Translations under genes and position numbers: made by a program
Source: Carboxydocella thermautotrophica
GTDB lineage: Bacteria > Bacillota > GCA-003054495 > Carboxydocellales > Carboxydocellaceae
Length of the DNA: 64,000 bases
Assembly (NCBI GenBank): GCA_003054495.1
Contig: CP028514.1
Location: 1,713,501 to 1,777,500, forward strand
Direction of reading: 5' to 3'
The notes under the pieces: generated by a model
Seen by the model: only the letters and a program-made list of their open reading frames with translations
Databases searched by the model: none
Told to the model about the DNA's origin: nothing
Shown here: positions 1-64,000 of the stretch, piece after piece
Position numbering within the stretch: the stretch's first letter is position 1
How the letters are laid out: each line of letters begins with the position of its first letter

Positions 1-672
1 GGTGGTGAGAATGGCCGGAACCGATGGCTGTTTAGGCAAATCATAAAATTCCGGTGCTTTAGGCAGGAGATAGAAAACATTGGTCCCGCCCAGGAATTGC
101 TCATCTAATCCATACAAGTTGGCTTCGGGATATAATTGCTTTACTTCTTCCAGCCGGGCTTTTGCCTTGCTGACCAGCTGGCTTCTTTCCCCGAACTGGA
201 CAGCTCCGGGCGAACAGGTTTTACTGCAAGCCGGGGTCAATCCTTCCGCTACCCGGTCAAAGCAAAGAGTGCACTTGCCCATTTTCTGCACTCCCTCATC
301 CACTTTGGGAATACCGAAGGGACAATATTTAGCACAATAGCCGCAGCCAATGCATTTGTCGTAATCCCTGACCACCGCTCCGGTTTCGGTATGGCTGAGG
401 GCATTTTCCGGGCAGGCCTTGATACAGGCCGCTTCTGTACAGTGCATACATTGCCTTTTGAAGAAAAACCATTGCACCTGGCCATTTTCTTCAACTTCCT
501 TGAATTTAATCAAATTATAGGTATGAGGCGTGGTATCCGGCATGGATTGCAAACCTGAGTAATAGACCGTCTTCTCCCCCGGCAACTGATTCCAGCTTTT
601 GCAGGCTGTTTGACAGCCCCGACAGCCGACACAAAGGGTCAGGTCGACAAACATGCTAAGTTTCTCTGCCAT
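1..672 (-). CDS. fdhB: Formate dehydrogenase iron-sulfur (beta) subunit, partial
   Basis: The first 224 codons are present; the gene runs off the left edge. The protein starts MAEKLSMFVDLTLCVGC and carries four ferredoxin-type cysteine groups: CVGCRGCQTAC near residue 14, CMHCTEAACIKAC near 75, CIGCGYCAKYC near 105, and CTLC with a later CSKTC near 130. This is the pattern of FdnH/HybA-type subunits with four [4Fe-4S] clusters, which pass electrons from the catalytic subunit towards a membrane partner. It begins one base after the fdhA stop codon, so the two are almost certainly co-translated. A membrane (gamma) subunit would be expected beyond the left edge but cannot be seen. Confidence 0.93.
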   Translation of the reverse strand, partial: MAEKLSMFVDLTLCVGCRGCQTACKSWNQLPGEKTVYYSGLQSMPDTTPHTYNLIKFKEVEENGQVQWFFFKRQCMHCTEAACIKACPENALSHTETGAVVRDYDKCIGCGYCAKYCPFGIPKVDEGVQKMGKCTLCFDRVAEGLTPACSKTCSPGAVQFGERSQLVSKAKARLEEVKQLYPEANLYGLDEQFLGGTNVFYLLPKAPEFYDLPKQPSVPAILTT

Positions 673-673
673 T

Positions 674-3600
674 CTACTCCGCCCTCCTTATATTGACCAA
701 GAAGGCCTTGTATTCGGGAATCATGGTATTGCCATCCCCTACATGCGGGGTCAGCTTGTTGGCAATATCACCGGTAATCAGCCCCTGATAGCCAAAGTGC
801 CAGGGCATCCCTACCTGATGGATTGTCTTGCCCATCACCGTCAGGGGGCGGAAACGTTTTGTGACCATAGCCCTTGCCTTGACCTGGCCGCGGCTGTTTT
901 CCACGATTACCATATCCCCATCCTTGATCTTCAGTTCAGAGGCCAGAGCTTCCCCGATTTCCACCACCATCTCCGGTACCAGTTCCGCCTGCCATTCCAG
1001 GTTTCTGGTCATCTGACCGGCCTGCCAGTGCTCTGAGAAGCGATAGGTGGTAGCCACATAGGGATATTTGGCCGGATCGGATTGTTTATCCGGCTCCCAG
1101 ACCTTGACAACCGGGTTCAGTTGTACCTTGGAGAATGGATTCTGAACCGGGCTCTCCCAGGGCTCATAGTGTTCCGGGAAAGGTCCTTCATTCATCTTAT
1201 CCTTGGCGAAGAGCCAGGCCTTGCCGTCATCCTGCATGATAAAGGGATTGAGGAAGGCCGGATCATCGGGGCCAATTACCGCCTTGAAGTCAGGCACGTC
1301 ATGGCCGACCCATTTCTTCTGCACAGCATCCCACCAGATGACAGCCTTGTCCGGATGCCAGGGCTTCCCGGTGGTGTCTGCTGAAGCCCGGTTGTACAGG
1401 ATACGGCGGTTCAGCGGCCAGGCATAAGACCATCTGGGATAAATACCCAGACCACTGGGATCATCCTGTTCCCGGAGCTGAGCCAGGTTTTTTCCTTCTT
1501 CGGGGTAAATTCCTGAATAAATCCAGTTACCACAGAGGGTGGAGCCATCATCCATTAAGGAGAGGAAGTTTTTGACCTGCTTGCCTGTAGCAGTTTCCTG
1601 ACCATTTATTTCGCGAGCAACCTTATCTACATCGCACTCATCACCATCACCAAAGTTCCAGTAGAGATACTTAATCGGTTCATCAGCAGGGTTGGTACTA
1701 TCCTTGTATGTTTCCTTCAGCCGACGCGCCAATTGATGTATAATATCCAGATCAGCTCGCGACTCACCCAGAGGTTCGACCGCCTGCCAGCGCCACTGAG
1801 ACCAGCGGCCGGAAGATGCAATGCTGCCCTCCTTTTCAAAGGAAGCAGCTGCCGGTAAAACAAAGACCTCAGTCTTGATCTCGGCCGGGTTAGCCCCTGC
1901 TTCTTTTGTCCAGAAGGTCATAGTTTCAGTCAGCCAGAGGTCGGCTGCGACCAGCCAATCCAGTTTCTCCAGAGCCTTTCTCTCTTTATTGGAATTTGGG
2001 CCACCTACAACCGGGTTCTGGCCCCAGCAGATAAGCCCTTTAAGTTTTCCTTTATACATGGCCTCAAAAAGTCCAATATGTGTATAGTTGGTCTTAGGAT
2101 CACGCTTGGGCAAATACTGATAGGCAAACTCATTATCCGGGCGGGCAGCATCACCCCACATTGCTTTTAGGTAACTTACAAAAAACTTAGGCAGGTTCGT
2201 CAAAAATCCACCTTTAGGAGTTTCTTTTTCAATATATGCTGAAAGGGTAGCATGTTCAGGATCCGCTGTCGGCGTAGGTATATAGCCTGTGATTATGTTG
2301 TTTAATAAACCGAAATCAGTAGAGCCCTGCACGTTGGACTCACCCCGCAGAGCATTTACACCGCCACCAGGAATACCTATATTACCCAGTAAGAGCTGCA
2401 GAATAGCATAGGCCCGCACATTTTGTGAACCAACAGTATGCTGGGTACCACCCATTGCATATAGAATCGTGCCTGCTTTATCAGGTACACCGGTAGCCGC
2501 ATAGGTTTTACAAATCTCTTCATAGAGCTCTTTCGGTGTACCGGTTACCTGGCATACGGTATCAATATCATAACGGGAATAATGCTTTTTCAGCAACTGG
2601 AAGACACAGCGCGGATCCTGTAAAGAGGGGTCACGCAAAGGCTTGCCTTCCGCATCAAGTTTATAGCCCCAGAGTTTTTTGTCATATTTTCTGTTTTTTT
2701 CATCATAGCCGCTGAACATACCATCATTGAAATCATAGGTGTCGGCTACAATGAAAGAAGCGTTGGTGTAATTGACTACATAGTCTTTGAAGTACAGGTT
2801 ATTTTGCAGGATATAATTGATCATACCCCCGATAAAGGCAATGTCAGTACCAGAACGCATCGGTGCATAAATATCGGCTTTGGAAGAGGTACGGGTAAAA
2901 CGCGGGTCAACGGAAATGATTTTGGCTCCGCGCTTCTCCTTGGCTTCCATCAGCCACTTGCTGGAGATAGGATGATTTTCAAAGGCATTGGAACCAATAA
3001 TCAATGCACAATCGGTATTTTTTAAATCAATCCAGTGGTTGGTCATTGCTCCACGACCAAATGAAGGCGCCAGACCGGCGACCGTAGAGCTGTGTCAAAT
3101 ACGGGCCTGGTGTTCGAGATAGACTACGCCCAGCCCCCGCATCAATTTTTGAACCAGATAGCATTCTTCATTATCTAAAGCTGCACCACCTAAAGAGGCG
3201 ATAGCTTCAGTCCGCATGACTTTGATGCCATCTTTTTCAACTTCAAAGGTCTTATCCCGGGTTTCTTTAATCCGCTTTGTAATTTCTGTCAACATCCAAT
3301 CCCAATCTTTTTCTTCAAACTTATCGCTGCCCGGAGCCCGGTAGAGGGGTTTAGTCAAGCGCCGGGGATTGGGCTTACCTACTGCTAGATTACGGATCTG
3401 GAAAATGGATGCTCCCTTACTACAGGCACCGCCCCGGTTAACCGGATGGTCCGGGTCCCCGTCAATCAACAATAACTCCCCATTAGCAGTGTCCACGTGA
3501 GCGATCATCCCACAGCCCGCACTGCAAAACGGGCACAGGGTAGGTACTCGTTTGGCATCCTTGATTCGGAACTGTTTGGCCTGGGCCCTGGCAGGTGCAG

Positions 3601-3682
3601 TATCAATGCCAAGTACACCCGCTGCCGCCAGAGCACCACTAAGACCAGAGATTTTGAGAAAATCCCGTCTTGTTACGGCCAT
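674..3682 (-). CDS. fdhA: Formate dehydrogenase catalytic subunit, selenocysteine-containing
   Basis: One gene of about 1002 residues that looks like two ORFs because an in-frame TGA at 3095-3097 encodes selenocysteine. The reading frame continues on both sides. The context ARI-U-HSSTVAGLAPSFGRGAMTN is the conserved active-site segment of Sec formate dehydrogenases. The N-terminus has a twin-arginine signal (RRDFLKISG) and a [4Fe-4S] motif (CPFCSAGCGM with a later GACSKG). The rest is a molybdopterin-bisMGD oxidoreductase. The length matches E. coli FdnG (about 1015 residues). The Tat signal places the enzyme outside the membrane, oxidising formate to CO2. The start is supported by a GGGGATGAAGGC leader. 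The tRNA-Sec gene lies 1.4 kb upstream. Confidence 0.96.
3066..3083 (-). promoter_or_regulatory. Bacterial SECIS hairpin in fdhA
   Basis: Eleven bases after the UGA codon the mRNA can fold as GG, bulged U, CGCC, loop GGUCU, GGCG, CC. The E. coli fdhF SECIS has the same layout: an 11-base offset, a bulged U and a GGUCU apical loop that binds SelB. All pairs in the stem are Watson-Crick. The function is inferred from this structural match. Confidence 0.88.
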
Positions 3683-3729
3683 GCCTTCATCCCCTTTCTC
3701 ATCTTAATTTTTTGAATTTTTGCTTTTCT

Positions 3730-3758
3730 ATTATCCATCAGCTTCCGCGATAGGTCAA
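3730..3758 (-). promoter_or_regulatory. Sigma-70-type promoter of the fdh operon
   Basis: On the minus strand the -35 box is TTGACC (3753-3758) and the -10 box is GATAAT (3730-3735), separated by 17 bp. The predicted transcript starts near 3723, giving a leader of about 40 bases before fdhA. Confidence 0.72.
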
Positions 3759-3773
3759 TTTTTTGTAAGTAAA

Positions 3774-3800
3774 GTAAATTATGAAACTAATGTAATTTAC
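3774..3800. promoter_or_regulatory. Inverted repeat upstream of the fdh promoter (candidate operator)
   Basis: GTAAATTA, 11 bases, TAATTTAC form perfect 8-bp arms. The centre is about 63 bp upstream of the predicted fdh start, a usual place for an activator. The neighbouring membrane regulator is the obvious candidate binder; this is inference. Confidence 0.5.
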
Positions 3801-3833
3801 AAAAATAGATCCTGTGGCCAGAAAAACCACAGG
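3801..3833 (-). terminator. Terminator of the Cache-HAMP-HTH regulator gene
   Basis: CCTGTGG / CCACAGG arms with a 9-base loop, followed on the minus strand by ATCTATTTTT. The hairpin begins just after the stop codon at 3835 and separates the regulator from the fdh promoter. Confidence 0.7.
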
Positions 3834-3834
3834 C

Positions 3835-4926
3835 TTATCCTTTTTCGAAAATCTGATATAACTTTACCGGTCTACCAATAGCTCCGTATTTTACTTCCAC
3901 CTGAATTCTACCGTTTTTTTCCAGGTAATCCAGATAGCGTTTAACTGTTACCCTGGTCAGATTCACCCCTTCAGCTATTTCTTCCGCCGACAGGGCCTCT
4001 GTTTGCTGGGTCAAATAGGCCAGTATCTGCTTTAAGGTAGATTCGTTCAGACCCTTGGGTAAACTTTCTTCAACGCTGGCAAGACTGGCAGGGGTATCAA
4101 CTTCGGCTGCCCCCTTTGAAGCCAGCTGAGGCTGCCCCTGCTGCTGACTGATCTGCTGGGTCAACTTCTGCAATTCCTCTACCATCTGGTTAAAAGCCTG
4201 AGCCAGTTGCCCGATCTCATTGGAGCTATCCACTTCCACCTTGACTGCCTGATGCCCGGAAGCTACTTCCATAGTTCCCGCTGTAATTTGCTGCAAGGGG
4301 CCGATAATAACCCGCTGGGTAAAAAACCAGCCCGCCAGTGCTACCAGCAAGGTTATACCAGCGCTGATGGAAATCACAGTAAAAATTGATTCTTTTAACA
4401 GCTGATCTGACAGTCGCTTGGAAATACCTACATAAAACATGCCAATGATGTTACCCTGACTATCCCGCAGGGGTTTATAAGCGGTCTGATAGTACTCGCC
4501 AACCACATTGGCTTCACCCAGGTACACCTGTCCATTCTTCAACACTGTGCGGGCCACCGCATCCGAAACTTTCGTTTTTAAAGCCCGCTGGCCATCCGGC
4601 CCCCGTACAGTAGTGGCCACTCTGGTATCACCCAGGAAAATGGTCACAGTATCCCCCGTTAGACTGGCAATATAATCTACCAGTTCCAGGTCGTTATTGA
4701 TTTTATGCTCGCCTTTATATAACTCGCCATTTTTCACCTGCCAGGAACCCGGGTACATTAAATCGATAATAGCTTCCCCTGTGGCCAGGTCGCTTTTAGC
4801 TTTAGTTTCCGTGGCCAGAATGGCCCTTTCCTTCATATGAATGCTGATCACAACAGTTAATAAGAGCGACAGCAGGAGGATAGGTCCCAGAACTAATAGT
4901 AATAATTGTTGTTTCAGGGACTTCAT
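3835..4926 (-). CDS. Membrane-anchored Cache-HAMP-HTH transcriptional regulator
   Basis: A 363-residue protein. Residues about 8-28 are a membrane helix. Residues about 35-175 are a single extracytoplasmic Cache-type sensor (YPGSWQVKNGELYKGEHKIN, then GDTVTIFLGDTRVATTV). A second helix spans about 183-207, followed by a HAMP domain to about 258. The C-terminal 70 residues (GLNESTLKQIL...GRPVKLYQIF) are a winged-HTH like that ending CitB/DcuR response regulators, and closely resemble the C-terminus of the response regulator at 25074-25760. There is no kinase, receiver or phosphorylatable histidine module. I infer a one-component sensor that binds an external ligand and acts on nearby DNA, probably the fdh promoter just downstream. 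It reads the same way as fdhA but is separated from it by a terminator. Confidence 0.88.
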   Translation of the reverse strand: MKSLKQQLLLLVLGPILLLSLLLTVVISIHMKERAILATETKAKSDLATGEAIIDLMYPGSWQVKNGELYKGEHKINNDLELVDYIASLTGDTVTIFLGDTRVATTVRGPDGQRALKTKVSDAVARTVLKNGQVYLGEANVVGEYYQTAYKPLRDSQGNIIGMFYVGISKRLSDQLLKESIFTVISISAGITLLVALAGWFFTQRVIIGPLQQITAGTMEVASGHQAVKVEVDSSNEIGQLAQAFNQMVEELQKLTQQISQQQGQPQLASKGAAEVDTPASLASVEESLPKGLNESTLKQILAYLTQQTEALSAEEIAEGVNLTRVTVKRYLDYLEKNGRIQVEVKYGAIGRPVKLYQIFEKG

Positions 4927-4996
4927 CTTTTATCACTCCCTACAAACATCTACTTACAGTTATACAGGAAAAGCCCGTATTTTTCAATCAATAAAT

Positions 4997-5025
4997 TTGA
5001 CAATAAGCATTTTATTTAATATAAT
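4997..5025 (+). promoter_or_regulatory. Promoter of selC
   Basis: Full-consensus TTGACA (4997-5002) and TATAAT (5020-5025) with a 17-bp spacer. Transcription should start near 5032, a few bases before the tRNA 5' end at 5038. Confidence 0.88.
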
Positions 5026-5037
5026 CTAATACGGTAA

Positions 5038-5135
5038 GGGAATGAATGAGGTCTGGTGGCCTCCCCGGCCTTCAAAGCCGCGTGTTTCGGGGTAGCCCCT
5101 CGAAAGGTGGGTTCGATTCCCACGCATTCCCGCCA
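5038..5135 (+). tRNA. selC: tRNA-Sec (anticodon UCA)
   Basis: 98 bases ending in an encoded CCA. The acceptor arm is GGGAATGA against GCATTCCC (seven pairs plus an A-G mismatch at position 8). The D stem has six pairs (GAGGTC/GGCCTC) with a four-base loop, the hallmark of selenocysteine tRNA. The anticodon UCA is at 5072-5074 in loop CTTCAAA. A long variable arm lies at about 5081-5105, and the T arm is GTGGG-TTCGATT-CCCAC. It decodes the UGA of the nearby fdhA. The selA, selB and selD genes are not in this window. Confidence 0.96.
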
Positions 5136-5146
5136 GAACAGATTTG

Positions 5147-5190
5147 AAGCCTATAAATCCCAGCAGGATTTATAGGCTTTTATATTTTTA
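5147..5190 (+). terminator. Terminator of selC
   Basis: Perfect 14-bp arms AAGCCTATAAATCC / GGATTTATAGGCTT with a five-base loop, followed by TTATATTTTT. It starts 12 bases after the tRNA CCA end. Confidence 0.93.
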
Positions 5191-5294
5191 CGAAAATGTG
5201 ATGAAACTAACAGTTTTCTGTGACTGTTTTACTGTATGATGATAACTGGTCTTTGCTAAAATAAGCACAACAGGAAATTGAGGAGGAGTAAAAA

Positions 5295-5672
5295 ATGGTT
5301 AAAAGAAAAATAGTAAAAATCAATGAAGACCTGTGCACTGGCTGTGGTAAATGCGTCAGCCCCTGTGCCGAAGGTGCCATAACTATCGTAAATGGCAAAG
5401 CCAAAGTCTTGCGGGAGGAACTCTGTGATGGCGCTGGCTATTGCCTGGCTGTTTGTCCCACCGGAGCTCTGACCATCGAAGAAAGGGAAACAGTGGAATT
5501 TGACCACCATGCTGTGGAAGAACACCGCAAACAAATTCTGGACCAGCTGGCAATCGTCAAGTGTGCCCGCTGCGGTGCCAGTGAAATGGAGCGCGTCCTT
5601 ATCCCTTACCGGCATAAGCAGGACAGCCAGTGGGTCTGTGTCCGCTGTTTACCGGCCCTGATACATGGCTAA
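5295..5672 (+). CDS. Ferredoxin-like protein with C-terminal CxxC pairs
   Basis: A 125-residue soluble protein. Residues 13-24 carry a standard [11 protein letters not shown] cluster motif. The second motif, [12 protein letters not shown], lacks the usual second cysteine, a variant I recall from related clostridial ferredoxins. The C-terminal part has two CxxC pairs (CARC and CVRC) that could bind zinc or iron. It has a strong ribosome site (GAGGAGGAG) and is a single-gene unit between the selC terminator and the hairpin at 5680. The position beside formate dehydrogenase suggests a role in electron transfer, but the partner is unknown. Confidence 0.87.
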
Positions 5673-5679
5673 AAGTTTT

Positions 5680-5720
5680 CCCCCTATGATAGTAATTCAA
5701 ATCTACCATAGGGGGAATTT
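5680..5720. terminator. Bidirectional terminator between the ferredoxin and FrhB-like genes
   Basis: CCCCCTATG / CATAGGGGG arms around an 18-base loop, with AATTTTATTT on the right and AAAACTTTT on the left. The genes on either side converge on it, so it probably ends both transcripts. Confidence 0.82.
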
Positions 5721-5761
5721 TATTTCATTTTCCGTTCTCCAGGGTTCAGTTTCAGAAGCTT

Positions 5762-6967
5762 TTATTCGCTCCTGGTTGAAGGGGCTAGATGGGTTTCACG
5801 TAAAAAAGGAGTATAGTCTGTTTCCCGGTGGTAATTGGGAACTGGCCAGCCGAAACGGCGCCGTTGTTTGAGCCGAAAAGCAGCAGCATGTTTTTTAAGT
5901 TCAAAACCAATACCTGCAGTTACTTTTTTGGGCTCTAATAACTCAAGACTGATAGCCCCCTGTGTTCGTGCTAAACCGACTAATTCCTCTCCAGCAGAGG
6001 AACGTACCAAAATGGTCGACTTACCAGCCTCGGTTCCCGGTTTCATAGTCGGATCCCAGTAGTCACCAACAGCAACGTCCGCAAGTTCTGCAGCCCAGTC
6101 CGTGCACATTTCACACCGATCCCGCTTGTATGCAGGCATTAATATGTGGTACATGTAATGATGCCGATCAATAACTATTTCCTTACCATCAGCCAAACGA
6201 ACCGTTAAATGGCCGGGCCAGTTACCGCCCCGGTAATTAAGACATTTAACATATTTTAAATCCTTAATACCACCCTGTTCAACCAGCAAATGCCTGGTCC
6301 CTTCAAAATAAAATTGAGAAGCGCAAAAAAGGCCAATCACAAGTTTAACAGCTTTTGCTATACTGTCCGGTTTACCGGAAAACTGCATCTTGCGAATTCC
6401 ATGGATATGACAGGGACAGCCTACAATTGCAATTCGAGTATAACCGCGGGCTACTGCCTCATTCAGCAAACTGTTAATAGGTACCACCGCATATTTAGAA
6501 CCCGCGGCAGCCAATACTTCTTCTTTTGTAGTTACCAACCTTGCTTCTGTCCGCAATGGGTTATCCTGTTGAAAGCCCGCTACAAGGGCACAGTCGATTA
6601 CTCCTCTTTCCAGCGAAAATGCCAGCAGGGCACTAACCAGGCCTCCCCCGGTACCTTTTTCCCTAATTGTCGGGTCAGAGGCATAACCATAGTAACAGCC
6701 CGCATAAACGCCTAAATCATCTTTTCTTTCCGGCCTTACCCGGCCAAAAAATTTCTGTTCCAGTACCGGGATGGGAATATCGGCCCCCGGGCAGGCCTGA
6801 GTGCATATTCCACAAGCCTTACACTCACCTTTTAACTCAGGCAATAACTCCCCATCTTCTTCTGTAATTCCCAATACCCGCCAGGGACACAAACCTACAC
6901 AAGTGCCGCAGGTGGTGCAAAGTCCCCGGTCAATTACATCCCTTTTGAGTTGTTCAAAAGATTTCAT
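5762..6967 (-). CDS. Coenzyme F420 hydrogenase/dehydrogenase beta subunit (FrhB) family iron-sulfur protein
   Basis: 401 residues. Two ferredoxin motifs occupy residues 17-60 (CTTCGTCVGLCP and CKACGICTQACP). Next come FrhB N- and C-terminal domains with GTGGGLVSALL near 108, VGCPCHIHG near 180 and CEMCTDWAAELADVAVGDYW near 290. FrhB relatives bind FAD and move two electrons between iron-sulfur clusters and a soluble carrier; in bacteria without F420 the carrier is usually ferredoxin or unknown. It is the last gene of the sdh operon, 17 bp after DUF1847. This suggests it links the operon's redox step to another electron pool. The partner is not evident. Confidence 0.87.
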   Translation of the reverse strand: MKSFEQLKRDVIDRGLCTTCGTCVGLCPWRVLGITEEDGELLPELKGECKACGICTQACPGADIPIPVLEQKFFGRVRPERKDDLGVYAGCYYGYASDPTIREKGTGGGLVSALLAFSLERGVIDCALVAGFQQDNPLRTEARLVTTKEEVLAAAGSKYAVVPINSLLNEAVARGYTRIAIVGCPCHIHGIRKMQFSGKPDSIAKAVKLVIGLFCASQFYFEGTRHLLVEQGGIKDLKYVKCLNYRGGNWPGHLTVRLADGKEIVIDRHHYMYHILMPAYKRDRCEMCTDWAAELADVAVGDYWDPTMKPGTEAGKSTILVRSSAGEELVGLARTQGAISLELLEPKKVTAGIGFELKKHAAAFRLKQRRRFGWPVPNYHRETDYTPFLRETHLAPSTRSE

Positions 6968-6983
6968 TATAAATTTTTCCTCC

Positions 6984-7565
6984 TTATTTTTCGGGCGGCA
7001 ACAATTTTCTTTGATAATATTTAGAATAAACAGGCGCCAGGGGGTTATGGCAAGTAACTCGATCTTTTACAACCAAAGTGGAGACAGGGGCGGTTGAATA
7101 TTTTGTAAAAATAGCATCGTGGCCAATACAAAGTCCGATTATTAAATTCAACTCCGTTCCGGCCTCACCTAATATTTTAGCTTGAGCTACCGGATTACAA
7201 GTAGCTTCATATCGTCCTTCAACAACATTAGGCATGCCAAATTCTTTTTTATTCATACCGCATACTTTGCACATAACTGAATCTACTTCAAAATAATTCT
7301 CCAAAATTTGAGAAATCATTTTAGCCTCATTGGAAAGACCGACACAAAAGGCCAATCCTATATGCTTGATACCTACTTCCTGGCAAAACAAAATAACTTC
7401 TTCCAAACGGGTCTTCTTCATGTAATGTTCGGCTTCAATTTTTGCTGCAGCAGTCCACATCTTTCTTACTAATTCGTCCTCATACTCCGGAACCGGGATT
7501 CTTTCCTTGGTACAAACCTTCCCCTGGAAATAACAATCATTTTTTGAACAATCGGCGCATTTCAC
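6984..7565 (-). CDS. DUF1847 family protein
   Basis: 193 residues, cytosolic. It matches my recollection of DUF1847, small cysteine-rich proteins thought to bind metal. The N-terminus has MKCADCSKNDCYFQGKVC, a likely metal or cluster site. The middle contains LAFCVGLSNEAK, a CKVCGMNKKEFGM segment, and GLCIGHDAIF. No function is established for the family. It sits between sdhB and the FrhB-like gene, within short gaps of each, so it is likely part of the same functional unit. Confidence 0.82.
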   Translation of the reverse strand: MKCADCSKNDCYFQGKVCTKERIPVPEYEDELVRKMWTAAAKIEAEHYMKKTRLEEVILFCQEVGIKHIGLAFCVGLSNEAKMISQILENYFEVDSVMCKVCGMNKKEFGMPNVVEGRYEATCNPVAQAKILGEAGTELNLIIGLCIGHDAIFTKYSTAPVSTLVVKDRVTCHNPLAPVYSKYYQRKLLPPEK

Positions 7566-7589
7566 TTTGCATTGCTCCTTTTCTCTATT

Positions 7590-8336
7590 TTACTTATCCA
7601 ACCAGCGCAAAATACTGTGAAGTGTAACCTGACGGTTTACATCGGCAATAGAAGCTGTCAAAGGTATTTCTTTTGGGCAAACCCGGACACAGTTCTGGGC
7701 ATTACCGCATTCAGCTATACCGCCTTCACCCATCAGGGATTCAAGGCGTTGGCCTTTACTCATTGCTCCGGTGGGATGAGCATTAAAAAGGCGAACCTGA
7801 GCAATGGGTGCAGGACCGATAAACTTCGATTTGGGGTTGACATTGGGACACGCTTCCATGCAACACCCACAAGTCATGCAACGGGACAATGGATATATCT
7901 TCTCCTGTACTTCCTGGGACACCTTGGGTCCAGGACCCAAATCATATGTCCCGTCAATATCAATCCAGGCCTTGACCTTTTTCAGGTTTTCAAACATAAT
8001 GCTGCGATCTACCATCAAATCCCTGATAACGGGGAACTTGGTTAATGGTTCAAGCACAATAGGCTGTGTTAGCTGGTCAATCAACGCCGAACAGGCCTGA
8101 CGGGGTTTGCCATTGATAATCATGGTACATGCTCCGCAGACTTCTTCCAGACAATTACATTCCCAAACTACAGCCGTTGTTTTCTGTCCCTGGGCATTAA
8201 CCGGATTTCTTTGAATTTCCATTAATACGGAAACCACGTTGGCTCCCGTCCGGTAAGGCACTTTAAATTCTTCCCAGCGTGGACGATCCTGGGGGCTATC
8301 TTGTCGTTTAATTTTTAGATGAATTGTCTTCGACAT
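7590..8336 (-). CDS. sdhB: Succinate dehydrogenase/fumarate reductase iron-sulfur subunit
   Basis: 248 residues. A [2Fe-2S] motif lies near residue 60 (CNCLEEVCGACTM with a later C). C-terminal cluster motifs CMTCGCCMEACP near 153 and CGNAQNCVRVCP near 210 provide the [4Fe-4S] and [3Fe-4S] sites. The layout resembles Bacillus subtilis SdhB. It carries electrons from SdhA to the b-type haems of SdhC. Its start overlaps the end of sdhA by 29 bp, implying translational coupling. Confidence 0.95.
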   Translation of the reverse strand: MSKTIHLKIKRQDSPQDRPRWEEFKVPYRTGANVVSVLMEIQRNPVNAQGQKTTAVVWECNCLEEVCGACTMIINGKPRQACSALIDQLTQPIVLEPLTKFPVIRDLMVDRSIMFENLKKVKAWIDIDGTYDLGPGPKVSQEVQEKIYPLSRCMTCGCCMEACPNVNPKSKFIGPAPIAQVRLFNAHPTGAMSKGQRLESLMGEGGIAECGNAQNCVRVCPKEIPLTASIADVNRQVTLHSILRWLDK

Positions 8337-10092
8337 TCATAGTAGCCTCCTTTTCCACATCATAACGCCGTGGTCTTGGTTTAATGTATTTAAGGTCAAC
8401 TTCCTCATAACTAAAAACAGGGCCTTCCGGAGTATACCTGGCCATAGTTGTTTTCAGCCAATTAGCGTCATCCCGGTCCGGAAACTCCGGTTTATAATGG
8501 GCACCCCGACTTTCATTCCGGTTAAGAGCACCAATAGTAATTACCCGGGCCAGTTGTAGCATGTTCCACAGCTGTCTGGTAAATTGGACGGCCTGGTTAG
8601 CCCAGCGACTGGTATCGTTAATATTAATTTTCTGCCAGCGTTCCTGAAGCTCTACCAGTTTTTCATCAGTCTTCTTTAGTTTATCATTATATCGGACAAT
8701 GGTAACATTTTCATTCATTATTTCACCCATTTCCCGGTGCAAGGCGAAGGGGTTTTCTGTTCCGTTCATCTTATAAATTCTTTCCTGGAAATCAATTTGA
8801 CGTTTTAACTCGCGTTCTATAACCTTGCTGCTGACAGTTTCGGCAGATTTGCCAATATTTTTTACATATTCAACAGCTTTCGGCCCTGCAATCATTCCAC
8901 CGTATATGGCAGAAATCAAAGAGTTAGCCCCTAACCGGTTGGCGCCATGATATTGATATTCACATTCCCCGCAAGCAAAGAGGCCTGGAATATTGGTCAT
9001 CTGGTTATAGTCCACCCAAAGTCCGCCCATCGAATAATGAACAGAGGGGAAAATCTTCATCGGTACCTTTCTAGGATCTTCTCCCATAAACTTTTCATAA
9101 ATTTCCACGACACCACCAAGTTTGCGGTCAATTTCTTTGGCTGGAAGGTGGGAAATATCCAGGTAAACCATATTCTCCCCGTTAATGCCAAGCTTTAACT
9201 CGTAACAAACTTTATGGATAGCCCTTGCGGCAATATCTCTTGGCACCAAATTCTTATAGGCGGGATACCATTCTTCAAGAAAATACCAGGGCTTGCCATC
9301 TTTGTAAACCCAGATCCGGCCGCCTTCGCCCCTAATAGATTCAGACATCAGGCGGCGCTTATCTTCTCCAGGGATACCCGTCGGGTGAATCTGAATAAAT
9401 TCCCCGTTGGCATAAATTGCTCCCTGCTGGTAAACAGCACTCGCCGCCGAACCGGTATTAATGGTAGAATTGGTGGTACGGCCGAAAATCATTCCCGGGC
9501 CACCGGTGGCAAGAATCACCGCGTCTGCCTTGACTGCATGGATTTCCATAGATTTCATTTCCTGTACTACAAGACCACGGCAGATTCCCTCATCATCAAT
9601 AATTGCCGATAACATTTCCCAGCCTTCATACCGTTTGATTAAACCATCGTCTTCATAACGCCGTGTCTGCTCATCAAGGGCATAAAGAAGCTGTTGACCG
9701 GTGGTTGCACCAGCAAAAACTGTTCTGGAGTACTTTGCCCCCCCGAGCCGGCGAACATCAAGGTGCCCTTCCGGGGTACGGTTGAAAGGCACTCCCATCC
9801 GGTCCATCAGGTATATTATACCGGGTGCAGCATCACACATCCCTTTCACCGGAGTTTGGTTGGCTAAAAAGTCGCCACCGTAAATAGTATCATCAAAATG
9901 TTCCCAGGTAGAATCCCCTTCACCCTTGGTATTAACAGCAGCGTTAATTCCTCCTTGGGCACAGGCAGAATGGGAGCGCTTGGCTGGAACTAGAGAGAAC
10001 AAATCAACATGCATACCTGCCTCAGCTATTTTAATAGCGGCCATCAAACCGGCTAATCCACCGCCAACAACCACGATTTTTCCTTTACTCAT
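8308..10092 (-). CDS. sdhA: Succinate dehydrogenase/fumarate reductase flavoprotein subunit
   Basis: 594 residues. The N-terminus has an FAD-binding GGGLAGLMAAIKIAEAG. The segment SHSACAQGGINAA contains the histidine that anchors FAD covalently in this family. Active-site elements include HPTGIPGE near 240, the RGEGG segment near 268, and HYSMGGLWVDY near 355. It interconverts succinate and fumarate at the membrane. The operon also encodes a CoA ligase and TRAP genes lie nearby, so either direction is possible. Sequence alone does not decide between menaquinone-linked oxidation and fumarate reduction. Confidence 0.96.
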   Translation of the reverse strand: MSKGKIVVVGGGLAGLMAAIKIAEAGMHVDLFSLVPAKRSHSACAQGGINAAVNTKGEGDSTWEHFDDTIYGGDFLANQTPVKGMCDAAPGIIYLMDRMGVPFNRTPEGHLDVRRLGGAKYSRTVFAGATTGQQLLYALDEQTRRYEDDGLIKRYEGWEMLSAIIDDEGICRGLVVQEMKSMEIHAVKADAVILATGGPGMIFGRTTNSTINTGSAASAVYQQGAIYANGEFIQIHPTGIPGEDKRRLMSESIRGEGGRIWVYKDGKPWYFLEEWYPAYKNLVPRDIAARAIHKVCYELKLGINGENMVYLDISHLPAKEIDRKLGGVVEIYEKFMGEDPRKVPMKIFPSVHYSMGGLWVDYNQMTNIPGLFACGECEYQYHGANRLGANSLISAIYGGMIAGPKAVEYVKNIGKSAETVSSKVIERELKRQIDFQERIYKMNGTENPFALHREMGEIMNENVTIVRYNDKLKKTDEKLVELQERWQKININDTSRWANQAVQFTRQLWNMLQLARVITIGALNRNESRGAHYKPEFPDRDDANWLKTTMARYTPEGPVFSYEEVDLKYIKPRPRRYDVEKEATMNVEDNSSKN

Positions 10093-10110
10093 ATCTGTTT
10101 ACCTCCAATC

Positions 10111-10722
10111 CTATCTCGTAAAGGCTACCAATACGTTGATACCAATTATGTTGAGTACCAGGAAAAGCAGCCCCGTAACATAAGTGGTCACTTGCTGCGC
10201 CCTTGGGCCAACTGTAATACCCCAGGTGATGAGGAATGTCCATAACCCGTTGGCAAAATGAAAAACAGCTGCAATTAAACCGACAATATAAAAAGCAAAA
10301 ATTCCTGGATTACTGAGAGAAGCGCTTATAGCCTCAAAACTGACCTCGGTATCGTAAAGAGCTTTTGCCAAACGCAAGACATATACATGCCAAACCAAAA
10401 AAACTAAAGTTACGATAGCCGTTACACGTTGCAAGTAAAACATCCAGTTACGGAAATAGCTATAAGATAAGATATTATTCTTGGCAACATAAACTATATA
10501 CAAACCATAGAATGCGTGAAAGGCAATGGGTAAGCCGATAAACAATATTTCAATAAAAGTGAGATAAGGCAAGGTTTGAAAGAATTCAACTTTTTCGTTA
10601 AAAGCTTTGGCACCTTTAAGTGCAAATGAATTGGTAAAAAGATGTTCCAGCAGAAATAATCCGATAGGTATTAAACCTGAGAGAGAATGAATCCGGCGAA
10701 GAAAAAAGCTGTTTGTGCTCAT
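10111..10722 (-). CDS. sdhC: Succinate dehydrogenase cytochrome b558 subunit
   Basis: About 203 residues, starting at the ATG at 10722. An earlier TTG at 10746 lies inside the Shine-Dalgarno AAAGGAGG and is unlikely. Five membrane helices are visible. Four histidines (residues 27, 69, 112 and 155 from this start) fall almost exactly where the two haem b ligand pairs occur in B. subtilis SdhC (28, 70, 113, 155). This makes it a type B di-haem anchor that exchanges electrons with menaquinone. No separate SdhD is present, as expected for the type. Confidence 0.94.
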   Translation of the reverse strand: MSTNSFFLRRIHSLSGLIPIGLFLLEHLFTNSFALKGAKAFNEKVEFFQTLPYLTFIEILFIGLPIAFHAFYGLYIVYVAKNNILSYSYFRNWMFYLQRVTAIVTLVFLVWHVYVLRLAKALYDTEVSFEAISASLSNPGIFAFYIVGLIAAVFHFANGLWTFLITWGITVGPRAQQVTTYVTGLLFLVLNIIGINVLVAFTR

Positions 10723-10742
10723 ATCTAATAAACTCCCTCCTT

Positions 10743-12083
10743 TCAATTAGTAAAAAATAAAGCGATATTTTGTATGTTCTCCATTTTTAATGCCTTTTGT
10801 AAAAGCCTTTCTGCTTCTTCTGGTTTTAGTCTGATACCCGCCAGTTCCCGGAATTTCACAGATAATTCCTCAGCAGTTACCGGATTTTCCGGATCACCTT
10901 TCGGGAAGTTGGTCCGCTCTGTATAGACTCGATTATCTGAACAGTAAATTTCTACTATAGCAGGCCACTGTTCCGGGTATAAAGCTTCTATTTCCGGATC
11001 TTGAACCAGCTCAACCCTGGACATCAGCTCGCGGATCTCTTTGTCTTCCAGAGCTGCCTCGTTAAACTCGGCGAGTCCGGCCTTCCGCTTTTTTAATCCA
11101 AGGGCAACACAAAAGGGAAGGCTAAACTTGGCTGCATAAAGAGAATTGGGCTGATAATTTCCAGTAATATCCAAAGCAATCCCATAAGTTTTAACAACTA
11201 TTTTTTCAACCTGGCCGGGAGTTAAATCAAACTGCTTGGCTAATGCGATAACCAAATCTAATCCCGGATGGGTATGCCGGCAAGAGGCATGAATCTTGAA
11301 AGAATTCTCCAGAATTTTATAACTCTGGCCCAGGCCGTCAGTAATTTTATTTAAATCGTATTCCCTGGCTGTTGCTTTACAGAAACCTTTCTCACCTTCT
11401 AAAATTTTGCTCGCACCAGTAAACCCCCGGGCTGCCAGCAAAGCTGCCAGAAGACCGTTCATGGCTGCTTTTCCCGGGTGAAGATGTTTACTCATGGCAC
11501 CGTCCGCCAGGAACTCCCACAGCCCAGCAGCCTGAGTGCCTGCATTGCCAAGGGCATGAACCATCTGGTCCCGATTCAAGCCTAAAATTTTTCCCGCTGC
11601 TGCCGCAGCGCCAAAAGTTCCACAAGTACCGGTATTATGCCAATAATAGTAATGGGAGGGAGTAACCGCCTCGCCAATTCTGATACCGACTTCATAGCCA
11701 GCCACAATAGCAGTTATCAGTTCTTCACCAGATGCCCCGATTTTCTCAGCCGCTGCCAGGGCTGCCGGAATTATTGCAGCGGCAGCATGTAAAATTGATG
11801 CCTTGTGAACATCATCCAGCTCTACGATATGCGAAACCGCCCCGTTGACCAGAGCAGCGTTAAGACAAGAAGATTTCCGCAAGGACGGAATTAATGTCGC
11901 CTGGGGGTTTCCCCCAATATCCTCAGCTACAGCATAAACCATTTGTCCCGCTTCTTTTCCGGCACCGGCCAGGGCAGACCCCAGCCAGTCCAGAAAAGAT
12001 AACCTGGTAATTTCAATAACTTCGTCAGGCAAATCGGTATATTTGAGGTTACAGATATAATCAGCCAGCTTTTGCGAAATCAT
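10743..12083 (-). CDS. MmgE/PrpD family protein
   Basis: 446 residues. Family landmarks are VELDDVHKASILHAA near residue 90, YYWHNTGTCGTFGAAAA near 150, SKHLHPGKAAMNG near 205, and SFKIHASCRHTHPGLD near 265. The family includes 2-methylcitrate dehydratase, cis-aconitate decarboxylase and iminodisuccinate epimerase, and these residues are shared by several of them, so the reaction cannot be fixed. Its place between a SucCD-like ligase and succinate dehydrogenase, under a PrpR-type activator, points to a tricarboxylate or dicarboxylate substrate. The methylcitrate-cycle partners PrpB and PrpC are absent. Confidence 0.85.
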   Translation of the reverse strand: MISQKLADYICNLKYTDLPDEVIEITRLSFLDWLGSALAGAGKEAGQMVYAVAEDIGGNPQATLIPSLRKSSCLNAALVNGAVSHIVELDDVHKASILHAAAAIIPAALAAAEKIGASGEELITAIVAGYEVGIRIGEAVTPSHYYYWHNTGTCGTFGAAAAAGKILGLNRDQMVHALGNAGTQAAGLWEFLADGAMSKHLHPGKAAMNGLLAALLAARGFTGASKILEGEKGFCKATAREYDLNKITDGLGQSYKILENSFKIHASCRHTHPGLDLVIALAKQFDLTPGQVEKIVVKTYGIALDITGNYQPNSLYAAKFSLPFCVALGLKKRKAGLAEFNEAALEDKEIRELMSRVELVQDPEIEALYPEQWPAIVEIYCSDNRVYTERTNFPKGDPENPVTAEELSVKFRELAGIRLKPEEAERLLQKALKMENIQNIALFFTN

Positions 12084-12098
12084 TACAGCAAGCCTCCC

Positions 12099-12995
12099 TT
12101 AACCCAGCAACTTTTTTAAGGTCGGAATCATATCATCAAATTTTTCAAGCACATATGCACCGGCCTCTTTGAGTTTAGCCATTTTTGTTGAGGGTTTCCC
12201 TGTTCCGCCGGAAATCATCGCTCCAGCATGGCCAAAGACCGTCCCTTCAGGCATGGACTCGGTAAACCTGCCAGAAATATAAGAAATTAATGGTTTGGTA
12301 AAGCCTCCTGACTTAATAAATTCAGCCGCCTCTTCCTCAAAGCTGGTACCCGGTTCGGAATAAGTTACCACCGCTTTTGTTTCAGGGTCTTTCTCAAACA
12401 GGGCAAGCAGATCTTTAATAGAGCTACCGATCAAGGCGTCTCCACCGATGCTTATGGCAGTGCTAACCCCATAGCCGGCTCTTTTGACCATCCAGGACGT
12501 CTCGGCTGTCATACCTCCGCTCCGAGATATTACCCCTACCGGGCCCGGAACAAAACACCTTTCTACATTGTCCCCGCCAATGGCTCCCAGTTTTACCCTT
12601 TCCCCGGGACTGATCATACCCACGGAATTGGGCCCTACAATCCTAACACCCCGTTGCTGAGCTATATTTAAAAATTTAATGGCATCCTTTTGTGGCACGT
12701 TTTCTGTAGCAATCAAGATTAACTTAATTCCATTAGCTATTGCTTCCATCACAGCGTCAAAGACAAAGGCCGGTGGCACATAAACGAGAGAGGTGTCCAG
12801 TTCATGCTCACGACAGGCAGCTTTTAATGTATCGTAAACAGGTACACCTTCAACATCCTGCCCCCCCTTCCCAGGGGTAATGCCAGCAACAATTTTTGTT
12901 CCGTAAGCTAAGGTATGCTTAGTGACCATGGTAGCTTCCCGCCCGGTAATACCTTGAATAACTATTTTCGAATTGCGGTCAATTAAAATTGCCAT
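12099..12995 (-). CDS. Succinyl-CoA ligase alpha subunit-like protein
   Basis: 298 residues. It has a CoA-binding Rossmann domain (KIVIQGITGREATMVTKH), the conserved GPNSVGMISPGE segment near 120, and the phospho-histidine loop FGHAGAMISGGTGKPSTKM near 245. SucD-type subunits make an acyl-CoA from a carboxylate with NTP through phospho-histidine. Length is normal for the family. The beta partner is the preceding gene and the two probably form one enzyme. Substrates known for relatives are succinate, malate and itaconate; the CitE-type gene in the operon makes malate or itaconate plausible. Confidence 0.9.
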   Translation of the reverse strand: MAILIDRNSKIVIQGITGREATMVTKHTLAYGTKIVAGITPGKGGQDVEGVPVYDTLKAACREHELDTSLVYVPPAFVFDAVMEAIANGIKLILIATENVPQKDAIKFLNIAQQRGVRIVGPNSVGMISPGERVKLGAIGGDNVERCFVPGPVGVISRSGGMTAETSWMVKRAGYGVSTAISIGGDALIGSSIKDLLALFEKDPETKAVVTYSEPGTSFEEEAAEFIKSGGFTKPLISYISGRFTESMPEGTVFGHAGAMISGGTGKPSTKMAKLKEAGAYVLEKFDDMIPTLKKLLG

Positions 12996-13045
12996 TAGAT
13001 TGTCCCTCCCAAATACTGATTTTGTTTCATCGGGTCGTATATTCT

Positions 13046-14260
13046 CTATTCACCGTAGGTTTCTTTCATGCGCTGTACCATTTTGGCAGCAGCTTCTGTA
13101 ATAGTAACATCATCACCGTAATATTCAATACCGGCATTGACAAACAGTTCCTTGGCTACAGCATCGTTAACCCCTGCCTCCCGGACAACAACCGGGAACT
13201 TTGATGGATCAATGTTTAAGTCTTTAAGAGCCCTGATAATCCCTTTGGCCATTATGTCAACCTGAGTGTTGTTGGTAATGTTATGAGCAACAAAAAGCCC
13301 TTTAACACCAGGTTTCGATAAAATACCCCTGGTCAGTCCGTACACCTTTTCCTCTGTCGGGTTTCCACCAACTTCAGAATAGTTAGCCGGTTTGCCGCCA
13401 AAAGAAACCAAAGCGTCAAAACTTAACAAACTGCCGCCACCACCACCGCACATAAAACCTATATCTCCACCATCCATTTCGGTATAACGGGCAGTGCCGC
13501 GATAAGGATCTGCTTCATTAACCGCAATCATTTGCTTCTCCAATTCTGTGAGCGGTCGCCAGGCTCTTTCACTGCCAATCTGCACTATGTCTTTAAGTTC
13601 AGGATGACGGTACATAGCTGAATCATCAACACTCATAACTGAAGCAGCAGCAACAATGTCCTCATCGGTTGTTACCACCAATGGGTTAATTTCTAAAAGA
13701 TAGGCATCAGTACTATCAAATAAACGGTAAAGTTTAGATAAAACTCCGGTTGCTTTAGTCAAAAGCTTGCCCTTAACACCTAATTCACTCCATATTTCCT
13801 TGGCTTCATAATCACAAAAGCCAAGAATCGGGTCTACATGATAGGTAATAATTTTTTCCGGCCACTTGCGGCTTAGTTCTTCTACATCGATACCACCACA
13901 AGTACTGGCAATAATCACAGGCGCTTTTTTGCTCTTGTCAATAGTAATTGAAACAAACCATTCCTCGGCAATAGAAATCTTTTCTTCCACCAAAACTCTT
14001 TCAACGGGGAAACTGGCCACTTTCATCCGCAACAGTTCAGCCGCTAAATGGGATGCTTCATCAGGAGTATCAGCAAATTTTATTGCACCTGCTTTTCCTC
14101 TTTTGCCGATAGGTACTAAAGCTTTTAAAACTACCGGTTTGCCAAAACGTTTAGCAATTTCCCGGGCTTCCTCAGGGCTTGCCGCTACATCGTTTTGCGG
14201 AGCCGGAATACCAAACTGCCGTATTAGTTGTTTACTGTGATTTTCCGTAATTCTTCCCAT
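13046..14260 (-). CDS. Succinyl-CoA ligase beta subunit-like ATP-grasp protein
   Basis: 404 residues. An N-terminal ATP-grasp domain (FGKPVVLKALVPIGKRGKAG near residue 40, LLEINPLVVT near 192) is followed by a CoA-ligase domain (FGGKPANYSEVGGNPTEEKV near 290). It is clearly of the SucC/MtkA family, but diverges in the C-terminal domain. The usual glycine-rich IFGGI segment is replaced by FVAHNITNNTQVDIMAKGI, and a GGGGGS run appears near 280. This divergence in the region near the acyl site suggests a substrate other than succinate. It precedes the alpha subunit gene by about 50 bp. Confidence 0.88.
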   Translation of the reverse strand: MGRITENHSKQLIRQFGIPAPQNDVAASPEEAREIAKRFGKPVVLKALVPIGKRGKAGAIKFADTPDEASHLAAELLRMKVASFPVERVLVEEKISIAEEWFVSITIDKSKKAPVIIASTCGGIDVEELSRKWPEKIITYHVDPILGFCDYEAKEIWSELGVKGKLLTKATGVLSKLYRLFDSTDAYLLEINPLVVTTDEDIVAAASVMSVDDSAMYRHPELKDIVQIGSERAWRPLTELEKQMIAVNEADPYRGTARYTEMDGGDIGFMCGGGGGSLLSFDALVSFGGKPANYSEVGGNPTEEKVYGLTRGILSKPGVKGLFVAHNITNNTQVDIMAKGIIRALKDLNIDPSKFPVVVREAGVNDAVAKELFVNAGIEYYGDDVTITEAAAKMVQRMKETYGE

Positions 14261-14290
14261 ACTAAACCCTCCTTAAAATTTAAGAAATAA

Positions 14291-15157
14291 TTACATTCCT
14301 AATGCTTCAGCTATAGCCAATAATTTTTTTGCACGCATGGCCACAGGGTAGTCAATAAATTTACCGTCCACCTGAATCGCAGCCAATCCTTGTTTTTCGG
14401 CTTCTTCAAAAGCAACAACAATTTTTCTTGCCTGGGCTATTTCATCAGGGGTGGGTGAGAAAACTTTATTTACTGGTTCTATCTGTCCTGGGTGAATGAC
14501 TAATTTACTCTGGAATCCCATACTTCTAACCAACCGGCACTCTTCCACCAGTCCATCTATGTCCTTAATTTCTGGATAGACTGTATCGATAGGTGCTTCA
14601 ATACCAGCAACCCTGGAAGCAATCACCAACTGTGAGCGGGCATAAAAGAAAGCATTGCCATCTTTGCTCCAGGTTGTTCCAATATCGAGACTAAAATCAA
14701 TCGCCCCAAAAGCAAGCCGCGAAATCCTTGGTGAAGCAGATGCAATTTCCGCCGCCCGATAGACACCAGCTGCACTTTCAATTAGAGGGATGAGGTCTAT
14801 TTGTCCCGGAGGGAGCCCTCTTTTTTTCTCACCTTCAGTTATCAGCCAATCAACCATACGAATGTCTTCAGCGGATTCAGCCTTGGGTAGCATAATACCG
14901 TCCAACCGCGAGCAGATAACTGCTTCTAAATCATCAAAGAAAAAATTAGTGGAAATGGAATTAACCCTAACATAAGCCTTACAACCCCTGGGTTTTAACA
15001 AAGTTTCCTGGACCACCTTGCGTGCTTGCTCCTTTTCACTGATTGCTACTGCATCCTCCAGATCGAGGATAACGGCATCAGCTCCTAATGTCAGTACCTT
15101 GTCTGATTTTTTGGAATCACTGCCAGGAGCAAACATAAACGTACGCAACGGTTTCAT
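14291..15157 (-). CDS. CitE/HpcH family acyl-CoA lyase (malyl-CoA or citramalyl-CoA lyase-like)
   Basis: 288 residues forming a TIM-barrel lyase. It starts MKPLRTFMFAPGSDSKK (the RS-type FVPG start), then DAVILDLEDAV near 28. Mg2+ ligands are the Glu in LIPLIESAAGV near 133 and the Asp in GAIDFSLDIG near 158. The C-terminal VDGKFIDYPVAMRAKKLL supplies the catalytic Asp of CoA-thioester lyases. No citD or citF is nearby, so it is not citrate lyase. Relatives split malyl-CoA to acetyl-CoA plus glyoxylate, or citramalyl-CoA to acetyl-CoA plus pyruvate. It is the first gene of the sigma-54-driven operon. Confidence 0.88.
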   Translation of the reverse strand: MKPLRTFMFAPGSDSKKSDKVLTLGADAVILDLEDAVAISEKEQARKVVQETLLKPRGCKAYVRVNSISTNFFFDDLEAVICSRLDGIMLPKAESAEDIRMVDWLITEGEKKRGLPPGQIDLIPLIESAAGVYRAAEIASASPRISRLAFGAIDFSLDIGTTWSKDGNAFFYARSQLVIASRVAGIEAPIDTVYPEIKDIDGLVEECRLVRSMGFQSKLVIHPGQIEPVNKVFSPTPDEIAQARKIVVAFEEAEKQGLAAIQVDGKFIDYPVAMRAKKLLAIAEALGM

Positions 15158-15210
15158 TAAATATCGCCTCCTTTCATAATCAGAATTTTATTAATTTTTT
15201 CATTTTTATT

Positions 15211-15248
15211 AAAAAGCAAAAACCATGCCAGCATTTTGGCATGGTTTT
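15211..15248 (-). terminator. Terminator hairpin of the PrpR-like gene, overlapping the sigma-54 promoter
   Basis: AAAACCATGCCA / TGGCATGGTTTT are perfect 12-bp arms (15219-15230 and 15237-15248) with a six-base loop. On the minus strand the 3' arm runs into TTTTTGCTTTTT. It could stop read-through from the activator gene. The same arm carries the -24 element of the downstream promoter. Confidence 0.68.
15215..15230 (-). promoter_or_regulatory. Sigma-54 (-24/-12) promoter of the citE-sdh operon
   Basis: The minus strand reads TGGCATGGTTTTTGCT, matching the TGGCAYGRNNNTTGCW consensus at every specified position. The GG and GC elements are correctly spaced. The expected start is near 15204, about 47 bases before the CitE start codon. 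The adjacent gene encodes a sigma-54 activator. Confidence 0.85.
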
Positions 15249-15270
15249 TTCGCCTATTTTGATATTCGCC

Positions 15271-15316
15271 GTTTATTTACTGAACAATAAACTTGACATT
15301 TGTTTAAATTTTAAAC
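15271..15316. promoter_or_regulatory. Two palindromes upstream of the sigma-54 promoter (candidate activator sites)
   Basis: GTTTATT, 8 bases, AATAAAC lies at 15271-15292, and GTTTAAATTTTAAAC, a perfect palindrome about a central T, lies at 15302-15316. They lie about 50-100 bp upstream of the promoter, a normal distance for enhancer-binding proteins. Both share the half-site GTTTA. Binding by the PrpR-like protein is inferred. Confidence 0.45.
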
Positions 15317-15329
15317 GACGGCAAAACCT

Positions 15330-17246
15330 TTAAAATTCTTTTAACTTCTTCCAAAGAGTGGTACGACTTATACCAAGTTTTTGAGCCAAAAGAGTCCTGT
15401 TTCCATTCATTTTTGCATCAAGCTTTCTAATGATTTCTAACTCCATTTCTTCCAATGTTCCCTCCCGAACTGTAATTGTGTCACCTTGCCAGCAGTTAAC
15501 CTCTGACCTGTCAGGCTGTTGAAAGGTTTCCTTAAAATAGCACTCCAATTCCTTAGAGGCCTGGTTATTTTGTTCCAGAATAACATAACGCTCGATGATG
15601 TTCTCCAATTCCCTCACATTTCCCGGCCAAGAATAACTTAACATCAATTCCTTTAAATATGAAGGGATTGATGTTACTTTTTTATCAAATTTCCTATTAA
15701 ATTTATTTAAAAAGTGGTTAATCAATACCGGGATGTCCTCTTTTCTTTCCCTCAGCGGCGGAATTTTCAAATTAAGGACGTTCAGACGGAAATATAAATC
15801 CGATCGGAATTCTCCATTTTGAACCGCCCGGTTTAAATCTTCGTTTGCCGCTGAGATAACCCGCACATCGACGGGGATAATCCGATCTCCGCCAACCCGC
15901 CTAACTTCCTTTTCCTGCAATACTCTTAGAAGCCTAGCCTGCAAGTTCAACGATATCTTTCCTATTTCATCAAGAAATATAGTTCCACCATGAGCCAACT
16001 CAAACAACCCCGGCTTACCGCCTTTTCTTGCCCCGGTAAAAGCCCCTTCTTCATAACCAAAAAGTTCACTTTCCAAAAGGTTTTCCGGCAAGGCTGCACA
16101 ATTTATAGCAACAAAAGGCCCCTTCCGTCTGTCACTGATAGCATGCATACTATGGGCAAATAGTTCTTTACCAGTACCGCTCTCACCAATAATCAATACA
16201 GTAGAGTCAGTCCGACCGAACTGTTTGGCCCGTTCAATTGTTTTTTCCATGATACTACTGCAGTAAACAATATCGTCAAAATTAAACCTGGAGATCAGAC
16301 CTTTATTGTAGAGTTCTTTCCTGATGCGTTGTTCCAGCCTCTGCACCCTGGTAACATCCTGAAAAGTAATAACCATGCCAATATTCTGCCCTTCTACCAT
16401 AATTGGCACCCGGTTAAAGACAATCTGGGCATCACCAAGACGCAGCACCTTCTCCGTTTCTTCTGTACCGTCCATTAAAAGAGGGGCCGGCAAAAGTGTT
16501 GATACAAGAGTATCTGCCGACCGGCTTAACACTTTTTCCCTGGGCAATCCCAGGATTTTTTCCGCTGCTGGATTAAAGACCGTTATCTCTCTTTCCTGAT
16601 TCAATGCTACTATTCCATCAAAAGCATGATCAATAATAGTCTTAAGCCACTGTGTCTGTTCGAGGTCCTTTTGGCGCAACTCGATTATTTCCAAAGCCCT
16701 TTGGAAAGCACGGACTACGGCCCGTCGACTTGTATAAACCAAGACACCATGCATGCCAGCCTTTTGTGCTAACTGTACCCCTGTGTTACCTCCGCCTACT
16801 ACTACCTCTACTCCTGATTTCTTGGCAGCAATAATTTGTTCCTGTAGTTCCTTTATATTACTGTAGATAAATTGCCGGATCGGGCAGCCTATTATTTCTT
16901 CCATACCAGCCAGAAAGTCCGATTCAAGCCGCGCGTGGTCATATGTGAAAAAACCAATATGGTGACTCACCTTTCTTGCTTTCCAAAAAGCCTGTAAAAT
17001 ATCAAAATCGGTAGCATCTGCATTGATCACCGGGATACTAAAATTCTTTTTTAGTGTTTCGGCCGTACCCCCCCGGCTGATAATGACTTCTATCTTATGC
17101 TGGTTAAGGACTTCCTGGAGTTTTTGCACAGCTTCTTCCAAAACCGCTTCTACAACAATAGCAGGCGTAGCCATCTCTTCCGAGACTCGTCTGAAAAGGG
17201 TGGTAAGCTCCGGATAAGACGAAGTCACTGCAATCTTAGGCTTCAT
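15330..17246 (-). CDS. PrpR-type sigma-54-dependent transcriptional activator
   Basis: About 638 residues from the ATG at 17246, preceded by a GGGGGG ribosome site; an upstream start at 17294 is less likely. Residues about 1-190 are a PrpR N-terminal sensor domain (IISRGGTAETLKK, VVVGGGNTGVQLA). A PAS domain follows (about 200-310), then an AAA+ domain with Walker A GESGTGKE, the sigma-54 contact loop GAFTGA and Walker B TIFLDEIG, and a Fis-type HTH at the C-terminus (NRTLLAQKLGISRTTLWKKL). PrpR domains sense metabolites such as 2-methylcitrate in known cases. It should activate the operon starting at 15157. Its start overlaps the end of the RND gene by 11 bp. Confidence 0.93.
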   Translation of the reverse strand: MKPKIAVTSSYPELTTLFRRVSEEMATPAIVVEAVLEEAVQKLQEVLNQHKIEVIISRGGTAETLKKNFSIPVINADATDFDILQAFWKARKVSHHIGFFTYDHARLESDFLAGMEEIIGCPIRQFIYSNIKELQEQIIAAKKSGVEVVVGGGNTGVQLAQKAGMHGVLVYTSRRAVVRAFQRALEIIELRQKDLEQTQWLKTIIDHAFDGIVALNQEREITVFNPAAEKILGLPREKVLSRSADTLVSTLLPAPLLMDGTEETEKVLRLGDAQIVFNRVPIMVEGQNIGMVITFQDVTRVQRLEQRIRKELYNKGLISRFNFDDIVYCSSIMEKTIERAKQFGRTDSTVLIIGESGTGKELFAHSMHAISDRRKGPFVAINCAALPENLLESELFGYEEGAFTGARKGGKPGLFELAHGGTIFLDEIGKISLNLQARLLRVLQEKEVRRVGGDRIIPVDVRVISAANEDLNRAVQNGEFRSDLYFRLNVLNLKIPPLRERKEDIPVLINHFLNKFNRKFDKKVTSIPSYLKELMLSYSWPGNVRELENIIERYVILEQNNQASKELECYFKETFQQPDRSEVNCWQGDTITVREGTLEEMELEIIRKLDAKMNGNRTLLAQKLGISRTTLWKKLKEF

Positions 17247-20200
17247 CAAATCCCCCCCTCGAACCATTTGTTTTACACAACAGTTTTTCCTCAATTAGAG
17301 TGTATGCTGCCGGGATAAGTAGAGGGGTAAGGATAGTAGAGGTTAGCAAGCCGCCCACCAGCACAATCCCCATCGATGAACGCATCTCCGCTCCTTCGGC
17401 TACAGCCAGGGCCGTAGGCAGCATACCGAAAATCATGGTCATAGAGGTCATAAAAATGGGACGCAAGCGGGTTGTACCCGCTTCCAGCAGAGCTTCCCGT
17501 AAAGAAAGCCCCCGGGCCCGCAGCGTATTGGTGTAGTCGATTAAAAGAGTACCGTTTTTTGCCGCCAGCCCATCCAGCATGATTAGGCCAATAAGTGAGA
17601 GGATATTCAAGGAATTGCCGGTTATAGCCAGTGCCGCCAGAGCGCCAATTAGCCCCGCCGGCAATGATAACATACGAATGAAAGGAGTAAGATAGGATTC
17701 ATAAAGCACCACCAGAATCATGTATACAAACATTATGGACAACAATAACGCCTGAATCAGATCCTGGAAGGATTCTTCCATATCCTTCTGTTCTCCATAA
17801 AAACTGATGTGGTAACCTGGCGGCAGAACTAACTGGTCCAGCTGCCGCTGGATATCTCCAGTTACATCCCCCAGTTTTCTCCCCTGATAGTTGGCCGAAA
17901 CGGTAATCAAGCGCTGACGGTCCTTATGGTAAATTACCGGGGGTGCCGTCCTTTCCTGCAAATCAGCTACCTGTGCCAGGGTGACCAGATCTCCTGTCAA
18001 AGTCTGAACTTTAATAGCAGCCAGCTGTTCCCTATCCTGCACCTGCTCCCGGCGGGCCTGTAAACGGACATCGGTTTCCTTGCCCTGCTGGCGCAAAACC
18101 CCGGCTATCTGGCCATCTACTGCTGTGCGCAGGGTCGTCCCGGCTTCATAGGCTGTTACCCCCAGCAGAGCCGCCCGTTCCCGCTGTAAAATCAGCTGCC
18201 ATTCTGGCTTACCTTCCTTTTTCCAGCTGCTCATCACATCCACGGTTCCCGGAGTCTGGCGCACAATCCTTTCCACCTGGCTGGCCAGTTTCTCCAGGGT
18301 CTGAAAGTCCGGGCCTGTCACTTCGATTTGAATGGGCAATCCTCCCCGGCCCCCTACTATTCCCGGATCACTGACTACCAGTTTTATCCCAGGAAAATCC
18401 GGAGCCCAGGTGCGAACTTCGTCCATAATTTCCCAGACGGTGCGCTGGCGTTCTTTTTTGTCCACTAGCAGCACGTCTACACTGCCTAAGTTTACAGCAG
18501 AGCTGATACCGTATTTTTGGCCGGTATTTCGACCAATGGTAGCCAGATAGCTTTTCAGTTCCGGCAGTTGCCTGACCCTGGCCTCCAGTTTTTTGACAGC
18601 AGCATCAGTGGCTCGCAGGGAGGCCCCTTCCGGCAATTCCAGAGTGATGGTAAAACGATTCTGATCTGTCCGGGCAATAAACTCTGTTCCAATAAAGCCA
18701 AGTGGAATCAGGGCTACTGCCCCACCTACCAGCAATAACACCACCAGGATGGTAAGGCCCCGGTGGTCAAGGGTCCAGAGCAAGGCCCGGCGATAAGCAA
18801 CCACAACCCAGGCTCCCAGCCGCTCCAGATAGCGCCAGAAACTGCCCTGGGCTTCTTTACCGCCACTGGCAAAGAGCCTGCTGGCCAGCGCAGGCGTCAG
18901 AGTAAAGGATACCAGCAAGGAAAAGAGAGTAGCAAAGACTACTGTTAAACCAAACTCCCGGAAAAACTGCCCTACCATGCCTTTCATAAAAGCCATGGGA
19001 CCAAAGACAACCACATCTGATAAAGTGATAGCTACTGCCGCCAGGCCAATTTCCATCCTGCCATCCAGAGCTGCCTGAAACCCGGATTTTCTCTGTTTCA
19101 AATGGCGATGAATGTTTTCCAGAACTACAATTGAATCATCGACCAGAATCCCCACTGAAAGGGATAGACCCATCAGAGAGAGCAGGTTTAGACTGAATCC
19201 GGCCCATTTCATAGCCATAAAGGTGGAAATGATTGAAACAGGAATGGCCAGCAGAGCGATTAGCAGTGAACGCCATTCGCGCAGGAAAAAGAACAGCACC
19301 AACCCGGTCATCAATACTCCTTCTACCAGGTTCCGCTGGGTATCTTTTAAAGAGGCATTGGTAAAGGTGGAATCATCTTTGACAACTGAGAGTTTAACCC
19401 CTGGTGGCAAGAGGCGCTCCAAATCCTGCAGGCGGCTGGTTACCTGTTCAGCAGTAGCCACCAGATTGGCGCTGCTTTGCTTCTGGATAATCAGGGCCAC
19501 AGCCTCCTGTCCGTTCAGGCGGCTATAATCCCGGTTTTCCTTGTTGGCCATTTTCACCTCAGCCACTTTATCCAGAGTCAAACCCGGCAAAAGGGGTAAA
19601 TGGCGGATATCATCAAGATCGGTAAATTGCCCCACCAGGCGGACACCATACTCCCTCTCCCCCTGGGCAATCTGTCCCGAAGGTACATTCAGATTTTCTG
19701 CTGCCAGTTTGCGGGCCAGCTGGTTTAAGGTCAGGCCATATTGTTCCAGTTTGAGCAAATCCACATTGATCTGCACTTCCTGTTTTTGCCCACCGACAAT
19801 ATCCACTTGAGCCACGCCCTGGATGTTCTGCAGCGCATCCTTGAGTTTTTCGTCGGCAAGACGATACAACTCATTGGCAGGAAAAGGGCCGGTCAGCGCC
19901 AGAGTCATAAAGGGCTGATTGTTAAAATCAAATTTTTTCACTACCGGTTTTTGCGCATCTTTAGGCAGTTTGTTGATTATCCCGTCAATGGCTTTCTGTG
20001 CATCCTGAGCGGCAGTATCAGCATTGGTACTCATGGTAAACTCCAGTACCGTCATGGCAATGCCTTCCCCGGCGGTGGAATTGATGCGCTTCAGCCCCGC
20101 CAGGGGAGCAACCGCTTCCCCAATAGGATCAACAATGGTTTGCTCGATTTCAGCAGCTCCCGCTCCCGGATAAATAGTCAGGATAGTAACATAGGGCAGA

Positions 20201-20322
20201 TTGGCTACCGGAAACAGGTCCACTCCCAGCCCGCGGTAACCGATAATCCCCAGCACTGCCAGCAGGGCAAATAGGACAGACAGGGCCCTGGTTTTTTCCA
20301 GTGCCCAGCGGGTAATATTCAT
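17236..20322 (-). CDS. RND family efflux pump (AcrB/HAE1 type)
   Basis: 1028 residues with the usual two-fold layout of 12 membrane helices and two large exterior loops. The proton-relay aspartates are present (VDDSIVVLENI near 405) and the matching lysine lies in AAKNGTLLIDYTN near 935, so it is probably an active proton-driven pump. In Gram-negatives such pumps need an adaptor and an outer-membrane channel; neither is encoded nearby. Substrate is unknown. The gene follows the helical 189-residue gene by 19 bp and overlaps the PrpR-like gene at its end. Confidence 0.92.
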   Translation of the reverse strand: MNITRWALEKTRALSVLFALLAVLGIIGYRGLGVDLFPVANLPYVTILTIYPGAGAAEIEQTIVDPIGEAVAPLAGLKRINSTAGEGIAMTVLEFTMSTNADTAAQDAQKAIDGIINKLPKDAQKPVVKKFDFNNQPFMTLALTGPFPANELYRLADEKLKDALQNIQGVAQVDIVGGQKQEVQINVDLLKLEQYGLTLNQLARKLAAENLNVPSGQIAQGEREYGVRLVGQFTDLDDIRHLPLLPGLTLDKVAEVKMANKENRDYSRLNGQEAVALIIQKQSSANLVATAEQVTSRLQDLERLLPPGVKLSVVKDDSTFTNASLKDTQRNLVEGVLMTGLVLFFFLREWRSLLIALLAIPVSIISTFMAMKWAGFSLNLLSLMGLSLSVGILVDDSIVVLENIHRHLKQRKSGFQAALDGRMEIGLAAVAITLSDVVVFGPMAFMKGMVGQFFREFGLTVVFATLFSLLVSFTLTPALASRLFASGGKEAQGSFWRYLERLGAWVVVAYRRALLWTLDHRGLTILVVLLLVGGAVALIPLGFIGTEFIARTDQNRFTITLELPEGASLRATDAAVKKLEARVRQLPELKSYLATIGRNTGQKYGISSAVNLGSVDVLLVDKKERQRTVWEIMDEVRTWAPDFPGIKLVVSDPGIVGGRGGLPIQIEVTGPDFQTLEKLASQVERIVRQTPGTVDVMSSWKKEGKPEWQLILQRERAALLGVTAYEAGTTLRTAVDGQIAGVLRQQGKETDVRLQARREQVQDREQLAAIKVQTLTGDLVTLAQVADLQERTAPPVIYHKDRQRLITVSANYQGRKLGDVTGDIQRQLDQLVLPPGYHISFYGEQKDMEESFQDLIQALLLSIMFVYMILVVLYESYLTPFIRMLSLPAGLIGALAALAITGNSLNILSLIGLIMLDGLAAKNGTLLIDYTNTLRARGLSLREALLEAGTTRLRPIFMTSMTMIFGMLPTALAVAEGAEMRSSMGIVLVGGLLTSTILTPLLIPAAYTLIEEKLLCKTNGSRGGFDEA

Positions 20323-20341
20323 CTCTCTCCCCTCCCGGATG

Positions 20342-20911
20342 TTAGGCCAGTGGTTGTGGTTGCTCCCCTAACACACTATGCAGCATGGATAACAAAAAAG
20401 TTTCCCGGGCAATAGCGGCAAAAGCCAGACGAAGGTCCTCTACCTCTTGCCAGGGGGCCGTTGCCAGTTCAGGAATATGTTCCTTCAATTCGTAAATAAT
20501 CCCGATACTGGCATGCTGAATTAAATAGGCGGTTTCATATTGAGCCTGAACCTCTGCTGCCCAGTGAACAGCTTCGTACAAATGTCTTTCCAGTTCCAGC
20601 AAACTGGCCACTGCCAGGTCTTTGAAAACCAGCTCTCCCCGGTTTAACAGGCGCGCTGCCAGGAATAAGTCCACTCCCAGTCCGGCGGCCTGTTTCAGCT
20701 GATCCAGTAACAGCATATTATATTGTTCTTGCCATTCCTGAACCAGTTCATTGGTCAAAAGCAACCGGGCAAAGGCGATTTGCACTTTTTCCTGTAATAC
20801 GGGAAGCATAGAGTTAAAAAATTTCTCCCGTTCCTCCCGGTAAAGGCCGGGCCCCTCCTGAACATCGTGAACAATTTCCTGCAATGCTGAACTCAGATCA
20901 AAATGATTCAT
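20342..20911 (-). CDS. Hypothetical helical protein upstream of the RND gene
   Basis: 189 residues that I do not recognise. It is acidic, rich in Leu, Ala, Glu and Gln, and appears almost wholly alpha-helical (for example LLELERHLYEAVHWAAEVQAQ). It has no signal peptide, membrane helix, or cysteine or metal motif. It is 19 bp upstream of the RND pump gene and shares its direction, so the two are probably one transcript. A regulatory or accessory role for the pump is possible. A divergent TetR-like C-terminal domain is one alternative, but no DNA-binding HTH is visible. Confidence 0.7.
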   Translation of the reverse strand: MNHFDLSSALQEIVHDVQEGPGLYREEREKFFNSMLPVLQEKVQIAFARLLLTNELVQEWQEQYNMLLLDQLKQAAGLGVDLFLAARLLNRGELVFKDLAVASLLELERHLYEAVHWAAEVQAQYETAYLIQHASIGIIYELKEHIPELATAPWQEVEDLRLAFAAIARETFLLSMLHSVLGEQPQPLA

Positions 20912-20962
20912 CAGCTTCTCCTCCCGCCCCTATTTTAGCACAGGGAAGGACGGTAGAAAAGC

Positions 20963-20990
20963 AAGACCCGGTACAAAAATACCGGGTCTT
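20963..20990 (-). terminator. Terminator of the TRAP transporter operon
   Basis: AAGACCCGGTA / TACCGGGTCTT arms (11 bp) with a six-base loop, followed on the minus strand by GCTTTTCT. It lies just after the second dctP stop codon at 20995 and separates the TRAP genes from the RND pair. Confidence 0.82.
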
Positions 20991-20994
20991 TCGA

Positions 20995-21981
20995 CTAAAA
21001 CCAATCTTCACCGATTTCCTGGGCCAATTCTTCTCGCAAAGGCATTAGAATCCGCTGCCATTCTTTTCTTTGTTCAGGAGTAAGCTCAATGATTTTAGTA
21101 CCCTGCGCCCGACGTATTCTTTCCAGATCCTCCAGATTTTGTTTAAACGCTTCCTGTCGTTCCCAGATAGTGACTTCCTGCAAAGTATCCAGGAGCAGCT
21201 GTCTGATTTTTTGATCCAGAGCTTCCCACTGGCTCTTGTTAACAACTACGGCATAACCCACATAACCGTGATTACTCAAGGTTATATATTTCTGCAACTG
21301 GTAAAATTTTTTGGAATAAAGATTGGAAGGGGGATTTTCACTGCCTTCCACCTGTCCCTTCTCCAGGGCCGAGTAAACGTCACTGAAAGCCATAGCAACG
21401 GGATTGGCCCCCAGACGCCGGAATTGTTTTGCCAGCATGGGGCTGTTCATGATCCGGAAATTCAAATCCCGGAAATCGCTGACTTTTACCAGCGGCCGAT
21501 TGGCTGCCATTACCTTGAAACCATTATCCCAGTAAGCTAGCACCAGCAGATTTCGGGCAAAGAGAGATTGTTTCAGTTTTTCACCTACCGGCCCATCCAG
21601 CAAACGGTGAACAGCATCGATATCTTCATAATAAAAAGGCAAGTCCAGCAATTGCCAGACCGGACTGAATTCCGTCAGTTTACTGGTGGCAGGAGCAATA
21701 ATCTGGACATAACCCTTCTGCACAGCCGCCAGCTCCTCCCCATCCTTATACAAAGTGGAATTGGGGAAAACCTGGATTTCCACTCTGCCCCGGCTGCGCT
21801 CCTGCACCAGCTGGGCCCAGCGCCGGGCCGCCCGACCCTTGGGGGTATTATCCCCTACGACATGAGAAAATTTAAGAATAACTTTTTCCTGACTGCTTAC
21901 CTGCTCAAAATCTCTGGCCGGAGTTTGACATCCTCCGGCCAGAAAAGCAAGCACTAATATTACCAGCAATAACTTGCGCAT
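20995..21981 (-). CDS. TRAP transporter substrate-binding lipoprotein (second DctP)
   Basis: 328 residues with a lipoprotein signal (LVILVLAFLAGGC, modified Cys at about 18). It then follows the DctP fold: ILKFSHVVGDNTPKGRAARRW, VQIIAPATSKLTEF, LNFRIMNSPMLAKQFRRLGA near 170, and VEGSENPPSNLYSKKFYQLQ. The arginine in FRIM corresponds to the carboxylate-binding Arg of the family. It binds an organic acid outside the cell and delivers it to DctQM. It follows dctM by about 50 bp and is a diverged paralogue of the DctP at 23913-24947, which suggests two ligands share one membrane pair. Confidence 0.93.
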   Translation of the reverse strand: MRKLLLVILVLAFLAGGCQTPARDFEQVSSQEKVILKFSHVVGDNTPKGRAARRWAQLVQERSRGRVEIQVFPNSTLYKDGEELAAVQKGYVQIIAPATSKLTEFSPVWQLLDLPFYYEDIDAVHRLLDGPVGEKLKQSLFARNLLVLAYWDNGFKVMAANRPLVKVSDFRDLNFRIMNSPMLAKQFRRLGANPVAMAFSDVYSALEKGQVEGSENPPSNLYSKKFYQLQKYITLSNHGYVGYAVVVNKSQWEALDQKIRQLLLDTLQEVTIWERQEAFKQNLEDLERIRRAQGTKIIELTPEQRKEWQRILMPLREELAQEIGEDWF

Positions 21982-22033
21982 CCGGCCTCTCTCCTTTGTT
22001 ATTGTAATTCGAGGCCAGCTGCCAAAATCCTTC

Positions 22034-23329
22034 TTAATCTGCCATCAACACTCGTGGAATATAGAGGGAAATATCGGGCCAAACCATAAGCAATATCATT
22101 ACAGCAATCATCAATACGATAAAGGGCACAACCCCTTTGACCACTTCCTCCAGCCGTTCTCTGGCCATATTGCTGACCACGAAGAGGTTAAGACCCACCG
22201 GGGGAGTAATCATAGCCAGCTCCATGTTTACAGTCATAACAATGGCGAACTGAATTAGGTCAATTCCAAGATGTTCAATCATAGGTAGCAGGATAGGCAA
22301 AGTAATGAGAGTAATGGATACCGCTTCCAGGAAGGTGCCCATGATAAAGAACATCAAGTTCGTAACCAGGAAGAAAGTGAATTTATTCAGATTGGCAGTT
22401 TTGATCCAGTCACCCACCAGATTAGGCACCTGGGCATCGGTAATATATAAGCTGAAGACCATCGCCGCAGCAATTACCAGATAAATCATGGAAATAGTAT
22501 TGGTTGCGTCCCGTAATGCCGGGCGGATGTCTTTCCAGCTTAGTTCACGATAGACAAACACCGAAACGATAATGGTATAAAAGACTGATAATACCGCTGC
22601 CTCAGTAGGCGTAACAATACCGGAGTAGATGCTGCCCAGAATAAATACCGGCAAAAACGCCCCGGGCAATGCTTTGAAAGTAGCCCGCCATCTTTCCGCC
22701 ATCGTAGCCTTTTCGCCACGGCCAAAACCATTCTTTTTAGCATAAAAGATAGCACTGATAATCAGGACCAGGGCCATGAACAGGCCTGGTAACAGACCGC
22801 CCATGAACAGCTTGCCGATGGACTCTTCCACAGTGATCCCGTAGATGATCAATGTCACACTGGGAGGAATGAGAATACCCAGGGTACCGGAAGCGGCAAT
22901 CAGACCCATGGCATAGCGTTTGGGATAACCGCCTTCAATCATAGCCGGCAACATCAGGGAGCCGATGGCTGCCGCAGTTGCAGGGGAAGAGCCGGAAATA
23001 GCGGCGAAAATGGCACAGGCCAGAATGGTAACTACCGAGAGACCGCCGGGCAGATGGCCGATCCAGGCCCTCAATGCAGCAATTAAATATTTGGCAATAC
23101 CGCCGCGGGACATTAGCACCCCTGCCATCACGAAAGCGGGAATGGCAATCAGGGGCGGTGCCAGCAAAGCGGAGAACATCCGCTGTACAATCATATACAA
23201 CGAAAACTTGCCACCCAGGAAAAGGATAATACTGGCCGCTGTACCAAGACTGACGGCAATGGGCACATTCAAAAGAAAGAGGATAATAAACAGACTAAAT
23301 AGCAGAATGGTAGTTGTCATTACTGTCAT
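22034..23329 (-). CDS. dctM: TRAP transporter large permease subunit
   Basis: 431 residues from the ATG at 23329, chosen because GGAAGGAGG lies eight bases upstream; the frame is open further but that extension is not membrane-like. About 12 helices are visible, with typical DctM segments (LIAIPAFVMAGVLMSRGG, SGSSPATAAAIGSLMLPAMI, GIVTPTEAAVLSVFY, MITPPVGLNLFV). It forms the sodium-coupled channel for organic acid uptake. Its start overlaps dctQ by 35 bp, so translation is likely coupled. Confidence 0.95.
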   Translation of the reverse strand: MTVMTTTILLFSLFIILFLLNVPIAVSLGTAASIILFLGGKFSLYMIVQRMFSALLAPPLIAIPAFVMAGVLMSRGGIAKYLIAALRAWIGHLPGGLSVVTILACAIFAAISGSSPATAAAIGSLMLPAMIEGGYPKRYAMGLIAASGTLGILIPPSVTLIIYGITVEESIGKLFMGGLLPGLFMALVLIISAIFYAKKNGFGRGEKATMAERWRATFKALPGAFLPVFILGSIYSGIVTPTEAAVLSVFYTIIVSVFVYRELSWKDIRPALRDATNTISMIYLVIAAAMVFSLYITDAQVPNLVGDWIKTANLNKFTFFLVTNLMFFIMGTFLEAVSITLITLPILLPMIEHLGIDLIQFAIVMTVNMELAMITPPVGLNLFVVSNMARERLEEVVKGVVPFIVLMIAVMILLMVWPDISLYIPRVLMAD

Positions 23330-23849
23330 GGCCCCTGCCTCCTTCCTCAGCCGCTGCCCAATCCCGGCCGCCATTTTTGAAAACATCGTGAATTTTGTCC
23401 AGATAACGAATAGCCAGCATGATACCGCTGAGCGGCAGGACCAGGGAGACAATCCAGAGGGGAGTCTGACTATCCGCAGAGCCCTGGCCCAGCAGTTTAT
23501 AAGTCATTACCAGTTTGGTGCCAAACACGGTTATAGCCCCGGCAAAAGCCAGCCCCACCAGATGTGCGAAAATGGTGACCACTCGCTTTACCCCTAATGG
23601 CAAAAGACGGTACAGCATATCCACCTTAATATGATGATCATCCCGCAGGGCCACAGCAAAACCGATCATTGCCCCCCAGACAATCAGATAAACCGAATAT
23701 TCATCTAAAATGGATTCCGGTTTACCGGTTACATAACGCAAAACGACATTGACCATAACCAGGGTCAGACCCAAGAAGATTAATCCACCGGACAGATAAT
23801 CCTCTATTGCTTCATACAAGGCAATGAATCTCTTCATAAACTTTTCCAT
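23295..23849 (-). CDS. dctQ: TRAP transporter small permease subunit
   Basis: 184 residues from the ATG at 23849, preceded by GGGAGGCGAGG. Four membrane helices are visible, with the DctQ segments FLGLTLVMVNVVLRYVTG, WGAMIGFAVALRDDHHIKVD near 75, and a final LPLSGIMLAIRYLD. It pairs with DctM to form the membrane part of the TRAP uptake system. It lies downstream of dctP across a hairpin that may lower permease expression relative to the binding protein. Confidence 0.93.
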   Translation of the reverse strand: MEKFMKRFIALYEAIEDYLSGGLIFLGLTLVMVNVVLRYVTGKPESILDEYSVYLIVWGAMIGFAVALRDDHHIKVDMLYRLLPLGVKRVVTIFAHLVGLAFAGAITVFGTKLVMTYKLLGQGSADSQTPLWIVSLVLPLSGIMLAIRYLDKIHDVFKNGGRDWAAAEEGGRGHDSNDNYHSAI

Positions 23850-23871
23850 CAGCCTCGCCTCCCTTCTCCGG

Positions 23872-23900
23872 AAAAAAGGGCACACCCTGCGGATGTGCCC
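23872..23900 (-). terminator. Intercistronic hairpin between dctP and dctQ
   Basis: GGGCACA / TGTGCCC arms with a nine-base loop, followed on the minus strand by six Ts. It looks like a partial terminator and would make dctP mRNA more abundant than dctQM, as is common for binding-protein operons. Confidence 0.7.
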
Positions 23901-23912
23901 CTGCAAGACAAA

Positions 23913-24947
23913 TTATTGAGCATTCCGGGCGGCATCCATGATTTCCTTGCCGATTTTGCTTTCATATTCCCTGTAGACAGGTTCCATTGCTTTCACAAAT
24001 TCTGCCCGGTCGGCTTCAGTCAGTTCATAAATTTCCACTTTACCGCTCTGTTTGATTTTTTCGAAACTTTCCTTATTCTGTTTATCGGAGAGCTCAGTGG
24101 CCAGTTTTGTTGCTTCATCCATGGCTTCTTTAACCTTAGAACGCAGATCTTCGGGAATGCTGTCCCAGAAGGACTTATTAACCAGCACCACATAATCTAT
24201 GCGACCATGGCCAGAGACAGTCAGATACTTCTGAACTTCAATGTATTTCTGGGTATCAATATTATTGAAGGTATTTTCCTGACCATCCACAGTACCATTC
24301 TGCAGAGCCGGATAAACTTCACCGAAGGGAATGGTCTGGGAACCAGCCCCCAGGGCTTTAAACTGGGCATCCAGCACCCCGCCGGATTGGGTCCGGAACT
24401 TCAGCCCCTTGAAGTCTTCCGGTCGCTTCAGAGGACGCTTGGAGTTGGTAAAATGCTTGGCACCATTGGGCCACCAGGCCAAACCGAGAATGCCTTTGTC
24501 TTCCAGACTGGTCAGCAATTTTTGTCCTACCGGTCCATTGTAGAAGTTTAAGGCAGCCTGATCGTTCTTGAAGATAAAAGGCATATCAACAATCTGGTAT
24601 GCCGGATTTAAACCCACCAGTTTGGTTGCAGAAGGAGCGATCATTTGCACATTGTTGGCCACCAGGGCTTCCAGCTCTTCCTTGTCACCATAGAGCTGGG
24701 AAGAAGGATATACTTCTACCTTGACTTTGCCGCCGGTTTTCTGTTCCACCAGCTCCTTGAATTTGAGAGCAGCCTGCCCTTTGGGAGTGGTTTCCTTTAC
24801 CACATGGGAAAATTTGATAACAATGGGCTCATCCTTTTTCTGTTCCCCCTGGCTGCTCTTTTCACCCCCGGAGCCACAGCCGGCCAGACCGAAAGCCAGT
24901 AGACCTGAGAGGGCAAGCGCAGCAGCCTTACGCCAGAAATTTTTCAT
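23913..24947 (-). CDS. dctP: TRAP transporter substrate-binding lipoprotein
   Basis: 344 residues. The N-terminal lipoprotein signal ends in LLAFGLAGC. The DctP fold follows: IKFSHVVKETTPKGQAALKF, VEVYPSSQLYGDKEELEALV, LKFRTQSGGVLDAQFKALGA (containing the substrate-carboxylate Arg), and GTVDGQENTFNNIDTQKYIE. It captures a C4-dicarboxylate or similar organic acid for the DctQM channel. It is the first transporter gene after the citrate-type two-component system and has its own predicted promoter with tandem repeats. Confidence 0.95.
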   Translation of the reverse strand: MKNFWRKAAALALSGLLAFGLAGCGSGGEKSSQGEQKKDEPIVIKFSHVVKETTPKGQAALKFKELVEQKTGGKVKVEVYPSSQLYGDKEELEALVANNVQMIAPSATKLVGLNPAYQIVDMPFIFKNDQAALNFYNGPVGQKLLTSLEDKGILGLAWWPNGAKHFTNSKRPLKRPEDFKGLKFRTQSGGVLDAQFKALGAGSQTIPFGEVYPALQNGTVDGQENTFNNIDTQKYIEVQKYLTVSGHGRIDYVVLVNKSFWDSIPEDLRSKVKEAMDEATKLATELSDKQNKESFEKIKQSGKVEIYELTEADRAEFVKAMEPVYREYESKIGKEIMDAARNAQ

Positions 24948-24995
24948 CCCTGTTACCTCCTTGTAAATTTTTTGATAATTTTTAATTTTACTTGT

Positions 24996-25054
24996 ATTCT
25001 ATCTAATATGTCTTTAAATGAGAACCTTTTGTTCATATTGATTATTTTGTTCAT
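24996..25054 (-). promoter_or_regulatory. dctP promoter with tandem direct repeats (candidate response-regulator sites)
   Basis: On the minus strand ATGAACAAAA occurs twice, 18 bp apart (25045-25054 and 25027-25036). A TAGAAT -10 box lies at 24996-25001 with no good -35 box. The repeat centres fall about 61 and 43 bp upstream of the predicted start, where activators often bind. Binding by the adjacent response regulator is inferred. Confidence 0.58.
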
Positions 25055-25073
25055 TTTGGTCAAAAAAAGGAGT

Positions 25074-25760
25074 TCACCGCAAAAAATAGCGGTGAACCGG
25101 TCTGCCCACTGAACCATATTGAATCTCTTTTTGTATCAATTCCTCTTTCTCCAAATATTCCAGGTAGCGTCTTGCAGTCACCCGGGCCACCCCCACCAGT
25201 TCCGCTACCTCTTCAGCCGTCAGAGGAATGGCTTTTTGTCTGAGACAGGTAAGCACTTGTTCCAGGGTAAATAAGTTCAAGCCTTTCGGCAGCTCAGTAT
25301 GCTTGAGCTTTTCCTGAACAATCACCGGCACTGCCAGCTGATCGATATCCTTCTGGTCCACCTGCTCCTTGCTGATCAGCTGTTTGCGTCGCTCCAGATA
25401 GGTTTCCAGGGCCTGTTTCAGCCGCTCAAATTTAAAAGGCTTAATTAAATAATCCACTACCCCGAAGCGCAACATCTGCTGAACTGTCTCACTATCCTGG
25501 GCCGCGGTAATGGCTATGACGTCCACCGGTAAGGCTGCACTGCGGATCTGCTGAATTACCTGGATACCATTCGTATCCGGCAGATAGATATCCAGAATCA
25601 CCAGGTCGGGGTGCAGGTACCGGATTTCCTCCACTGCCCTGCTCCCCTGCCGCAATGCCCCTATCACCTGAAAGCCGGGAATCATATTGATAAAGCTCTG
25701 GTTCACCTCTACCACCATGGGGTCATCTTCAATCAGCAATACGCGCAGAGGTTGCACCAT
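25074..25760 (-). CDS. CitB/DcuR family response regulator
   Basis: 228 residues. The receiver domain (about 1-125) has acidic residues EDD near 12, the phospho-acceptor Asp in LVILDIYLPD near 57, TAAQ near 85 and the lysine in YLIKPFKFE near 107. The C-terminal region (about 155-228) is the CitT/DcuR-type winged HTH (AEEVAELVGVARVTARRYLEYLEK). It should activate the dctP operon just downstream in response to the paired kinase. Its C-terminus is very similar to that of the membrane regulator at 3835-4926. The gene overlaps the kinase gene by 32 bp. Confidence 0.94.
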   Translation of the reverse strand: MVQPLRVLLIEDDPMVVEVNQSFINMIPGFQVIGALRQGSRAVEEIRYLHPDLVILDIYLPDTNGIQVIQQIRSAALPVDVIAITAAQDSETVQQMLRFGVVDYLIKPFKFERLKQALETYLERRKQLISKEQVDQKDIDQLAVPVIVQEKLKHTELPKGLNLFTLEQVLTCLRQKAIPLTAEEVAELVGVARVTARRYLEYLEKEELIQKEIQYGSVGRPVHRYFLR

Positions 25761-27348
25761 CCATTACCCCCTCATAACTGAATTTAACCAGAAAAAGGGT
25801 TCCCTGCTGGGGCCGTGAGCGCAAAATAATTTTACCTCCGGCGTTTTCCGCCTGCTGTTTGATTAAATACAGGCCCAGCCCTCTCCCCTCTGGCCGTTTG
25901 GTAGAATACCCCAGCTGAAAATAGCGGTCAAAATCCACATCAACCAGACCCGGGCCCCCATCGGCCACCCAGAGTATCAATTCCTTTTGATCCTGTTTGA
26001 TCCCGCATTTCACCCAGCGCTTTTCCTGCTGGCAGGGTAATACTGCTTCCATAGCGTTTTCCAGCAGGTTCCCCATAATCAGCACGATGTCACTGGCAGT
26101 CAAATTGGCTGGCAGGGTCTTTAACTCTGATTTTCGGTCCAGTTCAAACCGGATATTCAGTTCCTTGGCCCGACCCATTTTGCCCAGCAACAGCCCGGCA
26201 ATAGCCGGATCTTTGACCTGTCGCGTAAGAAAAGCTGTGATTTCCTGTTGCTGTTCCGTAATGCGGAAGATATAATCCAGCGCCTCCTGATAACGATGAA
26301 GCTGGATTAACCCGGCGATGGTATGGAGCTTATTCAGGTTTTCGTGGTTCTGCACCCGCAGGGCCTCGACAAACTTTTTCACCCCGGTTAATTCTTCCGC
26401 CAGCCGCCTTACTTCCGACTTATCCCGAAACACCGCTACCGCCCCGATGATTTTCTCCCGCCAGCGGATGGGCAAGCGATTGGAAACAATGATCTTGCGG
26501 TTAAATACCAGTTCCTGATTGAATTGACTGCTGCCGGTGCTGATCACTTCCGGCAGTGCGGTATTGGGGATAACCTCATTTATTGGACGTCCCAGCAATT
26601 CTTCCTCTGCTATGCCCAGAATTTGTCGGGCCGCAGGATTAATCAAGGTAATGCGATTTTCCCGGTCGATAGCGATAATTCCTTCATTAATAGCCGCCAG
26701 GATCGCCTCCCTTTCTTCCATCAAAGCGGCGATTTCCTCCGGTTCCAGGCCAAAAATGGCCTGCTTGACATGAGCAGCCAGATAAAAAGCACCAATAGCA
26801 CCAGCGAACAGGGCGAGGATCATCGTCAGATATATACTGCTTTTCCACTCCAGCAGCACTTCCCCCAGGGAAGGGGTCAAAATCCCCACCACTACTACTC
26901 CCACCTGGGCAATGCCCCGTTCATCCTTAATCGGGACAAAGGCACGCACAGCTTCCCCGTTGACTCCCACTGCCAGAGAAGTATATTCATTATCGGCAAA
27001 GGCCGGTCCCTCATCTCCACCGGCAAAAATCGTGCCGATCCGATTGGCCACCGGATGGGATAAGCGCTTTTTGTTCATATCCAGTACCACAATATAATCT
27101 ACATTGGTAGCCAGCCGAATCCGTTCCACATAAGGCTGAATAATTTTTTCTGCCCCCGGACGCCCGACATTTTGCTGAATCAAAGGAGATTGGGCCACGG
27201 TGCGGCCAATGGCCAGGGCCCGCCGCCCCAGTTCAGAACGAAAATCCTGAACTGATTGCCAGCTCACTACCACCGCCACAATGGTTACCGAAAACATGAC
27301 GATCAGAAAAGCCAGCAGGGTCATTTTGGTCCGCAAGCGTATAGTCAT
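25729..27348 (-). CDS. CitA/DcuS family sensor histidine kinase
   Basis: 539 residues. The first membrane helix is at about 10-32. An extracytoplasmic PASC/Cache sensor follows (TNVDYIVVLDMNKKRLSHP, the pattern that binds citrate or C4-dicarboxylates). A second helix lies near 170-195, then a cytoplasmic PAS domain (about 215-320), the phospho-accepting His in VQNHENLNKLHTIAGLIQL near 340, and an ATPase domain (NLLENAMEAV near 440, DGGPGL, GRGLGLYLIKQ). It senses an external organic acid and phosphorylates the CitB-type regulator encoded next. Confidence 0.94.
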   Translation of the reverse strand: MTIRLRTKMTLLAFLIVMFSVTIVAVVVSWQSVQDFRSELGRRALAIGRTVAQSPLIQQNVGRPGAEKIIQPYVERIRLATNVDYIVVLDMNKKRLSHPVANRIGTIFAGGDEGPAFADNEYTSLAVGVNGEAVRAFVPIKDERGIAQVGVVVVGILTPSLGEVLLEWKSSIYLTMILALFAGAIGAFYLAAHVKQAIFGLEPEEIAALMEEREAILAAINEGIIAIDRENRITLINPAARQILGIAEEELLGRPINEVIPNTALPEVISTGSSQFNQELVFNRKIIVSNRLPIRWREKIIGAVAVFRDKSEVRRLAEELTGVKKFVEALRVQNHENLNKLHTIAGLIQLHRYQEALDYIFRITEQQQEITAFLTRQVKDPAIAGLLLGKMGRAKELNIRFELDRKSELKTLPANLTASDIVLIMGNLLENAMEAVLPCQQEKRWVKCGIKQDQKELILWVADGGPGLVDVDFDRYFQLGYSTKRPEGRGLGLYLIKQQAENAGGKIILRSRPQQGTLFLVKFSYEGVMDGATSARIAD

Positions 27349-27439
27349 TCCGGAAAACCTCCCTCATCCCCGCTGCTGCTATACTTCGACATTTTTAACA
27401 GCTTCCCTGCCCGAACAAGCGAAAATGTGATAAAAGTCA

Positions 27440-27468
27440 TTGCTATTTCCAAACAGATTAGTTAAAAT
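27440..27468 (+). promoter_or_regulatory. Promoter of the NapH-like gene
   Basis: TTGCTA (27440-27445) and TAAAAT (27463-27468), 17 bp apart. An in-frame ATG at 27440 lies within this promoter, which argues against it being the start codon. Confidence 0.55.
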
Positions 27469-27514
27469 GGTATTTGTTATAAAAAGTACAATCCGCAGAA
27501 GGGAGAGGAAGAAA

Positions 27515-28516
27515 TTGTCACAGCAATTCTGGCGTCGCCTGAGTCAGGCCTTTTTTGTTCTTGCCAGCCTCTGGATCGGCTATCAATTCTATCAGTTTTA
27601 TCTCTACCTGGAAGGGACTGGGCCTGCTGCCAGCCGTCCCCCCGGAGTAGAAGGCTATCTGCCCATTGCCGCCCTGGTGGGGCTAAAATACTGGCTAACT
27701 ACTGGTAACTGGGACCCGGTTCACCCTGCCGGCCTGACTTTGCTCCTCTTTTTCCTGGCTATTTCCTGGCTGTTACATAAAGCCTTTTGCAGTTGGATTT
27801 GCCCGATCGGCAGTTTATTCGAGAGCGTGAGCTGGCTGGGTCGGAAACTGGGCCTGCCCGGCCATAAACAGCCCTGGCCCCGCCGTCACCTGGTATTGAA
27901 AATCCTGGACTGGTTGTTGCGCAGTATCAAGTATATCTTGATGATCTTTTTCCTGTATTACATTCTCCTGGGCATGAGTGGTGAAGAACTGGCCGCCTAT
28001 CTGCAAACACCCTATATGGCTCTGGCTGATGTAGCCATGTTGCAGTTTTTCCTCAGCCCGGGTACCGTTTTTTTGACGGTGGTAGGTATCTTTCTGCTGG
28101 GCAGCCTGTTCGGCACCAATCTCTGGTGTCGCTATCTCTGCCCCTATGGCGCCCTCATGGGACTTATGGGCAGCCTGGGCCTGAGCCGGATCCAGCGGGA
28201 TAGCAATAGCTGCATTAACTGTCAGGCCTGTAACCGGGCCTGCCCCAACTGGCTGCCAGTGGCTGAATCCCGGCGGGTACACAGCCCCGATTGCCATCTC
28301 TGTCTGCAGTGTGTCAGCGCCTGCCCGGTTCCAGGCACCTTAAAGCCCGGTTTCTGGTCCCGCTTTACCGGCAAGGAGGCAATGACTGTCGCAGTACTGG
28401 TTCTAGGACTGTTCCTGCTGGTTTACGTTGTAGCCCGGTTGACCGGCCACTGGGATAATGGCCTCTCCATCGATTTTTACCGGCAAATGCGGGCCTTTTA
28501 TACCGGCCACCCCTGA
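27515..28516 (+). CDS. NapH/NosR-type membrane polyferredoxin
   Basis: About 333 residues from a TTG start at 27515, supported by GGGAGAGG seven bases upstream; an ATG at 27440 is open in frame but falls in the promoter. Five or six membrane helices are visible. Two CxxxCP motifs (CSWICPIGSLFE near 90, CRYLCPYGALMG near 205) sit at helix ends, followed by two [4Fe-4S] motifs (CINCQACNRACP near 233, CHLCLQCVSACP near 265). Such proteins pass electrons from the quinone pool or flavins across the membrane. It is divergent from the kinase gene and stands alone, so the electron acceptor is unknown. Confidence 0.87.
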   Translation: MSQQFWRRLSQAFFVLASLWIGYQFYQFYLYLEGTGPAASRPPGVEGYLPIAALVGLKYWLTTGNWDPVHPAGLTLLLFFLAISWLLHKAFCSWICPIGSLFESVSWLGRKLGLPGHKQPWPRRHLVLKILDWLLRSIKYILMIFFLYYILLGMSGEELAAYLQTPYMALADVAMLQFFLSPGTVFLTVVGIFLLGSLFGTNLWCRYLCPYGALMGLMGSLGLSRIQRDSNSCINCQACNRACPNWLPVAESRRVHSPDCHLCLQCVSACPVPGTLKPGFWSRFTGKEAMTVAVLVLGLFLLVYVVARLTGHWDNGLSIDFYRQMRAFYTGHP

Positions 28517-29305
28517 TCAGTTTCCAGCACCGGTATAGCGCCTGATGCCCCGATTCCAGATCAGCACCCCGATTAGGAAAACTACCAGGCCGACCAGCGG
28601 AGTTAAAATCCCGCCGGTCAGGCCTTCTTTTTTGCCCAGCAGCAAGGCTGCCGGAAAATAGCCGGTAAAGGCAAAGGGCAATATAAAGGTGAGGATGAAA
28701 CGGACAATTCCCCGATATACAGTGACAGGATAACGGCCATAAACCGAGATATTATACATAGTGGGCATCAGGGCGATATTGCCTTCAAACCAGAAGGCCA
28801 GACTGGCCAGTGCTATGAAGATGCCACCATAGACCAACGTTCCTCCTGTAACCGTCAAAATCAGCACGGGAAAATGCCACCAGCTCCAGTCCAGCCCAGC
28901 GGTTTTGGCACCATAAAGCAAAACGAGAAAGCCGCTGACCAGGCTGAGGGCTGATTCCAGTTCAATCTGTTCCAGCATTACCTGAAACAGGGAAGGGGCT
29001 GGACGAACCAGGACCCGGTCCAGTTCCCCCTGAAGAATATAGCGACGGGGAACTTCAAAGAAATTGCTGAAAAAAACATTGAACAGAGCATAGGGTAAGA
29101 GAAAAAAACCATAGAGAAACAGCATTTCCCCTTCATTCCAACCATTGAGCCTGGGAATCTGGCGAAAAATGACCAGAATCAGCACCAGACTCATAATCTG
29201 ACTCATAAGATCAGCGAAAAACTGGGCAAAAAAATCTCCCCGGTATGCCAGCAGTTTCTTCAGGTACTGTTTGCTGTATCCGCTAAAAAGCCGCCAGTAA
29301 TGCAT
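28517..29305 (-). CDS. ABC-2 family exporter permease (second)
   Basis: 262 residues with six membrane helices. It matches the DUF990-type ABC-2 permease family (ILQGELDRVLVRPAPSLFQVMLEQ near 85 is the conserved cytoplasmic segment). Two related permeases and one ATPase form an exporter of unknown substrate. It ends at the base next to the end of the convergent NapH-like gene. It follows the first permease gene with a one-base gap. Confidence 0.88.
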   Translation of the reverse strand: MHYWRLFSGYSKQYLKKLLAYRGDFFAQFFADLMSQIMSLVLILVIFRQIPRLNGWNEGEMLFLYGFFLLPYALFNVFFSNFFEVPRRYILQGELDRVLVRPAPSLFQVMLEQIELESALSLVSGFLVLLYGAKTAGLDWSWWHFPVLILTVTGGTLVYGGIFIALASLAFWFEGNIALMPTMYNISVYGRYPVTVYRGIVRFILTFILPFAFTGYFPAALLLGKKEGLTGGILTPLVGLVVFLIGVLIWNRGIRRYTGAGN

Positions 29306-29306
29306 G

Positions 29307-30098
29307 TTATCCCCCCTGTATCATTAGCCCTTTCAGAGCCCGCTGCCAGAGCAGCCGGGAAATGAAAGCCAGCACCAGAAACCAGAGGACCTGTTCCGCC
29401 AGGACCTGCCAGCCTGCAGCCGGACTGATTTTCCCCAGCCAGATCAAGGTGGGCAAATAACTGATAGAACGAAAGGGCAAAAAATCGATGATTTGCTGGG
29501 CCCAGGCAGGATAAAAGCTGATCGGAACTAACAGTCCGGAGAGCAAATCCACCAGCACTCGCTTCATCCGCTGAATGCCCGTATTATTATAGGTATAAAA
29601 AGTCAGGTAACCGGTAAGCAAATTGAGCTGGGCATTGACCAGAAAACTGCCTAAAGCCGCTAACAAAAACATCCCCCAGGCTGTCAGACTGGACGGTAAT
29701 TTAAAGGGATAAAAGAGATACATCACTAAGCCGCTAGGAAGAGTAAAGACCAGAAGACGAAAAAGGGCTTCTCCCAGAGCCCGGGCCAGCTTGACCGCCC
29801 CGTAATCATAAGGCCGCAACAATTCCAGCACAATCCGCCCTTCTCGCACTTCCAGGGCGATTTCCCTTTCCAGATTATTGAAATAAAAAGAGCGCACTAC
29901 CCAGGCTACGATTACGTAACTTAGCATTTCCGAATGAGTAAAACCAGCCAGGGGCCGCCTGGCAGCATAGATAGCATCCCAGAGGAAAAAATAGCCACCA
30001 ATCTGCACCAGGTAGTTGAGCACACCGGTCAGGTTGGAAACCCGGTAAGCCAGCTGTTTCATGAATTCCATGCGGATCAGAGTCAGATATATTCTCAT
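29307..30098 (-). CDS. ABC-2 family exporter permease (first)
   Basis: 263 residues with six predicted membrane helices. It is related to its downstream partner, with the segment VREGRIVLELLRPYDYGAVKLARALGE near 80 matching the family's conserved cytoplasmic loop. It overlaps the ATPase gene by four bases, so the three genes form a tightly coupled operon. The exported compound is not identifiable from sequence. Confidence 0.88.
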   Translation of the reverse strand: MRIYLTLIRMEFMKQLAYRVSNLTGVLNYLVQIGGYFFLWDAIYAARRPLAGFTHSEMLSYVIVAWVVRSFYFNNLEREIALEVREGRIVLELLRPYDYGAVKLARALGEALFRLLVFTLPSGLVMYLFYPFKLPSSLTAWGMFLLAALGSFLVNAQLNLLTGYLTFYTYNNTGIQRMKRVLVDLLSGLLVPISFYPAWAQQIIDFLPFRSISYLPTLIWLGKISPAAGWQVLAEQVLWFLVLAFISRLLWQRALKGLMIQGG

Positions 30099-31108
30099 AA
30101 GGCCAGGCCTCCCTGGCGATAAATATCGGCGACAATTTCCTCAATAGGTGTCTCCTCAATTTTGATATCCAGTACCGGTAACCGGTTCAGGATAGGCTGC
30201 AGGATAGCAGCTGTTGTCACCTCTTGTTCCACAAAAGAGCCATTCCAGATCCGCCCCTCATCCTGAGCCTGCCATCTCACCGGCAGGTGGCCGCAGATCT
30301 CCTGCCAGACAATTGGCGCCACCGGTTGTTCCAGTTCAATCCGCAACTGGCGCTCCCGGCCAAATTGCTGGCGCAGGTTGTCCAGATTACCATCATAAAT
30401 TTTTCTGCCCTGGTCAATAATCACTACCCGCTGACAGAGAGCTTCGATATCCCCCAGGTCATGGGTAGTAAGAAAAATGGTCGTACCGTCTTCCCGGTTT
30501 ACTTCCTGGAGAAAGCGCCGGATTTCATTTTTGGCTACCACATCCAGACCGATAGTAGGTTCATCCAGGAATATCAAGGGCGGACGGTGAATAAGGGCGG
30601 CTGCCAGCTCACTGCGCATGCGCTGACCCAGGCTCAATTTGCGTACCGGAGTATGCAGAAAAGATGATAGAGACAGGCGATCAGCAAAATCGGCAATCCG
30701 CTTCTCCAGCAAAGAATCAGGAACCCGGTAGAGCTGACCCAGCAAGCGCAGCGACTCAATCACCGCCAGATCCCACCAGAGCTGGCTGCGCTGGCCAAAC
30801 ACCACCCCGATCTGCCGTACATACCTTTCCCTCTCCTGGTAGGGCGTAAACCCATTGACCAGAAGCCGCCCCGAGCTGGGTACCAGGACCCCGGTCAGCA
30901 TTTTGATGGTGGTAGATTTACCGGCTCCATTAGCGCCGATAAAACCGATAATCTCCCCCCGCTTCACTTGCAGGTTCAGGTTATCCACAGCCCTGAGGAT
31001 ACGGTAGTCCCGCTGGAACAAATCCAGTACTGCTCCCCATAAACCCTCCCGGCGTTTAAACAAACGAAATTCTTTGGTTAAGTTCACAGTTTCGATGATA
31101 TAGTCCAT
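30095..31108 (-). CDS. ABC transporter ATP-binding protein
   Basis: 337 residues. Walker A is GANGAGKST near 57, the signature is LSLGQRMR near 155, Walker B is LIFLDEPTIGLD near 172, and the switch is TTHD near 208. Residues 1-30 (KEFRLFKRREGLWGAVLDLF) and the C-terminal 80 residues are typical of the ATPases that serve DUF990-type ABC-2 permeases. It powers the exporter formed with the two following genes and is the first gene of the operon. Confidence 0.93.
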   Translation of the reverse strand: MDYIIETVNLTKEFRLFKRREGLWGAVLDLFQRDYRILRAVDNLNLQVKRGEIIGFIGANGAGKSTTIKMLTGVLVPSSGRLLVNGFTPYQERERYVRQIGVVFGQRSQLWWDLAVIESLRLLGQLYRVPDSLLEKRIADFADRLSLSSFLHTPVRKLSLGQRMRSELAAALIHRPPLIFLDEPTIGLDVVAKNEIRRFLQEVNREDGTTIFLTTHDLGDIEALCQRVVIIDQGRKIYDGNLDNLRQQFGRERQLRIELEQPVAPIVWQEICGHLPVRWQAQDEGRIWNGSFVEQEVTTAAILQPILNRLPVLDIKIEETPIEEIVADIYRQGGLAL

Positions 31109-31149
31109 CTCCTTTTCTCCTCCTTCGCCTCCCTCATTATAACATAAAA

Positions 31150-31182
31150 TTAGAGCCCCAGGCGTTAAGCCTGCGGCTCTAA
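31150..31182 (-). terminator. Terminator at the 3' end of the chemoreceptor gene
   Basis: TTAGAGCC / GGCTCTAA outer arms with an inner CAGGC / GCCTG stem and a five-base loop, followed on the minus strand by TTTTATG. The stop codon of the chemoreceptor lies inside the hairpin. Confidence 0.75.
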
Positions 31183-33027
31183 ATGAAATTGACTTACTGC
31201 TTCCTCCATTTCCCTGGTCATTTCCACCAGCTGCTCACTGGCGGTAGAAATTTCCGCAGTCAAACCCTGCAGTTGTTCACTAAGGGCTGACATCTCCTGG
31301 GCACTGGCGCTGTTTTCACCAGCCATTTCCGTAATTTTAACCATTACTGTTTCAATAGTCCTGGCCGCAGCACTAATTTCTTCTGCCTGAGCAGCCGATT
31401 CCTTAATGGCCCTGGTCAGCTCTTTGACAGCAGCAACAGCACCTTTACCAGCCTGATTAATGTTTTCCGATTCGCCAGCAATCCGTTCCACCTGATTAAA
31501 CGTACTGTTCATTTGCTGAACTATGGTTTCCAGCGCCTGTCCGGTGCGCTCAGCCAGGCTGATGCCAGTTTCCACTTCTGACTCCCCTTGTACCATACCG
31601 TCAACCGCACGCTGGATGCCCGCCTGAATATCGTGGACCAGCTGGCTGATTTCCCGGGCCGCTCCTGCCGACTTTTCGGCCAGCTTTCTCACCTCATCAG
31701 CCACCACGGCAAAACCTTTGCCATGTTCGCCGGCCCGGGCTGCCTCAATAGCAGCATTTAAGGCTAGCAAATTAGTCTGTTCGGCAATGTCCACAATCAC
31801 CTGGATTATCCCATCAATCTGATTGGAAGCAGCCCCCAGGCGTTTAACCTGTTCCGCAGCATAACTGACGGACTGGCGCACTTTGGCCATCCCGGCAACA
31901 GTTTCAGCCACTACTTGTCTGCTGTCACTGGCCACCTGCTGCGTCTGGGTGGCCTGATTAGCCAGCTCCTGGTTTTCTTCACTGATTTTACGAATCCCGG
32001 CAGCGGTAACAGCTACCATTTTTCTTACTTCTTCTGCCTGTTCACTTTGTTCTTCCAGCAAAGCCGCAATCTGGTTCACGCTTTCAACCAGATTCTCCAC
32101 TGCACTCAGGGCCTGCTGGCTTTCTCCTACCTGGACATGGGCTTTCTGGTCAACAACCGTTATGGCAGCTGCCAGCTGACCATTGGCTTCCGCCCCATTC
32201 TCAGCCCCTGCTGCCATTTGCCGGGCAAAGTGGGTCAGATCAACGGCTTTCATTTTCATGCCTTCTACCAGAGTATACAAATGTTCTACCATTTGATTAA
32301 AGCTGCGCTCCAGCTGACCAAATTCATCCTTTCGGCCCAAATTCAATCTGGTATAAAGCTGTCCACTGGCTACCAGCTGCATTCCTGATTGCAGTTCTTT
32401 AATGGGCTTTAACAAATGGCGCTGTAAGACAAAACCCAATACCAGCGCACCTACTAGAGATAGAGCTCCTAAACCGATGGTCCGCCAGCGGAAAGCTGCA
32501 GCCAGCTGGTCATAATAGGCATTGGGCACACCCACATAAAGTATGCCGATAACTTTCCCTTCCGGGTTTTTGATCGGCTCGTAGATAGTCTGGTACATGC
32601 GGCCGACTACTTCTGCCTCACCAAGAAAGGTTTTCTGTTCTACCAGCACTTCCTGGCGAACTTTTTCAGAAACTTTTGTACCCACCGCCCGGCTGCCATC
32701 AGGCCTGCGAACATTAGTAGCTACCCGAACATCGCCCTGAAAGATGGTAACGGTATCGCCTGTTTTCTGGCCGATTAAATCCACAGCAGAATAATCATCA
32801 TTGATCCGGTACTCGCCTTTGTAAAGCTGACCATCGCGAACCTGCCAGGGCCCGGGATATTTGTAATTCAGGATAATTTTACTCATTTCCAGGTCGCTTC
32901 GAAGTTTTTGTCTGGCAGCTGCCAGCAACTGGTCTTTGGCAGCTGCTGCAGTATAAAAAGCTAACAATAGCACTGCAAAAAAAGTTAATCCAACTAGTGC
33001 TGCATAAAGTTTTCTGGCATAACTCAC
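31165..33027 (-). CDS. Methyl-accepting chemotaxis protein with Cache sensor
   Basis: About 620 residues from a GTG at 33027 preceded by GGGGAAGCGGA. A membrane helix is followed by an extracytoplasmic Cache domain of about 140 residues ([37 protein letters not shown]), a second helix, a HAMP domain ([20 protein letters not shown]) and a long signalling coiled coil. Its conserved tip contains [19 protein letters not shown] and [20 protein letters not shown]. It should direct CheA. The sensor domain is closely similar to that of the regulator at 3835-4926, so the two probably see the same or related ligand. Confidence 0.94.
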
Positions 33028-33122
33028 TCCGCTTCCCCTTTCTTTTTGTTTTTTAGAATTATTTCTACATTTTATGATTAAATCCTGCACAATTTTTGTT
33101 TTTTTGACAAAATTTCAACAAA

Positions 33123-33156
33123 AAACAAGGGATGCCTGTTACAGCATCCCTTGTTT
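33123..33156 (-). terminator. Terminator of the acyl-CoA synthetase gene
   Basis: Perfect 13-bp arms AAACAAGGGATGC / GCATCCCTTGTTT with an eight-base loop, then TTGTTGAAATTTTG on the minus strand. It lies about 20 bases after the stop codon at 33179. Confidence 0.83.
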
Positions 33157-33178
33157 CCTCTCTATATATTTATCCCTT

Positions 33179-34834
33179 TTACTTACCTTCCCCTAGCTTT
33201 CTCCTTCTTTCCAGTTCCCGCAGCTCTACCCGGCGGATTTTGCCGCTGATGGTCTTGGGCAGTGAAGTGACGAACTCGATTTCCCGCGGATATTTATATG
33301 GTGCAGTTACATTTTTGACATGTTCCTGCAGCTCCTTGACCAGGGCATCTGACGGCTGATAACCAGGAGCCAGAATGACAAAGGCCTTGACGATTTCTCC
33401 CCGCAGTTCATCGGGGCTGGCCACTACCGCTGCTTCGGCCACAGCCGGATGTTCAACCAGAGCGGACTCCACCTCAAAGGGTCCAATCCGGTAACCAGCG
33501 GAGAGAATGACATCATCCGCCCGGCCCACAAACCAGAAATAGCCATCCTCATCTTTATAGGCCCGGTCACCGGTAATATACCAGTCGCCCCGCTCGGTGG
33601 CTCTGGTGCGTTCCGGGTCTTTCCAGTATTCTTTAAACAATCCCACCGGCCGTTCCGGTTTAATCCTGACAGCAATATCCCCTTCCTGACCGGGGGGCAG
33701 TTCATTGCCATCTTCATCGATAACGGAAATATAGAAACCGGGAGCCGGTTTGCCCATGGAACCGAACCGGGGTTCAATGCAGGGCCAGGTGGCTACCATG
33801 ATCACCGATTCCGTCTGGCCATAGCCATCGCGAATTATGCAACCGGTTGCTTCTTTCCAGACCTCGATGACTTCCGGGTTAAGGGGTTCACCGGCGCCGA
33901 CACAATGGCGCAGGTGGGGGAATTTATAAGACTTCAGGTCTTCCAGCACCATGACCCGGTAGGCGGTCGGCGGTCCACAGAGAGTGGTAATGGGGTAAGT
34001 GGCCAGAAGTTCCAAAGTTTTCTTGGGATCGAATTTCCCGGTGGAATGATGGATGAAAATGGCAGCACCGCAGTTCCAGGGCCCGAAGATAGAGCTCCAG
34101 GCTGCTTTAGCCCAGCCGGTATCGGAGAGGTTCCAGTGCAAATCTCCAGGCTTCAGATCCAGCCAGTATTTCCCGGTGACAATATGGCCAATGGGATAGC
34201 TGGCATGGGTATGCACAGTCATCTTGGGATAACCGGTGGTACCGGAGGTAAAGAAGATAATAGCCGGGTCATCCGAACGAGTGTTGGCAGTTTCAAATAC
34301 AGTGGGCTCATTGGCAATCAATTCACCATAATCCAGCCAGCCCTCGGCCTTGCCGCCCACCATAATGCAATGCTTCAAGGTCGGGCATTCATTGCGGATA
34401 GCATCCACTTTGGGGGCATTTTCAGCATCAGTTATGATGGCTACCCCTTCGGAAGCTTCAAAACGGTATTTCAGGTCTTTGGGAGTCAACTGGCTCGTCC
34501 CGGGAATATAAACAGCCCCAATGCGCATAATTGCCAGAATGCTTTCCCACCATTCCGGCAGCCGGGGTAAGAGCAGGAACACCATGTCCCCTTGCTTGAT
34601 GCCCAGCTTGCTGAGAGCATTGGCCAGCTGCTGGGACCGTTCGGAAAAGTACTTGAAGGTATACTTGGCTTCATTGCCGTAGTCATCCACCCACCACATG
34701 GCCAGTTTGTCCGGATCCTGGGCCCACTTGTCCACTACATCCCGGGCGAAGTTGAAATACTCCGGCACCTGATGCTTGAACTCAGCATAGACCTTATCAT
34801 AGTCCTCCATATTGGGTTTGCGCAAATCTTCCAT
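33179..34834 (-). CDS. AMP-forming acyl-CoA synthetase (MACS-like)
   Basis: 551 residues from the ATG at 34834 with AGAAGGG just upstream; the frame opens earlier, but that part is not conserved in style. The adenylation motif is IIFFTSGTTGYPKMTVH near 185, followed by GYGQTESV near 340, TGDRAYKDEDGYFWFVGR near 430 and the C-terminal catalytic lysine in PKTISGKIRRVELRE near 530. It activates a short or medium carboxylic acid to its CoA ester using ATP. It resembles the medium-chain/ACSM branch more than acetyl-CoA synthetase, but substrate is not certain. Confidence 0.92.
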   Translation of the reverse strand: MEDLRKPNMEDYDKVYAEFKHQVPEYFNFARDVVDKWAQDPDKLAMWWVDDYGNEAKYTFKYFSERSQQLANALSKLGIKQGDMVFLLLPRLPEWWESILAIMRIGAVYIPGTSQLTPKDLKYRFEASEGVAIITDAENAPKVDAIRNECPTLKHCIMVGGKAEGWLDYGELIANEPTVFETANTRSDDPAIIFFTSGTTGYPKMTVHTHASYPIGHIVTGKYWLDLKPGDLHWNLSDTGWAKAAWSSIFGPWNCGAAIFIHHSTGKFDPKKTLELLATYPITTLCGPPTAYRVMVLEDLKSYKFPHLRHCVGAGEPLNPEVIEVWKEATGCIIRDGYGQTESVIMVATWPCIEPRFGSMGKPAPGFYISVIDEDGNELPPGQEGDIAVRIKPERPVGLFKEYWKDPERTRATERGDWYITGDRAYKDEDGYFWFVGRADDVILSAGYRIGPFEVESALVEHPAVAEAAVVASPDELRGEIVKAFVILAPGYQPSDALVKELQEHVKNVTAPYKYPREIEFVTSLPKTISGKIRRVELRELERRRKLGEGK

Positions 34835-34886
34835 CCCTTCTCTACCCCCTTGTCTTCTTTGTATTTTCAGCATAAACAAAAATAGA

Positions 34887-34907
34887 CCAGCCGACAACAT
34901 CGGCTGG
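34887..34907 (-). terminator. Hairpin between the exported protein and acyl-CoA synthetase genes
   Basis: CCAGCCGA / TCGGCTGG arms with a five-base loop, followed on the minus strand by TCTATTTTTG. It probably ends the transcript of the 34969-36027 gene. A second inverted repeat, CCTGAATGG / CCATTCAGG, lies at 34927-34965. Confidence 0.68.
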
Positions 34908-34968
34908 TAAAAAGTAGATTTTCTACCCTGAATGGTGATTTGTTGTCTGTGAACAGCCATTCAGGAAG

Positions 34969-36027
34969 TTATTGTACATTTACACTGGATTTGTAGACTC
35001 CGGCAGTACCGCTATTCTGGCAGTAGACAATATTATGCGGGTTTGTCCCTACTTTGCTCAAGGCAAAAGCTGGCCAGGGATGACCGCAATCCACCAGCTG
35101 GGTGGGACCGGTAGGAGCGGTAACTGTTCTGATATCCGAACCATAGATTTTACCGCTACTAGCAGACCAGACTACCAGCTGGTTGGTCACCAGTTCCGCC
35201 TTGCCGATAGCAAAAGCGGTAGGAGCAGCACCACCAGGATAGCTGTTTTTAATGACTGGATATTTGGCGCCGCCGCTGATGGCATAGAGCTGCAAATCAT
35301 AGCCACTGCTACTGTATAAAACATAATTGGGACTGATATCATGCAAGCGCTTGGCTCCGGATACATCCGTCTTGGTAGAATTACTGATATTATGCAATTT
35401 GATGAAATTGGTACCACCATTTAAAGTCTCATAAGCCACATGCGTAGTAGTTATACGGGCACGGGCCAAATAGGCCGCACTGGAATCTATGGTTGTTTCT
35501 GCCCCATTGGGCAAGGTTTTCATGTAAATAATCGCCCGGGAGTAACTGATTCGGCCATCAGTCCCCACCGTCTCTGTCCATTCTGACCAAACCGCCTTGC
35601 CACCAGCTACATCAGGAAAGGCTTTTTTCGTAGTGAGCCGGGAGGGGACTAAATCTGTAATGGTTTTAGTGGTTAAATCCAGGCAGAAGATTTTACTCAG
35701 TCCATTGTAAATGGTTGTGAAAACCAGATAGTTGCCATCTAGCGCCACCTCAACAATTTCTCCCACATTGGCTTTGGTAACCAGTTTTTCCACCGAAGAG
35801 TCACTGAGTTTAATCCGGGCCAGATCGCCACCACCGTCAATAAAATAGGCATAAGTCCCATCTACCTGCAGGGTCATGGCCTCCGGCACAGCCTGCATGG
35901 GGATCGGTGAAAGCAAAGCTGAACTATTGAGATTGACGGCTGCATCCCCTGGCATTAGCAAGAATATCGAGGATAGTGCAAGTGCTAACAAGGTCAAGCC
36001 GGCAGCGGCTTTAACCATTTTTTTCAT
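34969..36027 (-). CDS. Exported repeat protein of unknown function (probable beta-propeller)
   Basis: 352 residues from the ATG at 36027, preceded by GGGGGA. The N-terminus is a signal peptide (KKMVKAAAGLTLLALALSS). The rest is rich in repeated units of about 45 residues with the pattern xYxxY/VxWxxxxxG..I, for example TYAYFIDGGGDLARIKLSD and NYLVFTTIYNGLSKIFCLD, consistent with a TolB-like propeller. No catalytic motif is visible. I infer a surface or secreted protein; the family is not recognised. Confidence 0.78.
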   Translation of the reverse strand: MKKMVKAAAGLTLLALALSSIFLLMPGDAAVNLNSSALLSPIPMQAVPEAMTLQVDGTYAYFIDGGGDLARIKLSDSSVEKLVTKANVGEIVEVALDGNYLVFTTIYNGLSKIFCLDLTTKTITDLVPSRLTTKKAFPDVAGGKAVWSEWTETVGTDGRISYSRAIIYMKTLPNGAETTIDSSAAYLARARITTTHVAYETLNGGTNFIKLHNISNSTKTDVSGAKRLHDISPNYVLYSSSGYDLQLYAISGGAKYPVIKNSYPGGAAPTAFAIGKAELVTNQLVVWSASSGKIYGSDIRTVTAPTGPTQLVDCGHPWPAFALSKVGTNPHNIVYCQNSGTAGVYKSSVNVQ

Positions 36028-36100
36028 TCTCTGTCCCCCTTTGTGCAATATGTTACTATTCCTTTTCGCCACAAAATTACAGATTCCTGCAAATTACATT

Positions 36101-36141
36101 AAAAAAATAGAAGTTTGTTCATTTTTAGCGAACAAACTTCT
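36101..36141 (-). terminator. Terminator of the hdr-met operon
   Basis: Perfect 12-bp arms AGAAGTTTGTTC / GAACAAACTTCT with a nine-base loop, followed on the minus strand by ATTTTTTT. It lies just after the metF stop codon. Confidence 0.92.
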
Positions 36142-36157
36142 ACTACTATAAGTAAAA

Positions 36158-37051
36158 TTAGCGTAATCCCGACTGTATGATGATTTCAGGCACCACTTCT
36201 TCCCAGGCCACCGCCATAATATGCACTCCTCTTACTCCCGGAATCTGGCGCAGTGCCTGAATTTGTTCCACCACAACCCGCACCGCTTCCTGTTTGGGAT
36301 TTTCAGCCTGTTTCAAGCGCTGGATGAGCGCATCCGGCACAATCATGCCGGAAACATTTTTTTGCATGTATTCCGCCATGCGCACCGATTTAACCGGTGT
36401 TACTCCCGCCAGGATAAAAGCCTGTTCATGTAAACCCCGTTGCCGTACCAGTTGCATAAAGCGGTCAAAGCGCTCCAGGTCAAAAATACACTGGGTCTGG
36501 ATAAAACGGGCACCGGCCCGGATTTTCTTTTCCAGTCTCAGTACCCGGTACTCAAAGGGATCGGCAAAGGGATTGGCAACAGCACCGACAAAAAACTGCG
36601 GCGGTTCGCCATGTAACGGTTCACCATTGAAGAATTTGCCCTCCCGCAGGCGTTGCAAACCGCGAATGAACTGGATGGAATCAATATCATAGACATTGGC
36701 CGCAGTGGGATGATTGCCAAAAGTCTGATGGTCACCGGACAGGCAAAGAACGTTTTTCAGCCCCAGGGACCAGGCCCCCAGCAAATCGGACTGCAGGGCA
36801 ATGCGGTTCCGGTCCCTCACAGTCATCTGTACAACTCCTTCTACTCCGGCAGCCTGAACGTGAAAAGCCCCGGCAATGGATGAGAGACGGCAAATGGCAG
36901 TCTGGTTGTCAGTAACATTGAGGGCATCCACATAAGGAGCCAGCAGTTCAGCATGATGGCGGATAGTGCTGGCATCCGCTCCTTTCGGGGGCCCGACTTC
37001 TGCGGTAACCACGAACCTGCCAGTTTCCAGCAACTGTTGGAGACGGCTCAT
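36158..37051 (-). CDS. metF: Methylenetetrahydrofolate reductase
   Basis: 297 residues with the MetF TIM-barrel landmarks VVTAEVGPPKGAD near 14, DALNVTDNQTA near 42, LGLKNVLCLSGDH near 95 and RAGARFIQTQCIFD near 178. It reduces methylene-THF to methyl-THF in the methyl branch of the Wood-Ljungdahl pathway. In Moorella the enzyme works as a MetFV-HdrABC-MvhD complex, and all six homologues are encoded here in one operon. It overlaps metV by four bases. Confidence 0.95.
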   Translation of the reverse strand: MSRLQQLLETGRFVVTAEVGPPKGADASTIRHHAELLAPYVDALNVTDNQTAICRLSSIAGAFHVQAAGVEGVVQMTVRDRNRIALQSDLLGAWSLGLKNVLCLSGDHQTFGNHPTAANVYDIDSIQFIRGLQRLREGKFFNGEPLHGEPPQFFVGAVANPFADPFEYRVLRLEKKIRAGARFIQTQCIFDLERFDRFMQLVRQRGLHEQAFILAGVTPVKSVRMAEYMQKNVSGMIVPDALIQRLKQAENPKQEAVRVVVEQIQALRQIPGVRGVHIMAVAWEEVVPEIIIQSGLR

Positions 37052-37713
37052 AGGCTCACCTCCTCCCGGATCAGCCGCCGTGGACCTCCATCCCGGGCCA
37101 GGCGCCAGTCCTTTTCCTCCTCTATTTCCAGTAACTGCTCCAGCCGGCCCAGGGCCGTCATACGGTCGATAATGAGCTGCCAGGCACAGGGATTGTCTTT
37201 AACTTCACAGCGGCCATTCTGACTGCCACCACAGGGACCATTGAGAATGCGTTTGGCACAGCGGGCGATGGGACATATGCCACCGGTGCGGTGGAGCAGA
37301 CATTGCCCGCAAAGGCCGCAGCGTTCCTCCCAGTGGCCATGGGCCACCGCACCCCCGGCAAATTTAGTATCCACCCCGGGTATAACCCAGTGGTGGGGAA
37401 ATTTTTCTGCCAGAAACTGTACTCCTACCCCACAGGCCAGGGAGATGATTACCTCCACATCCTGAGCCAGGTTTTCCAGTTCCTCCAGGTACTCCCACTC
37501 ACACTGGCGAATGCAGGTATGTTCTTTTATCTTCAGCGAACGTCCCTCCCCCGCTGCCAGAATTTGCAGGGAGGTGGCCAGAATCCCTGCTTCCCGGGCC
37601 CCTCCGGCCAGACAGACAGTTACACACTCGGCACAGCCCACTATCAATACCTTTTCCACTCCTGCCAGTAGCTGATAAAGCTGGCGATAGGGTTTGGGTT
37701 CAGCGACAATCAT
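37048..37713 (-). CDS. metV: Methylenetetrahydrofolate reductase zinc/iron-sulfur partner
   Basis: 221 residues of the MetV family. Cysteine motifs are GCAECVTVC near 27, CIRQCEWEY near 67, CGLCGQCLLHRTGGICPIARC near 133, and NGPCGGSQNGRCEV near 157. In characterised acetogen enzymes MetV holds iron-sulfur clusters and zinc and links MetF to electron-donating subunits. It overlaps mvhD by 14 bp and metF by 4 bp, consistent with coordinated production of the complex. Confidence 0.94.
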   Translation of the reverse strand: MIVAEPKPYRQLYQLLAGVEKVLIVGCAECVTVCLAGGAREAGILATSLQILAAGEGRSLKIKEHTCIRQCEWEYLEELENLAQDVEVIISLACGVGVQFLAEKFPHHWVIPGVDTKFAGGAVAHGHWEERCGLCGQCLLHRTGGICPIARCAKRILNGPCGGSQNGRCEVKDNPCAWQLIIDRMTALGRLEQLLEIEEEKDWRLARDGGPRRLIREEVSL

Positions 37714-38137
37714 CCCCAGCTACCTCCCTTCTATTGAGCGGATTGGGTCCTAAAGCGAGAATCCGCTCTGTCATTTCCTCCACAATCTCTTTGAAGCGAG
37801 GGCCCATAGAGCCGGAGAGATTGAACATTTCTAACCGTTCCCGGCCCAGTCCCAGTTCATCCAGGATTTTTTTCGCCGCTTCCACCCTTTTACGGGCTCG
37901 CAGGTTGCCTTTCAGAAAATGGCAATCTCCCTCCAGACAGCCGGCTACAAAAACCCCATCGGCTCCCTGCAGAAATGCCTCCAGGATTACCCGCACATCT
38001 ACCCGGCCGGAACAGGGCTGTTCCACCAGCCTTACTGCAGGGGGATATTGCAGACGCATGGTACCTGCCAGGTCGGCGGCAGCATAAGCACAGTAATAGC
38101 AACAAAAGGCGATGATTTTGGGCTCAAAATCCTTCAT
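37700..38137 (-). CDS. mvhD: MvhD/FlpD-type hydrogenase iron-sulfur subunit
   Basis: 145 residues from the ATG at 38137, preceded by AAAGGGGGTAGG; the longer open frame upstream is antisense-like and not conserved in style. Motifs FCCYYCAYAAADLAG near 10, VEQPCSGRVD near 38, and VAGCLEGDCHFLKGN near 61 are those of the MvhD family, which binds a [2Fe-2S] cluster and connects Hdr to its redox partners. Cysteine replaces the selenocysteine found in some relatives. It lies between hdrA and metV. Confidence 0.93.
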   Translation of the reverse strand: MKDFEPKIIAFCCYYCAYAAADLAGTMRLQYPPAVRLVEQPCSGRVDVRVILEAFLQGADGVFVAGCLEGDCHFLKGNLRARKRVEAAKKILDELGLGRERLEMFNLSGSMGPRFKEIVEEMTERILALGPNPLNRREVAGDDCR

Positions 38138-38138
38138 C

Positions 38139-41100
38139 CTACCTACCCCCTTTGCTGGTGTACGCCAGAGCCCTGACTTTGGCCGCCAGATAATCCTGAT
38201 GGTAATGGGCCAGCTCCAGGGCCTGACCGGGACATTCACCCACACAGGTACCACAGCCATGGCACTGGACAGGATTGATTTCCGCCACCATATCGGCATT
38301 GATGTGCGGGACCCCGTAAGGACAGACCCGGACACAGGTAAGGCAGGCTGCACACTGCTCAGGTCTAGCCATAAAGGCCACTACTCCACCAGCTAGCAAG
38401 TGGCGGCGGGAAAGAATGGTAGCTGCCCGGGCCGCCGCCCCCGCCCCCTGGGCAATGGCTTCTGCCAGCAGTTTGGGCGCATGAGCCGCACCAGCCAGAT
38501 AAAAACCAGCGGAAGGAAAATCCAGGGGGCCCAGCTTGGCATGGGTTTCCACCAGCAGACCCTGTTCATTGCGATGCACCTTGAGCAAGGAAGCAAGTTG
38601 ACCCAGATCCGCCGGGGGCCGGGCCCCTGTTGCCAGCACCACCCCTTCCTGCCGGAGATTGAGCCGGGGCCAATTTTCTTCGTAGCGGAAAAAGCGGATT
38701 TTTTCCTGGCGAGCCTGGCGGTATTCTTCTTCCAGGAAACCATAGCTGCGCATCTCCCGGAAATGGATGTGAACCTGCAGCCGGGGCCAGCGGCTTTTGA
38801 GCTGGCGGGCCAACCGCAGCCCCTGCAGACAACAGGTGCGAGAACAGAAGGATACCGGACCTAAGGGCTGGGAGGCACAGAGGACAATGCTGATCCGCTC
38901 AAAAGCAGGTTGCCAGTCAGGTTCTTTTTCCAGCAGTTGGGTCACCTGCCTGAGGCTTAACCAGCCCTCGCCCAGGTTGGCCGTCAAATCCGGATCAGGT
39001 TCTGCTTCCTCCAATCCTGTTGCCACAACCACCGCTCCGTGTTCCACCACTACCGGTCCGGCAGGCGTCTCAATGCGGGAGCGGAAATGGCCCTGATGGC
39101 CTCCGATCTCGGTCAGATGCGACCGGGTATAGATACTGATCAGGGCATGAGACTGAACCCGCTGCCTCAGGTCAGCAATAACGCTTTCATCCCCGGGGTA
39201 ACCAGCCAGGCCACCCAGTTCCTCCTTTTTTTCTACCAGGTGAACAGGAAAGCCCATTTCCGCCAGGTTATAGGCGGCTGCCATTCCGGCCGGTCCTCCC
39301 CCGATTATCAAAGCCTGATTCACTACTGGTACTGGATGCAGTTGCAGAGGACGATGCAGGGCCACTTTGGCAACAGCCATTTTCACCAGGTCAATGGCTT
39401 TGGCCGTGGCCGCTTCCGGTTCCAGCCGGTGCACCCAGGAACACTGATCGCGGATATTGGCCATTTCAAACAGGAACTGATTGAGACCTGCTTCCTTTAG
39501 TGCTTCCCGGAACAGCGGCTGGTGGGTGCGGATCGTACAAGAAGCCACTACTATCCGGTTCAGCTGGTGTTCATGGATGCGGTTAATAATCTGTTTCAGA
39601 GAATCCTGGGAACAGGAATATAGGAATTCCTCCGCCCAGACCACACCTGGCAAACGGGCAGCAGCCTCTACCACCCGGGGCACATTTATCACAGCAGCGA
39701 TATTGATCCCACAGCGGCAGATAAACACCCCGATGCGCGCTTCCTCCTGACTAACATCCCGTTCCGGGGGATAGGTTTTGGGCTGGACCAGAGTATGACG
39801 TCCCGGGGCCAGCAGAGCGGCGATTCTGGCTGCAGCAGCACTGGCACTGGCTACTGTCTCAGGAATATCCCGCGGTCCCTGGAAAGCTCCTGCCACAAAA
39901 ACCCCGGACCGGCTGGTCGCCACCGGGTCTTCCGGTGGGGTCCAGGCAAAGCCGTACTGGTTGAGCTCAATCCCGGCCGCCCGGGCCAGTTCCTTTGCCC
40001 CTGCCGGTGGCTCTACCCCTACGGCCAGCACCACCAGGTCAAATTCCTCTTCTGCTGCCTGACCCTCCCGGCTAAACTGGACCAGCAGTTTTTTTCTTAC
40101 AGGGTCATATTTTACTCCTGCCACCATAGAGCGAATAAAGCGCACTCCCTGCTCCCGGGCCGACTGGACATAGCGGTCAAAATTTTTGCCATAGGCCCTC
40201 AGGTCCAGATAAAAAATGGTGGGCTCGATTTCCGGGTCATGTTCACGGGCAATGATGGCTTCCTTAACCGAATACATACAGCAGATGGATGAACACCAGG
40301 AGTTACCCCGACAGGCATCCCGGGACCCTACACACTGGATAAAAGCGATTTTACGGGGAGTCTGCCCGTCACTGGGCCTGACCACATGGCCCTGACTGGG
40401 TCCGGTGGAACTGAGAATGCGTTCAAATTCCAGGGATGTAACCACATCAGGGTAAATCCCATAGCCCAGCTCCCCGTAACGGCGAGCATCAAACAAACTG
40501 AAACCGGGAGCCAGCAAAACCGCTCCAATGGCTATTTCCCTTTCTTCTGCCTGCTGGTCATGGGCGATGGCCTGTTTCTTACAGGCGCTCTCACAGAGAC
40601 GGCATTCACAACAGCCGCCACAATTCAAGCAACGGGCAGCCTCCTGGCGGGCCAGTTCCTCACTGTATTGCTGTACCACTTCCGCAAAGGTCTGCCGTCG
40701 TTCCAGCGGATGCAATTTACTGGCCGCTACCCGGCGCTGCCGCTGCACCCGGGCCAGCTCTTCCGGGGTCCAGCGGGCTTCGGGCAGGAAGCGGCGCTCC
40801 CGGCCCTGGTAGAGATCCAGGCCGTTCAGGTAACGATCAATCGATTCCGCCGCTTCCCGGCCGGCAGCACAGGCTTCCACCAGAGTTTTGGGTCCAGTCA
40901 CAGCATCGCCGCCGGCAAAAACGCCAGGCAGACTGGTGGCCAGGGTGACAGGGTCCACTTCGATAAGACGGCCCCGGGTTTTAAGACCGGGATGTTCCCC
41001 CAGGAAGGATTTTTCCGGCGCCTGGCTGACAGCGATAATCACTGCATCTACCGCCAGTTCCTCCTCCGAACCGGGAATACCCCGGGGCTGCCGCCGCCCG

Positions 41101-42500
41101 TCCGGTCCAGGAGGCCCCAGCTGGTTTTTCTGGATTTTAATCGCCTGAACCCGCTCTTGACCCAGGAAGGCTAATGGGGAAGTCAGGAAACGGAATTCCA
41201 CCCCTTCCTCCCGGGCTTCCACCACTTCTTCCGGTAAAGCAGTCATTTCCTCTTCCGTGCGCCGGTATATAACAGTCACTTCTTCTGCCCCCAGGCGCAA
41301 GGCAGTACGAGCAGCATCCATAGCGGTGTTGCCGCCGCCGATCACCGCCACTTTGCGCCCCAGGACAGGTCTTTCCCCTAATGCTACCTGGCGGAGAAAG
41401 CTGACCCCGTGATAGATACCATCCAGTTCTTCCCCGGGCAATCCCAGAGTCTGAGGCTCATGGGCACCGATGCCCAGAAACACCGCCTGGAATCCTTCTT
41501 TTTCCAGGAGACTGGTGATAGTTCTTTCCCCACCGATGGGACTATTAACCCGAATTTCTACCCCCAGCCGCTGAACTAGCTCGATTTCCTTCTGCACCAG
41601 AGCTTTGGGCAAGCGATATTCGGGGATACCAACCTGCATCATACCTCCGGCTACCGGCAAGGCCTCAAAAACCGTAACCTGATAACCCCGTCGGGCCAGG
41701 TGATAGGCACAGGAAAGACCTGCTGGTCCAGACCCCACCACCGCTACTCGTTCCTGCCGCCTGATAGCCGGACGTATATCTTCATCCCTGAGTTCTTCCA
41801 GCACCTTGACCCCAATAAAGCGTTTGATCCGACTAATGGCCACCGGTTCCTCTACCTGCCCCCGCTGGCAAACCTGTTCACAGGGATGGTGACAGACGGT
41901 ACCGCAGATGATGGGAAAAGGAATAGCCTCACGAATAATATCCCAGGCCTCCCGCCAGCGCCCCTGGGCCGCCAGGGCAACATAGGCGTGAACATTGATT
42001 CCGGCTGGACAGGCCAGACGACAGGGACTGGTCCCCCGCTTGCTGATCAAATATTTATTAGGCACTGCCTGGGGAAAAGCTTTATGCACAGCTTTGCGCC
42101 GGTTCAGGCCCTGGTTAAACTCAGCGGGCAGTTCCACCGGACAGACCTGTTCACATTCCCCGCAGGCAGTGCATTCTTCCTCTTTTACATAGCGGGGCCG
42201 CACCCTCAGCCGGGCTGTGAACTGACCTGGCTCTCCCTTTAACTCCAGTAAATCGGTGCAGGTAGAGAGGCGAATATTGGGATGATTCAGAGTGTCAGTC
42301 ATTTTGGGACCTAACAAACACATCGCGCAATCATTGGTGGGAAAAGTTTTATCCAGCTGGGCCATGGTTCCCCCCAGACTGGGGCCGATGGTGACCAGAT
42401 GAACCAGATGCCCGCTTTCCGCCAAATCCAGGGCGGCAGTCATCCCCGCTGGTCCGCCCCCTACCACCAGAGCTGCTCCTATCACTTGTTCCGGTTTCAT
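38139..42500 (-). CDS. hdrA: HdrA-type flavoprotein fused to a GltD/NfnB-like module
   Basis: 1453 residues, more than twice a methanogen HdrA. Order: an N-terminal Rossmann FAD fold (VVGGGPAGMTAALDLAESG, 12); a ferredoxin motif (CTACGECEQVCP, 114); a GltD-like region with CRLACPAG (160), a second FAD site (VVGSGPAGLSCAYHLARRG, 255) and an NAD(P)H site (VIGGGNTAMDAARTALRLG, 388); the HdrA core with CVGSRDACRGNSWCSSICC (about 725); CRCGINIAAV (930); a third flavin site (IIGGGPAGMAAAYNLAEMG, 1060); and C-terminal ferredoxin motifs CAACLTCVRVCPYG and CHGCGTCVGECPGQ. It is probably the flavin hub of the methylene-THF reductase complex, taking electrons from NAD(P)H. Bifurcation is possible but unproven. 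Confidence 0.92.
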   Translation of the reverse strand: MKPEQVIGAALVVGGGPAGMTAALDLAESGHLVHLVTIGPSLGGTMAQLDKTFPTNDCAMCLLGPKMTDTLNHPNIRLSTCTDLLELKGEPGQFTARLRVRPRYVKEEECTACGECEQVCPVELPAEFNQGLNRRKAVHKAFPQAVPNKYLISKRGTSPCRLACPAGINVHAYVALAAQGRWREAWDIIREAIPFPIICGTVCHHPCEQVCQRGQVEEPVAISRIKRFIGVKVLEELRDEDIRPAIRRQERVAVVGSGPAGLSCAYHLARRGYQVTVFEALPVAGGMMQVGIPEYRLPKALVQKEIELVQRLGVEIRVNSPIGGERTITSLLEKEGFQAVFLGIGAHEPQTLGLPGEELDGIYHGVSFLRQVALGERPVLGRKVAVIGGGNTAMDAARTALRLGAEEVTVIYRRTEEEMTALPEEVVEAREEGVEFRFLTSPLAFLGQERVQAIKIQKNQLGPPGPDGRRQPRGIPGSEEELAVDAVIIAVSQAPEKSFLGEHPGLKTRGRLIEVDPVTLATSLPGVFAGGDAVTGPKTLVEACAAGREAAESIDRYLNGLDLYQGRERRFLPEARWTPEELARVQRQRRVAASKLHPLERRQTFAEVVQQYSEELARQEAARCLNCGGCCECRLCESACKKQAIAHDQQAEEREIAIGAVLLAPGFSLFDARRYGELGYGIYPDVVTSLEFERILSSTGPSQGHVVRPSDGQTPRKIAFIQCVGSRDACRGNSWCSSICCMYSVKEAIIAREHDPEIEPTIFYLDLRAYGKNFDRYVQSAREQGVRFIRSMVAGVKYDPVRKKLLVQFSREGQAAEEEFDLVVLAVGVEPPAGAKELARAAGIELNQYGFAWTPPEDPVATSRSGVFVAGAFQGPRDIPETVASASAAAARIAALLAPGRHTLVQPKTYPPERDVSQEEARIGVFICRCGINIAAVINVPRVVEAAARLPGVVWAEEFLYSCSQDSLKQIINRIHEHQLNRIVVASCTIRTHQPLFREALKEAGLNQFLFEMANIRDQCSWVHRLEPEAATAKAIDLVKMAVAKVALHRPLQLHPVPVVNQALIIGGGPAGMAAAYNLAEMGFPVHLVEKKEELGGLAGYPGDESVIADLRQRVQSHALISIYTRSHLTEIGGHQGHFRSRIETPAGPVVVEHGAVVVATGLEEAEPDPDLTANLGEGWLSLRQVTQLLEKEPDWQPAFERISIVLCASQPLGPVSFCSRTCCLQGLRLARQLKSRWPRLQVHIHFREMRSYGFLEEEYRQARQEKIRFFRYEENWPRLNLRQEGVVLATGARPPADLGQLASLLKVHRNEQGLLVETHAKLGPLDFPSAGFYLAGAAHAPKLLAEAIAQGAGAAARAATILSRRHLLAGGVVAFMARPEQCAACLTCVRVCPYGVPHINADMVAEINPVQCHGCGTCVGECPGQALELAHYHQDYLAAKVRALAYTSKGGR

Positions 42501-43216
42501 CTGCTCACCCCCAGTGCTGCCACAATCAATTCTGTAAAATAGCGAACCGGCAGCTTTTTGCTGCCCCCTTGCCGCCAGGCCAGATTGGCATAACAGAGGG
42601 GACAGGCAGTAACTATTTCCGCAGCTCCGGCCTGTCGCGCAGCCTCCACAATCTTTTTAACCAGTTCGGAAACAACCTGGCCATGGGGCACGGCCATGCT
42701 GCCCCCACAACAAGCGGTTTTGTAGGACCAGAGCACAGGTTCTGCTCCCAAAGCCAGCAACAGTTGATCAAGCCGCCGGGGCTGTTCAGGATCATCAAAG
42801 GCGATTTCCGCTGGTCGTACTAACAGGCAACCATAATAAGGCGCAATTTTGCGCCCGGATAGCTGTCCCCGGGCCCGTTTCTCTATTTCCTGTAAAAGCC
42901 CGGCTTCAGTCATCAGTTCCAGCAGATGCCGGATCTTCAGGTCCGGTCCGGCCTGACGGGCCAGCACGTTGTAACAGGCAGCACAAGGGACCAGCACTTC
43001 TCCCAGCCCCGCCTTGCGAGCCTGCTTTAAATTGCGCTGAGCCAGGGCCTCCCCTACCGGTGGCAACCAGGCATGGCCCGGGGTCGCTCCACAGCAATTC
43101 CAGTCCGGTACTTCCCTGACCTCAATCCCCAGCAGAGCCAGGGCCTTGCGGGCAGTATCTTCATAAAGCTGGGCTGTGGAATGCAGGGAACAACCGGGAA
43201 AATATCCGTAAACCAT
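42497..43216 (-). CDS. hdrB: HdrB-like subunit (CCG domains)
   Basis: 239 residues. Two cysteine-rich CCG modules are visible: PDWNCCGATPGHAW near 39 and CAACYNVLAR near 78, then YYGCLLVRP near 130, TACCGGSMAVPHG near 165 and CPLCYANLAWRQGG near 205. In methanogens the same motifs build two non-cubane [4Fe-4S] clusters that reduce heterodisulfide. Here the substrate is not a heterodisulfide, since the operon ends in metVF. The start overlaps the hdrC end with a one-base gap, and its end overlaps hdrA by four bases. Confidence 0.93.
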   Translation of the reverse strand: MVYGYFPGCSLHSTAQLYEDTARKALALLGIEVREVPDWNCCGATPGHAWLPPVGEALAQRNLKQARKAGLGEVLVPCAACYNVLARQAGPDLKIRHLLELMTEAGLLQEIEKRARGQLSGRKIAPYYGCLLVRPAEIAFDDPEQPRRLDQLLLALGAEPVLWSYKTACCGGSMAVPHGQVVSELVKKIVEAARQAGAAEIVTACPLCYANLAWRQGGSKKLPVRYFTELIVAALGVSR

Positions 43217-43217
43217 T

Positions 43218-43703
43218 CTATGCCCTCCCTTCCCGCTGCAGCAAAGCCGCTACCTCAGATCGCCCCTGAATGGGCTGGGGCAGAAGACGTAAATTGCCCT
43301 GCCTTAGCAACTGCCAGCCCAGAGCCAGGTCCGCCAGCCAGCGGCCGGTCCGCCATTTATACCCCAGTATCATACCCAGTTCATAGACCCGGCCCCAGCG
43401 GGCCACACTGGCTAGAAAACTCTGGTAAAAAGCCGGCAATGGGGATGGGGTTACCATTTTCTGCAGCCAGGCTTTCTGTTTCAAACTAGCGGTAACTTCC
43501 CCCGCATCGATTCCGTTTGGACAGCGGGCAGCACAGGTACCGCAGTGCAAACACAGCCAGAGGCGATTGGACTGTAGGGCCTCTCCTTCTCGTCCCAGCA
43601 ACAACAGTTCCACCAGCCGGGCAGGTCCGATGTCCGTCCAGGGAGCTACCGGACACCCGGCGGTACACTTCTGACACTGGTAACAGCCATCAACTGGCAA
43701 CAT
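43218..43703 (-). CDS. hdrC: HdrC-like iron-sulfur subunit
   Basis: 161 residues from the ATG at 43703; AGGAGG lies eight bases upstream, and a GTG at 43712 sits inside that site. Two ferredoxin motifs, CYQCQKCTAGCP near 8 and CLHCGTCAARCP near 50, bind two [4Fe-4S] clusters that wire HdrA to HdrB. The C-terminal half is amphipathic and helical, as is typical. It is the first gene of the hdr-met operon. Confidence 0.93.
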   Translation of the reverse strand: MLPVDGCYQCQKCTAGCPVAPWTDIGPARLVELLLLGREGEALQSNRLWLCLHCGTCAARCPNGIDAGEVTASLKQKAWLQKMVTPSPLPAFYQSFLASVARWGRVYELGMILGYKWRTGRWLADLALGWQLLRQGNLRLLPQPIQGRSEVAALLQREGRA

Positions 43704-43735
43704 ACCGGTCACCTCCTCGTGTTGCTTTAATTACA

Positions 43736-43751
43736 TGCAAGGGACACTCCA
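43736..43751 (-). promoter_or_regulatory. Candidate sigma-54 promoter of the hdr-met operon
   Basis: The minus strand reads TGGAGTGTCCCTTGCA. The -24 GG and -12 GC are correctly spaced and TTGCA is intact. Three of the twelve consensus bases (CAC) differ. The predicted start near 43724 would leave a leader of about 20 bases before hdrC. A sigma-54 activator gene lies immediately upstream. Confidence 0.58.
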
Positions 43752-43796
43752 ATTCCTCCCCCTTCCCGGTAAAATGTCAATACCGCCTGCTCAAGA

Positions 43797-43836
43797 ACAA
43801 AAAAAGACAGGTAAACGGTTAAAACCATTTACCTGT
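43797..43836 (-). terminator. Terminator of the GAF/PAS sigma-54 activator gene
   Basis: ACAGGTAAACGGTT / AACCATTTACCTGT arms (14 bp, one G-U wobble in the RNA), followed on the minus strand by CTTTTTTTG. It separates the activator gene from the hdr promoter. Confidence 0.88.
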
Positions 43837-43847
43837 TAAATGTCTTC

Positions 43848-45824
43848 TTATCTGTCGCGCAACAGTCCCAGCTGTTCCAGTCTGCGATACAAAGTGCTGC
43901 GGGCAACTCCCAGTTCCCGGGCCGCCCGGGCCAGATTACCCTGACAGCGCTTGATGGTATTGAGAATGGTTTCTTCATCCAGGGAACGCCGCATGGTTTT
44001 GCTATTTACCGGCTCCAGCCGAAGGGATTTGCCCTCCATGAGAAATTCCGGTCCTAGCTCCGCCGGGGTCAACCAGGGCCCCTGCGCTACATTGACTGCC
44101 CGTTCGATTACATTTTCCAGCTCCCGCACATTCCCCGGCCAGGAATACCGCACCAGCAGCTCTTCGGCCCGGGGATGAAAGCCCCTGATCTGCTTACCCA
44201 GCCGCTCAGTCATCTGTTGCAGGAAAAATCTAGCCAGAGGCATGATATCATCCGGGCGCTGGCGCAAGGGCACCATCTGGATGGTCAGGACATTCAAACG
44301 GTAGTAGAGGTCAAGGCGAAAACGCCCTTTTTCCACTTCCTCCCGCAAATTCTTGTTGGTAGCCGCAATCACCCGTACATCCACCGGAATAACCTGCTGG
44401 CCCCCGATACGCATCACTGTCCGTTCCTGCAAGACTCTGAGCAAATGGGCCTGCATTTCCAGGGGCATTTCCCCGATTTCGTCCAGAAATACTGTCCCGC
44501 CATCAGCCAGCTCGAATTTACCGGGGTTACCACCCCGTTTGGCCCCGGTGAAGGCTCCTTCCGCATAGCCGAACAGCTCAGAACCGATCAGTTCCCGCGG
44601 CAGGGCGGCACAGTTGATAGCGATGAACGGTCCGCTGGCCCTGGGCCCGGCATTGTGAATAGCCTGAGCAAAAACCTCCTTGCCGGTACCGCTTTCCCCC
44701 AGCAAGAGCACGGTGGAATTGCTGCGGGCCGCCTGGCGAGCTAGCTCCACTGTCCGCAGAAAAGCCGGGTTAGTACCGATCAGGTCATTAAAACTGAAGC
44801 GGGCCCGGGCTCCCACCATTTTAGATACCAGCTGTCTTACTTTCTGGATTTCCCTGACCACCACTACCATCCCCACCAGCCGTTGCTGGCTGTTATAAAT
44901 AGGCCGGCAGGAGACAGTACAGTGAATCTGCCCCCGCCAGCTTTCCTGTTGCCACTCCTCCTCGGAAATTTCCTCCGCCCGGGTCAGGGCCCGGCTGACA
45001 GGGTTACCTTCCCCCAGGATTTCGTCGATTCTCTGCCCAATGGCCCCCTCGCTGTTTAACCGCAAAATCCGGGCCGCCGCCTGATTCAAACGGGTTACCC
45101 GGCCTTGCTCATCCAGAGCCAGTAATCCTTCTGAGATAGCCTCCATAATGGCGCTCTGATAACGATTTAACACCGTCATTCTCTCCAGCGCCCGATTGAT
45201 TTTTAACTGCCCTTCAATAGCCTGGGTAGCGGCTACTACCATCCCTAGCGTGTGGCTATGCACCTTTTCAAAGCTGCCCGTCATGCTGATAGCGCCCAGA
45301 GGTTGGCCAGCCAGGCCCATAATGGGAGCGGCAGAACAGGTCCAGGGATGCAGGCCCTCAAGATAGTGTTCGGCAGCAAAAACCTGAATAGGCCGAAGTA
45401 AGCGCAAAGCCAGCCCGGTGGCATTGGTGCCGCTCACCCCTTCCGCCAGGCAGGCACCAGGCACGAGACGACATTCACGAGCCAAACGCAGGGTTTCCGG
45501 GTCCCCAACGCTTTCCAGCAAATAGCCCTCTTCATCCACCAGGGATACGATAAACCCGGAGCCCTGGACAAAAGAGTAGAGAGATTTTAAATAGGGAGTA
45601 GCCAGATTGATTAACTCTTCCCTTTCCCGCCGCCGGCTGAACAATTCTTCCTTGCCCAGCACCAGCGGTACTTTTTTTAGCTCCGATTTGATCCCGGCCT
45701 GGCGGGAACGCCGCCAGGACTCGGCTATTTCCGGCCTCAGGTGCTCCTGGTTTATTCCAGCCCGGCCCTGACGCTGAAATTCCAGCCAGGCCTGATACAA
45801 ATGGTCAGAGAGCAGATGTACCAT
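43848..45824 (-). CDS. Sigma-54-dependent activator (GAF-PAS-AAA-Fis, AcoR-like)
   Basis: 658 residues from the ATG at 45824 with GAGGGGGAG upstream. A GAF-like sensor (about 50-210), then a PAS domain (about 215-310), lead into an AAA+ domain (Walker A GESGTGKE near 375, GAFTGA near 440, TVFLDEIG) and a C-terminal Fis HTH (NLARAARELGVARSTLYRRLEQL). It belongs to the AcoR/StcR group. It should act on the sigma-54 promoter in front of hdrC, tying methylene-THF reductase expression to a metabolite signal. The ligand is unknown. Confidence 0.92.
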   Translation of the reverse strand: MVHLLSDHLYQAWLEFQRQGRAGINQEHLRPEIAESWRRSRQAGIKSELKKVPLVLGKEELFSRRREREELINLATPYLKSLYSFVQGSGFIVSLVDEEGYLLESVGDPETLRLARECRLVPGACLAEGVSGTNATGLALRLLRPIQVFAAEHYLEGLHPWTCSAAPIMGLAGQPLGAISMTGSFEKVHSHTLGMVVAATQAIEGQLKINRALERMTVLNRYQSAIMEAISEGLLALDEQGRVTRLNQAAARILRLNSEGAIGQRIDEILGEGNPVSRALTRAEEISEEEWQQESWRGQIHCTVSCRPIYNSQQRLVGMVVVVREIQKVRQLVSKMVGARARFSFNDLIGTNPAFLRTVELARQAARSNSTVLLLGESGTGKEVFAQAIHNAGPRASGPFIAINCAALPRELIGSELFGYAEGAFTGAKRGGNPGKFELADGGTVFLDEIGEMPLEMQAHLLRVLQERTVMRIGGQQVIPVDVRVIAATNKNLREEVEKGRFRLDLYYRLNVLTIQMVPLRQRPDDIMPLARFFLQQMTERLGKQIRGFHPRAEELLVRYSWPGNVRELENVIERAVNVAQGPWLTPAELGPEFLMEGKSLRLEPVNSKTMRRSLDEETILNTIKRCQGNLARAARELGVARSTLYRRLEQLGLLRDR

Positions 45825-45854
45825 CCCGCACTCCCCCTCTTGTTCCTGTCTGCA

Positions 45855-45888
45855 CAAAAACAGAACCGGCCCTGTTCGGACCGGTTTG
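45855..45888 (-). terminator. Weak terminator-like hairpin before the AcoR-like gene
   Basis: AACCGG / CCGGTT arms (45864-45869, 45881-45886) with partial inner pairing, followed on the minus strand by CTGTTTTTGTG. It may end the zinc-ribbon transcript or be a leader hairpin. Confidence 0.42.
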
Positions 45889-46031
45889 CCCATTCCACCC
45901 TATGCGCCTTTTTCTCCACCAAACCTGTTGCATAAGCGTCCGCCCCTTTTTCCCCTTTGCTTTCAATGTACCTTTTTTTCAGCAAAATTGAAACAGCCGG
46001 GCGGCCAATGGTCAAAATCAGCAGTTAAAGG

Positions 46032-46307
46032 TCATGATAAATCGGTTTCGCAGAGGGGACAGCGGTCATCCCACTCAGACCAGCACTGGTTGCACATAAT
46101 CAAACCACAATCACACAGTTTTACATCCAGAGCTGTCTTTTTCTCCTGGCAGGCTCGGCAGAAATAGACGGCCGTAACCGAAGTTACAATCGCCCCCCGC
46201 CGCACCTCCTTTAACTCCATTTTCTGCACCAGGCGCAATTGGGGCTTTTCCGGGCCAGGCAGCACTTCCGGCATCCCTTCGGGATAGCGAATTTTATCCA
46301 CCGCCAT
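46032..46307 (-). CDS. Small zinc-ribbon/RING-like protein
   Basis: 91 residues. The C-terminal half holds four cysteine pairs, CRAC near 50, CDC near 65, CNQC near 72 and CPLC near 84, spaced like a treble-clef or RING-like zinc fold. The N-terminal half has no motif. The 206-bp gap to the next gene downstream contains a weak hairpin. Function unknown. A ribosome site (AGGAGG) near the start supports it being translated. Confidence 0.73.
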   Translation of the reverse strand: MAVDKIRYPEGMPEVLPGPEKPQLRLVQKMELKEVRRGAIVTSVTAVYFCRACQEKKTALDVKLCDCGLIMCNQCWSEWDDRCPLCETDLS

Positions 46308-46488
46308 CTTCCATTCCTCCTTTCCGCCGCTCCTGCTTTCGGCTGCTTTTGACTATTATCCTAGCAAGAGCAATGCCCGCTGCGGGCCTTATCGGCGAAA
46401 AGAAGTTTTTCGTCCCTCAATGGTTATTCAGGCAGTTTAATTGTTATGCGGCCTCTTCCCAGTGTCCCAGCATCTGTTGCATACTGTC

Positions 46489-47472
46489 TTATCCCGCCAG
46501 CAGCAAGGCACATACTTCAGGCACCTTCTCCCAGTAGTTTACAGCCTTATTTAGTTTGGCGGCGTATTTCTCCTGATTCCAGCCTTCTTTGCGGTAAAAA
46601 TAGCGATTGGCCAGGCGCCAGAATTTCTGGGGAAAAGTGAGAAAAGCAGCGATCACCGTCTTTTCCTCAGCTGACAGGGGGCGTATCTCCTCATAAGCGG
46701 CCAGAATGGCTTCTGCCTTTTCCCTCTGCCAGCCCTGGCGCTTCATAGCCCGTTGCAACAACCGGGCCACATCGGCTGCTGGTAAGTCCTGGCGACAATA
46801 ATCGAAATCGATTAAATAAGCATGCCCATCCGGATGAATAATGAAATTACGGGCCGCCACATCCCGATGGATAAAAGCCTGAGCTCTTTCAGCTTCACTA
46901 GCCACCACCTGGTACTGGCTGCTGTTGAGTACTTCCAGAGCCTGCCTGGCCAGTTGCAAACCCCGGGGCAAAGCCTGCAAAAATCCCCGTTCAAAGGAAT
47001 TGAGTTTTCCCTTCATGGCCAGCAGTTTTTGAAAAGCCTGCAACTCCTCAATCCTTTCCTCATATTTTTCCGGCCAGGCCCAGTACATGGTTTTGGGCCG
47101 GCTGCCCGGCGGTGGTGTCAGCCCATGAGCCACCTGATGCAAAGCCGCCAGGGTCCGGGCTGCCTGCAAGCAATCCTGCCGGCGGCGAAAATCACAGCCC
47201 CTACCCTGAACCCAGCCCGTGGCCAGCCAGCTCTCTCCCCCCTCCTGCCAGATTGCTTCGCCCTGCCCTGTCAGTACCAGGGGAGCAAACCAGGGAAACT
47301 GCTTTTGTTTTAAATACTGAAGGGCAGCTGTAATAAACGCCAGTCGTTCCGGACTGGTAGTAGGTCGTTTTAAAGCAAATTCCCCTTGCCGGGACAGCAC
47401 TTTCCAGACTGTATCATTGATTCGTCGAAACCTGGCTTTTTCCCAACCGTAAGCCTCTGCTATTCTTTTCAT
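46489..47472 (-). CDS. CotS-family spore coat kinase-like protein
   Basis: 327 residues with an aminoglycoside-phosphotransferase fold. The catalytic loop is AFIHRDVAARNFIIHPDG near 215 (HxD plus N), followed by AYLIDFDYCRQD near 235 in the DFG-like position. The N-terminal lobe contains GEFALKRP. CotS relatives are attached to the spore coat in Bacillus and Clostridia, which is one indication of spore formation. The substrate is unknown. An alternative is a general small-molecule phosphotransferase. Confidence 0.83.
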   Translation of the reverse strand: MKRIAEAYGWEKARFRRINDTVWKVLSRQGEFALKRPTTSPERLAFITAALQYLKQKQFPWFAPLVLTGQGEAIWQEGGESWLATGWVQGRGCDFRRRQDCLQAARTLAALHQVAHGLTPPPGSRPKTMYWAWPEKYEERIEELQAFQKLLAMKGKLNSFERGFLQALPRGLQLARQALEVLNSSQYQVVASEAERAQAFIHRDVAARNFIIHPDGHAYLIDFDYCRQDLPAADVARLLQRAMKRQGWQREKAEAILAAYEEIRPLSAEEKTVIAAFLTFPQKFWRLANRYFYRKEGWNQEKYAAKLNKAVNYWEKVPEVCALLLAG

Positions 47473-47520
47473 AAAAAAATTCCCCCTTTGGCACAGTTTA
47501 TGCCCGGGGGAAGAAAGGAG

Positions 47521-49764
47521 TTATTTTTTCTTTTTTCTTTTTGCTTTCGCCTTTTTCTTCTTTTTCGCCTGTTCAGCCAGTTTTTTCTGGGCCTCGGCCT
47601 TGAGCCGTTCCTGCTCGGCCAGGTATATCCGCCAGTCTGGCAGTTTCCCCTGCAGAATAGCTCCCGTCGGCGTGAGAGGTACCTTGAGGGCCAGGACCTG
47701 GCCCTCAAGGTCTGCCCCATAGACTACATCCCCCATTGCTGCCGGTGCCGCCAGCATAAAGGCATCCCCTGTCTTGTACTGCCAGCTGAGGCGGCCATTC
47801 TGAGCATCGATCCCAATTAAGCCACCATAGAAGGTGTTCCAGACCAGCTGACCACCCACCAGAACGGGTCGGGTATCATAGATGGTCTTGCCGCTATTAA
47901 ATTGCCATAATTCCTTGCCGGTCAGAGGATGATAAGCATACAAGCGGCCACTGACAGCATTAACAAATACCGCCTGTCCCTGTACCAGCGGTGCACCATA
48001 GCCTCCTGCCAGTTTGGCCTTCCAGGCCAGTTTGCCGTCCAGCTGGTCCAGAGCAAAGAGGGAATAGCCGCCCTGGCGTTTGTCCGCAGGGGCAACGGCA
48101 TAGACCAGCCCATACCCTACCGCCATCGGTGCGGTAGCCGGAGCATAATAAAATCCGCTATTGATCAGGGTCTTCCAGAGAAGCTTGCCGCTATCGGCCG
48201 CCAGGGCATATACGTAACCATCGTTACTACCTACAAAAAGACGGTTACCAGCCAGCACCGGCTGGGCCCGTAGACCCCCGCCGGTTTTATAGTTCCAGAC
48301 AATCCCACCATTTTCAGGAGCCAGTGCCACTACCTGCCCGGTAGCCAGGGCACAGATCAGGTACTTGCCGCTCCATATCGGTGTAGCCAGGGAACCCGCC
48401 GGTAACTTAACCTGCCAGAGCACCTGGCCTTCGTCATTAACAGCGGCAGCCCAGCCATCCACTGCCACAGCCATGGCTCCCTCAGGGAAAAGCACTGCTC
48501 CTCCCACCAGAGCCTCCCCTTCCGGGCTCACCTGGTATGACCAGAGACGGTTACCGGTGAAGCGGTCCAGAGCCGTCAGCTGCCCATCACTGGAAGTAAC
48601 CAGCAGTTGTTTGTTCCAGGGCAGTGGAGCAGACTGGACACTGCCCTTTACTTCAGCCTGCCAGAGCAGAGCCGGTTGACCGGTAACCTGGAAGGTTTGA
48701 TTGAGATGGTAGACCTGGCCGCCGGAAAAAACCAGGCGAACTGTAGCCAGATGCTGACCAGGGGTAGTAATCTGCCAGTTCAGCTGCCAGCTGCCATCAG
48801 GCCGGGGAGCGAGTTTCTGCCAGTTGCCAGACCGGTCTACCCGGGCTTCAATACGCTCAGGACGTTCTTCCCCGGATAAGCGCAGGCTGATTCCCGTAGC
48901 CGCAGCCTGCACTTCCGCTCCTTGCAGGTTAACAGTTTCGCGAGCTGAAACTTCCGCCAGCTTTTTCAGCCAGGGGAAACCGATCTGCTTATGCCAGAGG
49001 GTCAATTTCCCCTCTTTGATTTGAACCAGGGCATAGCCACCATCCACAATGGCTTTCACCATAAAAAAGGGACGACCATTGCGGTTCCACTGCAGGTGGC
49101 TGTGGCCATGTCCGGCAAAATAGGCCAGAACATTATAGCCTTGCAGTATTTCCAGTACCTGATCCTCATTATCGATAAAGCGGTTACTAAAAGCCAGCGG
49201 ATGATGGCTGAAAACCAGCACCGGCGTACCAGGAGCCAGCCGGGCCAGGTCAGCTTGCAACCAGCTGAGCTGGGGTCCATCGATATGGCCATGGGTAGCA
49301 CCAGGGATAGCTGAATCCAGGATAATAAAATGGTAGCCCTTATAATCAAAGGAATAATAGCTTTTGCCTCCCTGCCCGAACAGCCGGGCCCAAACGGGTT
49401 TGGTTTGATCACTCCAGCGGCTGTCATGGTTGCCCAGGGCGTTGTACAAAGGCACCTTTAGAGGGCTGACCGCCTGGCGATAAGCATTGATTTCCCAGGC
49501 CAGTCCTTTTTCCGTCATATCACCCATGTGAATGACAAAATCCAGGGCCACAGGATTCTGGTTGAGTTCAGTTACTGCCAGCCTGGTTCGGGCCAGGCCT
49601 GTACTAAAACCCACATGGGAATCGGTAATTACAGCAAAGGTTAAGTCCGCAGCCGGATCCAGGTAGCCCTGGTAGACTGCCGCAGCCACAGTTTCGGAAG
49701 CCCGGGCCAGCCCAGGCCAGCACCAGGCCAGAACCAGGCTCAAGAGGAATATTAACTTACGCAT
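47521..49764 (-). CDS. Exported metallophosphoesterase fused to a PQQ-type beta-propeller
   Basis: 747 residues from the ATG at 49764 with GGGGACTGGAG upstream. A signal peptide (LIFLLSLVLAWCWPGLARA) is followed by a calcineurin-like phosphoesterase (ITDSHVGFS, HMGDMTEKG, ALGNHDSRW, FSHHPLAF, AGHGHSHL; residues 45-230), an Ig-like linker, and seven or so propeller repeats of the BamB/PQQ type (LWSYQVSPEG, LLWKTLINSG, LSWQYKTGD; about 380-715). The last 20 residues are almost all lysine, which may bind anionic wall polymer. The phosphatase substrate is unknown. Confidence 0.86.
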   Translation of the reverse strand: MRKLIFLLSLVLAWCWPGLARASETVAAAVYQGYLDPAADLTFAVITDSHVGFSTGLARTRLAVTELNQNPVALDFVIHMGDMTEKGLAWEINAYRQAVSPLKVPLYNALGNHDSRWSDQTKPVWARLFGQGGKSYYSFDYKGYHFIILDSAIPGATHGHIDGPQLSWLQADLARLAPGTPVLVFSHHPLAFSNRFIDNEDQVLEILQGYNVLAYFAGHGHSHLQWNRNGRPFFMVKAIVDGGYALVQIKEGKLTLWHKQIGFPWLKKLAEVSARETVNLQGAEVQAAATGISLRLSGEERPERIEARVDRSGNWQKLAPRPDGSWQLNWQITTPGQHLATVRLVFSGGQVYHLNQTFQVTGQPALLWQAEVKGSVQSAPLPWNKQLLVTSSDGQLTALDRFTGNRLWSYQVSPEGEALVGGAVLFPEGAMAVAVDGWAAAVNDEGQVLWQVKLPAGSLATPIWSGKYLICALATGQVVALAPENGGIVWNYKTGGGLRAQPVLAGNRLFVGSNDGYVYALAADSGKLLWKTLINSGFYYAPATAPMAVGYGLVYAVAPADKRQGGYSLFALDQLDGKLAWKAKLAGGYGAPLVQGQAVFVNAVSGRLYAYHPLTGKELWQFNSGKTIYDTRPVLVGGQLVWNTFYGGLIGIDAQNGRLSWQYKTGDAFMLAAPAAMGDVVYGADLEGQVLALKVPLTPTGAILQGKLPDWRIYLAEQERLKAEAQKKLAEQAKKKKKAKAKRKKKK

Positions 49765-49790
49765 AACTCCAGTCCCCTTTAAAAACAAAT

Positions 49791-52037
49791 TTAATGTAAA
49801 TAAAGTTTTATTCTATCTAGCTCTTTTTCTAAAAGAAATCGGCGAAAGGCTGTACTTTCCTGTAAAGCTGCCAGCAAACCCGCTTCCAGTTTACGGTCTC
49901 CTGGCCCTTTCCCGGGTCCTTTTTGCAGAATCAGCTCTTCCTCTTCTACTTCTAATATTTGCAGAAAATGACGGGCCTGTAATACCTGCAGACCAAGAAA
50001 AACAGTTTCCACCGTTTCCCCCAGCCTGGCTGCCGCCTCTTCCAGGTTAATCCGCCCCAGAAAGGGAGGCAAAAGGGCCAGGTTATGTTTCAAGAGTGCC
50101 AGCAAATTCTGGAGGAAATCATCAGCCCTGCCCAAATCTGCTCTGCCAAAAGCCAGTACCAGCCGCCGGGCCCCGGTCAAGGCCAGCATTTCCCGCAGCT
50201 GGCGTTCCGATGGCGGTGGTTTCAACAAAACCAGGGTTTCTGCCCTGACTGGCGGAGTATACCCTTCACCCCACTGATAATACCAGCTCTCCTGCCAGAG
50301 CGGCAGTTGCCGCCCTTCCTCCCTCCAGTTGCGCCAGTCCTCAATAACCAGATTGAGGGCTGGCTGTGGTCCCGGCAGGGTGCGAGCCAGAAAATCCAGG
50401 CAAATCAGCTGCGTACTTTCCTTCTGCCAGACTGGCTGCACCAGCAAATCCCCCCGGGTTCCCGGCACAATTTGTTCTGCCCGTTCCGCCGCCAGCCACC
50501 AGTTCAACGTTTGTCCTATTCCCTGCTGTCTGATGGTAAGCTTCAAATGGCGTTGAGCCAGGACCTGGGTCGAAACTATCTCCACCCCTTCCAGTAGAAA
50601 TACAGGAGGGGGATTGCCTGGTCCAAAAGGCTTCAATTCCTGCCATTCCCGGGCCAGTTCCGGGCTTAACTCGGTCAGATTGAAAGGTAGATCATACAGC
50701 AGGGTTGTAGTGGTCGGCAGATTTTGCTGCTGTTGCATCAAAACCGATTTGAGAGTGGTGGTAAAAGCTTCCCAGTTCAGGCGAGGCAGGGAAAATCCGG
50801 CTGCTTCCGCATGACCGCCATATTTCTGCAAATGAACTTCAGCCTGTTGCAAAGCCTCCCGGCAATGGTAACCTGCCGGTGCCCGGGCAGAACCGGTCAG
50901 GGTTTCCCCATCTTCCTTCAATCCTGCCAGCAATACCGGCACCCGATATTTTTCGCAGAGGCGCCCGGCCACTATTCCCAGTACGCCATGATGCCAGTGC
51001 GGCTGCCAGAGCAGAATGGGTTCACCCGGTTGCCAGCCCCTCAGGCGCAATAATTCTTCCGCTTCCTGCCCCATTTCATCCCCGATGGCTTTGCGTTGCC
51101 GGTTCAGCAATTCCAGCCTGCGGGCAATTTCATCTAACCTGGTTTCATCACGGCCAATCAACAATTCTACCGCCAGGCGAGCATGGTCCAACCGCCCGGC
51201 GGCATTGAGCCTGGGTGCCAGTTGAAAAGCTATCAGCTCTTCATCAATCTCCTCCTGCCGGTAACGGGCCAGCAGCAGGCCCAAACCGGGATAAACCTGA
51301 TCGGATTGCAACAGCTGTAAACCCCGTTTCACCAGTGTACGGTTATCCCCCAGCAAAGGTACCACATCAGCGACCAACCCCAGGGCTACCAGCTGTTCCA
51401 GTTCTCTTTCCTGACCCGCTCTCCCGGCCAGCTGATAGAGCTGACGCACCAGATAATAGGCTACACCGACACCGGAAAGCCAGGCAGCCGGATGGGCGGG
51501 TTGATCCAGCAGGTGAGGATTGATCACCGCCTCTGCCGCCGGCAGCCGTTCCGGTGGCAGGTGGTGATCAGTAATCACCACCTTGAGCCCTAGCTCTCTG
51601 GCTCGCCGTACTTCTTCTTCATTGCTCACTCCGCAGTCACAGGTGAGCACCAGCTGGATCCCGGCAGCCGCTGCCTGTTCCAGCCGCTCCTTATTTAATC
51701 CATATCCTTCCTCAAACCGGTCAGGTACGTGGTACTCCACCTTTGCCCCCAGAGCTTGCAGGGCCCGGTACAGAACAGCGGTAGCAGTGACTCCATCCAC
51801 ATCATAGTCCCCATAGACCAGGATAGGTTGCCCCATTTCGATGGCCTGCCAGACCAGGCGGGCGCCGGTTTCCAGCTGGGGTAAATCCAGCGGAGAACTC
51901 AACTCCGCTTCTGGCGGCAATTCAGTCCAGCCCCGCTGCCAGAGGAGCTGGGCCAGATAAGGTTTGCTGCCTGCCAGTTCCTGCAGTTCAACCGGCATCG
52001 GCCGGAGGTTACGCAACTGAAATCTGACCTCTCTCAC
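49791..52037 (-). CDS. recJ: Single-stranded-DNA-specific exonuclease
   Basis: 748 residues. DHH-family motifs are VYGDYDVDGVTATAVLY near 75, LVLTCDCGVSN near 130, and VVITDHHLPPE near 155, followed by the DHHA1 region (HWHHGVLGIVAGRL near 345, GGHAEAAGFSLP near 405) and an extended C-terminal region. It degrades single-stranded DNA 5' to 3' in recombination repair. It is last in a four-gene repair operon and overlaps the nuclease gene by four bases. Confidence 0.94.
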   Translation of the reverse strand: MREVRFQLRNLRPMPVELQELAGSKPYLAQLLWQRGWTELPPEAELSSPLDLPQLETGARLVWQAIEMGQPILVYGDYDVDGVTATAVLYRALQALGAKVEYHVPDRFEEGYGLNKERLEQAAAAGIQLVLTCDCGVSNEEEVRRARELGLKVVITDHHLPPERLPAAEAVINPHLLDQPAHPAAWLSGVGVAYYLVRQLYQLAGRAGQERELEQLVALGLVADVVPLLGDNRTLVKRGLQLLQSDQVYPGLGLLLARYRQEEIDEELIAFQLAPRLNAAGRLDHARLAVELLIGRDETRLDEIARRLELLNRQRKAIGDEMGQEAEELLRLRGWQPGEPILLWQPHWHHGVLGIVAGRLCEKYRVPVLLAGLKEDGETLTGSARAPAGYHCREALQQAEVHLQKYGGHAEAAGFSLPRLNWEAFTTTLKSVLMQQQQNLPTTTTLLYDLPFNLTELSPELAREWQELKPFGPGNPPPVFLLEGVEIVSTQVLAQRHLKLTIRQQGIGQTLNWWLAAERAEQIVPGTRGDLLVQPVWQKESTQLICLDFLARTLPGPQPALNLVIEDWRNWREEGRQLPLWQESWYYQWGEGYTPPVRAETLVLLKPPPSERQLREMLALTGARRLVLAFGRADLGRADDFLQNLLALLKHNLALLPPFLGRINLEEAAARLGETVETVFLGLQVLQARHFLQILEVEEEELILQKGPGKGPGDRKLEAGLLAALQESTAFRRFLLEKELDRIKLYLH

Positions 52038-52840
52038 CAGCTTTCCCCCTCAACCAGTTGCCAGCTTAAATCCTCCAGCCCCAGTTCCCTGGCTGGATCC
52101 AGCTCTTCAGTAATCTGACCCTGACAGAGAGGGCGGTATTCACAACTGCGACAAACCTCCTCCACGCCTACAGGCGGATAATCGGCAGCAGCAATTGTTG
52201 CCTGGATTTCCGCCAGCACCTGACTTAAACGTTCTTCTGCCTCGGCCAGAAACTTTTCCTTTCCCGGTATGACTACCCGCTGGGCCGGATAGCGGGGATT
52301 CCAGTAGACCAGGCTAACCTCGGCATCAGGGGGCAAACCCAGATAGTTGCGACCACAGCGAGCGGCTACCAGCAGGTAGAGGCGGGTTTGCCAGCGTTCT
52401 GTCAGCAGTTTCTCTTGCAGAGGAGCAGCCTGAGTCTTCCAGTCATAAATTAGCAGGCGGCCATCGGGAATTTGCACCAGCAAATCATATTTAACCAGCA
52501 AAGAACCCCAGGGACTTTGCCAGCGCAATTCCTGTTCGGGATAATAGCTGTACCCGTCCTGGCGGGACCAGGTTGCTGCCAGGGCAGCCAGCCACTGGTT
52601 CAGGTTGCTTTCCCCCACCGGCGGTACCTGTCCGGTCAGGTAATATTGCTGGGCCAGGCGATGGAAAGTTAACCCCCGTTCCAGCTCCCGCAGGCTTTCT
52701 TCATTTTTTCCCCATACCGTGGGCCAGTAGAGAGCATCCACATAGCGATAGCGAAAACGGCGCCGGCAGGTGAGAAAGGTTTCCAGGGCTGCCTGACTGA
52801 AGGTCAGCTGCTGAAATAACTGTTTCTTATTTCTATTCAT
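52034..52840 (-). CDS. Stand-alone PD-(D/E)XK nuclease with iron-sulfur cysteines
   Basis: 268 residues from the ATG at 52840, preceded by GGAGGG. It has the RecB/AddB/Cas4 nuclease core: Asp in LLVKYDLLVQIPDGR, then IYDWKTQ (motif D-x-K) and QTRLYLLVAA (QxxxY). A Cys near residue 24 (FLTCRRRFRYR) and three at the C-terminus (VCRSCEYRPLC) form the four ligands of the [4Fe-4S] cluster seen in AddB and Cas4. No Cas genes are nearby. It sits directly after a helicase gene that lacks a nuclease domain, so it probably supplies that activity. Confidence 0.88.
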   Translation of the reverse strand: MNRNKKQLFQQLTFSQAALETFLTCRRRFRYRYVDALYWPTVWGKNEESLRELERGLTFHRLAQQYYLTGQVPPVGESNLNQWLAALAATWSRQDGYSYYPEQELRWQSPWGSLLVKYDLLVQIPDGRLLIYDWKTQAAPLQEKLLTERWQTRLYLLVAARCGRNYLGLPPDAEVSLVYWNPRYPAQRVVIPGKEKFLAEAEERLSQVLAEIQATIAAADYPPVGVEEVCRSCEYRPLCQGQITEELDPARELGLEDLSWQLVEGESW

Positions 52841-55034
52841 ATATTTTCCCTCCTGCCACCCGTACGAAGTTTGCCATCTCTTTCCAGAAAGTCGGAGCTT
52901 CTGAATCTCTCGGTTTTCCATTTTTATCCTGATACTCCCGCGCCCTGGTAATGATCAGACGTTTTTTGGCCCTGGTTATGGCTACGTAAAATAAGCGCAG
53001 TTTTTCTCTAATCTCCTCCAGTTTGGCCTCTTCAAGGGGATTACCGGTAATTGCCATTCCCTGCAGTTGTTTCAAATAGGCTTTTGCTTCTGCATTCAGA
53101 TTGATAATTCTGCCAGGAAGTTTATATTCACTGCGACTGTAATGATGCAGTTTCCCCGTATAGGGATAGGCATTGGTAGCGATGACAAAGACAATATCCC
53201 ATTCCAGCCCTTTGGCTTTATGACAGGTACAAATAGTTACACTCTTTTCATCAATGCTATCCATCATTTCTTCTACTTTGAGGGCAAATTTCTTGAGGGC
53301 AGGCTCGAGAACAGGCAAATTGCTGGCTATTTCTTTTAAACGCCACTCCGGGTAAAGCTGTAACTGGTAGCGGATGTTGCCCGCCAGGTTATGGGCGAGG
53401 GCCAGTTCCTCCTTTTTCAGCTCCAGGTCCTCGGCCAGATAGAGCACCAGCTGGTCAGGTACCAGGCGCAGGGAAGCCTCCAGCCAGTCCCGCACCTGTC
53501 TTAACCCCTGCTGCAGCACCGTATAGGCCTCCTGGCTCTGCAGGGCATCCAGCAATTCCAGGGTCTGTTGCTGCCCGGGTGGATAAAGCAATTCTTCCGG
53601 CCGGTAACCCTGTAAAAAGGTTAACAGGGTCTCCCTGTCCCCGGGTTCCAGTTCCAGGGCGAAAAAGTCCTGCCAGAGCTCGATCCAGGCTTTCAAGTCA
53701 TCGGGAGAACCCAGATATTTTAGCCCCCGCACCAGGCCATACATGGCCCGTTTTAAATCACTGCCCAGATCTTCTCCCACAATCCGGGCCGCAATCCCCT
53801 CCTGGGCCAGCGTCTCGGCCATTTTGGCCCCGATTTCCCGGGTGGGCACTAGAACAGCGATACTCTCACCGGGATAAGTCTTCTGAGCCAGGGCGATATA
53901 TCTGGTCACCCCCTGGTATTCTTCCTCCCCATTCCGGTAGGTACACATGACTACCGGAAAACCGCCCACTACCGGATTGGGCCTGCTGTCCCCCGCCGGA
54001 GCCGGTTGAATAAACTGGGCCTCCAGGGCATTGCGACAGGCCGCAACCGGGTATTCCTCTGTTACCCAGCGCACCAGCCAGTTGGCGGTATCAATCACCT
54101 GCTGGCAGCTGCGACTGGCATAAAGCAGATCGACTTTCTGAACCAGGGGGTCACGGCAGTAGGCCCGGTACAGTTCCGGCTCCGCTGCAGTGAAGGTGCC
54201 CATAATGGCCTGGTTGGAATCTCCTACCCGAACCAGATTGCCATGGGAAGAGGACAGTAAACGCAGGATTTCTTCCTGCAAAGGGTTGGAATCCTGGGCT
54301 TCGTCCTCGAAGATGTACGTCCATTTTTGACTGAGCCGCTGGCGAAGCTGCTGATCCAGGCGCAACAAATCCCGGGCCTTGAGGATCATATCATCAAAAT
54401 CAATCCCCCCTTCCCGGCTGAGCTGGCGCTGGTAAACCAGATAGACTTCCAGCAACCAGCCCAGGGGGTTATCCGGTGGCAACGTCCCGATCCAGTCTGC
54501 TGCCTGCGGTTCCTGCACTCCTCGTCCTTTCAAGGTCGAAATGCCGGCCAGGAGAAAATCGGCGACTTGCTCACGCCATTTCTCCAGTTGCCGGAGGTCA
54601 GGCTGATTACCCAGGGGGCCTTCCCAGCGCTGCCGCTGTTTGCGCATCCAGTCATTGATAATCCCTTTAAGGATATGTTTCCTCTGCTCCTCGTCTATAA
54701 TATTGAAATCTTTATTAACCAGAACTACCTCGGTTTTTTCCTGCAAGATCTGCACTGCCAGGGAATGAAGGGTCCTGACCTCGAATTTGCGCTTGCCTTC
54801 GATGCCCTTTTCGGCCAGAATCCTGCTGATTCTCTGCCGGAAGTTGCTAACAGCGGAATTCATCGCCGTCACGATCAGGATTTTGCCCTGGCCAACGGCC
54901 CCGGTGGCGATCAGATCTGCCGCCAGATGGGCCAGGACATGAGTTTTTCCCGCTCCTGGCACCGCCGGAACCGCCAGCCGTCCTCCCCGGTAGGCCATGA
55001 CCAGATCCTGGCCCGGCCGCCAGTTAATTGCCAT
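52833..55034 (-). CDS. UvrD/AddA-like superfamily 1 helicase
   Basis: 733 residues from the ATG at 55034 with GGGGGTGG upstream. The helicase motifs are all recognisable: PAVPGAGKTHVLAHL near 22, YIFEDEAQDSNPLQEE near 240, VRVGDSNQAIMGTF near 268, TCHKAKGLEWDIVFV near 610, and FYVAITRAKKRLIITR near 695. There is no C-terminal nuclease domain as in AddA/RecB. It overlaps the upstream helicase-like gene by 11 bp and the downstream nuclease gene by 8 bp. Confidence 0.9.
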   Translation of the reverse strand: MAINWRPGQDLVMAYRGGRLAVPAVPGAGKTHVLAHLAADLIATGAVGQGKILIVTAMNSAVSNFRQRISRILAEKGIEGKRKFEVRTLHSLAVQILQEKTEVVLVNKDFNIIDEEQRKHILKGIINDWMRKQRQRWEGPLGNQPDLRQLEKWREQVADFLLAGISTLKGRGVQEPQAADWIGTLPPDNPLGWLLEVYLVYQRQLSREGGIDFDDMILKARDLLRLDQQLRQRLSQKWTYIFEDEAQDSNPLQEEILRLLSSSHGNLVRVGDSNQAIMGTFTAAEPELYRAYCRDPLVQKVDLLYASRSCQQVIDTANWLVRWVTEEYPVAACRNALEAQFIQPAPAGDSRPNPVVGGFPVVMCTYRNGEEEYQGVTRYIALAQKTYPGESIAVLVPTREIGAKMAETLAQEGIAARIVGEDLGSDLKRAMYGLVRGLKYLGSPDDLKAWIELWQDFFALELEPGDRETLLTFLQGYRPEELLYPPGQQQTLELLDALQSQEAYTVLQQGLRQVRDWLEASLRLVPDQLVLYLAEDLELKKEELALAHNLAGNIRYQLQLYPEWRLKEIASNLPVLEPALKKFALKVEEMMDSIDEKSVTICTCHKAKGLEWDIVFVIATNAYPYTGKLHHYSRSEYKLPGRIINLNAEAKAYLKQLQGMAITGNPLEEAKLEEIREKLRLFYVAITRAKKRLIITRAREYQDKNGKPRDSEAPTFWKEMANFVRVAGGKIYE

Positions 55035-56949
55035 CAGCACCACCCCCTGTCTGAGCCAAACTGAGGACAAAGTCCAGGAAGGGCCCTTCCTGCTCTATCC
55101 CCTGGGAGTTGTAAATACTAATTCCCAGATAAAGATGGTGGCAGCGGCTGAACAGGGCCCAGGCCATCCGGTTGGCCTGTTCTTTGCGCCAGTTCTGGTC
55201 AGTATCGTCCTGCCAGATATCCTCTGCTTCCCGATCCCTGGCCAGCAGCCAGGAGTTGACCAGCTCCTTGGCCGGTCCCTGCCACCAGGCAGGCGCAGTC
55301 ACATCCAGCAAAAAGACATGCTCAGCTGTGAACCCCCGGTCCAGAAAGGAGCTGACGGTACCCAGCAAAAGCCCCTGGCCTCTCTCCACCCAGGGCGCCA
55401 GTTCCAGAACTTCCTGGGCCAGGGTCCCTTTGAGAATCATCTGAATAAAGGCCTGGTCGGGCTGGGTTTCATCCCCATAGGCCTGGGCCAGGGCCCGGGG
55501 TAAGCGCAGGGCAGCCGCCAGCAACCGCCGCACACTCAGCAGATCCTCCTCCTGTAAAGGCAGAGGAGCCAGAATCTCACCAAAGGCCCGTTGCAGGAAA
55601 TGGGCAATGGTCCCCGGCTCCTGCCGATAGGAACGCAACCACTCCTGCAATCTCTCCCATCTCTCGCTGAGAGCAAAACCGAGACGGCGCCGCAGCTGGT
55701 CCTGATCCAGATCCAGCTCTTCCACCCCGTTTCTGACCAGCTCCCGGGCCAGTAAACGGGCCCGCAGGGGGTCACATTGAAGAATCAGGGCCAGGGAGTG
55801 GGCCAGATCATCCTCGGCAACGGCCAAATGCCAGCGGGGATGGGCCAGAACCGCCAGGGTGAGCAGGGCCCGGACCAGAGGCTGGTCCAGTAACCGCCAG
55901 CCAGTGGCAAACTTGCGTACCGGTATGCCCTGGCGCTGGGCCCAGTTCTCGATGGCCGTTTCCAGAATGGCATCTGACACCGGAAGAAGCAGGGCTATCT
56001 GATCCCATTCTACCCCTCGAGCCCGCAGCTCCAGGATCCGGGCAGCAATCAATTCCAGCAGCTCAGGCCGCCAGCTGGCCTCTATTTCCTGGATTTGCGG
56101 GAGGGTTGGCCTCCCACCTATTTGCCGGCAATTCGCCCCTGCCATTTCCTGCAGGCGGGCCCAGGCCAGCTCCGGCGCCCCTCCCCGGATACGCCCCAAA
56201 CCGCCTTCCGGGTTGATGGTAACCAGCCATTGCTCTGCTTTCAACAGCAATTGCAGCACCAGATCCAGAGCAGTGGGCACCAGTTCTTCGGCATCATCTA
56301 TGATCAAACCCCGATAACGTCGCAATAGTTCCTGCCGATAGTTCGGCTCAGGGAGCAGATAGCGGTGATATAGTTCCACCGCCAGGGAATAGTCGATCAT
56401 CCCGCCCGCCAGACACTGCTGGCGAAATTCCTGCCCTACCGCCAGGGCGGCTTTCAGTTCCTCCTGCCGGTCTACTGCTGCCGGCCAGCCTGTCAGCAAA
56501 CGTTGCAAGGCCTCCTCTTCCTCCAGGCCATTAACAGCAATGAGATTCAGTAAATCCAGCACCTGTACTGCTAGCTGAGCAGTGGTAGCCACGACTTTCA
56601 GCAGTTTACCCTGGGCCTTGGCTCTGTCCACCAGTCTGGTAACCAGATAGTGGGCAGTTTCTGCGGAAAGAAAAAGGGGATCATCCCCTTTTAACGCTGG
56701 CTGCCTGGCTTTTAACTGCCACCAGTAAAGGGCAATTTCCCGCTGGATAAAACCAAAATAAGTATAGATTTCCAGATTACCCGCCTGAGGCAAAATCAAT
56801 TGCTGTCGCCACCAGCTCACCCGCCGGGCGGAAGCCAGCAAAACCAGAATCCGCTCAGTGCGCATGCCTTCCTCCAGCCACTGGCGGTAAACCCGTAAGC
56901 ACTCTGCTGTCTTACCGGCGCCATAAGGTCCTGATAATAGCTCTTTCAA
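55024..56949 (-). CDS. AddB-like helicase-related protein
   Basis: 641 residues. The N-terminus has a good Walker A (GPYGAGKTAECL), and residues near 215 read GLIIDDAEELVPTAL in the Walker B position. The C-terminal region (LGTVSSFLDRGFTAEHVFLLD near 540, AWALFSRCHHLYLGIS near 610) resembles motifs V and VI, but the finger arginines are missing. This pattern fits the AddB/RecC type, where helicase motifs decay. The C-terminal nuclease of AddB is absent. It is the first gene of the repair operon. Confidence 0.78.
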   Translation of the reverse strand: MKELLSGPYGAGKTAECLRVYRQWLEEGMRTERILVLLASARRVSWWRQQLILPQAGNLEIYTYFGFIQREIALYWWQLKARQPALKGDDPLFLSAETAHYLVTRLVDRAKAQGKLLKVVATTAQLAVQVLDLLNLIAVNGLEEEEALQRLLTGWPAAVDRQEELKAALAVGQEFRQQCLAGGMIDYSLAVELYHRYLLPEPNYRQELLRRYRGLIIDDAEELVPTALDLVLQLLLKAEQWLVTINPEGGLGRIRGGAPELAWARLQEMAGANCRQIGGRPTLPQIQEIEASWRPELLELIAARILELRARGVEWDQIALLLPVSDAILETAIENWAQRQGIPVRKFATGWRLLDQPLVRALLTLAVLAHPRWHLAVAEDDLAHSLALILQCDPLRARLLARELVRNGVEELDLDQDQLRRRLGFALSERWERLQEWLRSYRQEPGTIAHFLQRAFGEILAPLPLQEEDLLSVRRLLAAALRLPRALAQAYGDETQPDQAFIQMILKGTLAQEVLELAPWVERGQGLLLGTVSSFLDRGFTAEHVFLLDVTAPAWWQGPAKELVNSWLLARDREAEDIWQDDTDQNWRKEQANRMAWALFSRCHHLYLGISIYNSQGIEQEGPFLDFVLSLAQTGGGADGN

Positions 56950-57031
56950 CCTGTTCTCCCCTTTAATACAAACTTATGTTCTATACTATTCGTCCTTTAA
57001 ACTGGAAATCCTGCCGGTTATGGAAAAATTT

Positions 57032-57979
57032 TTAGTCAAGGAAACGGCGAACCGCCTTGCCATTGAGATAATCGCATTTTTTTCCCTGCCAGGTATCCAG
57101 GGCCTCCAGTCTCTCTTCGATCATCTGCTTGATTTTCCACCAGCTGGTATTCCAGTTGCAGAAATACATTTCGCCCTGGGGCCCCTTGCCTACGAGGCGC
57201 TGGATTACCGTCTCCGGCCGCAAATATTCGAGGAAAGCCACAACCCGATCCACATACTCCGGCAAAGAGATCAGGTTTATTTCCCCTCGTTCAAAGCGGC
57301 GCCCCAGCTCTGTTCCTTTCACTATATAGAGGGAATGGAGTTTGACATAGTCGATCTCCAGCGCGGAGAGAATTTTGGCATTTTCAATGACATCCACCAG
57401 GTCATCTCCAGGCAGATTGAGAATAATGTGGGTGCAAACCTCAAATCCCCGCCGTTTGAGCCTCCAGACGGCATCGATGTACTCCGCCAGGGTATGACCC
57501 CGGTTAATCTCCCGCAGAGTGTGATAATTGACGGTTTGCAAGCCCAGTTCCACATTGATATTCAGCCCCTGCTCCTGCCACTGGCTCAGGACATCCAGAT
57601 AGGCTTCATTGATACAGTCCGGGCGGGTGGATATAGAAAGGCCTACTATATCCGGCTGGGTGGCTGCAGCCTCCATGTAATTGCAAAACAGTTCCAATGG
57701 TAAATAGGTATTGGTAAATGCCTGAAAATAGACGATAAACTTATGGGCATTAAAACGGCGGCGGAAAAATGCCTGGTTGGTTTTGATCTGATCTTCCACC
57801 GCCAGGGAACTGGGCAGGCATTCAAACCCCGCCCCGGCTTCATCGCAAAAAATACAGCCACCTCGCCCGACCGTACCATCCCGATTGGGACAGGTTCCTG
57901 GTAAGTTGACTGGCAGTTTGTATACTTTTTCTCCGAATTTGGCCTGTAGATGCCGGGAGTAATTGCGATAGCGTTCCAT
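57032..57979 (-). CDS. Radical SAM protein, TIGR01212/YhcC family
   Basis: 315 residues. The cluster motif is the atypical GTCPNRDGTVGRGGCIFCDEAG near 30, as in YhcC/Elp3-like proteins, where the SAM-binding cysteines are widely spaced. Later landmarks are LGLQTVNYHTLREINRGHT near 150 and CTHIILNLPGDD near 190. A role in tRNA or small-molecule modification is suggested for the family but not proved. The gene stands alone about 70 bp from the repair operon start. Confidence 0.88.
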   Translation of the reverse strand: MERYRNYSRHLQAKFGEKVYKLPVNLPGTCPNRDGTVGRGGCIFCDEAGAGFECLPSSLAVEDQIKTNQAFFRRRFNAHKFIVYFQAFTNTYLPLELFCNYMEAAATQPDIVGLSISTRPDCINEAYLDVLSQWQEQGLNINVELGLQTVNYHTLREINRGHTLAEYIDAVWRLKRRGFEVCTHIILNLPGDDLVDVIENAKILSALEIDYVKLHSLYIVKGTELGRRFERGEINLISLPEYVDRVVAFLEYLRPETVIQRLVGKGPQGEMYFCNWNTSWWKIKQMIEERLEALDTWQGKKCDYLNGKAVRRFLD

Positions 57980-58166
57980 CCTGTTTACCTTCCTTGTCTC
58001 AGTTCTTGCTAATATTATAGCAGATAATCAGCCGTTCGCACGTCTATGACAGCTGTTGAGCTGTTTTTTCTACCATTTAGCCGGATTTTTTCCGACAACA
58101 GCAGGAAGAAAAACAAGAAAGGAGAAATAGATATTCTATAGATATACAGATAGGGGGTAAGAAGGT

Positions 58167-58676
58167 ATGGAACCAAAAGATTTAAGCAAAGAACAGGCCC
58201 TGGCGTTGCTGGAGGATTTCGCCAAGCGCTGGCTGGCCCATGATGGCCTCTGGTTTCTGGCCGTGGAAAAGCGCTACGGCCTGGAAAAGGCCATTGAACT
58301 GGATGAGGAGGCCTGGGCTACTTTTACGGTACTGGAGGCCAAACGGGTCAAGGAGTTTCTGGGACTGCCGGATAATGGCGGCCTGGAGGCCCTGAAAACC
58401 GCTTTGAAATTCCGGCTCTATGGTTTCCTCAATGAACAGGAGATTATCGAGGAGGGACCTAAGCGCATTGTCTATCGCATGAAAACCTGCCGGGTGCAGG
58501 CAGCCCGCAAGCGCAAAGGCCTGCCTGATTTCCCCTGCAAGCCGGTGGGAATCACCGAGTACAGCGGTTTTGCCAGAACCATCGACCCCAGAATCAAGAC
58601 CCGCTGTATCGCCTGTCCTCCCGATGAACATCCGGAAGAATTTTATTGTGCCTGGGAATTTACACTGGAGGAGTAA
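58167..58676 (+). CDS. DUF6125-like / L-2-ATC hydrolase-like protein
   Basis: 169 residues, soluble. Family-like segments are WLAHDGLWFLAVEKRYGLEKAIELDEEAW near 22 and a C-terminal part with CRVQAARKRKGLPDFPCKPVG and CIACPPDEHPEEFYCAWEF, including four or so cysteines. Related clostridial proteins are annotated as DUF6125 or L-2-amino-thiazoline-4-carboxylate hydrolase-like, with no demonstrated function. A GGGGGTAAGAAGG ribosome site precedes it. It is a single-gene unit with a strong terminator. Confidence 0.78.
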   Translation: MEPKDLSKEQALALLEDFAKRWLAHDGLWFLAVEKRYGLEKAIELDEEAWATFTVLEAKRVKEFLGLPDNGGLEALKTALKFRLYGFLNEQEIIEEGPKRIVYRMKTCRVQAARKRKGLPDFPCKPVGITEYSGFARTIDPRIKTRCIACPPDEHPEEFYCAWEFTLEE

Positions 58677-58680
58677 GACA

Positions 58681-58712
58681 ATCCCCCTGATAACGTACGT
58701 TATCAGGGGGAT
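58681..58712 (+). terminator. Perfect 16-bp palindromic terminator of the DUF6125-like gene
   Basis: ATCCCCCTGATAACGT is followed directly by its complement and then TTTTT. The hairpin starts six bases after the stop codon. Few uninterrupted 32-base palindromes occur in the window. Confidence 0.88.
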
Positions 58713-58719
58713 TTTTCAA

Positions 58720-58893
58720 CGCACTATACCAGCTGCCGCAAAACCGGAGAATCTCCTCTCCACTCAGCTGCATTCCAGGTTTTAATACAACGGCCACGCA
58801 AACTGTTTAACCCCAGTCCGGGTGAGGCACACCAAAAACGGCAGCTTCCAGAACCTGCGGCAGCTGGGCCAGTACATCCTCCACTTCTTTAGG
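58720..58893 (-). pseudogene. Remnant of an acyl-CoA ligase C-terminal domain
   Basis: On the minus strand the frame from 58893 reads PKEVEDVLAQLPQVLEAAVF, GVPHPDWG, stop, TVCVAVVLKPGMQLSGEEIL. This is the AMP-binding C-terminal domain with a TAA in place of the usual GAA after WG. It has no start codon, no N-terminal domain and no intact end, so it cannot be a working gene. It is joined to the dehydrogenase remnant by a short overlap. Confidence 0.82.
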
Positions 58894-59090
58894 TCTGTTC
58901 TGATGTATTAACACCATAAATGATTTCAATAAGCCTCATTACCGTCGGGGGATTAAACCAGTGCATGCCAATAAAGCGGTCAGAACGATGAGATGCGGCA
59001 GCCAGTGCAGTGATACTGAGCTGGGATGTGTTGGAGGCAAAGATAGTGGGTTCTGGCAGGAGGGAGTGCAGTTGCAGTATTGGCCTTTGA
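58889..59090 (-). pseudogene. Remnant of a 3-hydroxyacyl-CoA dehydrogenase
   Basis: About 55 codons on the minus strand, including PTIFASNTSQLSITALAAAS, DRFIGMHWFNPPTVMRLIEI and GVNTSEQT, which match the NAD-binding domain end and hinge of Hbd-type enzymes. Upstream is rpmF and its terminator, so the N-terminal half is lost. The frame stops at 58889, just as the ligase fragment begins. Confidence 0.87.
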
Positions 59091-59120
59091 AAAGACGAAA
59101 AATCCCCTTCAATACCATAA

Positions 59121-59151
59121 TAAAAACACCTCTCCGTTTCCGAAGAGGTGT
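59121..59151 (-). terminator. Terminator of the yceD-rpmF operon
   Basis: ACACCTCT / AGAGGTGT arms with a ten-base loop, followed on the minus strand by TTTTTA. It lies just after the rpmF stop codon. Confidence 0.85.
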
Positions 59152-59157
59152 CTGTCC

Positions 59158-59337
59158 TTACTCGGCAGCAACAACTTCCTTGTTTTTGTAGAAACCGCAT
59201 TCGGGGCAAACCCGATGAGGCATTTTCAGGGATTTGCACTGAGGGCAAACGGACATGCCAGGTCCGTCAATTTTCAACCACTGTGCTCTGCGATTGCGAG
59301 TGCGAGCCTTGGATTTCTTATTCTGTTGTACACCCAT
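59158..59337 (-). CDS. rpmF: 50S ribosomal protein L32
   Basis: 59 residues, starting MGVQQNKKSKARTRNRRAQW. The zinc-binding cysteines appear as CPQC near 31 and CPEC near 45, so this is the C+ form. The basic N-terminus and the length are normal for L32. It follows yceD by three bases, the usual pairing, and is followed by a terminator. Confidence 0.96.
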   Translation of the reverse strand: MGVQQNKKSKARTRNRRAQWLKIDGPGMSVCPQCKSLKMPHRVCPECGFYKNKEVVAAE

Positions 59338-59340
59338 TGT

Positions 59341-59865
59341 CTACACCTCCTTCAAAAGCTTTTGCAGCACCGCCAAGCGGGGATCAATTTCCCCCCGGGG
59401 ACACTGGCATTCACCTTCATTCAGGTTTTGGCCACACTTTGGACAAAGCCCCTTGCAACTTTCCTGGCAAAGACCGGAAATGGGCAAGTCCAGCACCATG
59501 GCGGCCTTAACTTCGGTATCAAGAAAAACTGCCTTGCCGGTAAAAATCGTGAATTTATCCCGATCTTCCTGCCCGGCCGGGCCCTCGGCAACTTCATGTA
59601 AGGGCAGGTATTCCACTTCCAGCGGTACTTCCAGAGGGAAGGTGTATGGTTCCAGGCAACGCCCGCACTGGCGCCTGATTTCCGTGCGGATTTCCCCTTT
59701 AACCTGGATAAGACGCCCTACTTTGGCCGCAGTCCCGCTGACAGAAACCGGCTTTACGAACTCCAGTTTTTCTTGTCCAAACTCCAGCGGCACCCATTGT
59801 TCCTCAAAAGCGAAAGCAATGGCCTGCCCTGGAGCCTTCAAAAGTTGGCTGACATCAATTTCCAT
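59341..59865 (-). CDS. YceD (DUF177) family protein
   Basis: 174 residues. The conserved region is CGRCLEPYTFPLEVPLEVEY near 85, and the C-terminus carries CQESCKGLCPKCGQNLNEGEC, which likely binds zinc. The family is linked to 23S rRNA accumulation and almost always lies in front of rpmF, as here. The gene pair forms one transcript ending in the hairpin at 59121-59151. Confidence 0.93.
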   Translation of the reverse strand: MEIDVSQLLKAPGQAIAFAFEEQWVPLEFGQEKLEFVKPVSVSGTAAKVGRLIQVKGEIRTEIRRQCGRCLEPYTFPLEVPLEVEYLPLHEVAEGPAGQEDRDKFTIFTGKAVFLDTEVKAAMVLDLPISGLCQESCKGLCPKCGQNLNEGECQCPRGEIDPRLAVLQKLLKEV

Positions 59866-59929
59866 CGGTTTTCACCTCAATAAATAGCCAACGTTAATTA
59901 TACAGGCCAGAGGGGCCTTTGTCAATCAA

Positions 59930-61102
59930 TTATTTTCCTGCCAGTACGGCCACTGTATCCCGGGCGATCATCAGCTCTTCATTGGTGGGTACAACCAGTA
60001 CCTTGACCCGGGCAGAAGGCGCTGAGATATCGGCTTCCTGACCTCTCACCTGGTTCTTTTCGGCATCAATAGCAATCCCCAGGGCCTCCAGGTCACGACA
60101 AACCATTTCCCGAACCACCGAGGAGTTTTCCCCCAGCCCGGCGGTAAAGACAATAGCATCGACGCCATTGAGCACCGCCAGATAGGCACCGATATATTTC
60201 TTGACATCATAGCAGAAGATTTCCAGAGCCAGCCGGGCCCGTTCATGGCCCCGGGCAGCAGCTGCCTCCAGATCGCGGAAATCACTGCTCACCCCGGAAA
60301 TGCCCAGTACCCCGGATTTCTTATTGAGAATACCGGTCACCTGCTCAGCAGACAGGTTTTCCTTTTCCATGATATATGACACAATCGCCGGGTCGATATC
60401 TCCGCTGCGGGTACCCATGGTCAGGCCTTCCAGAGGAGTAAAGCCCATGGAGGTAGCCACTGATTTCCCCCCATCGATAGCAGTGATGGAAGCTCCATTG
60501 CCCAGGTGGCAGGTAATCAGTTTCAGCTGGTCTAAAGGCTTACCCAGCAACTGAGCGGCCCGCTGGGCCACATAACGGTGGGAAGTACCATGGAAGCCAT
60601 AGCGGCGGATGCGATATTTTTCATAATACTCATAGGGCAAAGAGTAGATATAGGCTTTAGGTGGCATGGTCTGGTGAAAAGCCGTATCAAAGACGGCCAC
60701 CTGGGGTACCCCGGGCAATAGGGCCTGACAGGCCTTAATCCCGATGATATTGGGTGGATTGTGAAGGGGAGCCAGTTCCACGCATTCCTCAATAGCTTTT
60801 AAAACCTCAGCATCTATGACAGTAGAGGCTGAAAACTTTTCCCCACCATGTACTACCCGGTGGCCTACGGCCTTGATTTCCCCCAATCCCCGTACCTGTT
60901 CCAGCACCAGACTGATAGCTGCCTGGTGGTCAGGGATATTCTGTTCAATTACAGTTTTATCCTCACCAACGCGGTGAGTCAAACAGCTGCCCTCCAGGCC
61001 GATCCGTTCTACCAGCCCTTTGGCCAGCACAGTTTCCTTTGCCATGTCAAATAACTGGTATTTCAAAGAAGAACTGCCGCAATTAATAACCAGTACATTC
61101 AT
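59930..61102 (-). CDS. ackA: Acetate kinase
   Basis: 390 residues. Landmarks are [15 protein letters not shown] near 5, [13 protein letters not shown] near 80, [15 protein letters not shown] near 170, [17 protein letters not shown] near 197 and [16 protein letters not shown] near 265. It converts acetyl phosphate plus ADP to acetate plus ATP, the energy-yielding last step of acetogenesis. It directly follows pta with no gap. Confidence 0.96.
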
Positions 61103-62119
61103 TTAATGGTGCGCCTCCCTTGCTTGAGCCTGTACTGCAGTGATTGCTACAACATTGACGATATCATCCACACTGCAACCCCGGGAGAGGTCATTGACAG
61201 GAGCTGCCATACCCTGAAGTACGGGGCCAATAGCTTCTGCTCCCCCTAACCGCTGAGCCAGCTTGTACCCGATGTTGCCGGATTGCAGGTCCGGGAAAAT
61301 CAGGACATTGACATGTCCGGCCACTTCACTGCCCGGGGCTTTGTATTGCCCTACTGCTGGTACCAGTGCAGCATCAGCCTGCAATTCCCCATCCACCTTT
61401 AAGTCAGGATAACGTTCCCGGGCAATATCCGTGGCCCGCTGCACCTTGGAAACCAGCTGGTGTTCCGCACTGCCTTTAGTAGAGAAGGAAAGCATGCCCA
61501 CCCGGGGCTCAATACCGGCAAGATTGCGCGCAGTCTGGGCTGAAGCATAGGCGATTTCAGCCAGCTGCTCTGCCGTGGGGTCAGGATTAACAGCACAGTC
61601 GGCAAAAACCAGCACTCCGCCTTCACCATATTGTTCATTGGGTACAATCATGATAAAGGCCCCGGACACTACGGAAATACCGGGTGCAGTCTTGATAATC
61701 TGCAGGGCAGGACGCAACACATCTCCGGTGGTGCTCAGAGAGCCGGCCACCATGCCATCGGCATCTCCCATTTTTACCATCATGGCACCAAAATAAAGGG
61801 GATTGCGCAGCAAATGGTCAGCGGCATCACGGGTCAGGCCCTTCTCCTTGCGCAAATTCCAGAGGGCCTCCACATATTCCTCCCGGCGAGGGAATTTAAA
61901 GATATCCACGATTTCAGCTCCGGTCAGGTCTACCCCCAGCTCCCGACCATTGCCCAAAATCTCCTCCCTCTTCCCCAGTAAAACGGGATGGGCCAATCCT
62001 TCCCGCAAAATGATTTCCGTTGCCCGTAACACCCGTTCATCACTCGTTTCCGGTAGGACAATCTGTTGTTTCTTCTGTCGTGCCTTGTTCCAGATTTTTT
62101 CCATCAATTTTACTGCCAT
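61103..62119 (-). CDS. pta: Phosphate acetyltransferase
   Basis: 338 residues, the short single-domain form without the DRTGG part of E. coli Pta. Landmarks are [17 protein letters not shown] near 20, [21 protein letters not shown] near 105, and a C-terminal region with [25 protein letters not shown] near 270. It makes acetyl phosphate from acetyl-CoA. It lies directly in front of ackA, so the two form an operon for acetate production or use. Confidence 0.95.
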
Positions 62120-62212
62120 ATGTATGCCCCCTTTGCTAGCCTACCAAAAAAATATTATACTACAAAGTAAGGAGATTTTGTAGCCGTAGCTTTTATTTTT
62201 AAGGAGGATATT

Positions 62213-63418
62213 ATGCACGTCGTGGGGCTAATTACCGAATATAATCCCTTTCATAATGGCCATGCCTGGCATCTGCATGAAGCCAAACGTTTATCCGCCG
62301 CTGATTTCGTCCTGTGTGTCATGTCCGGTTCTTTTGTGCAGCGAGGGGAACCGGCTGTACTGGATAAATGGACCCGGGCCCAGATGGCCATCGCTGCCGG
62401 TGCCGATGTGGTACTGGAATTACCGGTAGCCTTTGTACTGCGTTCTGCCGGTACTTTTGCCAGAGGGGCTGTCCAGGTTTTAGCTGCAACCGGGGTAATC
62501 ACTCATCTTTGTTTCGGCTCGGAAAGCGGCCAGCTGCAGCCCTTACAGGAAGTGGCTGATCTTCTGGATGAGGGCTGGTGGGAAAAGGATGTCGGAGAAT
62601 TAATCCGTCAGGGCCACAGCTTTCCCAAAGCCCGCTATCTGGCTATGAAACAGCCGGAAGCCCTGGCTACTCCCAACAACATTCTGGGCGTGGAGTACCT
62701 GCGGGCCATCAAGAAAATGAATCTGGACTGGGAAGTATTTACCATACCCCGGCGTCAGGCCCATTACCATGATGAAGAACTGCCTGCTGCTACCGAAAGG
62801 GAAACCATTGCTTCTGCCACAGCTGTACGCAAAGCCTGGCAGGAAAAGGGAACAGCCCCCCTCGCGTATTTGCCCGTGCCTACCTGGCCTTACCTGCAAG
62901 AGGCTGTTGAGCAAGGCCGGGGTCCAGTATTCATGGACAGGCTCTGGCCTTTTCTCTGCTGGCAGCTGCGTCAGGATGGAGCAGAAAGCCGTTTGCTGGC
63001 TACCGTTGATGGAGAAAGGGCCCTGGTCAACCGGATCTTCAATGCCGTCACTGTAGCGGGCAGCTGGCAGGAACTGGTACAACTGACCAAAACCAAAGCC
63101 TATACCTGGACCCGGATTCAAAGGGTATTATGCCAGTTTTTGCTGAATTTTACCCGGGAAGAGGCAAATAACTGGGATGAAACCGGCCCAGCCTACCTCA
63201 GGCTGCTGGCCTATTCCCAGCGGGGGCGGCAATTGTTAAAGCAAATAAAAAAGGCCGGGAGCCTGCCCCTGGTTACTCGTACCACTCCCTGGCGTTACCA
63301 CCGGCAAATGCGCCTGGATAGTCTGGCTACTGATTTGCACTCTCTCCTCTGGCCCCAGCCCTTGCCCCGCCCTGGTCTGGACTGGCGGCGCTGGCCCACC
63401 GGGCCAACAGGTTCCTGA
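62213..63418 (+). CDS. tmcAL: tRNA(Met) cytidine acetate ligase
   Basis: 401 residues. The nucleotidyltransferase motif GLITEYNPFHNGHAWHLHEA near 4 (HxGH-like) and CVMSGSFVQRGEPAVLDKW near 33 define the TmcAL/YlbM family, which acetylates the wobble cytidine of elongator tRNA-Met. AGGAGG sits seven bases upstream. The 3' end overlaps the end of the convergent patatin-like gene by 92 bp. Confidence 0.94.
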   Translation: MHVVGLITEYNPFHNGHAWHLHEAKRLSAADFVLCVMSGSFVQRGEPAVLDKWTRAQMAIAAGADVVLELPVAFVLRSAGTFARGAVQVLAATGVITHLCFGSESGQLQPLQEVADLLDEGWWEKDVGELIRQGHSFPKARYLAMKQPEALATPNNILGVEYLRAIKKMNLDWEVFTIPRRQAHYHDEELPAATERETIASATAVRKAWQEKGTAPLAYLPVPTWPYLQEAVEQGRGPVFMDRLWPFLCWQLRQDGAESRLLATVDGERALVNRIFNAVTVAGSWQELVQLTKTKAYTWTRIQRVLCQFLLNFTREEANNWDETGPAYLRLLAYSQRGRQLLKQIKKAGSLPLVTRTTPWRYHRQMRLDSLATDLHSLLWPQPLPRPGLDWRRWPTGPTGS

Positions 63419-64000
63419 TGCCGGGCAGAGCCTGACGGGCTGTTTCTTCTCCCAAACGGATTAATTCTTCATAACAGTGAAAATCCCAGGAACCGATGTG
63501 TCCCAGTTGCGGTGTAATTAGCAAATCCGCTTCTTGTGGCAGGGTCTGACAAATCTGGCGCTCCAGAATCTCAATGCTCTGAATCGCCACTTCCCATAAT
63601 TTCTCCGCCCGGTTATCAGCCAGGCCAAAGCGCACATCCACCCCGATAACCAGGTCTGCTCCCAGCTGACGAGCCATGCGAGCCGGCACCCGGGCGGTCA
63701 AGGCCCCATCCACCAGCCGACGCCCCTGCCAGTTTACCGGCTGGAAGACCACTGGTACAGCCGCTGAAGCCCGCAGAGCCAGGGCCAGTTCCCCCTCCTG
63801 AATAATGTACGGTTCCCCCTGATCCAAATCGGTTGCTACTACCGCCAGCGGTATCCGGGTCTGGGCAAAACTGCGCCCGCCGGTAAGCACTTTGAGAGCC
63901 TGATAAAAATTTTCCCCTTTATATAGCCCCAGCCCCCCCAATCCCAGATCCCGCCAGTTCAACTTACTGAGGGGGCCCACCAGATTAGCCAGCCAGCGGG
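63327..64000 (-). CDS. Patatin-like phospholipase family protein, partial
   Basis: The gene is cut by the right edge; 224 codons are visible. The conserved second half is present: IPLAVVATDLDQGEPYIIQEG, LALRASAAVPVVFQPVNWQG, RRLVDGALTARVPARMARQL, with DG as the catalytic Asp of the Ser-Asp dyad. The GxSxG serine motif would be beyond the edge. Family members hydrolyse acyl chains from lipids in many bacteria (RssA/YchK type). Expected length is about 260-320 residues. Confidence 0.9.
   Translation of the reverse strand, partial: RWLANLVGPLSKLNWRDLGLGGLGLYKGENFYQALKVLTGGRSFAQTRIPLAVVATDLDQGEPYIIQEGELALALRASAAVPVVFQPVNWQGRRLVDGALTARVPARMARQLGADLVIGVDVRFGLADNRAEKLWEVAIQSIEILERQICQTLPQEADLLITPQLGHIGSWDFHCYEELIRLGEETARQALPGIRNLLARWASAASPDQGGARAGARGESANQ

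Follow-up and report, generated by a model that had tools for sequence, protein, structure and literature searches.

The gene at positions 3835–4926 (minus strand) of the window, the 64 000-nucleotide stretch of Carboxydocella thermautotrophica DNA analysed here, encodes a 363-residue membrane protein composed of a Cache sensor, a HAMP domain and a winged helix–turn–helix (HTH) domain. It is a one-component regulator that contains neither a kinase nor a receiver. We consider it likely that this protein stays tethered to the membrane, detects external formate through Arg102, Thr105 and Thr118, and relays the signal through HAMP to the HTH, which would act on the neighbouring operon. The observations that carry this reading are the architecture, the predicted fold, the residue triad, the genomic linkage to formate and hydrogen genes, and a shared promoter element. 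From them we infer the ligand, the contact with DNA, the sign of regulation (activation) and action without proteolytic release.

Domains were assigned from the open reading frames, from Pfam and from an AlphaFold2 model calculated on a 17-row alignment (mean pLDDT 88.5); all are encoded on the minus strand. The two membrane helices, read off the sequence at approximately residues 7–29 (4840–4908) and 181–204 (4315–4386), fall within long model helices (4–57 and 170–222, respectively) that flank the Cache fold. The sCache_3_3 sensor domain comprises residues 75–178 (4393–4704; Pfam E = 1.2 × 10−36) and the HAMP domain residues 205–253 (4168–4314; E = 6.8 × 10−15). A model helix (237–263) is followed by a linker, residues 265–286 (4069–4134), that is predicted to be disordered (pLDDT < 50), and by the CitB/DpiA-type winged HTH at approximately residues 289–359 (3850–4062), which is confidently modelled from residue 295 to 359. 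The HTH assignment draws on Pfam, the comparison with Bacilli, the model and the HTH tree; the Pfam matches are HTH_11 (E = 4.3 × 10−8) and the DpiA-like HTH_64 (E = 3.3 × 10−5; 24.4 bits against a cut-off of 27, and 27.6 bits in a second search). No kinase, receiver or MCP domain occurs among all 15 Pfam families that match the protein at E ≤ 0.001; MCPsignal, HisKA and HATPase are absent from its Pfam matches, as is the receiver of the CitB/DcuR response regulators. Its NCBIfam kinase matches lie far below the cut-offs, and the rows shown fall in the Cache, membrane–HAMP or HTH parts. A membrane helix and a DNA-binding domain are present in one chain, and the arrangement proposed in the first-pass annotation, namely two membrane helices, Cache, HAMP and winged HTH with no kinase or receiver, is borne out by both Pfam and the model.

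The protein is 100% identical in the other assembly of C. thermautotrophica. In addition, 65 HTH proteins of the same type, all from one phylum, were gathered from loci picked for their resemblance to the window protein, irrespective of gene neighbourhood, and were identified in the fetched loci by BLAST to its Cache and HTH parts; the short duplicates L109–L135 were left out of the counts. Because these homologues share the layout, a frameshift is excluded. With the identical second copy, they rule out a frameshifted kinase, and the gene is intact, with no histidine kinase hidden by a sequencing error. At least 16 of 398 genomes sampled in the phylum have a match (the window species counted twice), where a match is either full-length or a Cache–HAMP match in an ORF later shown to carry the HTH. 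In the class of genome G154, a match at E ≤ 1 × 10−50 occurs in 40 of 82 genomes; in 36 of these it lies in an ORF of 363–449 residues and in four only in ORFs of chemoreceptor length. Among the 26 proteins of alignment A1 (Pfam E ≤ 0.001), sCache_3_3 was found in 26, HTH_64 in 21, HTH_11 in 19 and HAMP in 18; MCPsignal was found in one and HisKA with HATPase in one, neither of which is the window protein.

The sensor resembles solved formate-binding domains. When the window model was compared with known structures, the best match was PDB entry 8py0 (Z = 20.1; 2.0 Å for 149 residues), followed by 8py1 (Z = 18.8; 1.8 Å for 134 residues); an integrative WalK model came third (Z = 13.3), ahead of DcuS and CitA (Z = 12.6). 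Foldseek placed the WalK model first and 8py0 and 8py1 next, and a sequence search of the PDB puts these two entries first. Both are chemoreceptor sensor domains crystallized with formate, from Oscillibacter (8py0) and Asticcacaulis (8py1). Alignment with them identifies the same three residues as the putative formate-binding triad Arg102 (4621–4623), Thr105 (4612–4614) and Thr118 (4573–4575; triad 4573–4623, minus strand), and the R-x2-T-x12-T spacing equals that of Arg142, Thr145 and Thr158 in the formate receptor PacF, where changes at these positions affect formate binding according to the available text of PMC12501870. In the accessible part of PMC12415202, a chemoreceptor sCache_3_3 domain that has the reported residues is likewise described as binding formate. 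The role of the arginine is not simple, because in the formate receptor Atu0526 an Arg→Ala change raised the in vitro affinity yet abolished chemotaxis, as given in the available portion of PMC8698456. On this model-based comparison, the sensor domain of the regulator appears to belong with the formate-type sCache_3_3 sensors, and formate would be its ligand.

Of the 55 proteins linked to formate dehydrogenase (26/26), formate channel (13/13) or hydrogenase (15/16) genes, 54 retain the triad, as do the one hyp-linked HTH protein and the three without such neighbours. The whole triad is found in none of the six HTH proteins beside a UGSC selenoprotein gene. It is present in all 22 chemoreceptors (MCPs) with the same sensor and in four of five other Cache proteins, so that it characterizes the sensor class as a whole and does not set the regulator family apart. 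One relative before hydrogenase genes (L195:9436–10611) has a triad changed to P-T-G together with other sensor changes and is perhaps decaying or re-tuned. Triad-less relatives occur near MauE/DoxX-like and UGSC-selenoprotein genes at L081, L085, L105, L107 and L108, and L107 holds two regulator–UGSC pairs in tandem. The window itself contains a chemoreceptor (31165–33090, minus strand) whose sCache_3_3 domain has these R-T-T residues and which by its sequence is a candidate formate chemoreceptor.

The association with formate dehydrogenase that had been noted for the single locus was made strong by a census of the 65 homologues against the 22 chemoreceptors. Neighbours were identified from NCBIfam matches of cluster representatives, several of them below the curated cut-off, and from reference BLAST. 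Fifty-three of the 65 proteins are encoded upstream of, and co-directionally with, a formate dehydrogenase operon (26; gap of 138–580 bases), the formate channel gene focA (13; 204–543 bases, with one case of 2215) or NuoEF-like/[FeFe]-hydrogenase genes (14; 754–1379 bases to the NuoF-like gene). At L099, focA is 2.2 kb away behind an opposite-strand ORF. Two more (L093 and L095) face [FeFe]-hydrogenase genes in convergent orientation, one precedes hypB–hypF, six precede a UGSC selenoprotein gene and three have no such gene, two of these with a contig end 504 and 17 bases downstream; L104 has no fdh, foc or hydrogenase neighbour. None of the 22 chemoreceptors with the same sensor (20 high-scoring ones, the window one and that at L106) has an fdh, foc or hydrogenase gene within 8 kb, the L145 locus covering just 4.6 kb on one side, and one of the five other Cache proteins has one at this distance. 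Many of the 65 loci come from one genome family, f6; co-directional linkage is found in eight families (f1, f5, f56, f13, f107, f6, f111 and f30), and a ninth, f74, shows convergent linkage. Two or three copies with different targets are present in some f6 genomes: G154 has fdh-, foc- and hydrogenase-linked copies together, and at L171 two regulators lie in tandem, one before focA and the other before hydrogenase genes.

In the window, the probable targets follow the regulator on the same strand. The formate dehydrogenase α subunit (674–3682, minus strand) is a selenoprotein made up of two ORFs joined by a UGA codon (U196), identified from the ORFs, a SECIS_3 match at 3042–3100 and reference BLAST, and it begins with the twin-arginine-like signal MAVTRRDFLK. 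The β subunit (1–672, minus strand), which is cut by the window edge, is 59% identical to L090:9698–10516, whose best NCBIfam match is FDH-beta, below the cut-off. Because the enzyme carries a twin-arginine-like signal and selenocysteine, its substrate is probably external formate, and for an external substrate an outward-facing sensor would be sensible. A tRNA-Sec gene (4997–5135, plus strand) lies just upstream of the regulator gene, divergent from it and near the selenocysteine-containing formate dehydrogenase; its promoter has the full consensus (TTGACA-17-TATAAT).

A terminator-like hairpin follows the regulator gene at 3811–3833 (minus strand; five such sites in 3600–5100, with 1.5 expected), and a promoter-like site precedes fdh at 3730–3758 (minus strand), with TTGACC (3753–3758) and GATAAT (3730–3735) separated by a 17-bp spacer and ten of 12 positions matching the consensus; two promoter-like sites were found in 3600–5100 against 2.0 expected by chance. 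With this hairpin after the regulator gene and the promoter-like site before fdh, the latter is probably a separate transcription unit. A conserved element, ACTTTACTTACAAAAAATTGACC (3753–3775, minus strand), places a TTAC box next to the −35 hexamer and is the candidate operator. The inverted repeat GTAAATTA/TAATTTAC that had been pointed out earlier does exist, at 3774–3800.

The element was scored with a matrix from which the family of the tested locus was held out. The window element scored 17.0, compared with 2.2 ± 3.3 in dinucleotide shuffles, and none of 200 shuffles reached its score; since the motif seeds were chosen after reading the sequences, the window's included, the p values for this element are somewhat optimistic. 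L090 and L091 likewise gave 0/200, L089 and L159 gave p = 0.005 each and L093 gave 0.01; L092 was borderline (0.05). Four of the ten formate- or hydrogen-linked regulators of other families were not significant with this matrix (L082, 0.095; L095, 0.185; L096, 0.225; L094, 0.255), and none of the six UGSC-linked regions was (p from 0.07 to 0.97). Ten f6 rows drawn at random gave six values at or below 0.045 and four from 0.095 to 0.465. A 41-bp matrix built from 45 f6 regions alone gave p = 0.01 for the window (2/200 shuffles) and p ≤ 0.04 for L082, L089, L090, L091, L092 and L159; L093–L096 gave 0.105–0.235, a fixed matrix being weak where the spacing differs, and the positions at which it scores best do not always coincide with those from the held-out matrix. 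In the window, L090 and L091 the TTAC box stands six bases before TTGAC, and the TTAC element also occurs in regulator loci of other families. For MaeR, a regulator of the CitB family, the available text of PMC5457438 gives three tandem TTATT(A/T)AA repeats as the binding site, and this repeat is close to TTATTTAC. A scan of the window's own genome for the site with at most one mismatch gave two matches, compared with four for the reversed control, and found no wider regulon. By eye, the element is not apparent upstream of the regulator genes themselves. Upstream of 21 of the 65 regulator genes, all in f6 (e.g. L099, L100, L103, L163, L186 and L192), there is another promoter pattern, AGG followed by an A/T-rich stretch, approximately 13 bases and CGCGAAT, for which shuffles expect 0.4 occurrences, the pattern having been built after these regions were seen; we take it to be a sigma-H-like promoter.

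The two halves of the protein appear to have different relatives. Of the 92 sensor proteins in the alignment, 71 went into a Cache–HAMP tree, one family having been thinned by leaving out the odd-numbered loci from L157 onwards; all 44 HTH-type rows tested fall on one side of a 97* branch. In an HTH tree of 44 of the 65 HTH proteins and 14 rows labelled as response regulators, which has few columns, leaves out the near-copies L038, L040, L041 and L044 and includes no response-regulator row from L023, a 100/96* branch parts the membrane-bound HTHs from the response regulators. A single one-component clade gave p-AU = 0.051 with the L094 membrane HTH protein counted as a response regulator. This protein (L094:17911–18645) has 244 residues and the same HTH with no Cache, starts a NuoEF/[FeFe]-hydrogenase gene run and sits among the membrane-bound HTHs in the tree; judged from its sequence, it is another sensor front on the same output. 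Given the branches in the two trees, the protein type arose, probably in a single event, by fusion of a chemoreceptor-like front to an HTH of the CitB type.

It had been suggested that a two-component pair collapsed into one protein, with an HTH very like that of the response regulator at 25074–25760. The likeness stands at 45% identity, but regulators in Bacilli are nearer: in 14 Bacilli loci found by the HTH domain, a search that favours close matches, 11 are 53–62% identical and three are 40–46% identical over longer stretches. The collapse is not upheld. The kinase of the window pair (25074–27348) has sCache_3_2 and PAS and no HAMP match in Pfam, and a derivation from this citrate-type pair was rejected on account of the chemoreceptor-like front half, best matched by formate-bound chemoreceptor domains, and the nearer Bacilli HTHs. 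The segment 23913–27348 (minus strand) holds a DcuS/DcuR-like two-component pair next to an ORF that, judged from its sequence, resembles a TRAP-type solute-binding protein.

The mechanism that we favour would begin with external formate bound by Arg102, Thr105 and Thr118 and closure of the Cache pocket. The packing of HAMP and of the second membrane helix would then shift, and a dimer driven by HAMP would bring its two winged HTHs to the A+T-rich TTAC boxes beside the −35 hexamer. Recruitment of polymerase from the membrane would most likely activate the neighbouring operon, which here encodes an apparently exported selenocysteine formate dehydrogenase; paralogues would serve FocA and the [FeFe] hydrogenase. 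The sign could be the opposite: the same sensor might act on the same target with the protein repressing fdh and formate lifting the repression. The window promoter is near consensus (10/12), so that an activator may be unneeded, and the element touches the −35 hexamer. The boxes, however, do not cover the start site but lie upstream of the −35, and by eye the hexamers of many f6 promoters look weak (GTGAC, TAAGCT); both points would fit activation better, and we regard repression as unlikely, at perhaps the level of a serious minority view. Somewhat less probable still is that another small carboxylate, or several, takes the place of formate. Ligand switches do occur in Cache families, and the triad is gone from the UGSC-linked branch, but the two best structural matches hold formate, the window protein keeps the triad and formate genes adjoin the regulator in many loci.

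We give about the same low weight to release of the HTH by proteolysis in the linker 265–286 and its action as a soluble factor. The predicted disorder of this linker would suit cleavage; against it, the linker is not known to contain a cleavage site, HAMP as the connector suggests conformational signalling, and CadC acts without cleavage according to the available part of PMC5936718. A decayed gene, once for a chemoreceptor or a histidine kinase and ending by chance in an HTH-like stretch, would agree with a front half akin to chemoreceptors but has a negligible probability: 65 relatives carry the HTH and their neighbours are mostly conserved, and it is this conservation that refutes it.

Tethered, formate-responsive activation would combine a known sensor class with a known DNA-binding class, and the combination with a definite regulon hypothesis is what is new. 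The formate-binding chemoreceptor sensors (8py0, 8py1 and PacF) have the same Cache fold and R-T-T residues, but their output is chemotaxis, in place of which the regulator has a DNA-binding domain. With the CitB, DcuR, CitT and MaeR response regulators it appears to share the winged HTH and, in its candidate operators, A+T-rich TTATT-type sites; unlike them it is membrane-bound and lacks the receiver, and hence its phosphorylation site. ToxR and CadC likewise combine sensing and DNA binding in a single membrane chain, but in the reverse order: in ToxR/CadC-like proteins the DNA-binding domain comes first, followed by one helix and, at the C terminus, the sensor, as set out in the available text of PMC5936718, whereas the regulator has two helices with Cache and HAMP and a C-terminal HTH. 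The impression in the first-pass annotation that no family with this architecture had been described holds in part. No title or abstract found in a literature search, with most subscription papers outside its scope, describes the regulator family or its targets, and the accessible text of a survey of transmembrane transcription regulators (PMC10269533) contains neither the word Cache nor the word HAMP; the combination had, however, already been counted in 2016, when 14 of 276 sCache_3_3 proteins were listed with a transcription-factor domain (Upadhyay et al., 2016; PMC4822843, Table 1), a count that, in the available part of that paper, comes with neither a family nor a target or ligand. A formate dehydrogenase operon of Desulfitobacterium hafniense is upregulated when hydrogen is the donor, and no regulator of it is named in the portion of PMC9888536 available.

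On balance, and by a modest margin of confidence, we think that the phylum runs a formate, and perhaps hydrogen, regulon in which dedicated paralogous membrane-tethered sensor-activators each serve one of formate dehydrogenase, the formate channel and the [FeFe] hydrogenase, having arisen once from a formate-chemoreceptor front and a CitB-type HTH, with a triad-less branch that serves the UGSC selenoprotein and answers another signal. The proposal yields a ligand hypothesis with three named residues and a predicted operator of approximately 23 bp, for which the triad-less branch is a natural control, and it makes the regulator a candidate part for formate biosensors. If it is true, chemotaxis and gene control would share one formate sensor, and external formate would act on transcription by a kinase-free route at the genes of formate and hydrogen exchange, in a setting of anaerobic metabolism as far as the lifestyle can be told from the genes.
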